A stretch of DNA of 64,000 nt. It comes from Exiguobacterium sp. s122 (GTDB taxonomy: Bacteria; Bacillota; Bacilli; Exiguobacteriales; Exiguobacteriaceae). The number at the start of each line of letters is the position of its first letter. Within the stretch, counting starts at the first letter, position 1. The translations under genes were made by a program, and so were the position numbers. The notes under the pieces are model-generated. The model was not told the DNA's origin. It made no database searches and was given only the letters and a program-made list of their open reading frames with translations. Positions 1 through 64,000 of this stretch are shown here, piece by piece. The stretch lies in assembly GCF_018618475.1 (NCBI RefSeq), contig NZ_JACSMD010000001.1, positions 1,612,001 through 1,676,000 of the forward strand, given 5' to 3'.

Positions 1-1794
1 GACGAACCCGTCGTTCGTCTCGGTCATCGTCTTCAAGCGCAACTTTCCGACGTCTGATTTCGGGTCTCCGATTAAAATACAGTACGATTGGTCAGCACCC
101 CGACCGACCCGTCCCCTCAATTGATGCAACTGTGCTAAACCGAACCGTTCGGCGTCATGAATCAGAATGAGCGAGGCGTTCGGGACGTTCACGCCGACCT
201 CGACGACCGTCGTCGAGACGAGAATGTGTAACTCCCCGGCCGCAAACGCCTTCATGACCTCGTCTTTCTCGCTACTCGCCAACTTCCCGTGCATGAGTCC
301 AATCGCTTGGTTCGGAAAGCGCTGTTGCAACAGTTCATAGAGCGCGGTGGCACTCTCGACCTCAAGCGTATCCGACTCTTCGATTAACGGCGCGATGACA
401 TACGCCTGTCTCCCGAGGGCGAGCTCCCGTTCGACCATCGTATGGACGCGCTCGATTTGGTCGGGTTTGGCCCAATACGTCTCAATCGGTTTTCGACCGG
501 CCGGCATCTCGTCAATCGTCGACACGTCCATCTCCCCGAACGCGCTAATCGCGAGCGTTCGGGGAATCGGTGTTGCCGTCATGTAGAGCACGTCGGCGAG
601 TTCGGCCTTGTCACGGAGCATCTTGCGTTGCTCGACACCGAACCGGTGCTGCTCATCGGTAATCGCCAAGTGCAATCGATTGAACTCGACCGGTCCTTGA
701 ATCAACGCGTGCGTCCCGACGATGATATCGATGTCCCCCGATTTGATGGCGGCGAGCAGTTCCGTCCGGGCTTTACCTTTGACCGAACTCGTGAGCAGTG
801 CCACCCGTATCCCGTACGGATCGAATAACGACTGAAGGGAGAGGACGTGTTGCTCGGCTAAAATCTCGGTCGGGACCATGAGCGCGCCTTGGAAGCCGGC
901 CCGTACGGTCGCATACAAGGCAATCGCGGCAACGACGGTCTTTCCGCTCCCGACATCCCCTTGTAACAGGCGGTTCATCCGTTCAGGTCGTTCTAAGTCC
1001 CCGACGATTTCACGGATGACACGCGTCTGTGCGCCTGTAAGCGGGAACGCCAACTGTTTGACGAAAGCGTTCAGCTCTTGCTTATCGAGTGTAAGGGCTC
1101 GTCCTTTCCCGGACCGTTCCATCTTACGAAACGCCTGCAACTTCAATTGATAGAGTAGACACTCCTCATACACGTAACTGCGTCGTGCCTGTTTGTACGT
1201 GTCCACCGATTCAGGGAAATGCATCCCTTTTAGCATCGATTCCCGATCTTTCAGGCGATAGCGTTCACGGATTGACGCCGGCAACCGATCCTCGAACGTC
1301 GTCACTTCATTGAACGCGAGCTTGACGATACGGCTGAAGTTCTTCTGGGTCAATCCGGCCCGAAGCGAGTAAATCGGTTGGAGCCCATCCGACAATTCAC
1401 CGAACTCGAGGTCGGTCGCACTAATCGTCATTCGATTCATGTCCCATTTCCCTTTGACCGTCACGGTCGAGCCGAGCGTGAGTTTATCTTTATAAAACGC
1501 CCGGTTGAACATCGTCACATGGACGACGTACCGCTCTTCGAGCAAAAGTCGGAATTGCAGCCGGTTCTTCCCTTTGCTGTAATAACGGACGAGCGGTTCG
1601 GCTTGCACCGTACCGCTCCATTTGACAAGGTCGCCATGAACGGCCGTCGTCACCGTCCCACTATTATAGTTCTCATAACGAAACGGGACGTGCTCTAGCA
1701 CGTCCTCGATTCGTTCGAGACCCATCGCCTCTAACTTTTTGGCCATTTCCGGCCCGATGCCTTTTAATGTCGTGAGTGGCTCACTTCTCGACAT
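1..1794 (-). CDS. recG: ATP-dependent DNA helicase RecG (C-terminus beyond the window)
   Basis: Branch-migration helicase that remodels stalled replication forks and Holliday junctions in the cytoplasm. 598 codons are visible; RecG is usually about 680 residues, so roughly the last 80 lie outside. The N-terminus has a helix-hairpin-helix-like stretch (LKGIGPEMAKKLEAMG) and then the wedge domain. Walker A GSGKT lies near residues 282-286, the DEQH box near 380-383, and MTATPIPRTL follows. The ATG start is preceded by GGAG at a 9-base distance and overlaps the end of sdaAA by 14 bases. The order fakA-sdaAB-sdaAA-recG is the Bacillus order. Identity is certain; only the missing end is open. Confidence 0.97.
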   Translation of the reverse strand, partial: MSRSEPLTTLKGIGPEMAKKLEAMGLERIEDVLEHVPFRYENYNSGTVTTAVHGDLVKWSGTVQAEPLVRYYSKGKNRLQFRLLLEERYVVHVTMFNRAFYKDKLTLGSTVTVKGKWDMNRMTISATDLEFGELSDGLQPIYSLRAGLTQKNFSRIVKLAFNEVTTFEDRLPASIRERYRLKDRESMLKGMHFPESVDTYKQARRSYVYEECLLYQLKLQAFRKMERSGKGRALTLDKQELNAFVKQLAFPLTGAQTRVIREIVGDLERPERMNRLLQGDVGSGKTVVAAIALYATVRAGFQGALMVPTEILAEQHVLSLQSLFDPYGIRVALLTSSVKGKARTELLAAIKSGDIDIIVGTHALIQGPVEFNRLHLAITDEQHRFGVEQRKMLRDKAELADVLYMTATPIPRTLAISAFGEMDVSTIDEMPAGRKPIETYWAKPDQIERVHTMVERELALGRQAYVIAPLIEESDTLEVESATALYELLQQRFPNQAIGLMHGKLASSEKDEVMKAFAAGELHILVSTTVVEVGVNVPNASLILIHDAERFGLAQLHQLRGRVGRGADQSYCILIGDPKSDVGKLRLKTMTETNDGFV

Positions 1795-2668
1795 TTTCTT
1801 TCGCTCCGAAGATGTTTTTCTCGAGTCGACGGGCCGTCGGTGTATTCGCCAACCCACCACGTGCCGTCTCTTTGAGCGCCGTCGGCATCATTTGACCAAT
1901 CTCATGCATCGCCGAGATGACTTCGTCACACGGGATGCGTGACGTGATGCCCGCGAGCGCCATATCCGCCGCCACGACTGCGTTGGCACCACCCATGGCA
2001 TTTCGTTTCACGCACGGCACTTCGACTAGCCCTGCGACCGGGTCGCAGACGAGCCCGAGCATGTTCTTCAAGGCGATGGCGAACGCTGTCGCCGACTGCT
2101 CCGGCGTCCCGCCGGCCGCTTCGACGATGGCTGCAGCCGCCATTCCTGTCGCGGAACCGACCTCGGCTTGACAACCACCGGCCGCACCAGAGATTGAGGC
2201 GTTGTTCGCCACGACGAACCCGAATGCGCCTGACGTGAACAAGTAACGGACCATCGCTTCACGGTCCATCTCGAGTCGATCTTTTACGGCGAACAGCGTA
2301 CCCGGCACGACGCCGGCACTCCCTGCCGTCGGTGTCGCACAGATTCGTCCCATCGCAGCGTTCACTTCGTTCGTTCCAATCGCTTTGGCGACCGCATCTA
2401 AAATCAAATCACCGGCGAGCGACTTGCCTGAGCGGACATAGTCTTGCATAAGCACGGCGTCGTTTCCTGTGAGACCCGTGACAGACGTCACGCCTTGTAG
2501 CGCCCGTTCGACCGCTTCTTCCATAACTTCTAGATTTCGCTCCATCATGCCGAATACGTCCTCGCGCGATGCCCGACGCACATGCATTTCTTGCTCAATC
2601 ATGACTTCCGAAATCGGGACGCCTCGTTCCGTCGCCGTCCGGACCAACTCTTCTACTGATTTAAACAT
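1781..2668 (-). CDS. sdaAA: L-serine dehydratase, iron-sulfur-dependent, alpha subunit
   Basis: With SdaAB it deaminates L-serine to pyruvate and ammonia using a [4Fe-4S] cluster. At 295 residues it has the usual alpha-subunit length. Conserved cysteines are seen in ICATPTAGSAG, AGGCQAEVG, CDPVAGLVEVPC and the stretch after it, in the spacing typical of cluster ligands. The ATG is preceded by AGGAGG 8 bases upstream. It begins 12 bases after sdaAB and its stop lies inside the start of recG, so the three genes are very probably cotranscribed. Confidence 0.96.
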   Translation of the reverse strand: MFKSVEELVRTATERGVPISEVMIEQEMHVRRASREDVFGMMERNLEVMEEAVERALQGVTSVTGLTGNDAVLMQDYVRSGKSLAGDLILDAVAKAIGTNEVNAAMGRICATPTAGSAGVVPGTLFAVKDRLEMDREAMVRYLFTSGAFGFVVANNASISGAAGGCQAEVGSATGMAAAAIVEAAGGTPEQSATAFAIALKNMLGLVCDPVAGLVEVPCVKRNAMGGANAVVAADMALAGITSRIPCDEVISAMHEIGQMMPTALKETARGGLANTPTARRLEKNIFGAKENVEK

Positions 2669-2680
2669 CGTCGATCCTCC

Positions 2681-3343
2681 TCATTCCCCAAAGATGGCTA
2701 TCCGCTCGATTTGTGGTAACCGTTCAATCTCCGCTAACACGTCTTTTGATAAGTGTTCATCAATTTCGATGGCCATGAGCGCTTGCTTGCCTTTCTCATG
2801 ACGGCTCACTTCCATATGACCGATGTTCAGTTCGTACTTGGCGAGGACGCCTGTCACCGCCGCAATCGCCCCGAAGCGATCATGGTGTAATACGACGAGC
2901 GCCGGGCCACCACCAGATAGTTTCAGTGGGAATCCGTTCAACTCGGTGATTTCAATCGTGCCGCCACCAATCGAGATCCCGACGATCTCGAACGTGCCGT
3001 CCTCATCTTCAAGATGGACGCGGGCCGTGTTCGGATGGTCCGTCAACGCATCGCTCGTCTCGAATCGGACTTCGATGCCACGCTCGCTTGCGATGTCGAG
3101 CGCTTGCGGGATGCGCAAATCGAACGTATCAAATCCCATGATGCCGCCGACGATGGCGACATCGGTCCCGTGTCCGCGATACGTGTCGGCAAAACTACCG
3201 TAGAACGTAATCCGGGCGACACGAGGTTGGCGACCGAACAGTTTTCCAGCCATCAGCCCAATCCGTGCAGCACCGGCCGTATGTGAACTAGACGGTCCGA
3301 CCATGACTGGACCGATGATATCAAACACACTGCGATATTTCAT
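2681..3343 (-). CDS. sdaAB: L-serine dehydratase, iron-sulfur-dependent, beta subunit
   Basis: Beta subunit of the two-part serine dehydratase, 220 residues. The N-terminal half carries the family start FDIIGPVMVGPSSSHTAGA. The C-terminal 70 residues form an ACT domain (ITGVLAK-like segment followed by HMEVSRHEKGKQALM), which in this family can bind serine. I chose the ATG that follows AGGGGG at 8 bases; an in-frame start six codons upstream overlaps that ribosome binding site and is unlikely. A terminator hairpin separates it from fakA, so sdaAB-sdaAA-recG may also have their own promoter. Confidence 0.95.
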   Translation of the reverse strand: MKYRSVFDIIGPVMVGPSSSHTAGAARIGLMAGKLFGRQPRVARITFYGSFADTYRGHGTDVAIVGGIMGFDTFDLRIPQALDIASERGIEVRFETSDALTDHPNTARVHLEDEDGTFEIVGISIGGGTIEITELNGFPLKLSGGGPALVVLHHDRFGAIAAVTGVLAKYELNIGHMEVSRHEKGKQALMAIEIDEHLSKDVLAEIERLPQIERIAIFGE

Positions 3344-3359
3344 CGCATTTCCCCCTTTC

Positions 3360-3393
3360 AAAAAACCCTACCTTCATTATACAGAAGGTAGGG
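3360..3393 (-). terminator. Rho-independent terminator after fakA
   Basis: A perfect 10-base-pair stem (CCCTACCTTC with GAAGGTAGGG, loop of 8) is followed on the minus strand by six T. It lies between the fakA stop and the sdaAB ribosome binding site and should end most transcription from the asp23-fakA promoter. Confidence 0.85.
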
Positions 3394-3405
3394 CTGAGAT
3401 ACAGC

Positions 3406-5100
3406 TTATTCCACACTAAAAATATAGGAGTAGAGCGGTTGCTTCCCGTCGTGAACTTCGATCTCAATCTCATCGTTCTTCGATTCGATGTAAGCCGACA
3501 GTTCCGCGACATCTTCAGCCGACGAACCTTCTCCTGTTAAAATCGTGATAATCTCATCATTTGCATCGATAAGTGCGTCGACGAGTCGTTTTGCCGCTTC
3601 AAGGCTAGAAGTCGACGAGGCGACAATCTTCTTCTCGGCGATCGCCATATGATCGTCTTTACGAATCTCGACACCGTCAATGCTCGTGTCACGGACAGCA
3701 TACGTCACTTGACCCGACTTGACCGCACTTGCAGCCGACTTCATGCCCGACTCGTTCGTCTCGACATCCGCCTCTGGATTAAAGGCAATCGCCGCTGCGA
3801 GTCCTTGTGGGACCGTCTTCGTCGGAATGACAGAAACGCCACATGGGGCAACCGATGCCGCTTGCTCTGCTGCCATAATGATGTTTGAGTTGTTCGGGAA
3901 GATGAAGACGTGATCGGCGTTGGCCGCTTCGACCGCTTTGACGATATCTTCCGTCGATGGGTTCATCGTCTGTCCACCTTCGATGACGTGTGCTGCTCCG
4001 AGTGAGCGGAACAAGTCGCTGACACCTTCACCCATGGCAACCGTGACAATCGCATACGGCGCTTTCGGTTTCGGGGCTGTCGCTACTGCAGTCGGTTGAA
4101 CACCGTGTTGGTTGGCACCATGCTCTTCTTCAAGAATCGTCGAGTGCTGTTGACGCATGTTCTCGATTTTTACCGCGACGAGTTCGCCGAAACGTTGTCC
4201 TTTTGTGATGACGTCTCCTGGCGTTTCAACGTGGACGTGAACTTTGAGCAACTCTTCGTCGGCGACGACGAGAAGTGAATCGCCAAGTTCAGATAGTTCA
4301 TTTCGGAACGCATCTTCATTGAACGGTGCATCTTTTAATTTCTCATCTTGGAAACGAACCATGATTTCCGTGCAGTAACCAAATTCGATGTCTTCAGTCG
4401 ACATGAACCCTTGGGCCGCATGGGCGTGATGTTCGGCTTCGATGAGCGCATCCATTACCGGTGCGTGTGGTTTTTCAAGTTCTTTACCTTCGAGTGTGGC
4501 GAGGAACCCTTCGTAAATGACGAGCAACCCTTGTCCACCCGAGTCGACGACGCCGACTTCTTTTAGGACCGGTAACAAATCCGGTGTCCGATCGAGTGAC
4601 GCTTTCGCCTCTGCAACGATTCGCTCCATCAATTCGTTGAAGTCACTCGTCGATTCAGCCGCGACGAGTGCTTCGTCTGCCGCTTCACGGGCAACCGTCA
4701 AAATTGTTCCTTCGACAGGCTTCATGACCGCTTTGTATGCCGTATCGACACCGCGTTTGAGCGCCTCTGCGAAATCTAATGTCGACAGCTCTGACTTGCC
4801 TTCAATTGACTTGCCGAATCCGCGGAACAATTGACTCAAGATGACGCCTGAGTTGCCTCGAGCCCCCATCAACAATCCACGTGCAAACTTTGCTGACACG
4901 TCGGACGCATTTTCCGAGTTCAAAGCTGCGACTTCTTTTGACCCTGACGTCATCGTCAAGTTCATGTTCGTTCCTGTATCCCCGTCTGGGACCGGGAAAA
5001 CGTTAAGCGAATCCACGTAATCCGCATTCTGACTTAAGTTGGCTGCTCCGTTTGCGATCATGTTCGCGAGCACCAATCCATCTAAACGTTGTAAACCCAC
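3406..5100 (-). CDS. fakA: Fatty acid kinase ATP-binding subunit FakA (DAK2 family, YloV)
   Basis: Phosphorylates FakB-bound exogenous fatty acids so that they can enter phospholipid synthesis. The N-terminal DhaL-type kinase domain carries PDGDTGTN near residues 38-45, whose aspartates bind Mg-ATP in the family; the C-terminal part is the FakA-specific DegV-like region. I chose the GTG start because GGAGGAGG (5108-5115) sits 7 bases before it and the product then begins GLQRLDGL, like other family members. An ATG 10 codons upstream, overlapping the asp23 stop, has no good ribosome binding site. About 564 residues, normal for YloV. Confidence 0.93.
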   Translation of the reverse strand: MGLQRLDGLVLANMIANGAANLSQNADYVDSLNVFPVPDGDTGTNMNLTMTSGSKEVAALNSENASDVSAKFARGLLMGARGNSGVILSQLFRGFGKSIEGKSELSTLDFAEALKRGVDTAYKAVMKPVEGTILTVAREAADEALVAAESTSDFNELMERIVAEAKASLDRTPDLLPVLKEVGVVDSGGQGLLVIYEGFLATLEGKELEKPHAPVMDALIEAEHHAHAAQGFMSTEDIEFGYCTEIMVRFQDEKLKDAPFNEDAFRNELSELGDSLLVVADEELLKVHVHVETPGDVITKGQRFGELVAVKIENMRQQHSTILEEEHGANQHGVQPTAVATAPKPKAPYAIVTVAMGEGVSDLFRSLGAAHVIEGGQTMNPSTEDIVKAVEAANADHVFIFPNNSNIIMAAEQAASVAPCGVSVIPTKTVPQGLAAAIAFNPEADVETNESGMKSAASAVKSGQVTYAVRDTSIDGVEIRKDDHMAIAEKKIVASSTSSLEAAKRLVDALIDANDEIITILTGEGSSAEDVAELSAYIESKNDEIEIEVHDGKQPLYSYIFSVE

Positions 5101-5122
5101 ACCAAATCCTCCTCCGTTTCCG

Positions 5123-5485
5123 TCAGTCATTCGTCAGCCGAACGCCTTGGACGAATATGTTCACTGACGAAACGTTTAATCCTAACGTTTCACCGAGCGT
5201 GTACTTCACACGACTTTGCACGTTGTACGCCACTTCCGACACTTTTGTGCCGTAGCTGACGATGATGTGCATGTCGATATGGACGTCATCTCCATCTTGC
5301 CGTACGACGACGCCACGCGCATAGTTCTCGCGTTTTAAAAGTTCAGCAATCCCGTCTTTCAATTGAGCCTGAGACGCCATGCCGACGACTCCGAAGCATT
5401 CCATCGCCGCGCCACCTGCGAGTGTTGCCACGACGTCGTTCGTAATGTCAATATTGCCATATGTTGTCTTCATATCAATTGCCAT
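5123..5485 (-). CDS. Asp23/Gls24 family envelope stress response protein (YloU)
   Basis: Small 120-residue Asp23-family protein with the typical core YGNIDITNDVVATLAG and an alternating strand pattern (VVVRQDGDDVHIDMHIIVSYG). Members are cytoplasmic or membrane-associated and linked to alkaline or envelope stress; the yloU subgroup is always next to fakA, which suggests a lipid-related role not proven from sequence. AAGGAGG lies 9 bases before the ATG. It is first in an operon with fakA and has a candidate SigA promoter upstream. Confidence 0.9.
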   Translation of the reverse strand: MAIDMKTTYGNIDITNDVVATLAGGAAMECFGVVGMASQAQLKDGIAELLKRENYARGVVVRQDGDDVHIDMHIIVSYGTKVSEVAYNVQSRVKYTLGETLGLNVSSVNIFVQGVRLTND

Positions 5486-5599
5486 ATGGAGTAGCCTCCT
5501 TCATTCGGAATAATTCCTACACTACATTCTACAATATCCACCTAGTTATTTAAAGGACCTGCTCCTAAACTCGGTCAATTGTCGCTGTAACCCTCATTC

Positions 5600-5628
5600 A
5601 TTATTAAAATCCTTACCAGTAATGTCAA
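5600..5628 (-). promoter_or_regulatory. Candidate SigA promoter for asp23-fakA
   Basis: On the minus strand TTGACA (5628-5623) and AATAAT (5605-5600) are separated by 17 bases. Five of six -10 bases and all -35 bases match consensus. It lies about 115 bases upstream of the asp23 start. Confidence 0.55.
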
Positions 5629-5659
5629 GTTTTTTTCTTGTCATACTATTATTTTCTAG

Positions 5660-5688
5660 TTGCATCGGGAAAAAACCCGTGCTAATAT
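5660..5688 (+). promoter_or_regulatory. SigA promoter of rpmB
   Basis: TTGCAT (5660-5665) and TAATAT (5683-5688) are separated by exactly 17 bases. The spacer contains the inverted repeat CGGG-A6-CCCG (5666-5679). The ATG of rpmB follows about 45 bases after the expected start of transcription. Confidence 0.6.
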
Positions 5689-5737
5689 AAACGAGTGTCT
5701 ATTAGGACGAACCCACATAAAAAAGGAGGGGAAACGC

Positions 5738-5926
5738 ATGGCACGTAAATGCTACGTAACAGGTAAAGCACCTAAGTCAGGTAACAACCGTTCGCACGCA
5801 CTCAACAAGACGAAACGTACTTGGGGTGTAAACGTACAAAAAGTTCGTATTCTCGTTGACGGTAAACCGAAACGCGTTTGGGTTTCAGCTCGCGCTCTTA
5901 AATCAGGTCTCGTTGAACGCGTATAA
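5738..5926 (+). CDS. rpmB: 50S ribosomal protein L28
   Basis: Ribosomal protein bL28, a structural part of the large subunit, 62 residues like its B. subtilis counterpart. It begins [20 protein letters not shown], the family signature; only one cysteine of the zinc-ribbon pattern remains. GGAGGG lies 6 bases before the ATG. The gene is monocistronic, with its own promoter upstream and a strong terminator 20 bases downstream, and it is divergent from asp23-fakA as in Bacillus. Confidence 0.98.
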
Positions 5927-5945
5927 TCTTATACACGAACGAAAC

Positions 5946-5980
5946 AAATCCCAGCGGCATGCGCCGATGGGATTTTTTTT
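5946..5980 (+). terminator. Rho-independent terminator of rpmB
   Basis: Stem AAATCCCA with TGGGATTT encloses a second stem CGGC-ATGC-GCCG and is followed by a run of eight T. It faces the convergent thiN end and may weakly serve both strands. Confidence 0.9.
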
Positions 5981-5984
5981 GTGC

Positions 5985-6572
5985 TTATTTTTTGACGTAC
6001 AAGACGAGCACCATGCCGTCATGCACGACGAGCTCAGCCGTTTCCGCGTCCCACTCGTTTGAAATCGTCAACGCCTCGTGGCTGACGACGTCGTGACGGT
6101 CGAGCGGATATTTCACCCCGTGTATAGACACGTTCGCCTGTTTCCATGGAATCAGTGACAAGTAATGATCGTCTTGTCGCGTCAATCGATGGAGACCAGT
6201 TCGTGCGAGATAGACGAGTTGGCCGTCCGCAAAGAGTCGCATCTCTGGGTAGGCCTCGAGGAGTCCGATGTTCCCGAGTGTCATATCGAGCCGTCCTCCG
6301 AGCGCACCGTAGACGAGCATCTCGTCCGCCCCATGCCGACGTGCCGCCTCGAGCGCAATCTCGAGGTCGGTCACGTCTTTTTCAGACGGATAACGTAACG
6401 CCTCATCCGGTACGACTCCCGTGAACGAATCGAAGTCCCCGACGACAAGGTCTGCATTGATGCCTTGGGCGAGAAGCGTCGCGTACCCCCCGTCGACGGC
6501 GATGACGTAATCGACGTCTTTTGGCAGAGGGGGAATCGGTGTCGGACTGGCCGCCACGATCAAGACACGCAT
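5985..6572 (-). CDS. thiN: Thiamine pyrophosphokinase
   Basis: Transfers pyrophosphate from ATP to thiamine to give the cofactor TPP. At 195 residues it is a little shorter than B. subtilis ThiN. The family motifs VIAVDGGYATLL, VVGDFDSF and EKDVTDLEIAL (metal and ATP binding) are present. Its ATG overlaps the thiT stop by one base (TAATG), so it is translationally coupled to the transporter and comes under the TPP riboswitch upstream of thiT. Confidence 0.94.
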   Translation of the reverse strand: MRVLIVAASPTPIPPLPKDVDYVIAVDGGYATLLAQGINADLVVGDFDSFTGVVPDEALRYPSEKDVTDLEIALEAARRHGADEMLVYGALGGRLDMTLGNIGLLEAYPEMRLFADGQLVYLARTGLHRLTRQDDHYLSLIPWKQANVSIHGVKYPLDRHDVVSHEALTISNEWDAETAELVVHDGMVLVLYVKK

Positions 6573-7144
6573 TAGCGGACGTCCCGTGTGGCAAGCGTCG
6601 CGAAACGCGGTGCCGTCGTGAACAAGAGCACGAGCACGAGCGTCGAAATCAAGAAGGACGGGAGCATGTACGTCATGTTATAGCCGAGCGAGTAGACGAC
6701 GACCGGCCCTTCTGCATATTGCGCGAAGAAGACGATCCCGGATAGGACGTGCGCCGCATAACGAAGTAGTGAGCCAAGTAACGCCCCAAGCACCAAATAG
6801 AGGACGAGCGTCTTTTTCGATCCGTCTTTAGCTGCCCGCTTCACTTGTCCGGCGAAGACGCCCGCCATTCCGACGAGACCATACGCGAACGTATAGTCGA
6901 CTAAAAACTGGACCGGCGTGAAAATATATGCGCCGAACAACAGCTGAAGCGTCCCAACGAGCGCACCGGTCGCGAGACCGCCTTTTAATCCATGACGATA
7001 CGCCATGACGAAGATCGGCAACATGACGAGCGTAATGGATCCGCCTTGCGGCATGCGATACGGCATGAGCAAGTCAAAGATCAGGGCGAGCGCCGAGAAG
7101 AGTGAAATCTCAATAAGCGCCTGCAGTGTTAATTTTTGTTTCAT
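6572..7144 (-). CDS. thiT: Thiamine ECF transporter substrate-binding protein ThiT
   Basis: Membrane S-component that captures thiamine and works with the shared EcfAA'T energizing module, which is encoded elsewhere. 190 residues with about six hydrophobic segments (for example LIEISLFSALALIFDLLM and VLYLVLGALLGSLL). AAGGGGG lies 9 bases before the ATG; an ATG just upstream is out of frame. A TPP riboswitch directly precedes it. In B. subtilis no transporter lies between rpe and thiN, so this looks like a local insertion. Confidence 0.9.
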   Translation of the reverse strand: MKQKLTLQALIEISLFSALALIFDLLMPYRMPQGGSITLVMLPIFVMAYRHGLKGGLATGALVGTLQLLFGAYIFTPVQFLVDYTFAYGLVGMAGVFAGQVKRAAKDGSKKTLVLYLVLGALLGSLLRYAAHVLSGIVFFAQYAEGPVVVYSLGYNMTYMLPSFLISTLVLVLLFTTAPRFATLATRDVR

Positions 7145-7176
7145 TTTCCATTTCCCCCTTTATCGTAAAGAACGAC

Positions 7177-7314
7177 AAAAAGCAGCATGACGTAAACGCC
7201 ATGCTGCTTAGATTCGCAACGTGCATTTTCGCCACATCCCTACGTCCGTGTGAACGGAACAGGTTCAAAGGGTTAGCGCATGCCTCTCAGCCACAGATGT
7301 GACACCCCTTGCGA
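7177..7314 (-). promoter_or_regulatory. TPP riboswitch with terminator, controlling thiT-thiN
   Basis: On the minus strand the aptamer (7314-7229) shows the conserved THI-box blocks GGGGTGTC, GGCTGAGA, ACCCTTTGAACCTG and the closing GTAGGGA, with a P1 stem TCGC/GCGA. It is followed by a 12-base-pair hairpin (7181-7208, AGCAGCATG arms) and a short T run. By family knowledge TPP binding favours this terminator and stops expression of the two thiamine genes. Confidence 0.93.
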
Positions 7315-7337
7315 CAATATTTGTTGTTCTATCCTCG

Positions 7338-7343
7338 ATTATA
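7338..7343 (-). promoter_or_regulatory. Candidate -10 box for the riboswitch transcript
   Basis: A perfect TATAAT on the minus strand overlaps the rpe stop codon. Transcription would begin about 15-20 bases before the aptamer, which is where a riboswitch leader usually starts. No good -35 box is seen at 16-18 bases, so support is partial. Confidence 0.4.
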
Positions 7344-7995
7344 CACGAGATGCGTTGCGAATGCCATCGATTGCTGCTTTATAGTCCGGTTCGTTGTAAA
7401 TCGCAGAGCCGGCAACAAGAACGTCTGCCCCTGCGTCGATGCACAGTTTCGCCGTCGTCGCATTCACCCCACCATCGATTTCAATCTCAAAATCGAGGCC
7501 GCGTTCTTGACGCATGTTTCGAAGCGCCGCGATTTTCGGGACGACCGACTCGATGAACGCCTGCCCCCCAAAGCCCGGGTTCACGGTCATAAGAAGCACC
7601 ATGTCGACATCTTGCACGACATGCTCAATCGTACTGATTGGCGTATGCGGGTTCAAGACGACCCCACTCTTTGCCCCGGCCGCCTTGATTTGTTGCAACA
7701 CGCGATGTACATGATTCGTCGCCTCGACGTGGATGGTGACGATGTCCGCTCCGGCCTTGATAAAGTCCTCGACGAATCGTTCCGGCTGATCGATCATCAA
7801 GTGGACGTCCAATACCATGTCTGTCTTTTGACGTAAGCTCGAAAGGACAGGCAAGCCAATCGAGATGTTCGGGACGAACTGTCCGTCCATGACATCAAAG
7901 TGGATATAATCGGCCCCTGCTGTCTCGACCGCTTTCACTTCTGCCTCTAGGTTGGCGAAGTCCGCCGCTAAAATCGATGGTGCAATTTTAATCAT
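7339..7995 (-). CDS. rpe: Ribulose-phosphate 3-epimerase
   Basis: Interconverts ribulose 5-phosphate and xylulose 5-phosphate in the pentose phosphate pathway. 218-residue TIM barrel with the family start [15 protein letters not shown], the metal and catalytic segments [12 protein letters not shown] and [15 protein letters not shown] and EIDGGV. GGAGGT lies 9 bases before the ATG, only 4 bases after rsgA. The gene ends just before the thiT riboswitch. Confidence 0.97.
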
Positions 7996-7999
7996 CAGT

Positions 8000-8884
8000 T
8001 CAGTACCTCCGTTGTCTATCGTTCATCTCTTCCATAAACGTAACATAGTTGTCGTAACGAGTGGAAGCGATTTCGCCTGATTCGACGGCCGCCTTGATGG
8101 CACAGCCCGGCTCGTTTACGTGGGCACAGCCTCGAAACTTACAATCGTCGTGTCGCTCGACGAATTCTGGGAAACACCAACGCAACTCTTCTGTTTCAAG
8201 TTCTTGCGGGAACTCGAGGCTCGAGAAGCCAGGCGTGTCGGCGACGAGACCGCCGCCGAGTTGAATCAACGTGACGTGACGGGTCGTATGCTTTCCGCGG
8301 CCGAGTGATTTCGAGATTTTCCCGGTCGCAAGCTCAAGATCTGGCGCGACGGCATTTAATAGTGAGCTCTTCCCGACACCCGTCTGGCCAGCGAACACGC
8401 TCGTCTTCGCCTCAAACAAGTCTCGTATCGCCTCGACCCCTGACCCTTGCTCTGTCGACGTCTCGATGACGTCATAGCCAATCGACCGATACAGAGCCGC
8501 CGCCTGTTCAATCGCTTCCACCTCATTCGGTTCAAGCAGGTCCATCTTCGTCAAGACGATGATCGGATGAACTTGTTTTGATTCAATTAAGACGAGAAAA
8601 CGATCGAGCAAGTGATACGAGAAAGCCGGTTCCTTCACCGAGAACAGCAAGAACGCTTGATCGATATTGGCGATTGGTGGTCGGACGAGATGGTTCGACC
8701 GCTCGTCGACGGCTAAAATATAGCCGGTTCCGTCCCCTTGATCTTGAATCTCAACGTCGTCCCCGACGACCGGTGAGATGTTGCGGTTACGGAAGTTTCC
8801 GCGAGCACGACAGCGAATCTCTTGCTTTGTTTCCGTCATGACATCGTAAAAACCGCCTTGTAGGCGAATGATCGTTCCTTTCAT
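8000..8884 (-). CDS. rsgA: Small ribosomal subunit biogenesis GTPase RsgA
   Basis: Circularly permuted GTPase that helps late maturation of the 30S subunit. 294 residues: N-terminal OB fold, then G4 (VLTKMDLL), G1 ([12 protein letters not shown]) and G3 (DTPGFSS) in permuted order, and a C-terminal zinc site (CKFRGCAH...PGC). I chose the ATG with AGGAGG 7 bases upstream; a longer in-frame extension runs back through the terminator and is not credible. It follows prkC, as in Bacillus. Confidence 0.96.
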
Positions 8885-8899
8885 CCTGTTTCCTCCTAG

Positions 8900-8929
8900 A
8901 AAAAGAGGTGACGCGCACGCCACCTCTTT
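8900..8929 (-). terminator. Hairpin with T run between prkC and rsgA
   Basis: AAAGAGGTG and CACCTCTTT form a 9-base-pair stem followed on the minus strand by five T. It directly follows the prkC stop and probably cuts part of the operon transcript, lowering rsgA-rpe relative to upstream genes. Confidence 0.75.
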
Positions 8930-8930
8930 G

Positions 8931-10877
8931 TTATTGTGCATCCTTCGCTTGGGCGTACGTGACCGAATCGGTCCGAACGACTTCCCCATCGACTTCAATC
9001 GTTGCCGTCCCAACTTCATCAGGCGCGATGACGAGCGTGTATGAGTACGTCGTCGTCTCCGTTATCTTATCACGGAGCACTTCGATCTCGCCACGGGCAT
9101 CGACCGTCCGAATGACGACCTCGACCGGCTCGGCCGTCTCGCCTTCTGCCGGCGGATCAATCTCGACGCTGACTTCTCGTTCGACGGACGCATCCGTCGG
9201 TTCGACGCCGAGTGAGACGATGACCGTCAATTCCGTCCCTGGATCAACAGCCGTACCCGCTGTCGGGAGTTGGCGAATGATTTGGTTTGACGGAACGCTC
9301 GTCGAATACTCGTCACGTTTGACGATTTTCAAGTTGTTTTGTTCCGCGTACGTCGTTGCTTCTTCGAACGTGTAACCGGCCAAGTTGGCCAACTCGATTT
9401 TATTGCTGCCTGTCGACACGACAAGCGTCACCGTCACTTCCGACGGGACGACTTCTTCTCCCGGGGAGAGCGATTGCGAGATGACATCTCCGCTATCGAC
9501 CGTCTCCGAAGCTTCTTTTTGAATGTCGATGTCGGTAAAGTCCAAGTCCTTCAATGTTCGCTCCGCCGCATTTTGCGAGAGTCCTTCGACGTCAGGCATG
9601 CGGACCGTTTCTTTCCCGGCGGAAACGACGAGCGTGATTGTCGTGCCGCGCTTCGGTTTTCGTCCAGCCGGCGGGTTTTGGGAGATGACGTTACCGGCTT
9701 CAATGTTGTCGCTAGCCCGTTCCGTCACATCGACGACGAAGCCCGAAGCCTCGAGTTCAGTCGTCGCCTCGTCTTCTGTCATCCCGACGACATCCGGGAC
9801 AACGGCACGAGACATCTCATCTGCGACGACATACGCTCCGATGCCGCCCCCAATGAGAAGCAACACGAGCAGTAACCAGAGCCACCATTTCCGCTTTTTC
9901 GGCTTCTTCGGCGTGTCCGGTTTCGGTTCGACCGGGGCGACCGGTTTCACCGTTTGCTCACTCGGTGGCATCGTCTCTTCCGGGACGACCGGTGCCATGA
10001 CGAGCGTCTGGTCAAACGCATCTTGTTCTGCGTTCACTCGTTTCGGCTCGTTCGCGCGAGCCGGATCGAGTGCGGTCATGCAGTCTTTCTTAAATGACGC
10101 GACCGACGTGTGACGTGCGCCTGGCGATTTGGCGAGCGCCTGCATGATACAGTTCTCAAGCGCTTGCGGAATCTTCGGGTTCAAGTCCATCGGTCGAATC
10201 GGGTCGTCTTGCAAATGTTGAAGTGCGACGGCGACCGGTGTCTCCCCGATGAACGGGACGCGTCCGGTCACGAGTTCATACAAGACGGCACCGAGCGAAT
10301 AAATATCCGACTTCTCGTCCGCGAACTTACCACGCGCTTGCTCCGGTGAGAAGTAATGAACCGAGCCGAGCACGGACATCGTATGCGTGAGCGTCGCGTT
10401 CGACATGGCGACGGCGATGCCGAAGTCCGTCACTTTGACGTTCCCGTTTTGGTCGATCATCATATTTTGCGGTTTAATATCGCGATGAATGATTCGATTC
10501 GCATGCGCGTGGTCAATCGCATCACAAATCTGTCCCATGATGCGTAACGCCTCTTCGACAGATATGTATTCTTCTTGCAAGTATTGTTTGAGCGTCATCC
10601 CATCGACATGTTCCATGACGATATAATAGATGTCTTCCTCATCCCCGACGTCATAGATGGCGACGATGTTCGGATGGTTGAGGCTAGTTGCCGCATGGGC
10701 TTCGCGTTCGAACCGTCGGATAAACTGTTCGTTGTGCGAGAATTCAGATCGTAACACTTTGATGGCGACAGTACGGTTCAAAATCTCGTCGTGAGCCCGA
10801 TAGACATTTGCCATGCCTCCGCTGCCGATTTGCTGTTCGATCCGATAACGATCGTTAATTCGTTCTCCGCTTCGCAT
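8931..10877 (-). CDS. prkC: PASTA-domain serine/threonine protein kinase PrkC
   Basis: Membrane kinase that senses muropeptides or lipid II and controls growth and cell wall functions. Domains in order: Hanks-type kinase (about 1-270) with the glycine loop GSGGMANV, ATP lysine K40, HRDIKPQN and DFGIAV; a proline- and lysine-rich linker; one transmembrane helix (WLWLLLVLLLIGGGIG); three PASTA repeats; and an extracellular C-terminal beta-rich tail. The chosen ATG has AGAGAGG 9 bases upstream; an ATG three codons earlier overlaps the prpC stop (ATGA) but abuts the ribosome binding site. Coupled to its phosphatase gene prpC. Confidence 0.95.
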   Translation of the reverse strand: MRSGERINDRYRIEQQIGSGGMANVYRAHDEILNRTVAIKVLRSEFSHNEQFIRRFEREAHAATSLNHPNIVAIYDVGDEEDIYYIVMEHVDGMTLKQYLQEEYISVEEALRIMGQICDAIDHAHANRIIHRDIKPQNMMIDQNGNVKVTDFGIAVAMSNATLTHTMSVLGSVHYFSPEQARGKFADEKSDIYSLGAVLYELVTGRVPFIGETPVAVALQHLQDDPIRPMDLNPKIPQALENCIMQALAKSPGARHTSVASFKKDCMTALDPARANEPKRVNAEQDAFDQTLVMAPVVPEETMPPSEQTVKPVAPVEPKPDTPKKPKKRKWWLWLLLVLLLIGGGIGAYVVADEMSRAVVPDVVGMTEDEATTELEASGFVVDVTERASDNIEAGNVISQNPPAGRKPKRGTTITLVVSAGKETVRMPDVEGLSQNAAERTLKDLDFTDIDIQKEASETVDSGDVISQSLSPGEEVVPSEVTVTLVVSTGSNKIELANLAGYTFEEATTYAEQNNLKIVKRDEYSTSVPSNQIIRQLPTAGTAVDPGTELTVIVSLGVEPTDASVEREVSVEIDPPAEGETAEPVEVVIRTVDARGEIEVLRDKITETTTYSYTLVIAPDEVGTATIEVDGEVVRTDSVTYAQAKDAQ

Positions 10878-10882
10878 CGGAT

Positions 10883-11617
10883 TCATCCTCTCTTTCTATC
10901 TGTAAATTGGACGATGGCGACCGTAATGTTATCGCTGCCGCCCAAGCGGTTGGCTTGATCGATCAATTGATCGGCTTTGACGTCAGCCGAAATCGGACGT
11001 TCGAGCACGAGCAAGATGTCTTCATCCGTCAAGTGGTTCGTCAATCCGTCCGTACAGATCAAAATCGTATCAAATTCAGGTTCGGCAAACACTTGGAAAT
11101 CAGGTTCGACGTGCTCGTTTGAACCGATTGCGCGTGTGATGATATTCCGTTTCGGATGGACCCGCATCTCTTCCTCGGTCAATTCCCCGAGCTGTTTCAA
11201 GACGTTGACGTAAGAATGGTCCTCGGTCAACTGATGCAACGCACCGTCCCGTAACGCGTACACCCGGCTGTCCCCGACGTGAACGATGACAATTGTCTCG
11301 TCGTGCCAGCAGACACCCGCAATCGTCGTCCCCATCATGACGAGGTTTGATTGTTTCGAGAAGGCCAGTACTTGCTCATTGGCCAGTTCCACGTTGTCGC
11401 GGAACCATTGCTCCATTTCCATCGGCGAGGTCGGAAGCGTCGGGAAAGCACGACGGAACTGTTCGATGACAAGTTCGCTCGCGACTTCCCCGGCTTCATG
11501 CCCGCCCATCCCGTCGGCAACGAGGGCGATTCCGGCATGCTCGTCCCCTAAAATCAGAACGGCATCCTCGTTTTGCGTCCTCACTTGCCCACGGTCGGTA
11601 CGATACGCTAATTCCAT
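10883..11617 (-). CDS. prpC: PP2C-family serine/threonine phosphatase PrpC
   Basis: Mn-dependent phosphatase that reverses PrkC phosphorylation in the cytoplasm. 244 residues with the PP2C metal-binding motifs TQNEDA, VADGMGGHEAGE, CTDGLTNHL and GGSDNITV. I chose the ATG giving MELAYRTDRGQVRTQNED, which matches family N-termini and lies 11 bases after GAGG; an ATG three codons upstream overlaps the rlmN stop as TAATG and is the alternative. Confidence 0.94.
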   Translation of the reverse strand: MELAYRTDRGQVRTQNEDAVLILGDEHAGIALVADGMGGHEAGEVASELVIEQFRRAFPTLPTSPMEMEQWFRDNVELANEQVLAFSKQSNLVMMGTTIAGVCWHDETIVIVHVGDSRVYALRDGALHQLTEDHSYVNVLKQLGELTEEEMRVHPKRNIITRAIGSNEHVEPDFQVFAEPEFDTILICTDGLTNHLTDEDILLVLERPISADVKADQLIDQANRLGGSDNITVAIVQFTDRKRG

Positions 11618-11625
11618 CTTTCCCA

Positions 11626-12711
11626 TTACCTCGTTTCTTGTTCGCGCTCCTTCGCTCGAAGCTGCCCACAAGCGGCATCGATGTCCGAACCTTGTTCGCG
11701 ACGAATCGTCACGTTCACTTTTCGATCTTTGAGCACTTTTTCAAACGCAAAAATTTGTTTACGCGGTGTGCGGACATAGTCGCGCTCGAGTACGTGGTTG
11801 ACTGGAATCAAGTTGACGTGACATTTGACGCCTTTCAACAAGTCAGCAAGTTGATGTGCGTGTTCTTCCGTATCGTTGACCCCGCCAAATAAGCCGTATT
11901 CGAACGTGATGCGACGACCGCTCTTCTCCGTGTAGTAGTGGACCGCTTCCATCAACTTATCCAAGTTGTAGGCACGGTTGATCGGCATAAGGCGTGTCCG
12001 GATTTCCGTCGTCGGCGCGTGAAGCGAGATGGCGAAGTTGATGCGCATCCCTTCATCGGCGAATTTGTAGATTTTCGGTACGATTCCACTCGTCGACACC
12101 GTGATGTGGCGTGAACCGATGTTCAACCCGTCATCGTGGTTGACCGTGCGCAAGAAGCGCATCAATTCATCGTAGTTATCGAACGGTTCGCCGATTCCCA
12201 TGACAACGATCGAGTCGACCCGCTCACCGCTCGCGTCGAGCGCACGTTGGACGTCGAGTACTTGGGCCGTGATTTCACCGGCTTCTAGGTTACGTTTCAA
12301 ACCGCCGAGCGTCGAAGCACAGAACGTACAACCGATGCGGCATCCGACTTGCGTCGTGACACAGACCGAGTTCCCATACTCGTGGCGCATGAGCACCGTC
12401 TCGATGGAATAACCGTCTTGAAGCTCGAACAAGAATTTGATGGTCCCGTCTTGTGACTCTTGACGGACGAGTTCTTTGAGCGTCGTCAATTGGAACGCCG
12501 CGTCTAATTTCTCGCGGAGCGGTTTCGAGACGTTCGTCATGTCGTCGAACGATGTCACCCGCTTGACGTACATCCAGTCGTATAACTGTTTCGCGCGGAA
12601 CGACTTTTCTCCTGCCTCGATGAGCCACTGTTCGAGCTCGGAGTACGTGAGGGAATAAAGTGACGGCTTGGCACCGACCAATGGATTTTTTTCAACTGCT
12701 TTTGGATTCAT
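11626..12711 (-). CDS. rlmN: Dual-specificity 23S rRNA (A2503) and tRNA (A37) C2-methyltransferase RlmN
   Basis: Radical-SAM enzyme that methylates C2 of adenosine 2503 in 23S rRNA and A37 in some tRNAs. 361 residues. The cluster motif CRIGCTFC (CxxxCxxC) is in place, as are GIGEPFDN and the late cysteine in DIDAACGQL that forms the methyl intermediate. AGAGGT sits 6 bases before the ATG, two bases beyond the rsmB stop, so the rRNA methylase genes are coupled. Confidence 0.97.
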
Positions 12712-12713
12712 GT

Positions 12714-14042
12714 TTATACCTCTTTCTTGAATGCGGCGATATAGAAACCGTCCGTCCCGAACGACGTCGGGAGTAATTTAAGTTCAGCACGATCCGATGG
12801 CACCATCGAACGTACAGCGTGCGGGAGTCGCTCACGGAGCGTGTCATCCCACGTCAATCCGTTCGACAAGATATAGTCGGCCTGCTGCTCGTTCTCAGAC
12901 GGGTCGATTGTACATGTCGAGTACACTAGCGTACCACCTCGTTTTAAGAGAGGCAAGACAGCGTCGATAATTTCCCGCTGGACTTTCGGCAACCCAGCGA
13001 GCCCAGCTTTGTCTTTCGTCCATTTGATGTCCGGTTTCCGGCGAATGACGCCTAACCCTGAACACGGGACGTCAAGCAAGATACGGTCAAAACTCTCTCG
13101 TTCGAACTTGTCTCCGGCGCTACGCGCATCGAGGGCAAGTGCGGTCACTCCATCGATATGAAGACGTTTCGCTTGGCGTTCAATCAATTTTGCTTTGTGC
13201 GGATGAAGATCGAGCGCCGTGAGCGACCCACCGTCCATCCGTTCGGCCGTATGCATCGCTTTGCCACCCGGGGCGGCACAAGCGTCGAGTACGTCATCGT
13301 TCGCGTCGACACCGATCGCATCGGCGACGAGCATCGAGCTCTCATCTTGTACCGACAACAAACCTTCCTCGATGAACGAAGTCGCGTGGACGTTCCCAGA
13401 TTCAATGACGAGCCCGTCAACTGATAGTTCAGAGCGAGACGTCAACACGCCTTCGTCGGCTAAACGGTTCATCATCGCCTCGACGGTCGTCTGTTTCCGG
13501 TTGACCCGAACGGTGACCGGTGCCGGTTCATTGTTCAATTTACACATCGTTTCGGTCGCTTCGACGCCGTACATGTCGATCCAATCGGCGACGAGCCATT
13601 CGGGATGGCTATGTTCGATGGCGATCCGTTCCACGTCCGGCAGTGTCGACAAATCAGGGAACCCGTCGCGAAGCACGTTTCGAAGCACACCGTTCACAAA
13701 TTTCCCGGTCCCGGAATGGCCACGTTTTTTCGCGATCTCGACCGCCTCATGTAAGACGGCACGATCTGGCACTTTATCAAGATAAAACAGTTGATATACA
13801 CTCATGCGTAACAGCGGCAAGACAAAACGGTCGAGTTTTCTTGGGTTCTGAATCCGTTTCTCTAAAATATAGTCGAGCGTCCGTTTGCGTCCGAGCGTCC
13901 CGTAAACGAGTTCTGTATAGAGGCCGACGTCTTTCGGGGCCAACTTCTTTTGTTTCAATAATTCGTTGACGGCAATCGTCGAATAGGCCCCGCCTTGTTC
14001 AATTTTAATCAGCGTATCTAGCGCTGCTTGTCTAACGTTCAT
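12714..14042 (-). CDS. rsmB: 16S rRNA (cytosine-967-C5)-methyltransferase RsmB
   Basis: Methylates C967 of 16S rRNA. 442 residues: an N-terminal NusB-like RNA-binding domain (about 1-140) and a C-terminal SAM methyltransferase domain with [12 protein letters not shown], the catalytic [10 protein letters not shown] (PC motif) and [12 protein letters not shown] (TC motif). AGGAGG lies 5 bases before the ATG. It directly follows the def-fmt reading frame with a single base between them. Confidence 0.97.
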
Positions 14043-14043
14043 G

Positions 14044-15429
14044 TCATCCTCCTAATTGGTCGCCCACTTGCAACTTCTGTCCGGCTCCACGCATGAACGT
14101 GGCACCATCCATTTGTTTTTTCCCTGCTGGTTGTAACAACGTCACTTTAAGGGCGACATCGTTCCCAGTCGCAACGACAAATCCGTCCGCCTCGAGGCGA
14201 ACAATCGTCCCGGCTTCCCCGCTACCCGTCGTCTTCTCGCTCGCGAACACTTTGACGCGTTCTCCGGCAATCGTCGTGTAAGCGCTCGGGAACGGATTCA
14301 TCCCACGGATATGGTTGTAAATCGTTTCGCCCGGTTGTGTCCAGTCGAGCGCTTCCCGCTCGCGACTGATGTTTGGCGCGAACGTGACGTCCCGCTCATC
14401 TTGCGGTACCGCTTCAATCCATCCTTCTAAAAACGCCGGCAGCGTCTGAATCAACAAGTCCGATCCGGCAACCGAAAGCTTTTCGAACAATGTGCCGACC
14501 GTATCTGTCTCTTCGATTGGCACGATCGTGTTGGCAATCATGTCTCCCGCATCGAGTTGATCGACCATGTACATGATCGTGACACCCGTCTCGCTCTCTC
14601 CATCGAGAATTGCTTGGTGAATTGGCGCCCCACCGCGATACTTCGGTAAGAGGGAGGCATGGACGTTAATGGCGCCATGTGTCGGCGCTTCTAATAGCTC
14701 CGTCGGAACGATTTGTCCGTAGGCGGCCGTCACAATCAAGTCCGGTTTGAGCGCGAGAATGTCTGCGTAATCCGTACGGACTTTCTCTGGCTGCAGGACC
14801 GGGATGTCGTGGCGAAGCGCACATTCTTTCACCGGCGTCGGTTTCAATTCACGTTTACGCCCGACCGGTTTATCCGGTTGGGAGACGACACCTACGACAT
14901 TGTATCCTTCTTCGAGCAGGCGCTCAAGTACAGACACAGCGAATGTCGGCGTTCCCATGAAGACGATTCGCTTGTCCGTCCCTTTGTTTGGAACGGCGAG
15001 CTTGTCCGTGAACAAGACACCGTCCAAATGATCGATTTCGTGTTGAATCGCTCGGGCGAAAAAGCCGCTTGCATGAATCTGTTGCACGCGTCCTTTCAAA
15101 TCTTGTGTCTTGACGACAATCGTCTCGTGGCGTTCGACGAAACCGAACTCACCCGGGATGCTCAAACACCCTTCAAGTCCGACTTCTTTCCCTGACGTCT
15201 CGATGATTTCTGGGTTAATCAAGACGAGCGGACCCGTCTCGTCATCCGTATGGACGACGGCGAGACGCTGGTTCAAGTTCACTTGTGGTGCTGCGACACC
15301 GACTCCGTCGTACTCATACATCGTGTCGAATAGACGGTCGACCGTCTGACGTAACTTCTTATCGAACTTCGTCACCGGTTCACAGACGACCCGTAAAATC
15401 TCATTTGGTACTTCTACTACTTTATACAT
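14044..15429 (-). CDS. Fused peptide deformylase - methionyl-tRNA formyltransferase
   Basis: One 461-residue frame joins two enzymes that are separate in known Bacillus. Residues 1 to about 152 are peptide deformylase with all three motifs: [16 protein letters not shown] and the metal site QHEIDHLDG. The deformylase C-terminal tail is short, and after about ten residues (AVPNKGTDK) the Fmt domain starts at RIVFMGTP, with [16 protein letters not shown] and the aspartate in VDQLDAGD. One enzyme formylates Met-tRNA before initiation, the other removes the formyl group from new proteins. No ATG, GTG or TTG is found near the junction to start Fmt alone. Start ATG chosen for GAGGTGG about 6 bases upstream. 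A base error could mimic fusion, but it would have to remove both a stop and a start. Confidence 0.9.
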
Positions 15430-15440
15430 CAAGTTCCACC

Positions 15441-17765
15441 TCACATGAATACGTATGGATTTACATCGATACTCAATTGATACTCTTTTTTGCTGATCGC
15501 TTTCGCCCGGGCCTGTTGGAGCATGGCGAGTGCAGGATAAAGCGAGTCTGGTTGCTTCGTTTTGATAAACAATTGATAACGATACAAGTTTTTTAGCTTC
15601 GATAACGGTGCAGGCATTGGCCCGTTCAACCGCGACTGATCGATTTGCATATTCAAAAAATCGTCAGCGAACTGTTCGGCCTCGGTCTGCGCCACGAGCG
15701 GGTTCTCGGCCGCGATCGTGACGAGCGTGACGTACCAATACGGCGGATGCGTCCCGACTTGCCGGAGTCGCATTTCCTGCTCATAAAACGCTTCATAATC
15801 ATGCTGGCTCGCCGTCTCGATGACGTAATGCTCTGGATTATACGTTTGGACGTACGCCTCTCCAGGAAGCTTGCCTCGACCGGCGCGTCCGGCCACTTGC
15901 GTCACGAGTTGGAACGTGCGCTCGGTCGCCCGAAAGTCTGGCATGCCGAGCGTCGCATCTGCGGCGAGCACGCCGACGAGCGTGACGTTCGGGAAGTCGA
16001 GCCCTTTGGCAATCATTTGTGTACCGAGCAAGATGTCGGCCTCTCCGTCCTCGAACCGTTTTAACAGTTGTTCATGCGACCCTTTTCGAGACGTCGTATC
16101 TTGGTCCATACGGATGATTCGCGCGTCCGGGATGCGGTTGAGCAGTTCCGTCTCAATCTTTTGTGTCCCCGTCCCGAACTGTTTAATTTTTTTACTGTCG
16201 CACGATGGACATGTGGATGGCATCCCCTGCTCATAGCCACAATAGTGACATTTCAAGCGATCTCCGTGTTGGTGATACGTCAAGTTGACGGCACAGTGTG
16301 GACACGTGAGTCCTTCCCCGCAATCCCGACACATCACGAACGTTGTGAACCCTCGTCGGTTCAGCAAGATGACACACTGTTCTTTCTTCGCGATTCGGTC
16401 ATTGATCGCGACAAATAAATCTTCGGAGAACATCGTCGTATTGCCTCGGGCGAGCTCACGGCGCATATCGATAATATGCACCGGCGGCATCTCACCGCCG
16501 TAACGTTCATTTAAATGAAGATAACGGTAGACGCCACGCTGTGCACGGGCATACGACTCGAGTGACGGTGTCGCACTGCCGAGCACGACGGGGCAACCGT
16601 GATAACGGGCCCGCCAAATCGCGACGTCTCGCGCATGGTAGCGCGGGTTCTCTTCTTGTTTATACGTCGTTTCGTGCTCTTCATCCAAAATGATGAGTCC
16701 GATGTTCTCGAGCGGGGCAAAAACAGCCGATCGAGCCCCGACGACGACATCGACTTCACGACGCTTGATTTTCCGCCATTCGTCGTATTTCTCTCCTTGG
16801 GAGAGCGCGCTATGGAGCACGGCGACGCGGTCCCCGAAGCGGCGTTTGAATCGTTTCACCATCATCGGGGTCAAACTGATCTCCGGGACGAGTAAAATCG
16901 CCTGTTTCCCTTGATCGACGACCCGTCCGATTGCTTCAAGGTACACTTCGGTCTTCCCGCTTCCCGTCACACCATGTAACAAGAGCGTCTCTCCGGCCTC
17001 TGCCTCGCGAATCGCTTTCACGGCGGTCGTTTGGCTTTCGTTCAATTCGACCGTTTCGCTCACTTGTTCGATTAAGGCGTACGGGTCACGATTTAATTCC
17101 ACCTCGGTCACCCGGACGGCGCCGAGCGCCTCGAGTTTTTGTAGTTGTGCCCGTGACAGGCCGATTTGCCGGAGCGACGACCAATACATGCGTGGCACGT
17201 CCATAAGTAAGCGCATCGCTTCTTGTTGTTTTTTCGCGCGGGCGGGGACAACATTCGCATCCAATAATTCGATGACGAGGTCTGTCTTCACGGTCCGTTT
17301 TTCTTTTAATACAGGCGATAATGAGAGGTCGCCTTTTTTGGCAAGGTCGAGAATGACGGATTGCACGTCTTTCGGATATTCTGACAAGTGCGTACCGGCT
17401 CGAACACCTTCCGGGAGTGCCCCACCTTTAATCTCTTTGTCATAGCTCACCTTTAATGCGGCCGGGAGCATGGCGAGGAGGGCCGAGGAGCGGAAACAGA
17501 GCGTCGTCTCTTTTACATGCGTCGACAAGGCGAGCAACTCATCGGTCAACGACGATTCCTCATCGAGGAGCGCCTCAAGCGGTTTCAATCCGTCACGTGT
17601 CCCTTCGGACAGTCCGGTGACGATCCCAAGAAGCCGGCGTGCTCCAAACGGGACCGAGACGCGCATGCCCGGTTCAATCAACGCTTCGAACTGGACCGGG
17701 ACCTCATAATCGAACGGACGGTCGATTGTGATGACCGGGGCATCGACATGGACGTGGGCGATCAT
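15441..17765 (-). CDS. priA: Primosomal replication helicase PriA
   Basis: Restarts stalled replication forks and loads the replicative helicase. 774 residues: an N-terminal DNA-binding domain, Walker [17 protein letters not shown] box, and a zinc-binding region with eight cysteines ([13 protein letters not shown] ... CHYCG ... CPSC), then the C-terminal helicase motifs ([19 protein letters not shown]). Its ATG overlaps the coaBC stop by four bases (ATGA). Confidence 0.97.
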
Positions 17766-18952
17766 TGGATTGCTTCCTTAAACTGAAGCAACAGCTCATG
17801 CGCCAACATTTGTTTCGATTGCCGTGGTAAGGCGCGTTTGGACCCGTCCGCACGGAACAGCGTAACCTCGTTCTCGTCTGCCCCGAATCCGATGCCCGGC
17901 GTCGCCACATGGTTCGCCACGAGGTAATCGACGCGCTTTTTCTCGAGTTTGGCCTGGGCGTGTGCCTCGAGCTGCTCCGTCTCGGCGGCGAAGCCGACGA
18001 GGACTTGATGCGTCTTCTTCATCCCGAGCGTCTTTAATATATCCGTCGTCTCTTCAAGTTCGATTGTCAACGGTCCATGAACTTTCTTATGTTTCTCAGC
18101 ATGGACAGTCGTCGGTCGATAGTCGGCGACGGCGGCTGATTTGATGACGAGGTGCTGGTCGTCGAAATGTGCGAGCACCGTCTCAAGCATATCGGCACTC
18201 GACTCGACAGAAAGCGCGGTCACCCCATCAGGTACCGGGATTTGAAGCGGACCGTGCACGAGCGTGACGTCCGCACCCATATCCCGAGCCGCTTCGGCGA
18301 GGGCGACCCCCATCTTCCCAGATGAGTCGTTTGAAAGGAAACGGACCGGGTCGATGCGTTCGACCGTCGGACCGGCCGTGACGAGCACACGTTTGCCGAG
18401 AAGGTGTTTCGGGACGAACTGGCTCGCGATGATTCGGACGAGGTCTTCGGGTTCTGGTAAACGGCCACCCCCGATCCAGCCACAGGCAAGATTGCCAACG
18501 CCCGGTTCAATGATTTGATACCCGTATGACTTGAGCGTCTCGATGTTTCGGCGCGTCGCCGGATGGTCGAGCATATTGACGTTCATCGCCGGTGAGATGA
18601 TGACCGGGCACGTCGCCGCTAAAATCGAAGTCGTGATAAAGTCATCAGCGAGACCGTTCGCGAGTTTTGCGATCATGTTCGCCGTCGCCGGGGCGACGAC
18701 GATCAAGTCGCTCGTATCCGGAACGTCGATATGCGCGATTTTTGTCGGGTCATGCTCTTCGAACACATCGGTATAAACTGGATTCCGGCTAAGCGCTTGA
18801 AACGTCGCTTGACCGACGAACTGCTCGGCGGACGCCGTCATGGCCACGCGCACATTCGCGCCCGCTTGTACGAGTTTCGACGTGAGTGCACACGCCTTGT
18901 AAGCAGCGATGCCACCGCTCACACAAAGCAAGATGTTCCGATCGTTCACCAT
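17762..18952 (-). CDS. coaBC: Bifunctional phosphopantothenoylcysteine decarboxylase/synthase
   Basis: Two consecutive steps of CoA synthesis: joining cysteine to 4-phosphopantothenate (CoaB) and decarboxylating the product (CoaC). 396 residues. The CoaC half has GGIAAYKA for FMN, PAMNVNM and the cysteine in LACGWIGGGRL; the CoaB half has VTAGPTVERIDPVRF and SSGKMG. AAGGGGAG lies about 8 bases before the ATG; the second codon is GTG and is a possible start. With coaD and a panE-type gene the window holds several CoA-pathway genes. Confidence 0.96.
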   Translation of the reverse strand: MVNDRNILLCVSGGIAAYKACALTSKLVQAGANVRVAMTASAEQFVGQATFQALSRNPVYTDVFEEHDPTKIAHIDVPDTSDLIVVAPATANMIAKLANGLADDFITTSILAATCPVIISPAMNVNMLDHPATRRNIETLKSYGYQIIEPGVGNLACGWIGGGRLPEPEDLVRIIASQFVPKHLLGKRVLVTAGPTVERIDPVRFLSNDSSGKMGVALAEAARDMGADVTLVHGPLQIPVPDGVTALSVESSADMLETVLAHFDDQHLVIKSAAVADYRPTTVHAEKHKKVHGPLTIELEETTDILKTLGMKKTHQVLVGFAAETEQLEAHAQAKLEKKRVDYLVANHVATPGIGFGADENEVTLFRADGSKRALPRQSKQMLAHELLLQFKEAIQ

Positions 18953-18980
18953 TCTCCATTCTCCCCTTTATAGACAATGA

Positions 18981-19006
18981 GACCCAAGTCGCTACCGACT
19001 TGGGTC
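18981..19006 (-). other. Perfect hairpin without a T run between rpoZ and coaBC
   Basis: GACCCAAGTCG and CGACTTGGGTC form an 11-base-pair stem with a 4-base loop. The following minus-strand bases (CTCATTG) lack the T run of a classic terminator, so this may be an mRNA processing or stability element, or a weak terminator. Confidence 0.6.
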
Positions 19007-19011
19007 ACACT

Positions 19012-19220
19012 TCATCCGTTGTTCTTTTCGTTCGCGATGATTGTCGTGTCACCCGAATACAGTTCTTCTAGCGCTTGTCCGACCGGCTTATACGATTTTG
19101 GCGCGGCAACTTTTGGAGCTTTTCCGTCCTGAATTTGACGGGCCCGTTTAGCAGCGACCGTTACGATCGTATACTTCGACGGGATTGTACGTTGTAAGGC
19201 ATCAATCGAAGGGTATAACA

Positions 19221-19221
<1 letters not shown>
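19012..19221 (-). CDS. rpoZ: DNA-directed RNA polymerase omega subunit
   Basis: Small subunit that helps assemble and stabilise RNA polymerase. 69 residues with the family start [10 protein letters not shown] and the core [20 protein letters not shown] lies 6 bases before the ATG, and the start overlaps the gmk stop by one base (TAATG), so the two are coupled. Confidence 0.95.
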
Positions 19222-19862
<641 letters not shown>

Positions 19863-19880
19863 CTAACATCACATTTCATA

Positions 19881-19910
19881 ATAATAGCAGTCTATCGTTT
19901 GTTACGGCAA
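19881..19910 (-). promoter_or_regulatory. Candidate SigA promoter for gmk operon
   Basis: TTGCCG (19910-19905) and TATTAT (19886-19881) are separated by 18 bases on the minus strand, about 30 bases before the gmk ribosome binding site. It lies in the short region divergent from rqcH. Confidence 0.45.
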
Positions 19911-20000
19911 GAAGAAGTTCGGATTTCCTACTTCATCGTACCATATTTTCCGGTAATCTGATAACGTAGAGACAGAAAAAGAACAAAGGTGATGAGACTA

Positions 20001-21689
20001 GTGGCTTATGATGGATTAATGACATATCGTGTCGTGACGGAACTGCAGGCGCTCGTCGGTGGACGAATCAACCGCGTCCACCAGCCGTACGCGCTCGACT
20101 TGATGATGCAAGTGAGGTCGAATCGGCAAAACGTACAACTGCTCGTGTCGGCGAACGCGATGTACGCCCGACTTCAATTAACAGATACCCCAATTAAAAA
20201 CCCGCAAGAGCCTCCAATGTTTTGCATGATCTTACGGAAACATATTGAAGGCGGATTCATCACGGCGGTCGAACAAGTCGGCCGTGACCGTGTGATCGTC
20301 ATTTCGGTCCGCTCACGTAACGAACTCGGTGATGAAGAGAACAAACGGGTGTACATCGAACTGATGGGGCGTCACTCGAACGTCGTCTTAACGAACGAGG
20401 ACGGAAAGATTTTAGACGCCATCAAACATTTACCGCCGTCGCAAAACACGTATCGGACGATCATGCCGGGTAGCGACTACTTGTTGCCGCCCGCTCAAGA
20501 CAAATGCGATCCGCTCACTGCCCGCGAAGACGGATTAAAACGCATCGATTGGAACGCCGGCAAACTCGATAAACAACTCGTGGCCCATTTCTCCGGGCTC
20601 AGCCCGCAAATCGCGCAAGAAATCGTTCACCGCGCGAGCATGCCGAATCGGACGAGCATCGACGCCGCCTTCGCGAGCGTCATCGATGACTTGAACGGAC
20701 CGTATGTCTTCCAACAGCTCGCCTCAGGAAAAGAACGGTTTGCTCCCGTCCGCTTGACGTTCGGCGACGTCACGGCAGAAGAGACGTACGACTCGAGCAA
20801 AGACGTCCTCGACCGCTACTTCTATGAGAAAGCGAACCGCGACCGCGTCAAACAGCAAGCGCACGACGTCGAACGGTTGCTTAAGTCCGAGCTCGAGAAA
20901 AATCAGCTGAAGCGAAAGCGTCTGCTCGATGATTTGACAGCGACAGAGCGGTCCGACGAACTTCAAAAGTACGGCGAACTGTTGACGACTTATTTGTTCC
21001 AACTCGAGAAAGGAATGACCGTCGCGCACGTCGTCGATTATTACGACGAGGAAGGCGCCACAATCGAGATTCCGCTCGACCCGCTCAAAACGCCAAACGA
21101 GAACGCGCAACGGTACTATAAGAAATACAATAAATTGAAGGTCGCAAAAGTCGAGGTGCAGAAGCAAATCGAGCTGAACGAGGCCGAAATCGCTTATTTG
21201 GAGACGTTGATTGCGCAACTTGATGTCGCCGCTCCGTCTGACATCATCGAGATTCGAGAAGAACTTGCGGAAGGCGGCTATATTCGTCAAAAGGCGCAAA
21301 AGAAAAAACAGACGAAAAAAATTACGCTTGAAGGCTATGTCTCCTCGACCGGCACGGAGTTTTATGTCGGGAAGAACAATACGCAAAACGATCATTTGAC
21401 GTTCAAATTCGCACGACGTGACGAAATTTGGCTTCACGTAAAGGACATCCCAGGCTCACACGTCATCATCCGCTCAACCGATCCGGATGAGACGACGCTC
21501 CTTGAAGCGGCGACGGTCGCGGCCTACTTCTCTAAGGCTCGCGCCTCGAGCGGTGTGCCGGTCGACTATACGAAAGCACGCTACGTGAAAAAACCGAGCG
21601 GCGCGAAGCCCGGCTTCGTCATCTACACGGATCAACAGACAGTGTATGTCACACCGGATGAGCGCCTCGTCAAGTCACTCCAGCAATGA
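20001..21689 (+). CDS. rqcH: Ribosome quality control factor RqcH (NFACT family, YloA/FbpA)
   Basis: Binds stalled 50S subunits carrying peptidyl-tRNA and adds C-terminal alanine tails that mark the peptide for degradation. 562 residues from a GTG start, with AGGTGAT 7 bases upstream and a product beginning AYDGLMTYRVVTEL. Order: NFACT-N domain, a helical and coiled-coil middle (about 280-420, rich in K/E), then NFACT-R (RRDEIWLHVKDIPGSHVII). Older names suggest fibronectin binding; the RQC role is the better established. Plus-strand and divergent from gmk. Confidence 0.95.
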   Translation: MAYDGLMTYRVVTELQALVGGRINRVHQPYALDLMMQVRSNRQNVQLLVSANAMYARLQLTDTPIKNPQEPPMFCMILRKHIEGGFITAVEQVGRDRVIVISVRSRNELGDEENKRVYIELMGRHSNVVLTNEDGKILDAIKHLPPSQNTYRTIMPGSDYLLPPAQDKCDPLTAREDGLKRIDWNAGKLDKQLVAHFSGLSPQIAQEIVHRASMPNRTSIDAAFASVIDDLNGPYVFQQLASGKERFAPVRLTFGDVTAEETYDSSKDVLDRYFYEKANRDRVKQQAHDVERLLKSELEKNQLKRKRLLDDLTATERSDELQKYGELLTTYLFQLEKGMTVAHVVDYYDEEGATIEIPLDPLKTPNENAQRYYKKYNKLKVAKVEVQKQIELNEAEIAYLETLIAQLDVAAPSDIIEIREELAEGGYIRQKAQKKKQTKKITLEGYVSSTGTEFYVGKNNTQNDHLTFKFARRDEIWLHVKDIPGSHVIIRSTDPDETTLLEAATVAAYFSKARASSGVPVDYTKARYVKKPSGAKPGFVIYTDQQTVYVTPDERLVKSLQQ

Positions 21690-21691
21690 GT

Positions 21692-21728
21692 GTAGGCCAC
21701 GTCGCATGACGTGACCTACTTGTTTTTT
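21692..21728 (+). terminator. Rho-independent terminator of rqcH
   Basis: GTAGG-C-CACGTC pairs with GACGTG-A-CCTAC around a GCAT loop, followed by TTGTTTTTT. It begins two bases after the rqcH stop. Confidence 0.85.
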
Positions 21729-21837
21729 GTTCGGTTGTTCTTCCGTCCGTCCCACGCCCACGCTGTCCGCAGGCAACCCCGGAGCCGCATCGCCCCAGGA
21801 ACGGAGGGTGCCGGCAAAGTTAAAAAATATGTTAGGT

Positions 21838-21876
21838 TAAAACAAAGGCTCCGTCATCGCGACGGAGCCTTTGTTT
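21838..21876 (-). terminator. Terminator overlapping the 3' end of the UPF0421 gene
   Basis: A 16-base-pair stem (AAACAAAGGCTCCGTC and its complement, loop of 5) ends in TTTGTTTTAA on the minus strand. The stop codon (21854-21856) lies within it, so the last codons of the gene also form one arm. Confidence 0.8.
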
Positions 21877-22810
21877 GTTTCGGGTCATGCTTAAACAGTT
21901 CAAGCTGTTCATGGTAATCAAGCAAGTGCCCGTGTAAGATTTCCGAGACGGATAAGTCTTCATGGGGCAACGTGAACAGCGAGTACGGCTTATCACACGT
22001 ATAAAGGATGTCATGATGATGGGCGAGCAAATATAAAAACTCGGCTTCAAACGTCTTCCGCTCTTCCTCGTCCATCAATAAGAGCGACTCACGATGTTCC
22101 GCTAAGCTTTCAAGCAAGAGCACGAGCTTGTCTTCAAGGTGAATTAACAGCCGATATTGTTTAATCGTCAAATGCTTCAATTTCACGTTCGTGACTTTCA
22201 TGTCCTCTTGTAGCATCATATGCAGTTCTTGATGACCGAGGATGCGGGCCCTCGTCTCGAGCAGTTCGGCTGGCGAACCGACGAGTTCACGCCAATGATG
22301 GAACATATAGGACGATGTCTTCCGAATTTCGCTGAGGAGTCGCTCCTCATAACGCGGTGGCATGAACGCATAGTTCACGCCGAGCGAAACGAAGACACCG
22401 ACCGCAGTCAACAACGAACGTGTCCACGCGTAGTGGAAGAAGTCTGTCGTCGGATTCTCGAGCATAAGGACAATCGCGAACGCGGCATACGTCGACATAT
22501 GCGTCTTATCGAACGTCGTGTTCAGCGTCAAGGCGACGATGACGGCGAGCCCGATTGAAATCGGATTGACCCCGAACGCATAGACGATGAGGAGGCCGCA
22601 CATCAGTCCGACAATCGTCCCGAATATACGACTGAAAACGATTTTTGATGAACGTTTGACGGTCGGTTGCATCGCAACGACTGCAGCGATTGCACCCATA
22701 CCGGAATAAATACCGAATACATACCATGACAACGCGATAGTGATGGCGACGGCAATACCCGTCTTCAACGTCCGGAGACCGACTTTCGGGATATATCGCT
22801 TATCCATCAT
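21854..22810 (-). CDS. UPF0421/aromatic acid exporter (ArAE, FUSC-like) family membrane protein
   Basis: 318 residues. The N-terminal half has about five or six hydrophobic segments (such as AVAITIALSWYVFGIYSG and IFGTIVGLMCGLLIVYAFG), and the conserved basic segment MQPTVKRSSKI follows the second. The C-terminal half is soluble and helical, as in ArAE_1 proteins. Relatives are predicted efflux or exporter components; the substrate here is unknown. The ATG overlaps the stop of the upstream DUF4097 gene (ATGA), so they are made together. This pair is not found at this place in B. subtilis. Confidence 0.8.
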   Translation of the reverse strand: MMDKRYIPKVGLRTLKTGIAVAITIALSWYVFGIYSGMGAIAAVVAMQPTVKRSSKIVFSRIFGTIVGLMCGLLIVYAFGVNPISIGLAVIVALTLNTTFDKTHMSTYAAFAIVLMLENPTTDFFHYAWTRSLLTAVGVFVSLGVNYAFMPPRYEERLLSEIRKTSSYMFHHWRELVGSPAELLETRARILGHQELHMMLQEDMKVTNVKLKHLTIKQYRLLIHLEDKLVLLLESLAEHRESLLLMDEEERKTFEAEFLYLLAHHHDILYTCDKPYSLFTLPHEDLSVSEILHGHLLDYHEQLELFKHDPKQTKAPSR

Positions 22811-23637
22811 TTCAATTCAACCTTCCCTGTCTCCGCGATTAAATGGATGGTCGGACGATTTGAGTTGGACAGCTGATACACCCCATCACCCAGCTCGTTG
22901 TAGCGATCACTCGCGGTCACACTGCCACCCGTATCGACGTTCACTTGTCCAGTCGCATGGCGCGGCTCGAATGTAAGCGCACCAGCCTCCGTCTGAACCG
23001 TCAACGCCTGATTGACGACAATGTCACTTACGGACGCCTCCCGGTAAGATCGGATATCAGCTTGGACGACCCGGACCGTCTCGAGCGTCACATCACTCCG
23101 CGTCTCGACACGCAACCGGTCCGATTCGACTTTCGTCAGATTAACCGCATTCGCATCCAAAACGATGGATTTCGCAATCAACCCTTGTCCCGTCACTTGT
23201 TCGGCCGTCACATCGATGGATGTCATCGAACTTGGCAAGGCGACGCGGATTTTATAACGTGACGGCGAATCGCTCGGTCGGCTCCCGAACTGGCTGAAGC
23301 GCCCGAACCGCTCGACGATTGAAATCGTATCCCCGACCGCCTTCACTTTTACCGTCCGTTCCTTCGAGTTCGTCTGTAACACCTCGACCTGGACTTTTTC
23401 ATTCGTGCTACGGACAAACTCGACATTGCCATGCGCCGTCTCAAGCCGCAGCTTCTTCATTTGGTAGCGGTCCTCGTATTTGTCTCCAAGGGCCAACACG
23501 TCGCTAAATACGAATAAGTTCACGAAAAAGAGGACGGGGAGGACGAGGAGGACGAGACCGAACGTGATTTTACGATGTTTCGGGACGTCTTGAAACCGGG
23601 CTTTCCATGACTTCCCTTTCATTCTAGAGTACGCCAT
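22807..23637 (-). CDS. DUF4097-type membrane-anchored beta-helix protein
   Basis: 276 residues: a short basic cytoplasmic N-terminus (SWKARFQDVPKHRK), one transmembrane helix (about residues 26-46, FGLVLLVLPVLFFVNLFVF), and a long outside domain made of repeated short strands, the pattern of DUF4097 putative adhesins. In other Firmicutes such domains occur in membrane stress-sensing modules (LiaG-like), but no regulator gene is next to it here. AAGGAGA lies 5-6 bases before the chosen ATG. Function unknown. Confidence 0.7.
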   Translation of the reverse strand: MAYSRMKGKSWKARFQDVPKHRKITFGLVLLVLPVLFFVNLFVFSDVLALGDKYEDRYQMKKLRLETAHGNVEFVRSTNEKVQVEVLQTNSKERTVKVKAVGDTISIVERFGRFSQFGSRPSDSPSRYKIRVALPSSMTSIDVTAEQVTGQGLIAKSIVLDANAVNLTKVESDRLRVETRSDVTLETVRVVQADIRSYREASVSDIVVNQALTVQTEAGALTFEPRHATGQVNVDTGGSVTASDRYNELGDGVYQLSNSNRPTIHLIAETGKVELK

Positions 23638-23694
23638 ATCTATCTCCTTCTTCATCTGCTTTCCCTATTCTAACACGTTCAGTATGTCATGATG

Positions 23695-23730
23695 CACAAA
23701 GAAAAAGAATCCGCCCGGAGGTGGATTCTT
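23695..23730 (-). terminator. Terminator at the end of the pyr operon
   Basis: An 11-base-pair stem (AAGAATCCGCC with GGTGGATTCTT, one G-T pair, loop of 4) is followed on the minus strand by TTTTTCTTTG. It lies 12 bases after the pyrE stop. Confidence 0.88.
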
Positions 23731-23741
23731 AGAAGAATGGA

Positions 23742-24351
23742 TTATGATGTGACGCGTTCACTCCAACTTGTCGGGTCCGTTCGCCAATCATGTAAAGAAG
23801 CGGCCTCATCTTCACGGATGAGTTGTTGATTGACGGCGACATCAAGCAAATCTGATAAGGTCGTTAGCGCGTACGCAGTCAACCCCGAGTCCAACAGATT
23901 GGTGGTGAGTCGGTTTAAACTGTAGGAGAAGATCGCTTGAATCTTCACGACTTTCCCACCCGCTTTCTCGACCGCTTGAGCGGCCTTGATGCTCGATTCT
24001 CCAGTCGATAATAGATCTTCAATCACGACGACACGAGCACCTCGTTCGAACCGACCCTCGATTAAATTCCCTTTGCCATGCCCTTTGGCACTTGAACGGA
24101 CGTAAACGAGAGGTAACCCGAGACGGTCGGCGACAAGCGTCGCATGCGGAATGCCCGCTGTCGCCGTTCCCGCGATGACATCGACGTCGAGTGGACGAAT
24201 CGCCTCGACGAGCGCGTCGACGATCAAGTTCCGGACCTCCGGATAACTTAGCGTCAACCGGTTATCGCAATAAATCGGACTTTTTAGCCCGCTTGACCAT
24301 GTGTACGGGTTCTCAGGTGAAAGTGTCACCGCCTCGATGGTTAACAATGCT

Positions 24352-24368
<17 letters not shown>
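23742..24368 (-). CDS. pyrE: Orotate phosphoribosyltransferase
   Basis: Adds phosphoribose from PRPP to orotate, giving OMP. 208 residues with the PRPP motif VVVIEDLLSTGESS and the loop YVRSSAKGHGKGN. I chose the ATG with GGAG 8 bases upstream, which makes the product start KQIAEALL as in the family; a longer in-frame extension runs back inside pyrF and is rejected. Overlaps pyrF by 17 bases. Last gene of the pyrimidine operon. Confidence 0.96.
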
Positions 24369-26669
<2,301 letters not shown>

Positions 26670-26673
<4 letters not shown>

Positions 26674-29600
26674 ACAGTCACTCCGAATTCCGTGAATGCC
26701 GGCAAGCTCGTCGTCTGGAACGAGAGACTCTCGATGACTTGAAGGAGCGCCTTCACCGTATCGAGCGACGTCAGGCAGAGCACCCCTTGCTCGGCCGCGG
26801 CCCGACGGATGATGAATCCGTCTTTCGTCGTGAGGGCATCTCGTGTCGTCGTGTTCAAGACGATGTCGACGCCACGTTCGATGACGCTGAGCATCGTCTC
26901 ACCTTCTTCATTAATTTTTCCGACCCGTTTTACTGGAAGGGCCGCTTGCTCGAGTGTGTGCGCCGTGCCACTCGTCGCCATCAATCGGAATCCGAGTCGA
27001 TGGAACCGTCGCGCGATATCGAGCGCTTCGGCTTTGTCTTGATCAGCGACCGTCAACAGGACGTTCCCTTTCAAAGCGATCGTCATGCCGGCGGCGACGA
27101 GTCCTTTATACAGTGCCTTCTCGAGTGTCCGGTCGGTCGCCATGACTTCACCAGTCGACTTCATTTCCGGTCCGAGTGTCGGATCGACTTCTTTCAATTT
27201 TGCAAAACTGAATACCGGTACTTTGACCGAGATGGCATCCGCTTCCGGATGCATGCCCGTCCCGAGTCCAAGGTCTTTTAAGCTCGTCCCGAGAATCGTC
27301 TGCGTGGCGATGCGCGCGACCGGGAGTCCTGTCACTTTCGAGATGAACGGAACGGTCCGACTTGCTCGTGGGTTGACCTCGATGACATATAAGTCGTCGG
27401 CATAGACGAACTGGATGTTGAGTAACCCTTTAATGCGGAACGCCTTGGCAAGTTTAATCGTATAGTCGACGACTTGTTGTTTCAACTCGTCACTGAGTCG
27501 TTGTGGTGGATAAACGGCGATTGAGTCTCCTGAGTGAACGCCAGCGCGCTCGATATGTTCCATGATGCCAGGGATATAGACATCCGTCCCGTCACAAATG
27601 GCGTCGACTTCAATCTCGATCCCTGTCAAATAGCGGTCGATGAGCACCGGCCGCTCTTTTGAGGCGACGACGGCATGGCGCATATAGCGTTCAAGTTCCG
27701 ACTGCTCATACACGATTTCCATCGCCCGTCCGCCGAGTACGTAGGATGGTCGGACGAGAACCGGATAGCCAAGTAGATCGGCACAGGCGACAGCTTCTTC
27801 GACCGTGACCGCCGTCTTCCCTGGCGGTTGGGCGAGTCCTTCTTTCGTCAACGTTGCCTCGAACGCTTTCCGGTCTTCGGCGCGGTCGAGATCTTCGAGT
27901 GACGTCCCTAAAATTTGAACCCCGTTCGCTTCGAGCGAGTCCGCCAAGTTGATCGCCGTCTGGCCCCCGAATTGGACGATGACGCCTAGCGGCTGTTCGT
28001 TACGGATGACTTCGAGTACATCTTCGGTCGTGAGCGGTTCAAAATAGAGTCGGTCCGAAATCGAGAAATCCGTCGATACCGTTTCCGGATTGTTGTTGAT
28101 GATAATCGCTTCATAACCCGCGTCACGGATCGTCTGAATCGAGTGAACGGTCGCGTAGTCGAACTCGACGCCTTGACCGATGCGAATCGGACCAGATCCG
28201 AGGACGAGGATAGAAGGTTTTTCGGTCTTCACCGCTTCGTTCTCGACTTCATACGTCCCGTAAAAGTATGGGGTCTCTGACGCGAACTCGGCCGCACACG
28301 TGTCGACCATTTTATATACCGGTCGAATCCCCCACTCGTCTCGGAGCGCCGTCACCGTTTCCACATTCTCATTTAAGATGCGGGCGATCATCTTGTCGCT
28401 GAAACCGAGTCGTTTCGTCTCAACGAGGTGTTCTTGTGTGAGCGGCTCACGGCTGAGCGTCGCTTCATGCTCCCAAATCCGCATGAGCTTCGATAGGAAG
28501 AAACGATCGATTTTCGTCAGTTCATGCAACTGTTCCGTCGAATACCCACGACGGAGCGCCTCATAGAGCATCCATAAACGCTCGTCGGTCGGTGTCGTCA
28601 GCTCGCGTTCAAGTTCATGTTGACTCAATTGTGCGAGTCGCGGCACGGCCAAGTCTTCTGTCCCGAGTTCGAGTGAGCGGACGGCCTTGAGCAGCGCCTC
28701 TTCAACGTTACGCCCGATTGCCATCACTTCTCCCGTCGCTTTCATTTGTGTGCCGAGACGGCGGTCTGCCGATTCAAACTTATCGAAAGCGAAGCGTGGG
28801 ATCTTGGCAACAACGTAGTCGAGCGCGGGTTCGAACGAGGCGTAACTCGTCTCCGTCACCGGGTTTTTCAACTCCGACAACTTATAGCCGACGGCAACTT
28901 TCGCCGCGAGTTTGGCAATCGGATAGCCTGTTGCTTTTGAAGCGAGCGCTGAACTGCGGGACACACGCGGATTGACCTCGATGACATAATACGTGAAGCT
29001 GTCCGGGTCGAGTGCGAATTGGATGTTACATCCCCCTTCGATGCCGAGGGCGCGGATGATGTCGAGCGAGACGCTACGAAGCATTTGATAATCGCGGTCG
29101 GACAATGTCTGCGTCGGAGCGAAGACGATCGAGTCGCCCGTATGGACCCCGACCGGATCAAAGTTCTCCATCGCGCAGACGATGATGGCCTGGTCGCTCG
29201 AATCACGCATGACTTCGTACTCGACTTCTTTCATCCCGGCAATTGATTTCTCGAGCAACACTTGTGTCACCGGGCTCGCCTTGAGTCCGGATTCGACGAT
29301 TTGTTCGAACGAAGCTCGGTCATGGGCGATCCCACCACCGGTTCCTCCGAGCGTGTAGGCCGGACGGATGATAATCGGATATCCGATTTGTTCCGCGAAG
29401 CCCCAGGCTGCATCGAGCGACTGGACGATCTCGCTCTCCGGTACCCCATGGCCGAGCTTGTACATCAAGTCACGGAACTGTTCCCGGTCCTCGGCTTGTT
29501 CGATGGCCGACAGTTTCGTCCCGAGCAACTCGACACCACAGTCCGCTAATACGCCGCGACGGTCAAGTTCCATTGCCAAGTTTAATCCAGTCTGTCCGCC

Positions 29601-29870
29601 GAGTGTCGCGAGAAGCGCGTCGGGACGTTCTTGACGAATGATGCGTTCGACAAACTCCGGTTCGAGCGGTTCGATATAGACGCGGTCCGCCGTTGTCGGG
29701 TCGGTCATGATCGTAGCGGGGTTCGAGTTGACGAGGATGACTTCGTAGCCTTCTTCTTTCAAGGCAAGACATGCCTGTGTACCAGCATAGTCAAATTCTG
29801 CCGCCTGTCCGATGACGATTGGGCCTGATCCGATGACAAGGATTTTCTGAATATCTGGTCGTTTTGGCAT
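26670..29870 (-). CDS. carB: Carbamoyl-phosphate synthase large subunit
   Basis: Makes carbamoyl phosphate from bicarbonate, ammonia (from CarA) and two ATP. 1066 residues with two homologous ATP-grasp halves (first from [13 protein letters not shown], second from [13 protein letters not shown] near residue 555) and a C-terminal MGS-like allosteric domain (about 935-1066). Single copy here, in the pyr operon, so it probably serves UMP synthesis; by family knowledge the MGS domain binds UMP or PRPP. Confidence 0.98.
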
Positions 29871-29871
29871 G

Positions 29872-30954
29872 TCACATTCCTACTTTCTGTTTGTTTTCTT
29901 GAACGAGTTGCATGAAACGGTCGAATAAGTCGTTGGCGTCATAAGGGCCAGGTGCTGCTTCCGGATGATACTGGACGGAGAAGGTCGGATAGTGCAGATG
30001 CTTGACGCCCTCGACGGTCCCGTCATTGACGGCCCGATGCGTGACGACGAGCCCGGTCGTGGCGAGTGACGTCTCATCGACGGCATAGCCGTGGTTTTGT
30101 GACGTGATTGTCACCGCTCCGGTCTCGAGTTCGAGCACTGGATGGTTTGCGCCGCGATGGCCGAACGGGAGCTTAAACGTGTCCGCCCCACCGGCGAGGC
30201 TAATCAATTGATGACCGAGACAGATGCCAAACATCGGTAACACCGGCATGAGTTTCTCGATGAGCGGGAGCGCCGTCGGGACATCTTTCGGGTCCCCCGG
30301 TCCGTTCGATAGCATGACGCCATCCGGTTCATAGCGCAAGACTTCTTCCGCCGTCACATCGTGCGGCAATACGACGACTTCACAGTCTCGTTTGACGAGT
30401 TCGCGCATAATCCCGAGCTTCGCCCCGAAATCGATGAGCGCGATTCGGGGGCCGCTCCCGGTCGTCACATACGCCCGCTTCGTCGAGACACGCTCGACCT
30501 GGTTGGTCGGAAGATTGTCCTCGAAGCGGTATTGGACCGTTTCCCATGTCGACTCCCCATCGACCATGACACCACGCATGACACCGCGGGCACGCAAATG
30601 GCGTGTGAGCATACGCGTGTCGACCCCCGCAAGCCCTGGAATCTCGAACCGTTTGAGCGTATCCGATAACGTCGCCGTCGAGCGGAAGTTTGATGGCGCA
30701 TCGCATACTTCCTTGACGATGAGACCTTTTGCCATCGGCACGGTCGTCTCGAAATCTTCACGGTTGACGCCATAGTTCCCAATCAATGGATTCGTCAACA
30801 CGATGAGTTGATCACAATATGATGGATCGGACAACATCTCTTGATAACCGGTCATCCCGGTCTGGAAGACGACTTCCCCGGTCGTCTCGACGTCAGCGCC
30901 GAACGCTGTCCCTACAAATGAAGTCCCGTCTTCAAGCCATAATGTTCGTTTCAT
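29872..30954 (-). CDS. carA: Carbamoyl-phosphate synthase small subunit (glutaminase)
   Basis: Hydrolyses glutamine and channels ammonia to CarB. 360 residues. The class I glutaminase nucleophile is in [10 protein letters not shown], and the later catalytic His and Glu are in [11 protein letters not shown]. The chosen ATG has AGGGGAG 5 bases upstream and gives [12 protein letters not shown]; an upstream in-frame start would extend it by 12 residues. Overlaps pyrC by 23 bases and ends one base before carB. Confidence 0.97.
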
Positions 30955-32212
30955 CGAATCTCCCCTTATATACGATTTCTCCGGCCACAATCGTCAAGAC
31001 CGGCCAGCCGACTAAATGTTTCCCTTCAAACGGTGTGTTCTTCCCTTTCGACTTGAACGTCGTCGGATCGACGACCCGTTCCATCTCGGTGTCAATGAGG
31101 ACGAGGTCCGCCGCACGTCCGACTTCAATCGCACCATACGGCAATCCGAACACGTCGCTCGGACGTTTCGTCATCCACTCGATGAGCGCGACTTCTTCTA
31201 GCTGTCCGCTCTTGACGAACGTCGTGTACAATAGCGGGAACGCCGTCTCGAATCCGGTGATGCCGAACGGGGCCCGTTCCATTCCTTCTGCTTTTTCTGC
31301 TGCCGTATGCGGGGCGTGATCGGTCGCGATCATGTCAATCGTACCGTCCATCAATCCTTCGATGAGTGCCGCACGGTCGTCCGAACTTCGAAGCGGTGGG
31401 TTCATCTTGAAGTTCGGATCAAGACCCGGAATGTCATCTTCACAGAGGACGAGGTGGTGTGGTGTCACTTCGGCCGTGACATGAATCCCGGCTCGCTTGG
31501 CGTCCCGGATGACGCGGACCGACTGCCTCGATGAGACGTGACAGACGTGATAGTGACAACCCGTCTCCTCAGCGATTAAAACATCACGGGCGATATGGAT
31601 ACTTTCGGCGAGGCTCGGAATCCCTTGAATACCATGTTCCTCGCTGAAGCGACCTTCGTGAACCGAACCTGCTTTCAGTGTGTTGTCTTCACAATGGGCG
31701 ACGACTGCTTTACCGAGTCGTTTCGCTTCACGCATCGCCTGACGCATCATCGCGGCAGACTGTACCCCGACCCCGTCATCCGTGAAGGCGAATGCGTCGT
31801 TCAGTGACGCCATATCGACTTGTTCCGTTCCGAGTTGCCGCTTTGTGATGGCGGCGTATGGGAGGACACGGACGAGCGCATCTTCTTCGATTTTACGAAG
31901 CAGTCGATCCATCGTCTCGCGGTCGTCCGGGACAGGACGTGTATTCGGCATCGCACAGATCGTAGTAAATCCCCCAGCTGCCGCGGCTTCGGTCCCGGTC
32001 TTAATCGTCTCTTTTTTCTCACCACCCGGTTCGCGCAAGTGAACGTGCACGTCGACGAGTCCTGGGATGAGTAGCTTTCCGCTTGCGTCAATCACTTCAT
32101 GGCCATCGGTCGTTCCACTATAGTCGATGGCGCGAATTTTGCCAGCTTCAATCAGTAAATCTGTCGTTCGTTTTTTATTCCCGTCATACCACGTTGCGTG
32201 TTTAAGTATCAT
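30932..32212 (-). CDS. pyrC: Dihydroorotase
   Basis: Closes carbamoyl aspartate to dihydroorotate. 426-residue zinc amidohydrolase with [10 protein letters not shown] (metal His-x-His), later histidines in VVAHCEDN and HVCHVS, and TDHAPH with the catalytic aspartate. Overlaps pyrB by ATGA, so the two are coupled. Confidence 0.97.
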
Positions 32213-33114
32213 GATTGTCCCCCTAATGCTCGATGTAAGATGGCCATCCGGGCGTAAACGCCGTTCGTCATTTGTGGAAAGATGCGCGACTTCTCATGCT
32301 CAATCAAACTGCCGGCAATCTCGACATCCCGATTGACCGGTGCCGGATGCATGATAATGGCACCTGGTTTCATACGCTCCACCCGTTCGACCGTCAAGCC
32401 GAATCGGGCGTGATACTCTTCTTTTGAGAAGATGTCACCCATGATGTGACGCTCGTGTTGGACCCGAAGCAACATGATAACGTCACTTTCATGTAACACG
32501 TCATCGATGTCGCGGCGCTCAAGCCCCATCGAGTCATCCCACCACGACTCCGGGCTACAGCCGACGACGTTCGCGCCAAGCCGTCGCAAGACCGAGGCGT
32601 TCGATCGGGCGACACGGCTATGGACGAGGTCGCCACAGATGGCGACGTTCAAACCTTGGAACGTCTTGAACTCTTCGTAAATCGTGACGAGGTCAAGGAG
32701 CGACTGTGACGGATGTTCCCCACTACCGTCTCCGCCGTTTAAGACCGGGATGTTCAATGTCTCGATGAGCTCGTGATAATAGCCCGCTTCCGGATGGCGG
32801 ATGACGAGCGCGTCAACACCGATCGCCTCGAGTGTTTTACACGTGTCGTAGAGTGTCTCGCCTTTCGTCACGGACGACGTCGCCACGTCGAACGGAATCT
32901 CTTGAATGTGCAAGTGGCGTTCGGCCATTTGAAACGAATTTTTCGTCCGGGTCGAGTTCTCAAAGAACAAGTTCGCGACCGTCTTCCCGTCAAATAGCGG
33001 TGGCATATCGCCTTGTTTATAACGTAACGACTCTTCAATCATGCCCATAATCTCATCGAGTGCGAGCGTGTCGAGACTGACAAAATGTTTCGGTTGTTGT
33101 TGAATCAAGTTCAT
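32209..33114 (-). CDS. pyrB: Aspartate carbamoyltransferase catalytic subunit
   Basis: Condenses carbamoyl phosphate with aspartate. 301 residues. The carbamoyl phosphate loop [21 protein letters not shown] and MHPAPVNRD are present. The chosen ATG has AGGAGG 8 bases upstream and gives [10 protein letters not shown]; a longer frame extends into the attenuator and is rejected. No pyrI is seen, as usual in Bacillus. Preceded by a PyrR attenuator. Confidence 0.97.
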
Positions 33115-33141
33115 GTTCGTCTCCTCCTTTTGTTTAGAAGG

Positions 33142-33242
33142 CAAAGAGAAAAGGCGCCTCTTCACCTACGTGAAGGGACGCCTTTATTCGGATGCACACA
33201 CCCAAATAAACGAGCCTTCACTTTGCCGACCTCACGGGATCG
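33142..33242 (-). promoter_or_regulatory. PyrR attenuator between pyrP and pyrB
   Basis: On the minus strand a PyrR-type binding sequence (GATCCCGTGAGG followed by GGCAAAG, 33242-33221) is followed by a terminator hairpin (33185-33150, AAAGGCG/CGCCTTT outer stem, CTTCAC/GTGAAG inner stem) and TTTTCTCTTT. By B. subtilis precedent, UMP-bound PyrR would promote termination ahead of pyrB. Confidence 0.85.
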
Positions 33243-33244
33243 AA

Positions 33245-34546
33245 TTAAAAGTTACTTGCTTGTCGTGTTTCTTCAGTTGTTTCGTTCGCTGTCTCCGTCG
33301 GCTCTTCTTTCGGCAAGAAGGCGTTCAACAAGATCCCGACGATTGTCGCGAGTGCCATCCCTTGAATCGGGAAGCTACCGAGTTGGACCATCGCACCGCC
33401 AAGACCAACGACGAGGATGACTGAGGCGATGATGAGGTTCCGTTTTTCGGCAAGGTCGACTTTGCTTTCGACCATCGTCCGAAGTCCGTTTGACGCGATG
33501 ACGCCGAACAAGAGAATCGAGATCCCGCCTTTTACCGGGTTCGGAATTGTCGAGATGAACGCTTCGACGTGACCGAGGAACCCAAAGCTGATTGCCATGA
33601 GAGCCGCACCTGCGATGACATAGACGCTATAGACGCGTGTGATGGCCATGACGCCGTTGTTTTCCCCGTAGGTCGTACACGGTGGCCCGCCAAGCGCGGA
33701 GGCGATGGCCTTTCCGACACCGTCGCCAAGGAGCGTCCGGTGGAGACCCGGGTCTTTCATCGTCTCACGCCCGATAATCTTTGAGGTGACCATCTGGTCC
33801 CCGATATGTTCGGTCATCGTGACGAGGGCGACCGGGACGATGGCGAGGAGTGCCCCGATTTGCCACATTGGCATGTAGTCGACGAACACCATCGTGAAGT
33901 CTGGAAGTTGGAACAAGCTTGCCTGACCGATTGCGGAGTAGTCGATAATTCCGAACATCGCGGCGATGGCGTATCCTCCTACAATCCCGAACAAAATCGG
34001 TACAGCGCCCCAGACCCCTTTTAACTTCGTCATCGCGAGCATCGTAATGCCTAGCGTGAGAAGTGCGATCGTGATGAACGTGCCGTTATATGCGCCATTG
34101 TCATTCATCGACATGTCGATGGCGACCGGCGCGAGCGACAAACCGATGACCATGATGACCGGGCCGACGACGACCGGCGGCAATAGCCGTAACAGCCAGC
34201 GCACGCCTGTCTTATAGATGATGAGCGAGACGACACCGTACACCGAGCCGGCGATGATGCCACCGAACAAGGCGGCTTCGACGCCCCACTGTTGGCTGAC
34301 CGCGATAATCGGTGCGATGTAGGCGAAACTCGATCCGAGATACGTTGGGACTTTGAAACGGGTGATGGCTAAGAATGAGAGCGTGGCCACACCGGAAGCG
34401 ACGAGTGCGACCGATGTGTTGAGTCCTGTCAGAATCGGGACTAGAATCGTCGCTCCGAACATGGCGAAGACGTGTTGCAAGCTGAAGAGCAGCCATTGCG
34501 GCAAGTGAGCGGGACGCTCGTGGATATTGAGGATGGGTTGTTTCAT
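33245..34546 (-). CDS. pyrP: Uracil permease
   Basis: Membrane uracil:proton symporter of the nucleobase-ascorbate family, 433 residues with about 12 to 14 hydrophobic segments (QHVFAMFGATILVPILTGL at the start). The conserved PPCTTYGENNGVMAITRV segment lies in the transport core. Second gene of the pyr operon. Its ribosome binding site (AAGGAG, 34558-34553) lies inside a PyrR-type RNA site. Confidence 0.96.
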   Translation of the reverse strand: MKQPILNIHERPAHLPQWLLFSLQHVFAMFGATILVPILTGLNTSVALVASGVATLSFLAITRFKVPTYLGSSFAYIAPIIAVSQQWGVEAALFGGIIAGSVYGVVSLIIYKTGVRWLLRLLPPVVVGPVIMVIGLSLAPVAIDMSMNDNGAYNGTFITIALLTLGITMLAMTKLKGVWGAVPILFGIVGGYAIAAMFGIIDYSAIGQASLFQLPDFTMVFVDYMPMWQIGALLAIVPVALVTMTEHIGDQMVTSKIIGRETMKDPGLHRTLLGDGVGKAIASALGGPPCTTYGENNGVMAITRVYSVYVIAGAALMAISFGFLGHVEAFISTIPNPVKGGISILLFGVIASNGLRTMVESKVDLAEKRNLIIASVILVVGLGGAMVQLGSFPIQGMALATIVGILLNAFLPKEEPTETANETTEETRQASNF

Positions 34547-34582
34547 GTGGTTCTCCTTCCTGGCCTCTCTGGACCACCTTAA
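34547..34582 (-). promoter_or_regulatory. PyrR-type binding site covering the pyrP ribosome binding site
   Basis: On the minus strand GGTCCAGAGAGGCCAGG (34575-34559) matches the PyrR loop consensus. Flanking GTGGT and ACCAC can pair. AAGGAG, the pyrP ribosome binding site, lies in the purine-rich bulge between them. Only 48 bases separate pyrR and pyrP and no terminator is present, so control by blocking translation is likely. Confidence 0.75.
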
Positions 34583-34594
34583 AGGTTGTTTGGA

Positions 34595-35128
<534 letters not shown>

Positions 35129-35154
35129 CTAGTTCCCCCCTCTCACAAATTGTA

Positions 35155-35297
35155 TAAAAAAGAAGACTTCCTCATCCGGCTGGAAAAGGAAGTCTTCATA
35201 TATGAGGGCAGACCTCTGCCTCAAATAATCGACGTGTCGTGGCCGCGGCCACAATCCTTTCACAGCCTCTCTGGACTGGGTTTAAAGGTGTTATGCT
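35155..35297 (-). promoter_or_regulatory. PyrR attenuator in the pyr operon leader
   Basis: A leader of about 170 bases carries a PyrR loop (AGTCCAGAGAGGCTG, 35277-35256 region) and a strong terminator (35197-35162, GAAGACTTCC with GGAAGTCTTC, then six T) ending 27 bases before pyrR. Middle sequence probably forms the antiterminator. Termination with PyrR-UMP is inferred from the B. subtilis system. Confidence 0.9.
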
Positions 35298-35303
35298 TCC
35301 TAG

Positions 35304-35332
35304 ACTATAAATCGGAATCGGTTGAAAGTCAA
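35304..35332 (-). promoter_or_regulatory. SigA promoter of the pyr operon
   Basis: TTGACT (35332-35327) and TATAGT (35309-35304) are separated by 17 bases. The -35 box overlaps the rluD stop codon, leaving no spare DNA between the genes. Confidence 0.75.
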
Positions 35333-36240
35333 CGCGTTTTCTCGATTTTGTCCAATTTGGCGAGTTCCGCCTCGAAATCGGCCGGGAGCTTCGCCTCGAA
35401 TTCCAACCATTCGTTCGTGCGCGGATGGAAGAAACCGAGCGTCGCCGCGTGGAGGGCCTGACCGTTCAATTGAATCGTCCGGCGCGGACCGTATTTCGGG
35501 TCTCCGGCGAGCGGATGACCGATATAACGCATATGAACACGGATTTGGTGCGTCCGTCCTGTCTCGAGTTTACACTCGACGAGCGTGAAGTCTTTATATC
35601 GCTCGAGCAGACGGAAGTGTGTGATGGCTTCTTTCGCGTTCTTGTCTGTCACCGTCATGCGCTGGCGGTCGTTTGTGTCGCGTCCGATCGGTGCTTCAAT
35701 CGTCCCGAGCTCATGCACGACTTCGCCGTGAACGAGCGCAATATATTCACGCTTGATTTGACGATCCTTCAACTGGGTCGCGAGCGATTCGTGGGCCACA
35801 TCGTTTTTCGCGACCATCAAGAGACCTGTTGTGTCTTTATCGATGCGGTGAACGATGCCGGGACGTTTCACGCCATTGATTCCTGACAAATCATCACAAT
35901 GGTAGAGGAGCGCATTGACGAGCGTCCCTGATGTATGACCAGCCGCCGGATGGACGACCATGCCACGTGCTTTGTTGATGACGATGACATCCTCGTCCTC
36001 ATAAACGACATCGAGTGGGATATGCTCAGGTAACACTTCAAGTTCGACGGCATCTGGAACCGTGACGACAATTGTGTCGCCTTCTTGCAATTTATAGTTC
36101 GGTTTGACGGTTTGCCCGTTGACGAGCAGGGCTCCTGCCTTGATCCAATCTTGGATTTGCGAACGTGACCACTCACTTTGTTCGCTCATCCATTTGTCGA
36201 TACGTGCCTTTTCTTCGGCGACAAATGTGTAAGTTTCCAT
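35329..36240 (-). CDS. RluD-family 23S rRNA pseudouridine synthase (YlyB)
   Basis: Converts specific uridines of 23S rRNA to pseudouridine. 303 residues: N-terminal S4 RNA-binding domain (about 14-75), then the catalytic domain with the aspartate motif HRIDKDTTGLLMVAKN and the C-terminal TGRTHQIRVHM. Exact target uridines cannot be told from sequence. Its ATG overlaps the lspA stop by one base (TAATG); the order lspA-rluD-pyrR is as in Bacillus. Confidence 0.93.
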   Translation of the reverse strand: METYTFVAEEKARIDKWMSEQSEWSRSQIQDWIKAGALLVNGQTVKPNYKLQEGDTIVVTVPDAVELEVLPEHIPLDVVYEDEDVIVINKARGMVVHPAAGHTSGTLVNALLYHCDDLSGINGVKRPGIVHRIDKDTTGLLMVAKNDVAHESLATQLKDRQIKREYIALVHGEVVHELGTIEAPIGRDTNDRQRMTVTDKNAKEAITHFRLLERYKDFTLVECKLETGRTHQIRVHMRYIGHPLAGDPKYGPRRTIQLNGQALHAATLGFFHPRTNEWLEFEAKLPADFEAELAKLDKIEKTR

Positions 36241-36713
36241 TACGATTGTCCCCTCTCTTTGTTTAATTTTTCTTCGAATAATACACCGATGATCATAAAG
36301 ATGACACCGAACGTGAGCGCCATATCGGCGACGTTAAAAATCGGGAAGTTATACCCGAACGGATACGTGTCGACGAAGTCAACGACCTCGCCACGGAACA
36401 TTCGGTCAATGAAATTCCCAATCGCCCCGGCGAGCAAAAGTCCAACGCTATAGCCGAGCAAGTTGAATCCCTTCACTTCTTTATGCAGGAAGTAAATCAA
36501 GCCGACAACAACGATTGCAGTGACGATAAAGAAGAACACCATCTGTCCTTCGAGCATGCCCCAAGCCGCTCCTTTGTTGCGGTATGACGTCAAATACAAC
36601 CAGCCCGGGATGAGCTCAATCGACTGTCCGATCGTCATCGTCTGTACAACGATCCACTTCGTCACTTGGTCGAGCATGATGAGAAATAGTGCCAATCCAT
36701 AGTAGCGCTTCAT
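36240..36713 (-). CDS. lspA: Lipoprotein signal peptidase (signal peptidase II)
   Basis: Aspartyl membrane protease that cuts signal peptides from lipid-modified prolipoproteins. 157 residues, four transmembrane helices, and the two catalytic aspartates in GNFIDR and GEVVDFVD. A hairpin with a weak T tail separates it from ileS, so it may be read partly from the ileS promoter. It is coupled to rluD. Confidence 0.96.
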   Translation of the reverse strand: MKRYYGLALFLIMLDQVTKWIVVQTMTIGQSIELIPGWLYLTSYRNKGAAWGMLEGQMVFFFIVTAIVVVGLIYFLHKEVKGFNLLGYSVGLLLAGAIGNFIDRMFRGEVVDFVDTYPFGYNFPIFNVADMALTFGVIFMIIGVLFEEKLNKERGQS

Positions 36714-36732
36714 CCAATTCTCCTTTCACGTC

Positions 36733-36766
36733 ATAAGAAACCGGAGTGGACGTTCGCCACTCCGGT
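36733..36766 (-). terminator. Terminator-like hairpin after ileS
   Basis: ACCGGAGTGG and CCACTCCGGT form a 10-base-pair stem with a 7-base loop, followed by TTTCTTATG on the minus strand. The T run is short, so partial read-through into lspA is likely. Confidence 0.6.
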
Positions 36767-36771
36767 CCGGC

Positions 36772-39498
36772 TTATGCGATGACTTCAGTACAACGCGGGC
36801 AAAGCTCTGGGTGCTCAGCATGTTGACCGAGCTCCGTCGAGTATGTCCAGCAACGGGCACAGGCGGCACCGTCGGCTTTCGAGACAGTGATTTCTGCTGT
36901 TGCATAATCGACATCCGCATGATCGACAAAGTCGAGTTGCGACACTTGAAGCAATTGACGAACATTATCGATCGTCTCAAGCAAGCGTTTTGTCTCGCCT
37001 TTTGGCGCGACAAGCAACTTCGCCTCGAGCGGTTTCCCGATCAACTTTTCACCACGAGCAATCTCAATCGCTTTCAACACGTCGTTACGGAACGCGAGGA
37101 ATTTCGACCACTTCGCAAGTAGCGCCGTCTCTTCTTCCGAGAGCGCGACGACTTCGTCGAGGTCCGACAAGAACACGCTATCAGTTGCTTTCGCCGGAAT
37201 CTCTTGCCACACCTCATCCGCTGTGTGCGGGAGGATTGGAGCGATTAACTTCGTGAGCGCGATGACCGTATCGTACATGACCGTTTGCACGGCACGACGA
37301 CGTGCGTCATCTTCACGCTCGATGTAGAGGATGTCTTTCGTGAAGTCGAGATAGAACGAAGACAACTCGTTGACACAGAAGTTGTGAATCAAGTGGTAAA
37401 CGGCCATAAAGTCAAACGTGTCGTACGCCTTGATGACTTTCGCCTGCAACTGCTTGAGCTTCGTCGCCATGAATTGATCCGCTTCAGGCATGTTTTCGAA
37501 AGCGACGCGCATCGACGGGTCGAACCCGTTCAAGTTTCCGAGCAAGAAACGGAGCGTGTTGCGGATTTTCCGGTACACTTCCGACACTTGCTTGAAGTTG
37601 TCGTGTGAGGCGCGTACGTCAGATTGGTAATCGACTGACGATACCCAAAGACGAACGATTTCTGCACCGTATTGTTTCACGAGGTCGTTTGGCGCAATCG
37701 TATTACCGAGCGATTTCGACATTTTACGTCCGTCACCGTCTAAGACGAAACCGTGGCTTAACACCGTACGGTATGGCGCTTTCCCTGTCGTTGCAACTGC
37801 TGTCGAGAGCGACGAGTTGAACCAGCCACGATATTGGTCTGACCCTTCCAAATAGAGGTCGGCTGGACGGCGAAGGTTAGCCCGTTCTTCGAGCACACCT
37901 GCGTGTGACGAGCCCGAGTCGAACCAAACGTCCATGATGTCGAGTTCTTTACGGAACTCACCGTTCGGGCTGTTTGGATGCGTGAACTCTGCTGGGAGCA
38001 AGTCTTTCGCTTCGCGCTCGTACCAGACGTTCGAGCCATGTTCGCGGAACAAGTTCGCGACGTGGTCAATCGTCTCGTTCGTGATGATTTCCGTGCCGTC
38101 TTCCGCATAGAAGATCGGGATTGGCACACCCCATGCCCGTTGACGGCTGATGACCCAGTCCCCACGGTCACGAACCATGTTGTAAAGACGTGTCATGCCC
38201 CATTCCGGCACCCAGTTCACTTCTTCGATTTCACGAAGCAAGTCACTCCGGAAGTCTTTGATTGATGCGAACCATTGCGGTGTCGCACGGAAGATGACCG
38301 GTTTTTTCGTACGCCAGTCGTGCGGGTACGAGTGTTTGATGAACTTTAAGTTAAGGAGGTAGCCGTTCTCTTCAAGCTTCATCCCGATTTGTTTGTTGGC
38401 ATCTTCATAGAAGAGGCCTTCAAATCCAGGTGCCTCGTCCGTCATGTAGCCACGATCATCGACCGGGCAGAGGACGTCGAGCCCGTACGCTTGTCCGACA
38501 CGATAGTCGTCTTCCCCGTGACCTGGTGCCGTATGGACGAGACCTGTCGCGTCAGCCGTGACGTGGTCACCAATCATGACGAGAGACGTCCGGTCGTAAA
38601 GCGGATGTTGCGCCGTCATATGTTCGAACGCCTGGCCGTTCCACGACCCGTCCACCGTGAAGTCGGTCCAACCGAGCGCTGTCGTCACATCTTCTACGAG
38701 ACTTTCGGCGACGATATAGCCTTTGCCTTCATGGTTGATACGCGTGTACGTCAACTCATTGCTGACCGCGATCCCGAGGTTCGCCGGAATCGTCCATGGC
38801 GTCGTTGTCCAGATGACGAAGTGGTCGGTCGTCTCCAAGATGCCTTTTCCATCGACGACTTGGAACGCTACGTAAATAGCCGGCGACTTCTTGTCATAGT
38901 ACTCGATTTCCGCTTCGGCGAGGGCAGATTCCGAAGACGGTGACCAGTAGACCGGTTTCTTCCCTTTATAGATGTAGCCTTTTTCAGCCATCGTCCCGAA
39001 TAGACGGATTTGAGCGGCCTCGTATTCTGGGAGGAGCGTGATATATGGGTGCTCAAAGTCTGCGAGTAAACCGAGACGCTTGAACTGTTCGCGCTGCGAG
39101 TTCACTTGCTCCATCGCATACGCCGCACATTTCTCACGGAACTCGGCGACCGTCATCTCTTTACGATTGACGCCTGATTTTTGAAGCGCGTTCTCGATTG
39201 GGAGACCGTGCGTGTCCCAACCAGGGATCATCGGCGACTGATAGCCGTTCAGTGACTTGAAGCGAACGATGATGTCTTTCAACACCTTGTTAAGCGCGTG
39301 TCCCATATGGATGTCGCCGTTCGCGTACGGTGGGCCATCATGCAAGATGTACTGCGGTTTGCCCGCGTTCTTTTCGAGTACACGGTTGTAAAGGTCCATC
39401 TGTTCCCATGATTCTTGCATTTGTGGTTCACGTTTTGGCAGGTTTCCGCGCATCGCGAAATCTGTTTCAGGCATCAATAGGGTGTCTTTATAGTTCAT
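36772..39498 (-). CDS. ileS: Isoleucyl-tRNA synthetase
   Basis: Charges tRNA-Ile with isoleucine and edits mischarged valine. 908 residues. HIGH-type motif in [14 protein letters not shown], the CP1 editing domain (about 190-400), KMSKS at [10 protein letters not shown], the anticodon-binding domain, and a C-terminal zinc site CARCW ... CPRC. The start matches Bacillus ([13 protein letters not shown]) and has GAGGAGG about 7 bases upstream. Controlled by a T-box leader. Confidence 0.98.
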
Positions 39499-39525
39499 TG
39501 AAACTCCTCCTCATTTTTTGACAAC

Positions 39526-39750
39526 AAAAAAACCCGCCCCTAAATAGGGACGAGTTTGTCGACTCGCGGTACCACCCTACTAGTCTCGACATAGGTCGAG
39601 ACCGCTCTCGGTGACCGATAACGGGGTCAGGCGGTCGCGCTTACTCGTTTCAGCACGACACTCGTAGGGGATACCGAATAAAGTCTTTCTCTTAGGCTCG
39701 CACCTTCCCTAAGTCGCTTCGTAGGTATGACTTTATCGACGTGTCCTAGT
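39526..39750 (-). promoter_or_regulatory. T-box leader (tRNA-Ile) upstream of ileS
   Basis: The minus strand has the T-box AGGGTGGTACCGCG (39578-39565), a long stem I region, and the likely specifier codon ATC (isoleucine) at 39672-39670. A terminator (arms around 39533-39557) ends in seven T. Uncharged tRNA-Ile would stabilise the antiterminator and let ileS be transcribed. The outer limits are approximate. Confidence 0.92.
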
Positions 39751-39764
39751 CGACGTATTGTGTA

Positions 39765-40310
39765 TTATCCGTGATGTTTGTTTGGTATGACTTCGTCGTC
39801 ATTATACGTAAGTTCGGTCGTATCGTCAAGAACCGTTTGGACCGGTGGTTCGCCGACAATCGTATCCCATTCCGTACTATTTAACAGTTCCATTTGGGCA
39901 TCGACGAGCACGCGGAAACGTGTCCGGTACAGTTCGACTTTCTTCAACATTTGAACGACTTCACGCTCAGCGAGTTGCTCTTTTCGTGCCGCTTCCTCTT
40001 CACGCGCGAGTGCTTCACGTTCCGCCTGCTTCAAGATGAGGCTCGCCTCTTTCGCAGCGTTCGTCTTCACTTCTTCCGCCGCCTCTTGCGCGACGATAAT
40101 CGATTTGTTCAATGTGTCTTCCATCGAGGAGAAGTAGTCAATGCGAGCTTGCATATCGTTGACGAGTTCTTCATACCTTCTATTCTCACGAATCAACAGT
40201 TCGAACTCTTTGATGATTTGATCTAAAAATTCATTGACCTCATCGATGTCGTACCCGCGAAAACGAGTCGAGAACTCTTTATTATGAATATCAATCGGTG
40301 TCAACGCCAT
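39765..40310 (-). CDS. divIVA: Cell division/polarity protein DivIVA
   Basis: Coiled-coil protein that binds strongly curved membrane at septa and poles and recruits division regulators. 181 residues. The N-terminal lipid-binding domain has FSTRFRGYDIDEVNEFLDQI; a coiled coil rich in E and K follows (about 30-150). It follows ylmH as in Bacillus, and its 3' end contains the ileS promoter. Confidence 0.95.
   Translation of the reverse strand: MALTPIDIHNKEFSTRFRGYDIDEVNEFLDQIIKEFELLIRENRRYEELVNDMQARIDYFSSMEDTLNKSIIVAQEAAEEVKTNAAKEASLILKQAEREALAREEEAARKEQLAEREVVQMLKKVELYRTRFRVLVDAQMELLNSTEWDTIVGEPPVQTVLDDTTELTYNDDEVIPNKHHG
39801..39829 (-). promoter_or_regulatory. SigA promoter of ileS inside divIVA
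   Basis: TTGACG (39829-39824) and TATAAT (39806-39801) are separated by 17 bases on the minus strand, within the last codons of divIVA. Transcription would start near 39794, about 45 bases before the T-box stem I. Confidence 0.7.
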
Positions 40311-40328
40311 TCGACTTTCCTCCTAAAT

Positions 40329-41099
40329 TTAACGTATGATGCCATACTGGATTTTTATTTTCTCACGTTTCGTCGAGCCGAGAATTGCTGTCAACTTCAC
40401 TCGACCGTAACCGCGAATCGAGATTAAATCATCGGGCTCTAAGATGAAGCTCGCATCCTCGATTTGTTTATGGTTCACTTTACAGTCGCCGTGTTTGACG
40501 AGCGCCTGCGCTTTTTGCCGCGATAAATTGAGCACTTCGCTCACGACGGCATCAAATCGAAGCGACGAGACGATGCCAAACTCTTCCGTCCACTTCGTCT
40601 CCGGAACGACGAGTACGGCTTCAGGTGCCACGTCCGAAATGCGAATTCGGGCTTTGCCGACTCGGTCGACGTTCATCTCGATGAAACTAGCCGCCTCTGT
40701 GGTCGTGGCAAACTGGGCGATCCCGTCTTCTAACACGACGTCTCCAAACTTCTGACGTTTCAGCCCGGCGTTCAAGAGCGTGCCGGTCACTTGACGATGG
40801 GTCAAGTCGACAAACTTTGTCGGATAGTCGATTTGACGAATCGCAATCTCAAAATCGTTCGGCTCGAGTTCATAATAGTCCGGCGCCAAAATGAGCCGAC
40901 GTCGTTCTGCTCCTTCAAAACCACCGTCATCGTAAATCGCTAGACGCTTCCCGACGATTTGCTTCACAATTTGGTGTTCACGCGGGTCTAAAAAGTCCGT
41001 CAATTTGAACAAGTAGTTGTCCTCGACTTGTTGCACCCAGTCGAGCACTTGCTCGATAAACGCCCGTTCGCTCGGACGATAATGGTCAAAGACGCTCAT
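40329..41099 (-). CDS. ylmH: S4-domain RNA-binding protein YlmH (RqcP2)
   Basis: 256 residues with a C-terminal S4 RNA-binding domain (SRQKAQALVKHGDCKVNHK region). In B. subtilis YlmH has been linked to ribosome quality control, where it can act like RqcP in alanine tailing; the role here is inferred. The ATG lies directly after the ylmG stop (TAAATG) and the ribosome binding site is weak, so translational coupling is likely. RqcH is also in this window. Confidence 0.88.
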   Translation of the reverse strand: MSVFDHYRPSERAFIEQVLDWVQQVEDNYLFKLTDFLDPREHQIVKQIVGKRLAIYDDGGFEGAERRRLILAPDYYELEPNDFEIAIRQIDYPTKFVDLTHRQVTGTLLNAGLKRQKFGDVVLEDGIAQFATTTEAASFIEMNVDRVGKARIRISDVAPEAVLVVPETKWTEEFGIVSSLRFDAVVSEVLNLSRQKAQALVKHGDCKVNHKQIEDASFILEPDDLISIRGYGRVKLTAILGSTKREKIKIQYGIIR

Positions 41100-41372
41100 T
41101 TACAGACCGAAAATCGCTCGCACCCCAACCTGTGCCATTCGAAGTACGAATAAGGCGACGATCGGCGAGATATCGAGCATGCCACCGATTGGCGGGATGA
41201 TCCGACGGAACGGATTGAGGAACGGCTCACACAAATACGACAGGATTTGTCCGAACTTTGACTCACGCGCGTTCGGAAACCATGACAATAGAATGTAGGC
41301 AATCAACACCCAGCTATAATATCCAAGAAGCGTAACGATTGTATTTCCTAAAGCTTCTACTACGTTATTCAT
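41100..41372 (-). CDS. ylmG: YggT family membrane protein YlmG
   Basis: 90 residues with two hydrophobic helices (TLLGYYSWVLIAYILLSWF and IVALFVLRMAQVGVRAIFG) and the conserved segment between them ending PFRRIIPPIGG. Found next to sepF in Firmicutes, Cyanobacteria and Actinobacteria, and linked to division or nucleoid placement; its biochemical function is not known. Confidence 0.88.
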   Translation of the reverse strand: MNNVVEALGNTIVTLLGYYSWVLIAYILLSWFPNARESKFGQILSYLCEPFLNPFRRIIPPIGGMLDISPIVALFVLRMAQVGVRAIFGL

Positions 41373-41376
41373 TCAC

Positions 41377-41844
41377 TTACCATCCTTTACTATTGAGTTC
41401 GTCCTCCGAAATCAAGTTCGAGATCGACCCCGTCAACTCGATATTGTTCGGAGTGCATAGAATCGTGTTATGTCCAATCGACGTCATCGTCCCTTCGAGC
41501 GCATAGACGACACCCGATAAGAAGTTGACGACTTGACGAGACTGCTCTTTTGACATGCGTTGAAGGTTGACGATGACGGCGCGATTCTCTTTCAACTGGT
41601 CGCTAATGTCTTGCGCTTCAGCGAAGACGCGTGGCTCGGCGAGAACGACTTTCGAACGCTCTTTCTTTTTCGAGTTGAACGCGACAAGGTTATTTGATGT
41701 TTTCGGACGTTCGTCCGTCTTGACGAGTTGCTCGGTCATCGGCTGTTGCTTCGTTTCCGCGACAACATACTCTTCTCCTTCATACGCATTCCGTTCTTCT
41801 TCTTCGAGTCCGAAGAAATCTTTCATCTTGTTTTTGATTGACAT
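41377..41844 (-). CDS. sepF: Cell division protein SepF
   Basis: Membrane anchor and bundling factor for FtsZ. 155 residues: an N-terminal amphipathic helix (SIKNKMKDFFGL) for membrane binding, an acidic linker, and the SepF core with QVVNFLSGVVYALEGTMTSIG. Lies between ylmE and ylmG, as in Bacillus. Confidence 0.95.
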   Translation of the reverse strand: MSIKNKMKDFFGLEEEERNAYEGEEYVVAETKQQPMTEQLVKTDERPKTSNNLVAFNSKKKERSKVVLAEPRVFAEAQDISDQLKENRAVIVNLQRMSKEQSRQVVNFLSGVVYALEGTMTSIGHNTILCTPNNIELTGSISNLISEDELNSKGW

Positions 41845-41867
41845 AACGGATTCCTCCTTAAAATATA

Positions 41868-42521
41868 TTATTGCACAAGTATGGTTCCAATACGAACAAA
41901 CGATGCGCCTTCTTCGACAGCAATCGGATAGTCATTGGACATGCCCATCGACAGTTCTGTACACGGGGCATGTGCGTACCGTTTCGCCAACACGTCGTCG
42001 CGCAGCGTGCGCAACTGATTAAACGTGTCACGAAGTACTGACTCATCTTCCGTCAGTGGGGCCATCGTCATGAGACCGATCACCCGGATGTGCGGATATT
42101 GTTTACAGTTCTCGATGAAGGCGTGGACCTCCTCTTTTTCAATCCCATGTTTTGATTCCTCGCCCGAGACGTTCACTTGAACGAAACAGTCGATGACTCG
42201 GTCAGCCCGCTTGTCGATTTCCTCTGCGAGGGATAAACGGTCGAGTGAGTGGATGGCCGCGACGCGGTCGATGATTTGTCTCACTTTGCGCGTTTGTAGA
42301 CTTCCGATAAAGTGGATTTTTGCATCGTCCGGCAACACTTCCGCTTTTGCCAAAAGTCCTTCCGGTCGATTTTCACCGAAATGTCGTACCCCTTCATCAT
42401 AAAGGGCAGTCGCGACGTCCGGTCCGACCGATTTTGTGACGGCGATGAGTGTCACGTCCTGTCCGGCTCGATGGTGTTCGATGGTTTGTCTGACATGTTG
42501 CACGTTATTCGCTATACTCAC
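41868..42521 (-). CDS. ylmE: YggS-type PLP homeostasis protein (YlmE)
   Basis: PLP-binding protein that balances vitamin B6 and amino acid pools; no catalytic reaction is established. 217-residue TIM barrel with the PLP lysine in LIAVTKSVG, FIGSLQTRK and ELSMGMSNDYPIAVEEG. Overlaps ylmD by four bases (ATGA). Confidence 0.93.
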   Translation of the reverse strand: MSIANNVQHVRQTIEHHRAGQDVTLIAVTKSVGPDVATALYDEGVRHFGENRPEGLLAKAEVLPDDAKIHFIGSLQTRKVRQIIDRVAAIHSLDRLSLAEEIDKRADRVIDCFVQVNVSGEESKHGIEKEEVHAFIENCKQYPHIRVIGLMTMAPLTEDESVLRDTFNQLRTLRDDVLAKRYAHAPCTELSMGMSNDYPIAVEEGASFVRIGTILVQ

Positions 42522-43279
42522 GATTTCTTCTCCTTGACGAGGACGGCCGCAAACCGGCGCTTTGCGTCTCCGTTCCGATACGAGAAAAACGTTCGGTCCG
42601 AAACGGTCGACAAGTTGGATTGCGTGACGTCCAAATTTCGTTCGACGGCGAGCGTCTCATTCACTTGTTGCAACGATAAGTGCGCATGCCCGTCGCGTTC
42701 ATTTGTGACGGCGGCCACATATGCCGCATCGGATACGTTTCTTACGGCATCGAGCACACGTTGATCGACTTCGTACGCCTCGGCCGTAATCGCCGGACCG
42801 ACGACCATGTCCATCGCGTCAGCAGGCACCCCGAGTGTCGCGAACGCGTCCGTCATCGAGGCGACGATGTTGCCGACCGTTCCTTTCCACCCCGCATGCG
42901 CCACACCGATGACACCATAATCTTTCGCACAAAAGAACAGTGGCACGCAATCGGCGAAGACGAGGGCGAGCGATAAATCGTTCGTCGTGGTCACGAGTCC
43001 GTCTGTCGCTCGAATCGCTGTCTCGTAGTCGTAAGCCCCATCACCACGGTCGTTCGCATCGACGAATGCGACACGATTGCCATGAACTTGGTCAGCCCAA
43101 ACCGAGTCTTTCAAATCAAGACCGGCGTCTTTAAAGAAACGTTCTCGGTTTTCTACGACGAGGGCACGGTCGTCCCCGACGTGCAGTCCGACGTTCCCAT
43201 CATTATGCCAGTCGGTGCGCGTCGTCACATAAGCCGAGAAGCGCTCCGTTTCTGTTTCCCATGAATGAATCAATCGCAT
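42518..43279 (-). CDS. ylmD: Multicopper polyphenol oxidase (laccase-domain) family protein YlmD (PgeF/YfiH)
   Basis: 253 residues with the family zinc site residues in DQVHGNRV, FADCVPLFF and HAGWKGTVGNIV. Relatives act as purine nucleoside phosphorylase/deaminase or in peptidoglycan proofreading (PgeF in E. coli); which holds here is not clear. It follows ftsZ directly; sigE, sigG and spoIIGA, which lie here in Bacillus, are absent. A strong ribosome binding site is just after the ftsZ terminator. Confidence 0.9.
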   Translation of the reverse strand: MRLIHSWETETERFSAYVTTRTDWHNDGNVGLHVGDDRALVVENRERFFKDAGLDLKDSVWADQVHGNRVAFVDANDRGDGAYDYETAIRATDGLVTTTNDLSLALVFADCVPLFFCAKDYGVIGVAHAGWKGTVGNIVASMTDAFATLGVPADAMDMVVGPAITAEAYEVDQRVLDAVRNVSDAAYVAAVTNERDGHAHLSLQQVNETLAVERNLDVTQSNLSTVSDRTFFSYRNGDAKRRFAAVLVKEKKS

Positions 43280-43297
43280 GTCGTTCTCCTTTTTTAC

Positions 43298-43326
43298 AAA
43301 AAGGGAGTGCCGAGAACCGGCACCCC
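43298..43326 (-). terminator. Rho-independent terminator of ftsZ
   Basis: AGGGGGTGCCG pairs with CGGCACTCCCT around a 5-base loop, followed by five T on the minus strand. It ends about 19 bases before the ylmD start, so ylmD relies on read-through unless a promoter was missed. Confidence 0.85.
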
Positions 43327-43333
43327 CTATTTT

Positions 43334-44476
43334 TTAGTTACGGCGTTGTCTTACGAACGCTGGGATGTTGATCGTCTCGTCTGGGACGTCACCACCATAG
43401 ACCGGTCTATGGAAGTTCCCTTCTTCTTGTTGAGCAGAATCTGCTTTTGGTTGCGACTCTTTCTTCACTTCAGCCTCAGGTTGTTTCTTCGGCTGTTGAA
43501 GGAATGGGTTCGATCCTTGTGCCTCTTCTGCGAATTCAGTTGCGATGACCGTCACGATAATCTCATCGTTCAAGTTTTCGTTGATGACCGAACCGAAAAT
43601 CAAGTTCACTTCTTCATCGGCAGCACTTTGAACGATTTGAGCAGCTTCTGTCACTTCGTAAAGGCTAAGGCTGAGACCGCCCGTGATGTTCATCAACACG
43701 CCTTTCGCGCCTTCAATGGAAGACTCGAGAAGTGGTGAAGAAATGGCTTTCTTCGCAGCTTCGACAGCACGGTTTTCACCTGTGGCGACACCGACACCCA
43801 TGAGGGCCGAGCCTTTTTCGGTCATGATTGTTTTCACGTCCGCGAAGTCAAGGTTGATGAGACCAGGGATGGCAATCAAGTCCGTAATCCCTTGTACACC
43901 TTGACGCAAGACGTTATCCGCTTCACGGAACGCCTCAATCATCGGCGTGTTGCGCTCGACGATTTCAAGGAGCTTGTCGTTCGGGATGACGATGAGCGTG
44001 TCAACTTTTTCTTTGAACGCTTGAATCCCATGCTGAGCATGTTGCATCCGTTTGCGTCCTTCGAACATGAACGGTTTCGTGACGACACCGACTGTCAAAG
44101 CGCCGATTTCTTTTGAAATCTCGGCGATGACAGGGGCAGCCCCTGTACCCGTTCCGCCACCCATGCCAGCTGTGACGAAGACCATATCTGCGCCATCAAG
44201 CGCTTCAATCAACTGTTCACGGCTCTCTTCCGCTGCTTTTTTCCCGATGTCCGGGTTGGCACCGGCACCGAGACCGCGTGTCAATTTCGCACCGAGTTGA
44301 AGCTTCACGTCCGCTTTCGACATGTTCAGCGCTTGTGCATCCGTGTTGACCGCGATGAACTCGACCCCTTGTACGCCGTGTTCGATCATGCGGTTGACGG
44401 CGTTTGAACCGCCGCCGCCGACTCCAATTACTTTAATTTTTGCTACGGCGTCAATCGCCTCATCAAAGTACATCAT
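43334..44476 (-). CDS. ftsZ: Cell division GTPase FtsZ
   Basis: Tubulin-like GTPase that forms the division ring. 380 residues: GTP-binding [11 protein letters not shown] and the signature [11 protein letters not shown], a C-terminal linker rich in K, P and Q (about 318-363), and the conserved end [15 protein letters not shown] that binds FtsA and SepF. Start ATG follows AGGGGG. Last gene of the division cluster before its terminator. Confidence 0.98.
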
Positions 44477-44520
44477 TCAGGTATCCCCCTACGTAATTTC
44501 CGATTGTGAATCGCATTAGC

Positions 44521-45807
44521 TTACACGCCAAATAATTTTTCCATTAAACGCCCGAATCCGTTTTTAGATTCGCGCTCAGTCGAATCGTATTCTTCACCAG
44601 TATCCGATTGTCGATCCGCTGTCGTTGCCGAAGGGACGACTTCGCGTACATCCGGCTTCTCCAAGTTTTGCTTCGAGACGTGGTGATCGCTCATGAGCAC
44701 GTACTTGAGGACGCCAACAGCCGACGCGTATTTCGGATGTCTGACACCGATCGATGACGGTTGATAAAGTCGCGTCTTTTGACCCATGACGCGGGTCGCC
44801 AGTTCCTGAATACCAGGTAAAGCAGCTGCGCCACCACAGAGCAAATAACCTCCGCTCAGTGCTGGAACGCCTACCTTTTGCACTCTATTCAACACCAACG
44901 TAAACATTTCCTCTATTCTCGCCTCTAAAACATAACTAATTTCAGCTTGCGGCTCGTACGCCACTTCCCCGTTAATGTTTGTGAACGAGAATCCTTCTGT
45001 CGCATCTGCCATTTCTTCGAGAGCAAGGCCATATTCTTCTTTCGCGACTTTCGCATCTTGGTATTTACAATTGAGCTTGTATACCAAGTCGCGTGTCATA
45101 TGGTCGCCACCGACCGGAAGGATATACGAGTAAACGAGATCCCCGCGATAGAAGACGGATACGGTCGTTTTCTCGTGTCCGACATCAATCAAGCCGATAC
45201 CAAGATCAATCTCATCCACCGAAGCGGCACTCATCCCGAGCGCCAAGTTACCGAGCACGAATCCGTCGAGCTTCAGTCCCGCTCGTTCAATTGAACGACG
45301 GATGCTATGTAAGATCGTTTTCGAACCCGTTACCATCTTCCCGTGCATCTCTAACCGGTAGCCGAGCATTCCACGTGGGTCCACGACGCCGGTCTGTTGA
45401 TCGACAGTGAACGAAGAAGGGATGACATCGATGACGCTCATCTCGTCAGGGAGACGCATCACTTGAGCCGAATTGATGACTTCAATCACGTCGGCATCTG
45501 TAATTTCCTGGTCTTCCCGTTTGACCGATGCGATGCCGTGACATGGGGCAATTTGGATATGTTCCCCTTCAATGGCAACGTATACCGAACGAACTTGATC
45601 ACCGAGTGCCGCTTCGGCATGTTCGACGGCTTGTTTGATGGCTTGAACCGTCTTATCGATGTCGACGACGGCGCCACGTTTTACTCCTGCAGACGGAGCA
45701 CAACCTTCTGCCAAAATATTAAGCGTTCCCCCGAGTAGTTCACCCACGACAAGCTTAATTTCTGACGTTCCAATATCTAATGCGGCTACATAACCGTTCG
45801 CTTCCAA
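44521..45807 (-). CDS. ftsA: Cell division protein FtsA
   Basis: Actin-like ATPase that links FtsZ to the membrane. 428 residues: ATP-binding ALDIGTSEIKLVVGE, GIGLIDVGHEKTTV, and a C-terminal amphipathic helix (RESKNGFGRLMEKLFGV) for membrane attachment. Forms a pair with ftsZ, 44 bases apart. A 227-base gap upstream includes a terminator for divIB and an unclear promoter region. Confidence 0.97.
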   Translation of the reverse strand: MEANGYVAALDIGTSEIKLVVGELLGGTLNILAEGCAPSAGVKRGAVVDIDKTVQAIKQAVEHAEAALGDQVRSVYVAIEGEHIQIAPCHGIASVKREDQEITDADVIEVINSAQVMRLPDEMSVIDVIPSSFTVDQQTGVVDPRGMLGYRLEMHGKMVTGSKTILHSIRRSIERAGLKLDGFVLGNLALGMSAASVDEIDLGIGLIDVGHEKTTVSVFYRGDLVYSYILPVGGDHMTRDLVYKLNCKYQDAKVAKEEYGLALEEMADATEGFSFTNINGEVAYEPQAEISYVLEARIEEMFTLVLNRVQKVGVPALSGGYLLCGGAAALPGIQELATRVMGQKTRLYQPSSIGVRHPKYASAVGVLKYVLMSDHHVSKQNLEKPDVREVVPSATTADRQSDTGEEYDSTERESKNGFGRLMEKLFGV

Positions 45808-45991
45808 CAGGGAAACACCTCCGCGCTAAAATTTCAGTTTCAGTCTTCCATTACAATATTACAGATATCCAAAAATATTGTTAGGTCCGGCAAGATATCT
45901 CACGTCTAAGTTTACAACAAATAAGATAGTGAGAAAAGGTAGAATCCTACAAATTAAGCGGTTTTGGGGTGTCAATTCGATTACAAACGAC

Positions 45992-46022
45992 AAAAAAACA
46001 GCCCTGACCTGTCGCAGGGCTG
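45992..46022 (-). terminator. Rho-independent terminator of the mur-divIB genes
   Basis: ACAGCCCTG and CAGGGCTGT form a 9-base-pair stem followed by seven T on the minus strand, 13 bases after the divIB stop. It separates ftsA-ftsZ from the upstream cell wall genes, so ftsA must have its own promoter in 45823-45990. Confidence 0.9.
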
Positions 46023-46034
46023 TAAAAATTCAGA

Positions 46035-46805
46035 CTATTCTTCCGATTTTTCATACGGGACGAAATAATAGCCTCCGTCCATGACGACCGTCCCTCGCTG
46101 TCCTTTCGGGATATTTTCAAAAATCTCCCCGTACTTGGACACCGTTTGACTTAGCTTGAACGTCGGCGTGAGCAACGTGTTGCCGTCGTTCATGTAAATC
46201 TCATAACGCGTCGGTTCACCGTCTTGTTGCTGAAACACAATCTCAGACATTCTAGCTCGTAACGCGTCATCGACTTGCTCGAGCTCGCCGGCCACTTTCT
46301 CAAGGTCGGCTTCCTTGTCAAACTGTCGTAAGAGCGGCCCGTCTTTCAGTTTTGCCGGGTCGTCGATTTGTCCGGTCGGATGAAGCGAGCCGTCCGCTAA
46401 GACGACGACTTCCCGGTCATCCGTCCTCGAGTAGGCAATCATCTTCTCTTCTTCGAGTTTGATGGTGACGATATTGTACCAGCTTCGATCCACTTCCACA
46501 TCTTTCACACCGGGGAGCTCACGAATGGCCGCCTCAAGTCGGCTAGGAGACACTTCGACGATTTTTGACGTCGTGTCTAAATCGATTTGTTCTAACACGT
46601 AAGACTCGGTCAACCAAGCTAAGCCCGACACGTTCACCGCCTTCACATCCGACACCGACGTCTGCATATAGACGACGAGCGCAATCAGTACGGCGAACAG
46701 CAGCAAAATAGCAGACAATCGACGGTTCGCCTTCTTCCGTCGCTGATCTTTCATATATGGAATCCGGTCTTCTAAACTACGGACGGTGTTCTGACGTGTC
46801 TCCAT
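46035..46805 (-). CDS. divIB: Cell division protein DivIB/FtsQ
   Basis: Membrane protein that joins FtsL and DivIC in the divisome core. 256 residues: a basic cytoplasmic N-terminus, one transmembrane helix (about 32-50, LSAILLLFAVLIALVVYM), a POTRA domain starting VSDVKAVNVSGL, and the FtsQ beta domain. No spoVE or murB lies between murG and divIB, unlike Bacillus. Confidence 0.94.
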   Translation of the reverse strand: METRQNTVRSLEDRIPYMKDQRRKKANRRLSAILLLFAVLIALVVYMQTSVSDVKAVNVSGLAWLTESYVLEQIDLDTTSKIVEVSPSRLEAAIRELPGVKDVEVDRSWYNIVTIKLEEEKMIAYSRTDDREVVVLADGSLHPTGQIDDPAKLKDGPLLRQFDKEADLEKVAGELEQVDDALRARMSEIVFQQQDGEPTRYEIYMNDGNTLLTPTFKLSQTVSKYGEIFENIPKGQRGTVVMDGGYYFVPYEKSEE

Positions 46806-46817
46806 GCTTCCTCTCCT

Positions 46818-47894
46818 TTAGCGGCTGACTTCTTCTACAAGTGCGGCGAGGGATTCGGCGGCCTGTGGGAATCCTAACCGTTTCGATGCTTCCGCCATCT
46901 GTTTTTCGTTTTCCAAGACGTAATGAATCTTCTCGACGAGCGTTTGACCGGTCAAGTCCGCTTCACGAATTAAAGCGGCGGCCCCGCTCTCGACGAGTGC
47001 GGAAGCATTTTTCGTTTGATGGTCGGCCGTCACGTACGGGCTCGGAATTAGGATGCTCGGTAAGCCGAGCGCCGTCAATTCAGAGATGGTCGATGCCCCT
47101 GCGCGCGAGACAACGAGCGTCGCACAAGCGAGAAGGGCGGGCATGTCGTACACGTAAGGCAAGATGTGAACATTTTCTGCCGGCTTCGCTTCAGCGACGA
47201 CCGCCTCATAGTGCACGTTTCCCGTCACGTAAAGAACGTTGACCGGCTGTTGACTCAGCTCAGGAATCGCTTCGAGCACGGCACGGTTAATCGCCTCGGC
47301 ACCTCGGCTCCCACCATAGATGACGATAATCGGACGCTCATCGATTCCGTACGTCGCTCGGATTTGAGCCGGGTCGGCGACTGTCTGCAACACTTCGCTC
47401 CCGCGCGGGTTGCCGATGACCCGAACGTTCGCCCCTGGAAACTGCGACTCAGAACCTGCGAACGACAGCGCGACACAGTCGGCTTTTTTCGACAAGAATT
47501 TATTCGTCAGTCCCGGGATGCTGTTTTGTTCATGCAGAATCGTCGGGATACCCAATTGCTGAGCCGTGAACACGACCGGCCCGGACACAAACCCGCCTGT
47601 CCCGATGACGACGTCCGGATGGAACGCCTTCATCTCTTTTCTTAGCTGACGGACCGATTTCAAGAACCAATATCCCGTCTTCACGTTCTCAAGCGATAAC
47701 GATCGCTTCAATCCCGCGATTCGAATCGATTTGAAAGGAATGCCGGCTCGCGGAACGAGATCAGCCTCGAGTCCGTTTTCTGTGCCGATATAGAGTACTT
47801 TTAAATCGTTGTGGCGCGCCTTTAGTGTATCGAGCAACGCGAGAGCCGGGTAAATATGGCCCCCTGTTCCACCGCCTGAAATGATGACTCTCAT
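46818..47894 (-). CDS. murG: UDP-GlcNAc:lipid I N-acetylglucosaminyltransferase MurG
   Basis: Adds GlcNAc to lipid I to form lipid II at the inner membrane face. 358 residues with GGTGGHIYPAL, HEQNSIPGLTN, GGSRGAEAIN and the C-terminal SRAGASTISELTALG that binds the sugar nucleotide. It overlaps murD by four bases. Confidence 0.97.
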   Translation of the reverse strand: MRVIISGGGTGGHIYPALALLDTLKARHNDLKVLYIGTENGLEADLVPRAGIPFKSIRIAGLKRSLSLENVKTGYWFLKSVRQLRKEMKAFHPDVVIGTGGFVSGPVVFTAQQLGIPTILHEQNSIPGLTNKFLSKKADCVALSFAGSESQFPGANVRVIGNPRGSEVLQTVADPAQIRATYGIDERPIIVIYGGSRGAEAINRAVLEAIPELSQQPVNVLYVTGNVHYEAVVAEAKPAENVHILPYVYDMPALLACATLVVSRAGASTISELTALGLPSILIPSPYVTADHQTKNASALVESGAAALIREADLTGQTLVEKIHYVLENEKQMAEASKRLGFPQAAESLAALVEEVSR

Positions 47895-49240
47895 CGTTTC
47901 GCCTCCTCAATGGAACGGACGAGGTCGACAAAATGGGTACCGCGTTCCTCGAACGTCTTATATTGATCCCAGCTTGCGCATGCCGGCGACAATAAGATGA
48001 CATCTTCCTCTGCCGACTGTTCGAACGCGAGCGGGACGGCTTCTTCTAATGTTTCGACAGCAAAGGCTGGGAGTCCTTGGGATTCGCCGAGCGTCTTGAA
48101 ACGTTCGGCCGTCTCCCCATATGCGATCACCGCTTTGACGCGCGACATCGCCGGGACGAGCGAAGACAAGTCAGCGCCTCGCTCAAGTCCGCCACAGAGC
48201 CAGACGATTGGCGAATCGAAACCGGCAAGCGCCGCTTCGGTCGCCACGTTGTTCGTTGCTTTCGAATCGTTATACACCCGGCGTCCAAGCACATGACCTA
48301 CGTTCTCCGTCCGATGGGCGACGCCGCCGAACGTACGCAACACGTGCTCGATATGATCACGCGGGATGTTAAACGGTTCGATTAAAAGAAGTGCCGCTAA
48401 CACGTTTTCCACGTTATGGGCCCCACCGAGCGCGAGATCGGCTACTGGAAGGACTTTGTCACCGTGCACGGTAATCCAACCATCTTGCACATAAGCATCG
48501 CCGGCGTCGTAACCGAACGTTGATGCTTGCAACGTGTCCGGCACACGCTTCATCACTTCAAGGTCGGCCCCTTTGACGACAACGCGGTCTGAAGGGGTCA
48601 TGTTACGGAATAAGTTCGCTTTCGCATCGGCATACGAATCAAAGTCACCGTGGTAATCGAGATGCGCCTCAGATAGGTTTAAGAGCGCGGCTGCCTTCGG
48701 GTGGAACGTCTCAACGCCCATCAACTGAAAGCTAGATAGTTCGATGACGATAATATCATCCGGCATCGCACGTCCTGCCACCTCGATTGCAGGGAAACCG
48801 ATGTTTCCTGCCACGTGTACGGGACGATCGCCACCTTGTAACAGTTCATGGACGAGCGTCGTCGTCGTCGTCTTGCCGTTCGAACCCGTGATGCCGACGA
48901 ACGAGGCGTCTGTCGCCATATAGGCGAGTTCGACTTCCGTATAAATCGGGATGTCTCGTTCCATCGCCGCTTGAAGAAGCGGAATGTGGTACGGGATACC
49001 AGGGTTTTTGACGATGACGTCCGTATCATCCAATAAGTCGAGTGGATGGTCGCCAAATACCGATTTGATTCCCAATTGCTCGATTTTCGTCCGTTCTTCG
49101 CTCGACGGCTCCGTTCCTGCGTTCATTGTCACGACCGCGTCGACACCTGACAAATAGGTGGCAGCCGCGATGCCGCTACGGGCTGCGCCGAGAACGAGGA
49201 CGCGCTTACCTTTCCACTGTGCTTTCATTTGTTCCACCAT
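47891..49240 (-). CDS. murD: UDP-MurNAc-L-alanine:D-glutamate ligase
   Basis: Adds D-glutamate to the peptidoglycan precursor. 449 residues: N-terminal Rossmann domain (GAARSGIA), the ATP loop GITGSNGKTTTTT, IELSSFQL, and ND-S-KATN in the C-terminal domain. It follows mraY by three bases. Confidence 0.97.
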   Translation of the reverse strand: MVEQMKAQWKGKRVLVLGAARSGIAAATYLSGVDAVVTMNAGTEPSSEERTKIEQLGIKSVFGDHPLDLLDDTDVIVKNPGIPYHIPLLQAAMERDIPIYTEVELAYMATDASFVGITGSNGKTTTTTLVHELLQGGDRPVHVAGNIGFPAIEVAGRAMPDDIIVIELSSFQLMGVETFHPKAAALLNLSEAHLDYHGDFDSYADAKANLFRNMTPSDRVVVKGADLEVMKRVPDTLQASTFGYDAGDAYVQDGWITVHGDKVLPVADLALGGAHNVENVLAALLLIEPFNIPRDHIEHVLRTFGGVAHRTENVGHVLGRRVYNDSKATNNVATEAALAGFDSPIVWLCGGLERGADLSSLVPAMSRVKAVIAYGETAERFKTLGESQGLPAFAVETLEEAVPLAFEQSAEEDVILLSPACASWDQYKTFEERGTHFVDLVRSIEEAKR

Positions 49241-49243
49241 CCA

Positions 49244-50203
49244 TTACATAAGAAGTAACGACAACACTGCCGTGATCAAGCTGATTCCACCGAATGTCAA
49301 CACGATGCGCCATTCCGACCATCCGACCATCTCAAAATGGTGATGAATCGGGCTCATTTTAAAGATGCGCTTTCCGGTCGTCTTGAACGAGATGACTTGC
49401 AAGATAACGCTGAGCGTCTCGATGACGAAGATAATGCCGACGAAGACGAGCAACAACTCGAGCTTCAACATGAGGGCGAGGCCGGCGACCGCGCCGCCAA
49501 GTGCGAGCGATCCCGTGTCACCCATGAAGATTTTCGCTGGATATTTGTTAAAGACAAGAAAGCCGAGAAGAGCCCCGACCGCGCTGAACGCGAACCAAGC
49601 AATCCCCGCTTCATCTTGTCCGAGCGCATAAATCCCGAAAAAGGCGAACGTCGGGATGGCCGAGAACGAGACGAGGCCGTCGAGGCCGTCCGTCAAGTTG
49701 ACCGCATTCGAGAAACCAACGAGCCAGAAAATGACGATGGCGACATACAACCAACCCGTATCAAACGCGATCGAAGTGAACGGGATTTGAATCGTCGTAT
49801 CTAATGCGCCTCCGAGTGACAAGAACCAGACGAATAAGACCGAGACGACGATTTGACCAATTAATTTCTGAAGCGACGTCAAACCGAGATTCCGTTTGTT
49901 GACGACTTTAATATAGTCGTCGAGGAAGCCGATTACACCGAACGCGAGCGTGACGAATAAAAGCGTCCCGAAGCCTGCGACCGCATCTCCGAAAATGAGC
50001 GAGACGATGAATCCGATGATGAGCGCGAGCAAGATGACAATCCCGCCCATCGTCGGCGTCCCCGATTTCTTTTGATGCCAATCCGGACCTTCGTCACGGA
50101 TTTCTTGGCCGAACTTCAATTGCCGTAGCGCAGGAATCGCACGTGGCATAACGACCAACACGGTCAATAATGAACTGATCAAGACGATTAAACTAATTAA
50201 CAT
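49244..50203 (-). CDS. mraY: Phospho-MurNAc-pentapeptide transferase MraY
   Basis: Transfers the precursor to undecaprenyl phosphate, forming lipid I. 319-residue membrane protein with about ten helices. Signature segments: [30 protein letters not shown] and PIHHHFE. Confidence 0.97.
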
Positions 50204-50225
50204 GTTCGTACCTCACTACTCTCTA

Positions 50226-51530
50226 TTATTGAACTAGACGCTCGAGCGCCAGTCCTCGCGATGCCTTTAACAATATCACAGTCTGTGGTCGTTGATAACT
50301 GCTAAGGAGCGGTTTCGCTTCTTCGACCGTCCCGACGTGTGTCACGTTTATGTTTACGGCTGAAATCCCGTCTGCAATCCATTTCGCCTTGTCCCCAATC
50401 AAGAGGACGTCCGTCACTGGGGCTGTGATCACATGACCGACCTGAACATGTTGCGCTTGTTCATCAGCACCGAGCTCATACATATCACCGAGTACGAGGA
50501 CGCGGCGCGAGAAGCCAACGAGTGACTTCACCGTTTCAATCGCCGCAATCATCGAAGTCGGGCTCGCATTATAAGCATCATTGATCAAGTGCGCATCGCC
50601 AAACATTTGTTTTTCCATACGCATCGTCGTCAACTTGACCCGATCGAGGCCGCGCTGAATCATCGCATGGTCGAGCCCAAACTGACGCCCGCACGCAATC
50701 GCATATGCCGCGTTTCGGATTTGATGGGCGCCGAGCACTTTCAATTCGAACAATTCACCGTCATAACGGAAGATAGACGCATCGAACGTCGTCTCAACGA
50801 CCTCAATTTTCCCGTCAGCATCGTCCGCGTAACCGACACGGAACCCTTGACCAGAAAGAAGCGGCTCATCCGCATCGACAATCAAGACACCTTCGTCTTT
50901 CAAACCGGCCTTAATCTCAAGTTTCGCTTTCGCGATGCCTTCACGACCTCCGACCTGTTCCCCGTGCGACTCACCGATATTCGTAACGAAAGCGACATCC
51001 GGTTTTGCGATGTTCGACAACAGTTCGATTTGCCCAAATCCGTTCATACCCATCTCGAGTACGGCTACCTCGGTATCACGTGGCATCCGGAGAACGGTGA
51101 GCGGTAAGCCGACGTCTGAATTGAAGTTGCCTGCCGTCTTGTGCGTCTTGAACTTCTCTTCGAGCACGACGGCGACCATGTCTTTCGTTGAGGTCTTCCC
51201 GTTCGAGCCGGTGATGGCGACGACGAGCGGGTTGATTTCTGCTAAGTAGCGCGCCGCCGCTTCTTGGAGCGCTTTTAGTGGAGACGGGACCGGGATGACG
51301 ACGATTCCTTCCGGTCGTTCGCGTCCTTCTTCCCAAAACGTGACGATGGCGCCTTGCTCGATTGCTTTGTCGATAAAATCGTGTCCGTCGACGCGTGCCC
51401 CGATAATCGGGACGAATAAACCTGCGCCGTTCTCGTCACGCGAGTCGGTCGCGACTTTCCGAACTTCTCGTGTGTCTTCAATCGTCATACCGAACCAACT
51501 AGCCAATGTTTGAATCGTTACTTGTTCCAT
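50226..51530 (-). CDS. murF: UDP-MurNAc-tripeptide:D-Ala-D-Ala ligase
   Basis: Adds D-Ala-D-Ala to complete the pentapeptide. 434 residues with the ATP loop ITGSNGKTSTKD, NFNSDVGLPLT, LEMGMNGFGQI and INDAYNASPTSM, which are MurF and not MurE signatures. The chosen ATG has AGGAGG 7 bases upstream. It lies between pbpB and mraY, where Bacillus has spoVD and murE; in B. subtilis murF is elsewhere. Confidence 0.94.
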   Translation of the reverse strand: MEQVTIQTLASWFGMTIEDTREVRKVATDSRDENGAGLFVPIIGARVDGHDFIDKAIEQGAIVTFWEEGRERPEGIVVIPVPSPLKALQEAAARYLAEINPLVVAITGSNGKTSTKDMVAVVLEEKFKTHKTAGNFNSDVGLPLTVLRMPRDTEVAVLEMGMNGFGQIELLSNIAKPDVAFVTNIGESHGEQVGGREGIAKAKLEIKAGLKDEGVLIVDADEPLLSGQGFRVGYADDADGKIEVVETTFDASIFRYDGELFELKVLGAHQIRNAAYAIACGRQFGLDHAMIQRGLDRVKLTTMRMEKQMFGDAHLINDAYNASPTSMIAAIETVKSLVGFSRRVLVLGDMYELGADEQAQHVQVGHVITAPVTDVLLIGDKAKWIADGISAVNINVTHVGTVEEAKPLLSSYQRPQTVILLKASRGLALERLVQ

Positions 51531-51546
51531 CCGTATTTCCTCCTGT

Positions 51547-51576
51547 GACAAAGGAAAAGAGAGCCGAGGCCCTCTT
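51547..51576 (-). terminator. Weak terminator-like hairpin between pbpB and murF
   Basis: AAGAGGGC and GCTCTCTT form an 8-base-pair stem (one G-T) with a 4-base loop, followed by TTCCTTTG. It directly precedes the murF ribosome binding site and probably only trims expression. Confidence 0.5.
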
Positions 51577-51588
51577 GATCCTGTTCCA

Positions 51589-53736
51589 TTAATTCGACGG
51601 GGATTGAAGCTTCACTTTCAGCGTCGCTCCCGTTTTGACAGGCTTGTCTTTCCCGATAGATTGGGAAGTGACGAAGCCGGTCCCCTCGATTTCTAAATTC
51701 AGTTGATACAACGTCGCCAATCGCTTCACATCTCGAAGCGACCACCCAGACAAGTTCGGCATCGCGAACGTATCACCGGTCTTGAGCAATAACCGCTCTC
51801 CTGTGACGTACGATTGGCCTTCGACTGGGCTTTGCGCCGCCACACTGCCGCCACTGCCGAGAAGTACCGGGGCGAACGCAGCTTCTCGCGCGTTGTTGAC
51901 CGACTCTTCACGACTGAGGTCAATGTATGATGCCGTCGTCTTCGACGTGGCTTCAATCGCCTTCTCTTGCTTCTCCGGCTCGACGCTCCGATAGCGGAGC
52001 GCCACGTCCATGACGTCTTTGAACAACGGGGCCATGATTCGTGGGCCCGTCGTCGAGGAGTCACTGTTCGGCCGGTCGACGGCAATATACATAACGAGTT
52101 CCGGATTTTCCTCCGGGGCCATGCCGACGAACGAATGAATATACTGCCCGCTCAAATACTTCCCGTTCTCTGCAATCTGAGCCGTCCCTGTCTTTCCGAT
52201 CACGCGATAGTTCTCAAGTGCATACAGTTGGCCGGTCCCGAGGTCGCTATTGACGACCCCATCGAGCGCTTCTCGCGTCTTTTCGGCAGCCTCAGCTGTA
52301 ATCGGTTGACCGACGATTTTCGGATTCGTCGTCCGAATCGTCTCACCCGTCTCACGATTGACGACTTTTTTGATGACGTGAGGCTGTTTCATCGTCCCAT
52401 CCGTCGCAATCGCTGACGTCGCCTGCAAGATTTGCATCGGTGTCACTGCCGTCGATTGTCCCCATGCGGTGATGAGCACGTTAAGCGGGCTATCGAAGTC
52501 ATATTGACTATTGACCTCACCCGGTAGATCGACACCTGTCCGTTGATCGAACTTAAAGGCGTTGAAATAATCTTCATAGCGACCAAGTCCGAGCCGTTCA
52601 TTCGCGAGAATCGAGAACGCGACGTTCGACGAGTGCCAGACGCCTTCTACCATAGGGATGGTACCCCATCCGGTAATGTTATAATCATTGAACGTCGTCC
52701 GCCCATACGTGTAAGAACCGGACTTGTATAGTTCGTTCGGATCGAACACGCCTTCATTGATCGCGGCAGCGAGCGTGAAAATCTTCATCGTCGACCCCGG
52801 CTCGAAACGTGACGAGACGGAGAAGTTGCTATACGACGTGATTTCACGTGTGTTCGGATCAAACGATGGCCGGTCGGACAACGCGACAATCTCCCCCGTC
52901 TTCGGGTCCATGATGATGGCTGTCGCATTTTTCGGTGCATACTCTTTATACAACTCATCCATCTTCGTATCGAGCAGTTGCTGAATCCGGTGGTCGATCG
53001 TCAACTGAACGTCGGCCCCGTCTTCTGGCTCGATTCGAAGCTGTTCATCGCTCGTGATGAGCGGACGGCCCGCTAAGTCCTTCTCGAATCGGTTTAACCC
53101 ATACGACTCGCTCAAGATGTCGTTTAATGACTTCTCGATTCCGAGCTCACCGACGAGCTCGATACGCCCGTTCTGATCCATTTTTTGCGCATAGCCGATG
53201 ACGCTTGATGCGAAGACCTTGTTCGGGTAATAGCGCTTCGGTTCTTCGACGAACGTGATGCCCGGAATCTCGAACGCTTCTAGCTCTTCTTTTTGCTCGA
53301 CCGTCAAATCGCGTCCGGGAACACCGAACTCGATTTGCCCGCGGTCGACGTTTTGTTCAAGGCGCTTCAACACATCGGCCTCCGTCATCGGAATGACGGT
53401 CGCGAGTTCGCGTGCGGCTTCCGGGAACTCTTCCGGCATGAGCGTCTTTCCTTCGACGCGTTCGCCGCCGAGCTTCAAGACCGCTACGACGCGATACGAC
53501 GGGATGTTGATCGCGATCGGCTGACCGAACCGGTCAAAGATTTCCCCACGTTCCGCTTTCAACGTGCTGACCGCTTTCCACCGTTCTTCCTCGGCGAACG
53601 CGAGCATGTTCTCACCTTTGTATGTTTGAAAGACAGACAAGTAGAAGAACCAACCGACAAAAAATAAAAAGAGCGGTGTGAAGCAAACAATCGCCACCCA
53701 CGCCACTCTTTTTTTACTCTGTTGTAGAGAGTTCAT
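51589..53736 (-). CDS. pbpB: PASTA-containing penicillin-binding protein 2B (septal transpeptidase)
   Basis: Class B PBP that cross-links septal peptidoglycan. 715 residues: short cytoplasmic tail, transmembrane helix (about 11-33), dimerisation domain, transpeptidase domain with STMK (in FEPGSTMKIF), SSN (in WHSSNVAFS) and KTGTAQ, then two PASTA-type units, the first worn down and the last (FAMPNLSGWSLRDVK) well kept. ATG overlaps the ftsL stop (ATGA). Confidence 0.96.
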   Translation of the reverse strand: MNSLQQSKKRVAWVAIVCFTPLFLFFVGWFFYLSVFQTYKGENMLAFAEEERWKAVSTLKAERGEIFDRFGQPIAINIPSYRVVAVLKLGGERVEGKTLMPEEFPEAARELATVIPMTEADVLKRLEQNVDRGQIEFGVPGRDLTVEQKEELEAFEIPGITFVEEPKRYYPNKVFASSVIGYAQKMDQNGRIELVGELGIEKSLNDILSESYGLNRFEKDLAGRPLITSDEQLRIEPEDGADVQLTIDHRIQQLLDTKMDELYKEYAPKNATAIIMDPKTGEIVALSDRPSFDPNTREITSYSNFSVSSRFEPGSTMKIFTLAAAINEGVFDPNELYKSGSYTYGRTTFNDYNITGWGTIPMVEGVWHSSNVAFSILANERLGLGRYEDYFNAFKFDQRTGVDLPGEVNSQYDFDSPLNVLITAWGQSTAVTPMQILQATSAIATDGTMKQPHVIKKVVNRETGETIRTTNPKIVGQPITAEAAEKTREALDGVVNSDLGTGQLYALENYRVIGKTGTAQIAENGKYLSGQYIHSFVGMAPEENPELVMYIAVDRPNSDSSTTGPRIMAPLFKDVMDVALRYRSVEPEKQEKAIEATSKTTASYIDLSREESVNNAREAAFAPVLLGSGGSVAAQSPVEGQSYVTGERLLLKTGDTFAMPNLSGWSLRDVKRLATLYQLNLEIEGTGFVTSQSIGKDKPVKTGATLKVKLQSPSN

Positions 53737-54098
53737 CTGTCAATCACCTTGACGTTCTTTTCGTTGAACTGCATTCCGAGCTTTTCAGCTATCGCATAGA
53801 TTCTCTCTGGCGAGCTTAATTGGGCGATCTCATATTTCAATTCTTCGTTTTCTTTAGCGAGCGCGTTCGTCTCTTGCGTGATTAACGCCGTATCGCGCAT
53901 GATGTTGTACGCTTCGTTATGTTTCGACACCGTGATGCCACCGAACAAGACGACAGAACCAATCATGGTCGGATACAAAATAGCTTCGAACAAAGTTAAC
54001 GTACGTCGTTTTGGAGCAGGTATCGGTCGTTCTTGCGGAATCGGATTTCGATTCGGTGAAATGTGAGGCTGCAGAGCCTCGCGGGCAGCTTCTGGCAT
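53733..54098 (-). CDS. ftsL: Cell division protein FtsL
   Basis: Bitopic divisome protein that forms a complex with DivIB and DivIC. 121 residues: proline-rich cytoplasmic N-terminus, one transmembrane helix (about 38-58), then a short coiled coil (ALAKENEELKYEIAQL). Family membership rests on structure and place between rsmH and pbpB. Confidence 0.9.
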   Translation of the reverse strand: MPEAAREALQPHISPNRNPIPQERPIPAPKRRTLTLFEAILYPTMIGSVVLFGGITVSKHNEAYNIMRDTALITQETNALAKENEELKYEIAQLSSPERIYAIAEKLGMQFNEKNVKVIDR

Positions 54099-54121
54099 CA
54101 GGTATCCCTCCTACGTACAGT

Positions 54122-55054
54122 CTATTTTTGTTTTTCAGCGACGCGCAGTTTCGCAGAGCGGGCGCGCCGATTGTCTTCGAGTTCCTCACCGCCGGCCGTA
54201 ATCGGCTTTCGCGTGATGAGTTTAAGCTCAGGTTCAAACTCTTTCGGAATGACCGGCAACCCTGGTGGAAGCGGTGGATGCTGGCTCTTCTCTTTAAAGA
54301 CTTGCTTGCAGATCCGATCTTCAAGCGAGTGGAACGTGATGACACAGATGCGACCGTTGATGGCGAGCATGTCAATCGCGTCTTGCACGGCGCGGTCGAA
54401 CACGTTCAATTCATCGTTGACCGCGATTCGAATCGCTTGGAACGTCCGCTTGGCAGGATGACCGCCTTTACGTCGTGCCGGAGCTGGAATCGCGTCTTTA
54501 ATCAAGTCGACGAGTTCGAACGTCGTCTCAATCGGTTTTTCAGCACGTGCCTGTTCAATCTTTCGGGCAATCTGTTTTGAGAACTTCTCTTCCCCATATG
54601 TAAAGAAGATGCGGGCAAGGTCCCCAAACGCCCATTCATTTACGACGTGATAAGCCGAAAATGGCTTCGAGCGATCCATTCGCATGTCGAGCGGCGCGTC
54701 AAAGTTATAACTAAAGCCACGTTCCGCCTCGTCCAGTTGGGGCGAGGAGACGCCGAGGTCGAATAAGACGCCGTCAACTTGTGTCACACCGCGACTGTGA
54801 AGCTCGTCTTTCAAATGGACAAAGTTGCTCTTTATAAAAGTAACCCGGTCTTCGTATGGAGCCAAACGCTCTTTCGCATGTGCGAGTGCGACGTCATCCT
54901 GGTCGAACGCGTATAGATGACCTGTCGTCAAGCGCTTCACGATCTCTTCGCTATGACCCGCGCCACCTAACGTACAGTCGACGTAAATGCCGTCTGCTTT
55001 AATGTTCAAACCTTCGATGGACTCCATTTTTAAAACCGTTTCATGCTCAAACAT
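54122..55054 (-). CDS. rsmH: 16S rRNA (cytosine-1402-N4)-methyltransferase RsmH
   Basis: Methylates N4 of C1402 in the 16S decoding centre. 310 residues with the SAM site [28 protein letters not shown], the insertion domain, and ITFHSLEDR near the end. AGAGGG lies 7 bases before the ATG. First gene of the cluster here, since mraZ is missing, with a promoter 38-67 bases upstream. Confidence 0.97.
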
Positions 55055-55091
55055 ACAAAAACCCTCTCAACCTACAAATTTCAACTGTTTT

Positions 55092-55121
55092 ATTACACTT
55101 ACTTTATCATAAAAATGTCAA
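55092..55121 (-). promoter_or_regulatory. Candidate promoter of the rsmH-ftsL-pbpB cluster
   Basis: TTGACA (55121-55116) and TGTAAT (55097-55092) are separated by 18 bases on the minus strand. It lies in the AT-rich gap where mraZ would be expected. Confidence 0.5.
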
Positions 55122-55170
55122 GCACCGCATTCGTTTTTAGCGAAAAGAGGAAACAAAAAGGTAACAAACG

Positions 55171-55200
55171 AAAAAAGATTCCCTGTTTTCAAGGGAATCT
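55171..55200 (-). terminator. Rho-independent terminator of bshC
   Basis: AGATTCCCT and AGGGAATCT form a 9-base-pair stem with a 7-base loop, followed by six T on the minus strand. It lies 20 bases after the bshC stop and isolates the division cluster from it. Confidence 0.9.
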
Positions 55201-55220
55201 AATTTTAAACTTCCTTTTTT

Positions 55221-56777
55221 TCACAATTTAACTAAACATCGCTCGGTTTCAGCCGTTTCATATGCATGGAACAGACGCTTGAACACGTCAAGACCATGGC
55301 GGTTCAAAATCGGGATCATCGACCAAATCCGTTCTTGCGGTGCGTTCATCGGGATGAGCCGCGTCGACAGATGGATGCGACGATGATTCAATCGATACTG
55401 TTCACGTTTCGCCTCGGCCCGCATCTCGTCAGCAAGCCGCTCGAGCAACTGTTGCGCGCTCGTTTCAAAACGGTGACCGTGACGTCCTGCCTCTTTGCCA
55501 AGCGCTGCCGATAAAGCGCGGTAACTGTACAGCTGTTCATCGAAAGCCGCGTCGTCAAACGCATGGTCTGGGAGCGGGGTTGCCAAGTAGTCGACGAGGT
55601 CGATAGCCTCTTGGCGTAACTTCTTCTCGTCGTTCGACGACAAGAGGACCGCGCCAAGACGTGGAAGGAGAAGCGGCATCTTCCATTCGAAGACGTGGAA
55701 CAACGGGCGCAACTGGAGCCAGTAGGCAATTTCGCCCGGCCCCGCGATGTAGGCGAGCGTCGGGAACAGATAGTCTTGCATGAGCGGACGCGAGACGACG
55801 TTATTCGAGAAACGTTCCGGGTGCGCGTCAAGCTCTGACAGCAAGTCCGTTTCCGTAAAGCGATGGCCGCGCTTCGTCGTGAAGACGTCCTGTTCTTTTG
55901 TCAGAAGCTCACGCGTCCCGTCATGATAGAACACATGGGCCGCGTCTCGGTTTAATTCCACTTCTGGCATCCCATTTTCGTATGCGTGCGCGAATGCGTG
56001 TTTGAGCGCATCGTGCCCAGTGATGAGTCGTTCAAACACCTCACGCCCAAGCATCCGCACTTCTTTTTGATGCGGATCGAAGAGCAGGAACTCCTGGCCG
56101 ACGAAGCGCCGCATCACCTTCCCGAAAAATTGTGCGAACGAGTGCGACTTTTGCAAGACGTCCACGAGTTCTCGATAGAGTATCGGTGTATGGACCGTCT
56201 CCGTCTCGGCGAGGAGCATGTGCTGTAGCATTTGAACAAGTTCGATTTTTAACCGGTCAAACTCGAGCTCCCCGACCGATGCTTTCCCCGCAAGCGGGAC
56301 ACCCGACAGCGCCTCTTTTCGGAACTGACGCGACAGCGGTTGCGGAATGAAGACGTGATTAATTTCTGCATAGTCATGGTCCTCTGTCGCCATCCAGAAA
56401 ATCGGCAAGACCGGTTTATTCAAGACGGCTTCCGCTTGTTTTGCCCGTTTGAGTACGGTCAACAGTTTATAGACCGCAAACAGTGGGCCGCCAAACACGC
56501 CGACTTGCTGCCCGGTCACCATCGTATACGCATCGCCGTTCGCGAACGCAGTTAATTTCCGCTCCATCGCTTCTGATAGCGGGCCGTATTCGGCTTGTTG
56601 GGTCCGTAAGATGGATGCGAGCGCTTCGCGATGTGGATACGTCCGTCCATCGAGTTCTTCCGCTCGCGCTTTCAATTCACCCATTCCTTTATAATCAAGC
56701 CAGTCTGCATATCCGTCCTCGATTTGAATCATCGGAGAAGACGAGGCATACATGGCATCAAGCGACTCTATCCTCAC
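55221..56777 (-). CDS. bshC: Bacillithiol biosynthesis cysteine-adding enzyme BshC
   Basis: Adds cysteine to GlcN-malate, the last step of bacillithiol synthesis. 518 residues; typical BshC is about 540. The N-terminal Rossmann-type region has TVTGQQ-like MVTGQQVGVFGGPLF and FWMATEDHDYAEINH, both typical of the family. I chose a GTG start, with AAAGGAAG 9 bases upstream; a TTG eight codons earlier is less likely. It marks an organism that uses bacillithiol as its low-molecular-weight thiol. Confidence 0.95.
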   Translation of the reverse strand: MRIESLDAMYASSSPMIQIEDGYADWLDYKGMGELKARAEELDGRTYPHREALASILRTQQAEYGPLSEAMERKLTAFANGDAYTMVTGQQVGVFGGPLFAVYKLLTVLKRAKQAEAVLNKPVLPIFWMATEDHDYAEINHVFIPQPLSRQFRKEALSGVPLAGKASVGELEFDRLKIELVQMLQHMLLAETETVHTPILYRELVDVLQKSHSFAQFFGKVMRRFVGQEFLLFDPHQKEVRMLGREVFERLITGHDALKHAFAHAYENGMPEVELNRDAAHVFYHDGTRELLTKEQDVFTTKRGHRFTETDLLSELDAHPERFSNNVVSRPLMQDYLFPTLAYIAGPGEIAYWLQLRPLFHVFEWKMPLLLPRLGAVLLSSNDEKKLRQEAIDLVDYLATPLPDHAFDDAAFDEQLYSYRALSAALGKEAGRHGHRFETSAQQLLERLADEMRAEAKREQYRLNHRRIHLSTRLIPMNAPQERIWSMIPILNRHGLDVFKRLFHAYETAETERCLVKL

Positions 56778-56801
56778 GTATAACGACTTCCTTTCAATCA
56801 A

Positions 56802-57161
56802 TCAATACATCATGTGCTTGGCGATGCCGACAATGAATAGGACGGCATGCGTCGGAACGAGCAATAAAAAAAGCAAGCGCCAACCGTGGACAAACATCTT
56901 CGTGAACACGACTTCCTCATGCCGCACCCGTTGCCAAATCGCATTCACGGGGAAGATGGCGACACAAATGGCGAGCAATAACCAAAATAAATCATTCCCA
57001 ACAATCGCCTCTAACAGCACGGCGCACGCATAGAACCAGAACATGACGCCAACGTCACACACCAACTTGAACGTATTGACCGATTTCGGCATAATTTTTC
57101 TAAGTACCATATACACCATAAACCAAATGATGAGTGGAAATGAAACGATATACACTAACAA
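56802..57161 (-). CDS. DUF3397 family membrane protein
   Basis: 119 residues with four hydrophobic helices (VYIVSFPLIIWFMVYMVL, FWFYACAVLLEAIV, FWLLLAICVAIFPVNAI, LLFLLLVPTHAVLFIVGI). Genes of this family often lie just upstream of bshC in Bacillales; function unknown. The likely start is TTG inside the end of the reductase gene (7-base overlap); a GTG two codons on is an alternative. The ribosome binding site is weak, so translation probably depends on the upstream gene. Confidence 0.75.
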   Translation of the reverse strand: MLVYIVSFPLIIWFMVYMVLRKIMPKSVNTFKLVCDVGVMFWFYACAVLLEAIVGNDLFWLLLAICVAIFPVNAIWQRVRHEEVVFTKMFVHGWRLLFLLLVPTHAVLFIVGIAKHMMY

Positions 57162-57994
57162 GATGCGCTCGCCCCTATAATCAATTTTTGCATAAGCGGG
57201 ATTACGGTCAATTCGACCCCTCTCGCCTCGGCCCGTTTCAAGAGTGGCGTTAAAATCGCGTGGACCTCAGTCGCCCGACCTGCCTCCACGTCTCGTAACA
57301 TCGAGGAGCGATTGTTCGCCGTCTTCTCGATGATCGTCTCGATATATGTATACGGTACAGTCTCGTCAAACAACGTCGTCAACTCGGCATAGATTTGCTG
57401 CGCGACCTCGCGACACGGGGACTGACTGACAGCACCGTTAGGAACGCGACAAAGCGCGGTGATTGGATTGATGACGGCGTTCGCGAACAACTTTTCGATG
57501 ACGACGTACCGGATATCGGACTCCCAGACGATTTGTAACGGCGATGTGCGAAAAACGTGTGGCTCCATGTCGGTTAGGCTTCCAATCCGGACGCGCCCGA
57601 GTCCACTATGCCGGATCGTCGTCCCGTCACGCGTTACACCATGTTCGATGACGCCGATATGAAACCCGCGCTGTTCTGCATAGTCGAGGTGGGCAATCCC
57701 ATTCGAACAGATAAACACCGGCACGTCACCTGTCAGCCGTTCGGTCGCCGCTTCGACGTGGTGCGCTTTCGTCGTCACAAAAAAGACGTCCGCTTCCGTC
57801 TCCTCAAGAAACTGAATCGGCTTATACGCGACACGCGCCGTGCCGCTCGTCACCCCAACGCGTTCAATCGTGACGTCGCCACGTTCACCGCTTCGTCCGT
57901 ATAACGTCACGGTATACTCTTCTGCGAGAAACGAGGCCATTAACATGCCGACGGCCCCGTTTCCGATGATGCCTATTCGTTTGATTGGTCGCAT
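57155..57994 (-). CDS. Ketopantoate reductase family protein (PanE/ApbA type, YlbQ)
   Basis: NADPH-dependent reductase, probably ketopantoate to pantoate in the pantothenate and CoA pathway. 279 residues: nucleotide-binding GIIGNGAVGMLMA, the catalytic lysine and asparagine in KLFANAVINP, and a helical C-terminal domain. AAGGAGG lies 7 bases before the chosen ATG, two codons after a possible GTG. The paralogue question (PanE or another ApbA reductase) cannot be settled by eye. Confidence 0.85.
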   Translation of the reverse strand: MRPIKRIGIIGNGAVGMLMASFLAEEYTVTLYGRSGERGDVTIERVGVTSGTARVAYKPIQFLEETEADVFFVTTKAHHVEAATERLTGDVPVFICSNGIAHLDYAEQRGFHIGVIEHGVTRDGTTIRHSGLGRVRIGSLTDMEPHVFRTSPLQIVWESDIRYVVIEKLFANAVINPITALCRVPNGAVSQSPCREVAQQIYAELTTLFDETVPYTYIETIIEKTANNRSSMLRDVEAGRATEVHAILTPLLKRAEARGVELTVIPLMQKLIIGASASC

Positions 57995-58055
57995 TGACAC
58001 GCCTCCTTCTCGTCATACACAAAAAAAGTTTACCACAATCCGAATCGATGACCAT

Positions 58056-58089
58056 AAAAAAAGAAGCGACCTCATCAGAGACCGCTTCT
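58056..58089 (-). terminator. Rho-independent terminator of yceD-rpmF
   Basis: AGAAGCG and CGCTTCT form the outer stem and CTC/GAG the inner part, followed by six or seven T on the minus strand, right after the rpmF stop. Confidence 0.88.
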
Positions 58090-58096
58090 ACAAGCA

Positions 58097-58270
58097 TTAT
58101 TTGCTTGTTACTTCTTTACCGTTGTAATGTCCGCAAGATTTGCAAACACGGTGTGAAAGTTTCATTTCGCCACAGTTCGGGCACTCGTTCATACCAGGTA
58201 CGTTGAGTTTGAAGTGAGTACGACGAAGACGTTTGCGAGTTTTCGACGTTCTACGGAATGGTACTGCCAT
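58097..58270 (-). CDS. rpmF: 50S ribosomal protein L32
   Basis: bL32, part of the large subunit. 57 residues starting [18 protein letters not shown], with the zinc ribbon CPNC ... CKSC intact. The chosen ATG has AAGGAGG about 7 bases upstream; upstream frame is noise. Cotranscribed with yceD, as in most bacteria. Confidence 0.98.
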
Positions 58271-58292
58271 CGTTGTCCACCTCCTTGAAAAG

Positions 58293-58820
58293 TTAGCCTT
58301 TCTCGTCCTCTTTTTTCGAGAACAAGTCGGCAAGTCCCGCGAGGCGCGGGTCAATTTTTGGTTGGTCGTCCAGCTGATCCTCTACGAGGGCCCAGCCTTC
58401 CCCTTCAACCTGAGTTTTGTCTGTTTCGTTCCCAAAAACTTGCATCGGGACGTCTAACATGATGAGCTCACGTACGATTGGTCGCAGATCAATCGTATTC
58501 CCGTCTGGCAAATTGACGTCATCGAATTGCTCCGTGTAACGCCCGTTCTCCAAAAAGAAAGGCTCGAGTGATTCAATATCGAATTCATACATGACATCGT
58601 CTAACGTACGCGCATCTGGCAACGTCAGGTCACCTTGAATCTTCAAATTGAATGTAACTTGATTAGATGTGAACGACGCATCCCCGTGCACATGCACTGG
58701 GCGAATCGAACGGATATCCGGATGGAGCTGAGTCAGCTCCGGAAGTTCGACCGTCTCATCAACGGTAAAACTATCACCTTGGTTTCGAAGCTTAAGTAGC
58801 TGTGCAATAGACCATTTCAT
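58293..58820 (-). CDS. YceD/DUF177 family protein (YlbN)
   Basis: 175 residues, acidic (the C-terminal 40 residues are rich in D and E). It is the usual partner gene of rpmF, and YceD family members have been linked to 23S rRNA synthesis or processing and ribosome assembly. GAGGTGAT lies 5 bases before the ATG. A perfect consensus promoter is about 30 bases upstream. Confidence 0.9.
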
Positions 58821-58848
58821 CCGAATCACCTCAATTGCAACAATATGA

Positions 58849-58877
58849 ATTATAGATAGGCCAACTTGTTTTGTCAA
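58849..58877 (-). promoter_or_regulatory. Consensus SigA promoter of yceD-rpmF
   Basis: TTGACA (58877-58872) and TATAAT (58854-58849) with a 17-base spacer, a full consensus match. Its -35 box is the same DNA as the -35 of the divergent promoter of tmcAL. Confidence 0.85.
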
Positions 58878-58899
58878 TGTTTTTTCTTTACACTAAAAT
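58871..58899 (+). promoter_or_regulatory. Candidate SigA promoter of tmcAL
   Basis: TTGTCA (58871-58876) and TAAAAT (58894-58899) with a 17-base spacer; each box has one mismatch. It runs in the opposite direction and overlaps the yceD -35 box by five bases. Confidence 0.6.
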
Positions 58900-58977
58900 C
58901 AGTTGACGACGGCGCTTTGTCAAAGCGTACTTATCCATCTTACACCAATCCAATCGACATTGCAAAGGAGTAATTTT

Positions 58978-60083
58978 ATGCAAAAGACGGCCATCATCGC
59001 CGAGTATAATCCGTTTCATAACGGTCATCTGTACCAAGCCCAAACCGCTCGCCTCGAGACCGAGGCCGATGCCGTCATCGCCGTCATGAGCGGACAGTTT
59101 ACCCAACGCGGTGAACCTGCTGCATTCGACAAATGGTCACGGGCGCGTGCGGCGGTCGAGACCGGGGCGATCGACCTCGTCGTCGAGCTCCCGACTCGTT
59201 ATGGCGTTCAACGTGCCGACCGTTTCGCGAGCGCTGCCGTCCATCTCGCCGAGCAAATGAAGTGTCAAACTCTATCGTTCGGGAGTGAGAGCGGCGACGC
59301 GTCAGCGATTCGGCAAGCCGCCTTAGCCGACGTCGAGTCGACACCTGCCTATCGAGACGCTCTCCAATCCGCACTGAAAGATGGGGCCTCGCCAGCGAAG
59401 GCATCGAGTACGGCGTTCACTTCGCTATATCCCGACTTTGACTTGACGCTCCCGAATAACATCTTGGCCTACCATTACGCGAAAGCGGCCACCTCAATCC
59501 ACCTCCATACCGTCCGTCGTCTCGGCGCCGGTTATCACGACACCGGCGTCTCGGATGTCATGTCGGCCACAGGGGTGCGCGCCCATTACCTCGAAGCCGG
59601 TAGCGTCCGGGCGGTTCCTGAGGCCACGCGGAGGCTGTTTGCACAACAGTCGATGGCCCATTGGTCGCTCTATTGGCCGATGCTTCAATACAAGCTACGC
59701 ACGATGCCAAAAGACGTGCTCGAACACCTCGTCGGCATCGATGCCTCGCTTTCACCGCGTCTCATCGAAGCCGGTATGGAACCGACGTTTGAACAGGCCC
59801 TCTCTAAGATGCTGACGCGTCGGTACACCCGGACGGCCATTCAACGGGCGCTCGTCTCTGTGCTCGTTCACTTCGAACGGACAGAGTTGCCGACACGCTT
59901 TGATGACGTCCCTTATGTTCGCCCGCTCGCCTTCAACACGGTTGGTCGTAGCGTGTTGCACGAAATAAAAAAGACGGTACCGCTTCTCAGCAAGTACCAT
60001 CCTGACCTCGCCTTTGAGGCGCGCGTAACGGAAGCGTATCGCCTCCCGCTCGGTCTGTCAGCCCCTGAGCATAGGCAGACGCC

Positions 60084-60105
<22 letters not shown>
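58978..60105 (+). CDS. tmcAL: tRNA(Met) cytidine acetate ligase TmcAL (YlbM)
   Basis: Makes N4-acetylcytidine at the wobble position of elongator tRNA-Met from acetate and ATP. 375 residues, a little shorter than B. subtilis (about 415). The nucleotidyltransferase motif EYNPFHNGH and SGQFTQRGEP lie at the N-terminus, and NNILAYHYAKA and the HDTG segment lie further on. AAAGGAG precedes the chosen ATG by 8 bases. Its 3' end overlaps the convergent ylbL by 22 bases. Confidence 0.94.
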
Positions 60106-62141
<2,036 letters not shown>

Positions 62142-62159
62142 TGTTCTCTCCCCCACCAG

Positions 62160-62189
62160 AAAAGATGAAGGTGTCGCCACCTTCATCTT
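62160..62189 (-). terminator. Rho-independent terminator after ylbG
   Basis: A perfect 12-base-pair stem (AAGATGAAGGTG with CACCTTCATCTT, 4-base loop) is followed by TTTT on the minus strand. The T run is short; some read-through to rsmD-coaD-ylbL is likely, as no promoter is seen behind it. Confidence 0.8.
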
Positions 62190-62197
62190 GTTTCGTT

Positions 62198-62461
62198 TTA
62201 CTTCTGTTTCGGTTCATACGTCTCGGCGATGAACGGTCGTTCGCTACGGATGACATTCTCGACGAACGGTAGTGCCTGCATTTGTTCAATGACCGTTTCG
62301 TGCCCTTCTAAATCTGTATACAAAAAGGCGTACTTCTCCCGCTTCGACACATAATACAAGTTCGCATATCGTCTGAGCACTTTCACTTGTTTTAGCGACT
62401 GGACGTAGACGACAAGGCCGATTCGTCCGTTCCGCTCAAACGAGTTAGACAGCACATCCAC
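62198..62461 (-). CDS. ylbG: YlbG family protein (UPF0298, DUF2129)
   Basis: 87 residues from a GTG start, close to the family length of about 90. The conserved core IGLVVYVQSLKQVKVLRRY and VSKREKYAFLY is present. Function unknown. GGAGGAGG (62470-62477) lies 8 bases before the start and is itself part of the Gly/Cys-rich end of ylbF, which it overlaps by 17 bases. A second GTG two codons later is possible. Confidence 0.85.
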   Translation of the reverse strand: MDVLSNSFERNGRIGLVVYVQSLKQVKVLRRYANLYYVSKREKYAFLYTDLEGHETVIEQMQALPFVENVIRSERPFIAETYEPKQK

Positions 62462-62897
62462 AGCTTCCGCCTCCTCCGCCACAACTTCCTCCGCCGGAGC
62501 AGCCGCCTTCATCAAAGAACGGGTTGCCCGTCGGGACTTTGATTTTCGGGGATACAGAGTGAGCCAACAAGCCGCTCACTTCCCCAAGCAATTTGTCCAG
62601 ATTCCGCTCCGCTTTTTTAAACGCAGCCACTTCCGGTTGGACATCGAGTCGACGCTTAACAAGATGCATCTCTTTTTTGATGCGATCATGATCCGGGTGA
62701 TGTTTACCGAATCGTTGCACGTACTCGTAATCTTCTTTCATGCGTAAAAATTCACGCTCGACGTCACGCGCCTCGACTGACGCCATGCGTGCCCGCTTTG
62801 TCGTGATATATGTTTGGAACGATTCGCTCGACTCAATCAGTTCGGCCAACGTTTCGGCCCGATCGAGAAGATCAATCGTCTGTTCAGTGATAATCAT
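62445..62897 (-). CDS. ylbF: YlbF/RicF family protein with Cys-rich tail
   Basis: 150 residues: a mainly helical YlbF domain, then a tail of about 20 residues made of glycine, serine and four cysteines. In B. subtilis the RicA-RicF-RicT complex (YmcA, YlbF, YaaT) carries Fe-S clusters and acts in mRNA processing by RNase Y; Cys residues in RicF are involved. Same role is inferred here. AGGGTG lies 6 bases before the ATG. A possible extended -10 promoter is directly upstream. Confidence 0.9.
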   Translation of the reverse strand: MIITEQTIDLLDRAETLAELIESSESFQTYITTKRARMASVEARDVEREFLRMKEDYEYVQRFGKHHPDHDRIKKEMHLVKRRLDVQPEVAAFKKAERNLDKLLGEVSGLLAHSVSPKIKVPTGNPFFDEGGCSGGGSCGGGGGSCGCAV

Positions 62898-62919
62898 GGC
62901 TTTCACCCTTTCTGACATG

Positions 62920-62948
62920 ATTTTACCACAATTGATTCCCTCTGTGAG
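62920..62948 (-). promoter_or_regulatory. Candidate extended -10 promoter of ylbF-ylbG
   Basis: CTCACA (62948-62943), 17 bases, then TAAAAT (62925-62920) preceded by TGG (extended -10). The leader would be only about 15 bases. Confidence 0.4.
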
Positions 62949-63008
62949 CAATCGGCTTTATAATTGAACGTGACTCATGCGTTCTCAATAGAAAGGAAGT
63001 GAATCACC

Positions 63009-63782
63009 GTGCCTGCACGGTGTCCGATGAAAAAAGTCTCTTTCAATATGATTCGCTCGGCTGGCATAAAAACCGACTACGCGAAACCTGAATACTATTT
63101 TGACCAACTCGATAAAGTGCGAGCCGCCGATCTCGTCTTATTTCCGGAATATTGGATGGTAAATTCCATTATATACGGCTTGAATAAATCCATCTATCCC
63201 TCACCGGCGACCTATCATCTCGGCCACGATAAAATCGAGATGACACGAGCGTTTAAAGCGACGTTCCCGGACCGCATTCCGAAAACGCTCATTTACGGAA
63301 AAAACGCCTATACGATCGAGCGGGTGCTCGAGGAATTCACTTATCCGTTCGTCGCCAAAACAGCGAAGTCGTCGATGGGTCAAGGCGTCTGGCTCATCAA
63401 ACACGAACAAGACTGGCTCGAGTACGTGGAGAAACACGACACGTTTTACGTACAAGAGTATATCCCGAACGACCGCGATCTTCGCATCATCATCATTGGC
63501 GAAGAAGTCGCCGGCGCTTACTGGCGGGTGAGTGAGGCGTTTCTAAATAACGTCGCCCAAGGTGCCACCTTCTCGTACGAGGAGATCCCACAAGACGTCG
63601 TCGAGGAAGTACTTGAAATCGCGAAGACGCTTCACATCAATCATGCGGCGTTCGACGTAATCGTCACACAAGAAGGGTTTTACATCCTTGAGTTCAACGT
63701 CTTCTTCGGTTCAGAAGGCCTCATGCCACTCGGTGTCCGCTTGCCTGAGAAGATTGAGTCCTACCTCGAGACGCTTCGCTGA
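63009..63782 (+). CDS. ATP-grasp (RimK-like) domain protein
   Basis: 257 residues. The second half is an ATP-grasp fold: lysine strands FVAKTAKSSMGQGVWLI, VQEYIPNDRDLRIIIIG, and the metal site LEFNVFFG. The N-terminal 80 residues are a small alpha/beta domain. RimK-like proteins join amino acids or peptides by amide bonds; substrate unknown, and no partner gene is near. Start GTG is chosen for AAGGAAG about 9 bases upstream; an ATG six codons on is an alternative. Divergent from ylbF. Confidence 0.75.
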   Translation: MPARCPMKKVSFNMIRSAGIKTDYAKPEYYFDQLDKVRAADLVLFPEYWMVNSIIYGLNKSIYPSPATYHLGHDKIEMTRAFKATFPDRIPKTLIYGKNAYTIERVLEEFTYPFVAKTAKSSMGQGVWLIKHEQDWLEYVEKHDTFYVQEYIPNDRDLRIIIIGEEVAGAYWRVSEAFLNNVAQGATFSYEEIPQDVVEEVLEIAKTLHINHAAFDVIVTQEGFYILEFNVFFGSEGLMPLGVRLPEKIESYLETLR

Positions 63783-63883
63783 CCGTTCATCTTTTTTTCA
63801 CAATTTGAACACACGTTATTCCAACAACGTTTTTGAATATGATATGATGACATATGAGGTTTATTGAAAAAAGGGGGATTATG

Positions 63884-64000
63884 ATGAAATTTGAGCAGTT
63901 CCACATCGAGGGAAAAGAAATCCGCTTCGGTTTGCTCGAGACGATCATGGATCATCATCATTTCATCCGTGAAGGCGCTTGGGACTACGAGCGTGCGACG
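63884..64000 (+). CDS. Start of a YugN-like family gene (cut by window end)
   Basis: 39 codons are visible, with GGGGG 6 bases before the chosen ATG (another ATG is directly upstream). The segment LETIMDHHHFIREGAWDYERAT resembles the N-terminus of YugN-like proteins, a small Bacillales family of unknown function. Too little is visible for a firm call. Confidence 0.5.
   Translation, partial: MKFEQFHIEGKEIRFGLLETIMDHHHFIREGAWDYERAT

Follow-up and report, generated by a model that had tools for sequence, protein, structure and literature searches.

A fused peptide deformylase and methionyl-tRNA formyltransferase gene in Exiguobacterium, with similar in-frame fusions in a second class of Bacillota

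Introduction

A gene in which def (peptide deformylase) and fmt (methionyl-tRNA formyltransferase) are joined has been published for Exiguobacterium. In the part of that paper used here (PMC12690207; Mol Biol Evol 2025, msaf311), the def-fmt fusion is described in four Exiguobacterium reference genomes, and a second deformylase is reported in all Exiguobacterium genomes. With a codon-optimised fusion from E. alkaliphilum, an E. coli def-fmt mutant grew normally again, and this complementation is said there to show deformylase activity of the fusion (PMC12690207). Within the open-access literature searched, this was the only paper found to contain the phrase “def-fmt fusion”. Going by those sections of the paper, the finding itself is thus already known, and the original prediction for the DNA studied here, which took the fusion to be undescribed, is out of date.

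ArnA is a formyltransferase that is fused to a dehydrogenase and is involved in lipid A modification. The core of the Escherichia coli deformylase is active without its C-terminal tail. Through its C-terminal helix, this enzyme contacts ribosomal protein L22 (uL22), as stated in the portions of PMC8712518 and PMC12690207 used here.

Results

The fusion gene and its surroundings

The window, which is the whole stretch of 64,000 nucleotides of Exiguobacterium sp. s122 that was analyzed, contains def and fmt as a single frame of 461 codons without a stop at 14044-15429. This frame had been predicted and is borne out, but it lies on the minus strand, which had been left unstated. The plus strand of 14044-15429 contains several stops in the frame tried. 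The features of the locus are as follows.

14044..15429, minus strand: def-fmt fusion gene, 461 codons plus stop; ATG at 15429-15427, stop at 14046-14044
14989..15429, minus strand: peptide deformylase domain, residues 1-147 (PF01327 at 1-145; best-ranked deformylase structure 1ws0)
14974..14988, minus strand: short linker, residues 148-152, from the junction comparison with 68 separate-gene Bacillales loci
14047..14973, minus strand: methionyl-tRNA formyltransferase domain, residues 153-461 (PF00551, PF02911, TIGR00460, structure 4iqf)
15436..15442, minus strand: likely ribosome binding site GAGGTGG, 5' of ATG 15429, overlapping the last bases of priA
15441..17765, minus strand: priA, the upstream neighbour, with 11 bases from its stop to the fusion ATG
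12714..14042, minus strand: rsmB, the downstream neighbour, with 1 base from the fusion stop to its ATG

The gene order around the fusion is coaBC-priA-[def-fmt]-rsmB-rlmN-stp-prkC, where stp and prkC encode a Stp1-type phosphatase and a PASTA kinase. No stop interrupts the fusion frame immediately upstream either; counted from stop to stop it has 539 codons, and the mechanical open reading frame begins at GTG 15444. Judged from the sequence, ATG 15429 behind GAGGTGG is the likely start, and this ATG, with a GAGGT box before it, was recognized by eye in all 38 genomes of the Exiguobacterium order.

Both halves of the protein were identified by profiles and by structure. Pfam places PF01327 at residues 1-145, PF00551 at 153-330, and PF02911 at 353-449, all above the curated cut-offs (165.6 bits for PF01327, for which the cut-off is 22.8). 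The equivalog models TIGR00079 (173.7 bits, cut-off 103.95) and TIGR00460 (331.9 bits, cut-off 201.5) are also passed. The AlphaFold2 model of the fusion has a mean pLDDT of 93.9 and a pTM of 0.84, and both domains are well formed in it; the linker is an ordered coil, for which the pLDDT block means are 91 and 95. In Foldseek, the best-ranked deformylase for the Def half was 1ws0 (52% identity over 144 columns, rmsd 0.8), and the best-ranked structure for the Fmt half was 4iqf (59% identity, rmsd 1.1-1.4).

The fusion across the Exiguobacterium order

The fusion is one stop-free frame in all 38 genomes of the order, which belong to two genera of one family and include the 19 genomes of the genus that were searched first; the matches were at 68-100% identity. 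Separate def and fmt genes at this site were not found in any of the 38. The search of the same genus that had been proposed therefore returned fused proteins throughout (19 genus genomes), and the relatives with two genes at this site that would have spoken against a fusion did not appear within the order. The fusion is normal for the genus. Between the two genera, the Def half is 73% identical and the Fmt half 67%.

Deformylase motifs I, II, and III, with the Cys and HExxH metal ligands, are present in all 38 genomes, and so are the catalytic N-x-H-x-S and D patterns of Fmt. The strict Fmt motif string is present in 32 of the 38. Thus, the intact deformylase and Fmt motifs noted in the original prediction hold for the order, apart from the strict Fmt string in six genomes. 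Its suggestion that both activities are real agrees with the sections of PMC12690207 used here, in which both are reported as functional on the strength of the complementation of the E. coli def-fmt mutant by the E. alkaliphilum fusion.

A second deformylase

A further deformylase match outside the fusion was found in 38 of the 38 genomes. The second def gene that had been proposed for a search is thus present in the genome of the window as well. There, the second deformylase (L138) matches PF01327 and contains GVGIAAPQ, EGCLS, and HELDHLDG. It adjoins pdhA and pdhB, the site that ykrB has in Bacillus subtilis. YkrB is reportedly the main deformylase of B. subtilis, going by the title of a paper of 2001 by Haas that PMC1266368 cites. 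With a second def gene present, the overall cellular ratio of deformylase to Fmt is not set by the fusion, and the fixed 1:1 ratio that had been suggested does not stand at the level of the cell.

In another Exiguobacterium, G012, the second deformylase has an in-frame TAA right before its EGC motif (L139:1417-1419). The second-deformylase matches of the other 37 genomes are without a stop. From the sequence, the stop in G012 may be real rather than a sequencing error. If it is, the fused deformylase would be the only intact one found in that genome, where the profile search gave two loci.

The junction

As had been predicted for relatives of the Bacillus type, def and fmt are adjacent yet separate, which was seen at 68 Bacillales loci. 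At these loci, Def continues past a FTSK-like site with a mostly acidic tail, followed by its stop and by the fmt start. An example of the tail, from locus L066, is KVTKYYEEDELEG. In the fusion, the C-terminal tail of Def, its stop codon, and the start codon of fmt are all gone. In all 38 genomes of the order, 8-15 residues lie between FTDK and FMGTP, and there are 18 distinct linker strings. A Shine-Dalgarno-like string at the junction was found in G026 and G034 and in none of the other 36 genomes. Many of the 38 genomes have GTG or TTG codons close to the junction. Internal starts at the junction appear unlikely, and with the fmt start lost, Fmt is probably made only as a part of the fusion in most species.

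Fusions in a second class of Bacillota

A phylum-wide sample of 249 genomes gave six further stop-free fusions among the 61 matches listed at E 1e-90, none of them in Exiguobacterium. Five belong to one other class, and the sixth (G487) shares its family with three of them. In 62 genomes sampled from the second class, each frame at the class loci (L140-L145, L176-L226) was tested with profiles built from the alignment of this analysis. Both domains were found in one frame in 37 genomes and in two separate frames in 17; two more had Fmt only, near a contig edge, and six had no match at E 1e-60. Fused genomes outside the Exiguobacterium order thus number 38, the 37 of this sample and G487. Many of the second-class genomes are draft assemblies in many contigs. 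In G363 (family f59, putative Thermaerobacter marianensis), the fusion is on a single-contig assembly of 2,844,696 bases. These in-frame Def-Fmt fusions in another class of Bacillota are new here, and no paper treating Thermaerobacter together with deformylase was found in the open-access literature searched.

The motifs are largely kept in these 38 fusions. With relaxed patterns, HExDHL is present in 38 and EGCxS in 35; the remaining three have EACLS, in which the Cys is kept. Motif I is present in 37 and is unreadable in the last one, which has unknown residues there. For Fmt, the relaxed N-x-H-x-S pattern is present in 38 and the D pattern in 37. Under stricter patterns, motif I is matched in 28, the N motif of Fmt in 36, and its D motif in 32. 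The linker from DHLxG to Fmt strand 1 is 18 to 80 residues long in the 30 of the 38 in which it was measured.

Some regions of these proteins differ in composition or length. In L196, L198, L212, and L215, the stretch between the Def core and Fmt is about 40-80 residues long and rich in Gly, Ala, Pro, and Glu (L215 by eye). The family f59 fusions L142, L143, and L145 have a Gly-, Pro-, and Ala-rich insert in the C-terminal domain of Fmt. In P0003 this domain has 129 residues, compared with 100 model positions.

The fused locus is the only deformylase locus found by the profile search in 31 of the 38 genomes, and a second locus is present in seven; the 31 include G561, with two pieces at one locus, and the profile gives a match in 10 of 14 control genomes. 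In the draft assemblies, copies could be hidden on missing contigs. In family f59, which includes G363, the fusion is the only deformylase found in four of four genomes, two of which are single-contig assemblies.

Number of origins and wider search

A careful tree was made with 79 rows, 43 fused and 36 separate. From the Exiguobacterium order, 6 of the 38 fused loci were used, and from the 69 Bacillales loci L047-L115, 10 were taken. All second-class loci fetched were included apart from L144, which is nearly a copy of L142, along with 7 further rows. All six rows from Exiguobacterium fall into a single clade (100/100). This clade joins separate-gene rows of the Bacillaceae type (100/98), inside Bacilli (100/100). 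A single origin of all fusions, or a transfer between the two groups, is rejected by the AU test, in which the constraint of the 43 fused rows to one clade, a group named after a quick tree had been seen, has a lnL 183.17 lower and a p-AU of 0.00108. The rejection indicates at least two origins. The trees were made with LG+G4 without a mixture, rows of odd composition were flagged, and the backbone inside the second class is weak. There, the fused or separate label changes at least nine times on the careful tree, where the starred branches force only one change, and 10 times on the quick tree, where supported branches force two. Locus L054, from a record titled Chryseobacterium sp. ISL-80, is placed among Bacillaceae in the tree, and its assembly is probably mislabelled.

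No stop-free fusion was found in class Bacilli outside the family of the window among the matches listed (at least about 349 bits; 299 genomes). Two long Fmt frames in Bacilli, in G075 and G257, were considered as fusions and set aside, as their loci have separate genes. Plasmid records gave 1440 matches. Among the 12 matches listed, four had no annotated genes under the match, and one of these (H3) is two abutting genes rather than a fusion. Some records with def and fmt matches that are filed as plasmids are of chromosome size (2.6-5.4 Mb), including NZ_OL790696.1, NZ_CP154629.1, and others. In a second phylum sample of 398 genomes, 89 places were listed at E 1e-100. Eight are stop-free, all in the two fused groups. 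The other 81 are in one frame with at least one stop between or within the genes, in a list that favours same-frame pairs.

Discussion

The explanation that we hold to be highly probable, taken as a whole, is that the gene is a single bifunctional one that arose once in Exiguobacterium and was tolerated, with a second origin elsewhere. One start codon would give the whole protein of about 50 kDa. The N-terminal half would deformylate new proteins, and the C-terminal half would formylate initiator Met-tRNA. Presumably the two halves work as independent modules, one at each end of the formyl cycle, and do not pass substrate directly between them. The def/fmt junction would have been tight already when, in the Exiguobacterium ancestor, a minor alteration there removed the C-terminal tail of Def, the stop, and the fmt start. 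The fusion could have been tolerated if the tail is not needed for catalysis by the deformylase core and if the YkrB-like second deformylase can serve as a backup. A similar fusion would have arisen at least once more, in another class of Bacillota.

By default, the joining of the two is read as a by-product of gene packing that was tolerated. This reading is favoured by the variable linkers and by the frequency of same-frame neighbours (81 of 89 places, in a list biased to such pairs), with which an accidental fusion would be easy. Functional coupling would instead mean that one chain sets a 1:1 dose or keeps the two enzymes in one place at the ribosome, and in this way prevents formylation from getting ahead of deformylation. 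This we consider rather doubtful. The second deformylase of Exiguobacterium breaks any 1:1 dose there, linkers of 8-15 residues in Exiguobacterium and 18-80 in the second group speak against a tuned arrangement, and the ribosome-binding helix of the E. coli type is absent from the fusion. Selection on the link nevertheless stays conceivable, given the repeated origin, the retention throughout the order, and the sole-copy status in the second class. Where the fused locus is the sole deformylase locus found (31 of 38 second-group genomes and all four of f59), the dose is likely to be 1:1, and the pTM of the AlphaFold2 model may hint at a fairly defined arrangement of the domains. We suggest only tentatively that fusion of Def with Fmt recurs as an architecture within Bacillota, with two or more inventions, that it is the sole deformylase in the Thermaerobacter lineage and many relatives, and that the link itself was selected, through dose matching or placement at the ribosome.

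The deformylase half could also be a vestige, with Fmt as the only half that matters and a YkrB-like enzyme doing all deformylation. The second match throughout the order and the rank given to YkrB in B. subtilis fit this. It is very improbable, since the three deformylase motifs are kept in all 38 genomes, the Def half is better conserved between the genera than the Fmt half, the second deformylase of G012 has an internal stop, and most second-group genomes gave no deformylase locus besides the fused one. The complementation in PMC12690207, in the part used here, is likewise said to show deformylase activity. A sequencing or assembly error that erased a stop and a start at the junction is rejected. 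Nothing was found in its favour, and the frame is open in 38 of 38 assemblies from two genera with 18 linker strings.

If the reading as a recurrent architecture is true, one polypeptide carries the whole cycle of formyl addition and removal in those lineages. A deformylase can work when it is joined to Fmt and lacks the helix by which its E. coli counterpart is held on the ribosome. The recurrence and the sole-deformylase cases make it testable whether linking the ends of the formyl cycle matters or is a harmless by-product of packed genes, and these cases and the wider spread merit follow-up. Fused genes can also be scored as def or fmt alone in annotation, which would skew gene counts.

Comparison with known systems

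The published Exiguobacterium fusion is in the same genus, is a single gene, and is accompanied by a second deformylase elsewhere; going by the part of PMC12690207 used here, there is no substantive difference. That part names four genomes, and the present analysis covers 38 genomes of two genera and adds a description of the junction. The def and fmt genes of the Bacillus type have the same domain order as the fusion and are its closest relatives in the tree. The difference is that, at the 68 loci compared, Def extends for about 10-19 residues past the FTSK-like site and Fmt starts from a codon of its own. The type 1B peptide deformylase of E. coli has the same three motifs as the fusion. Its type of C-terminal helix was not found in the fusion, in which FTDKL is followed by a short coil and then by Fmt strand 1. 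Any action of the fusion at the ribosome must therefore work otherwise. This bears on the original proposal that the fusion could bring Fmt close to the ribosome exit: what the fusion lacks is precisely the C-terminal segment through which the E. coli deformylase binds the ribosome. Like the fusion, ArnA has a formyltransferase of the same fold within a two-enzyme chain, as found in the Foldseek matches, but its partner, domain order, and pathway are different.
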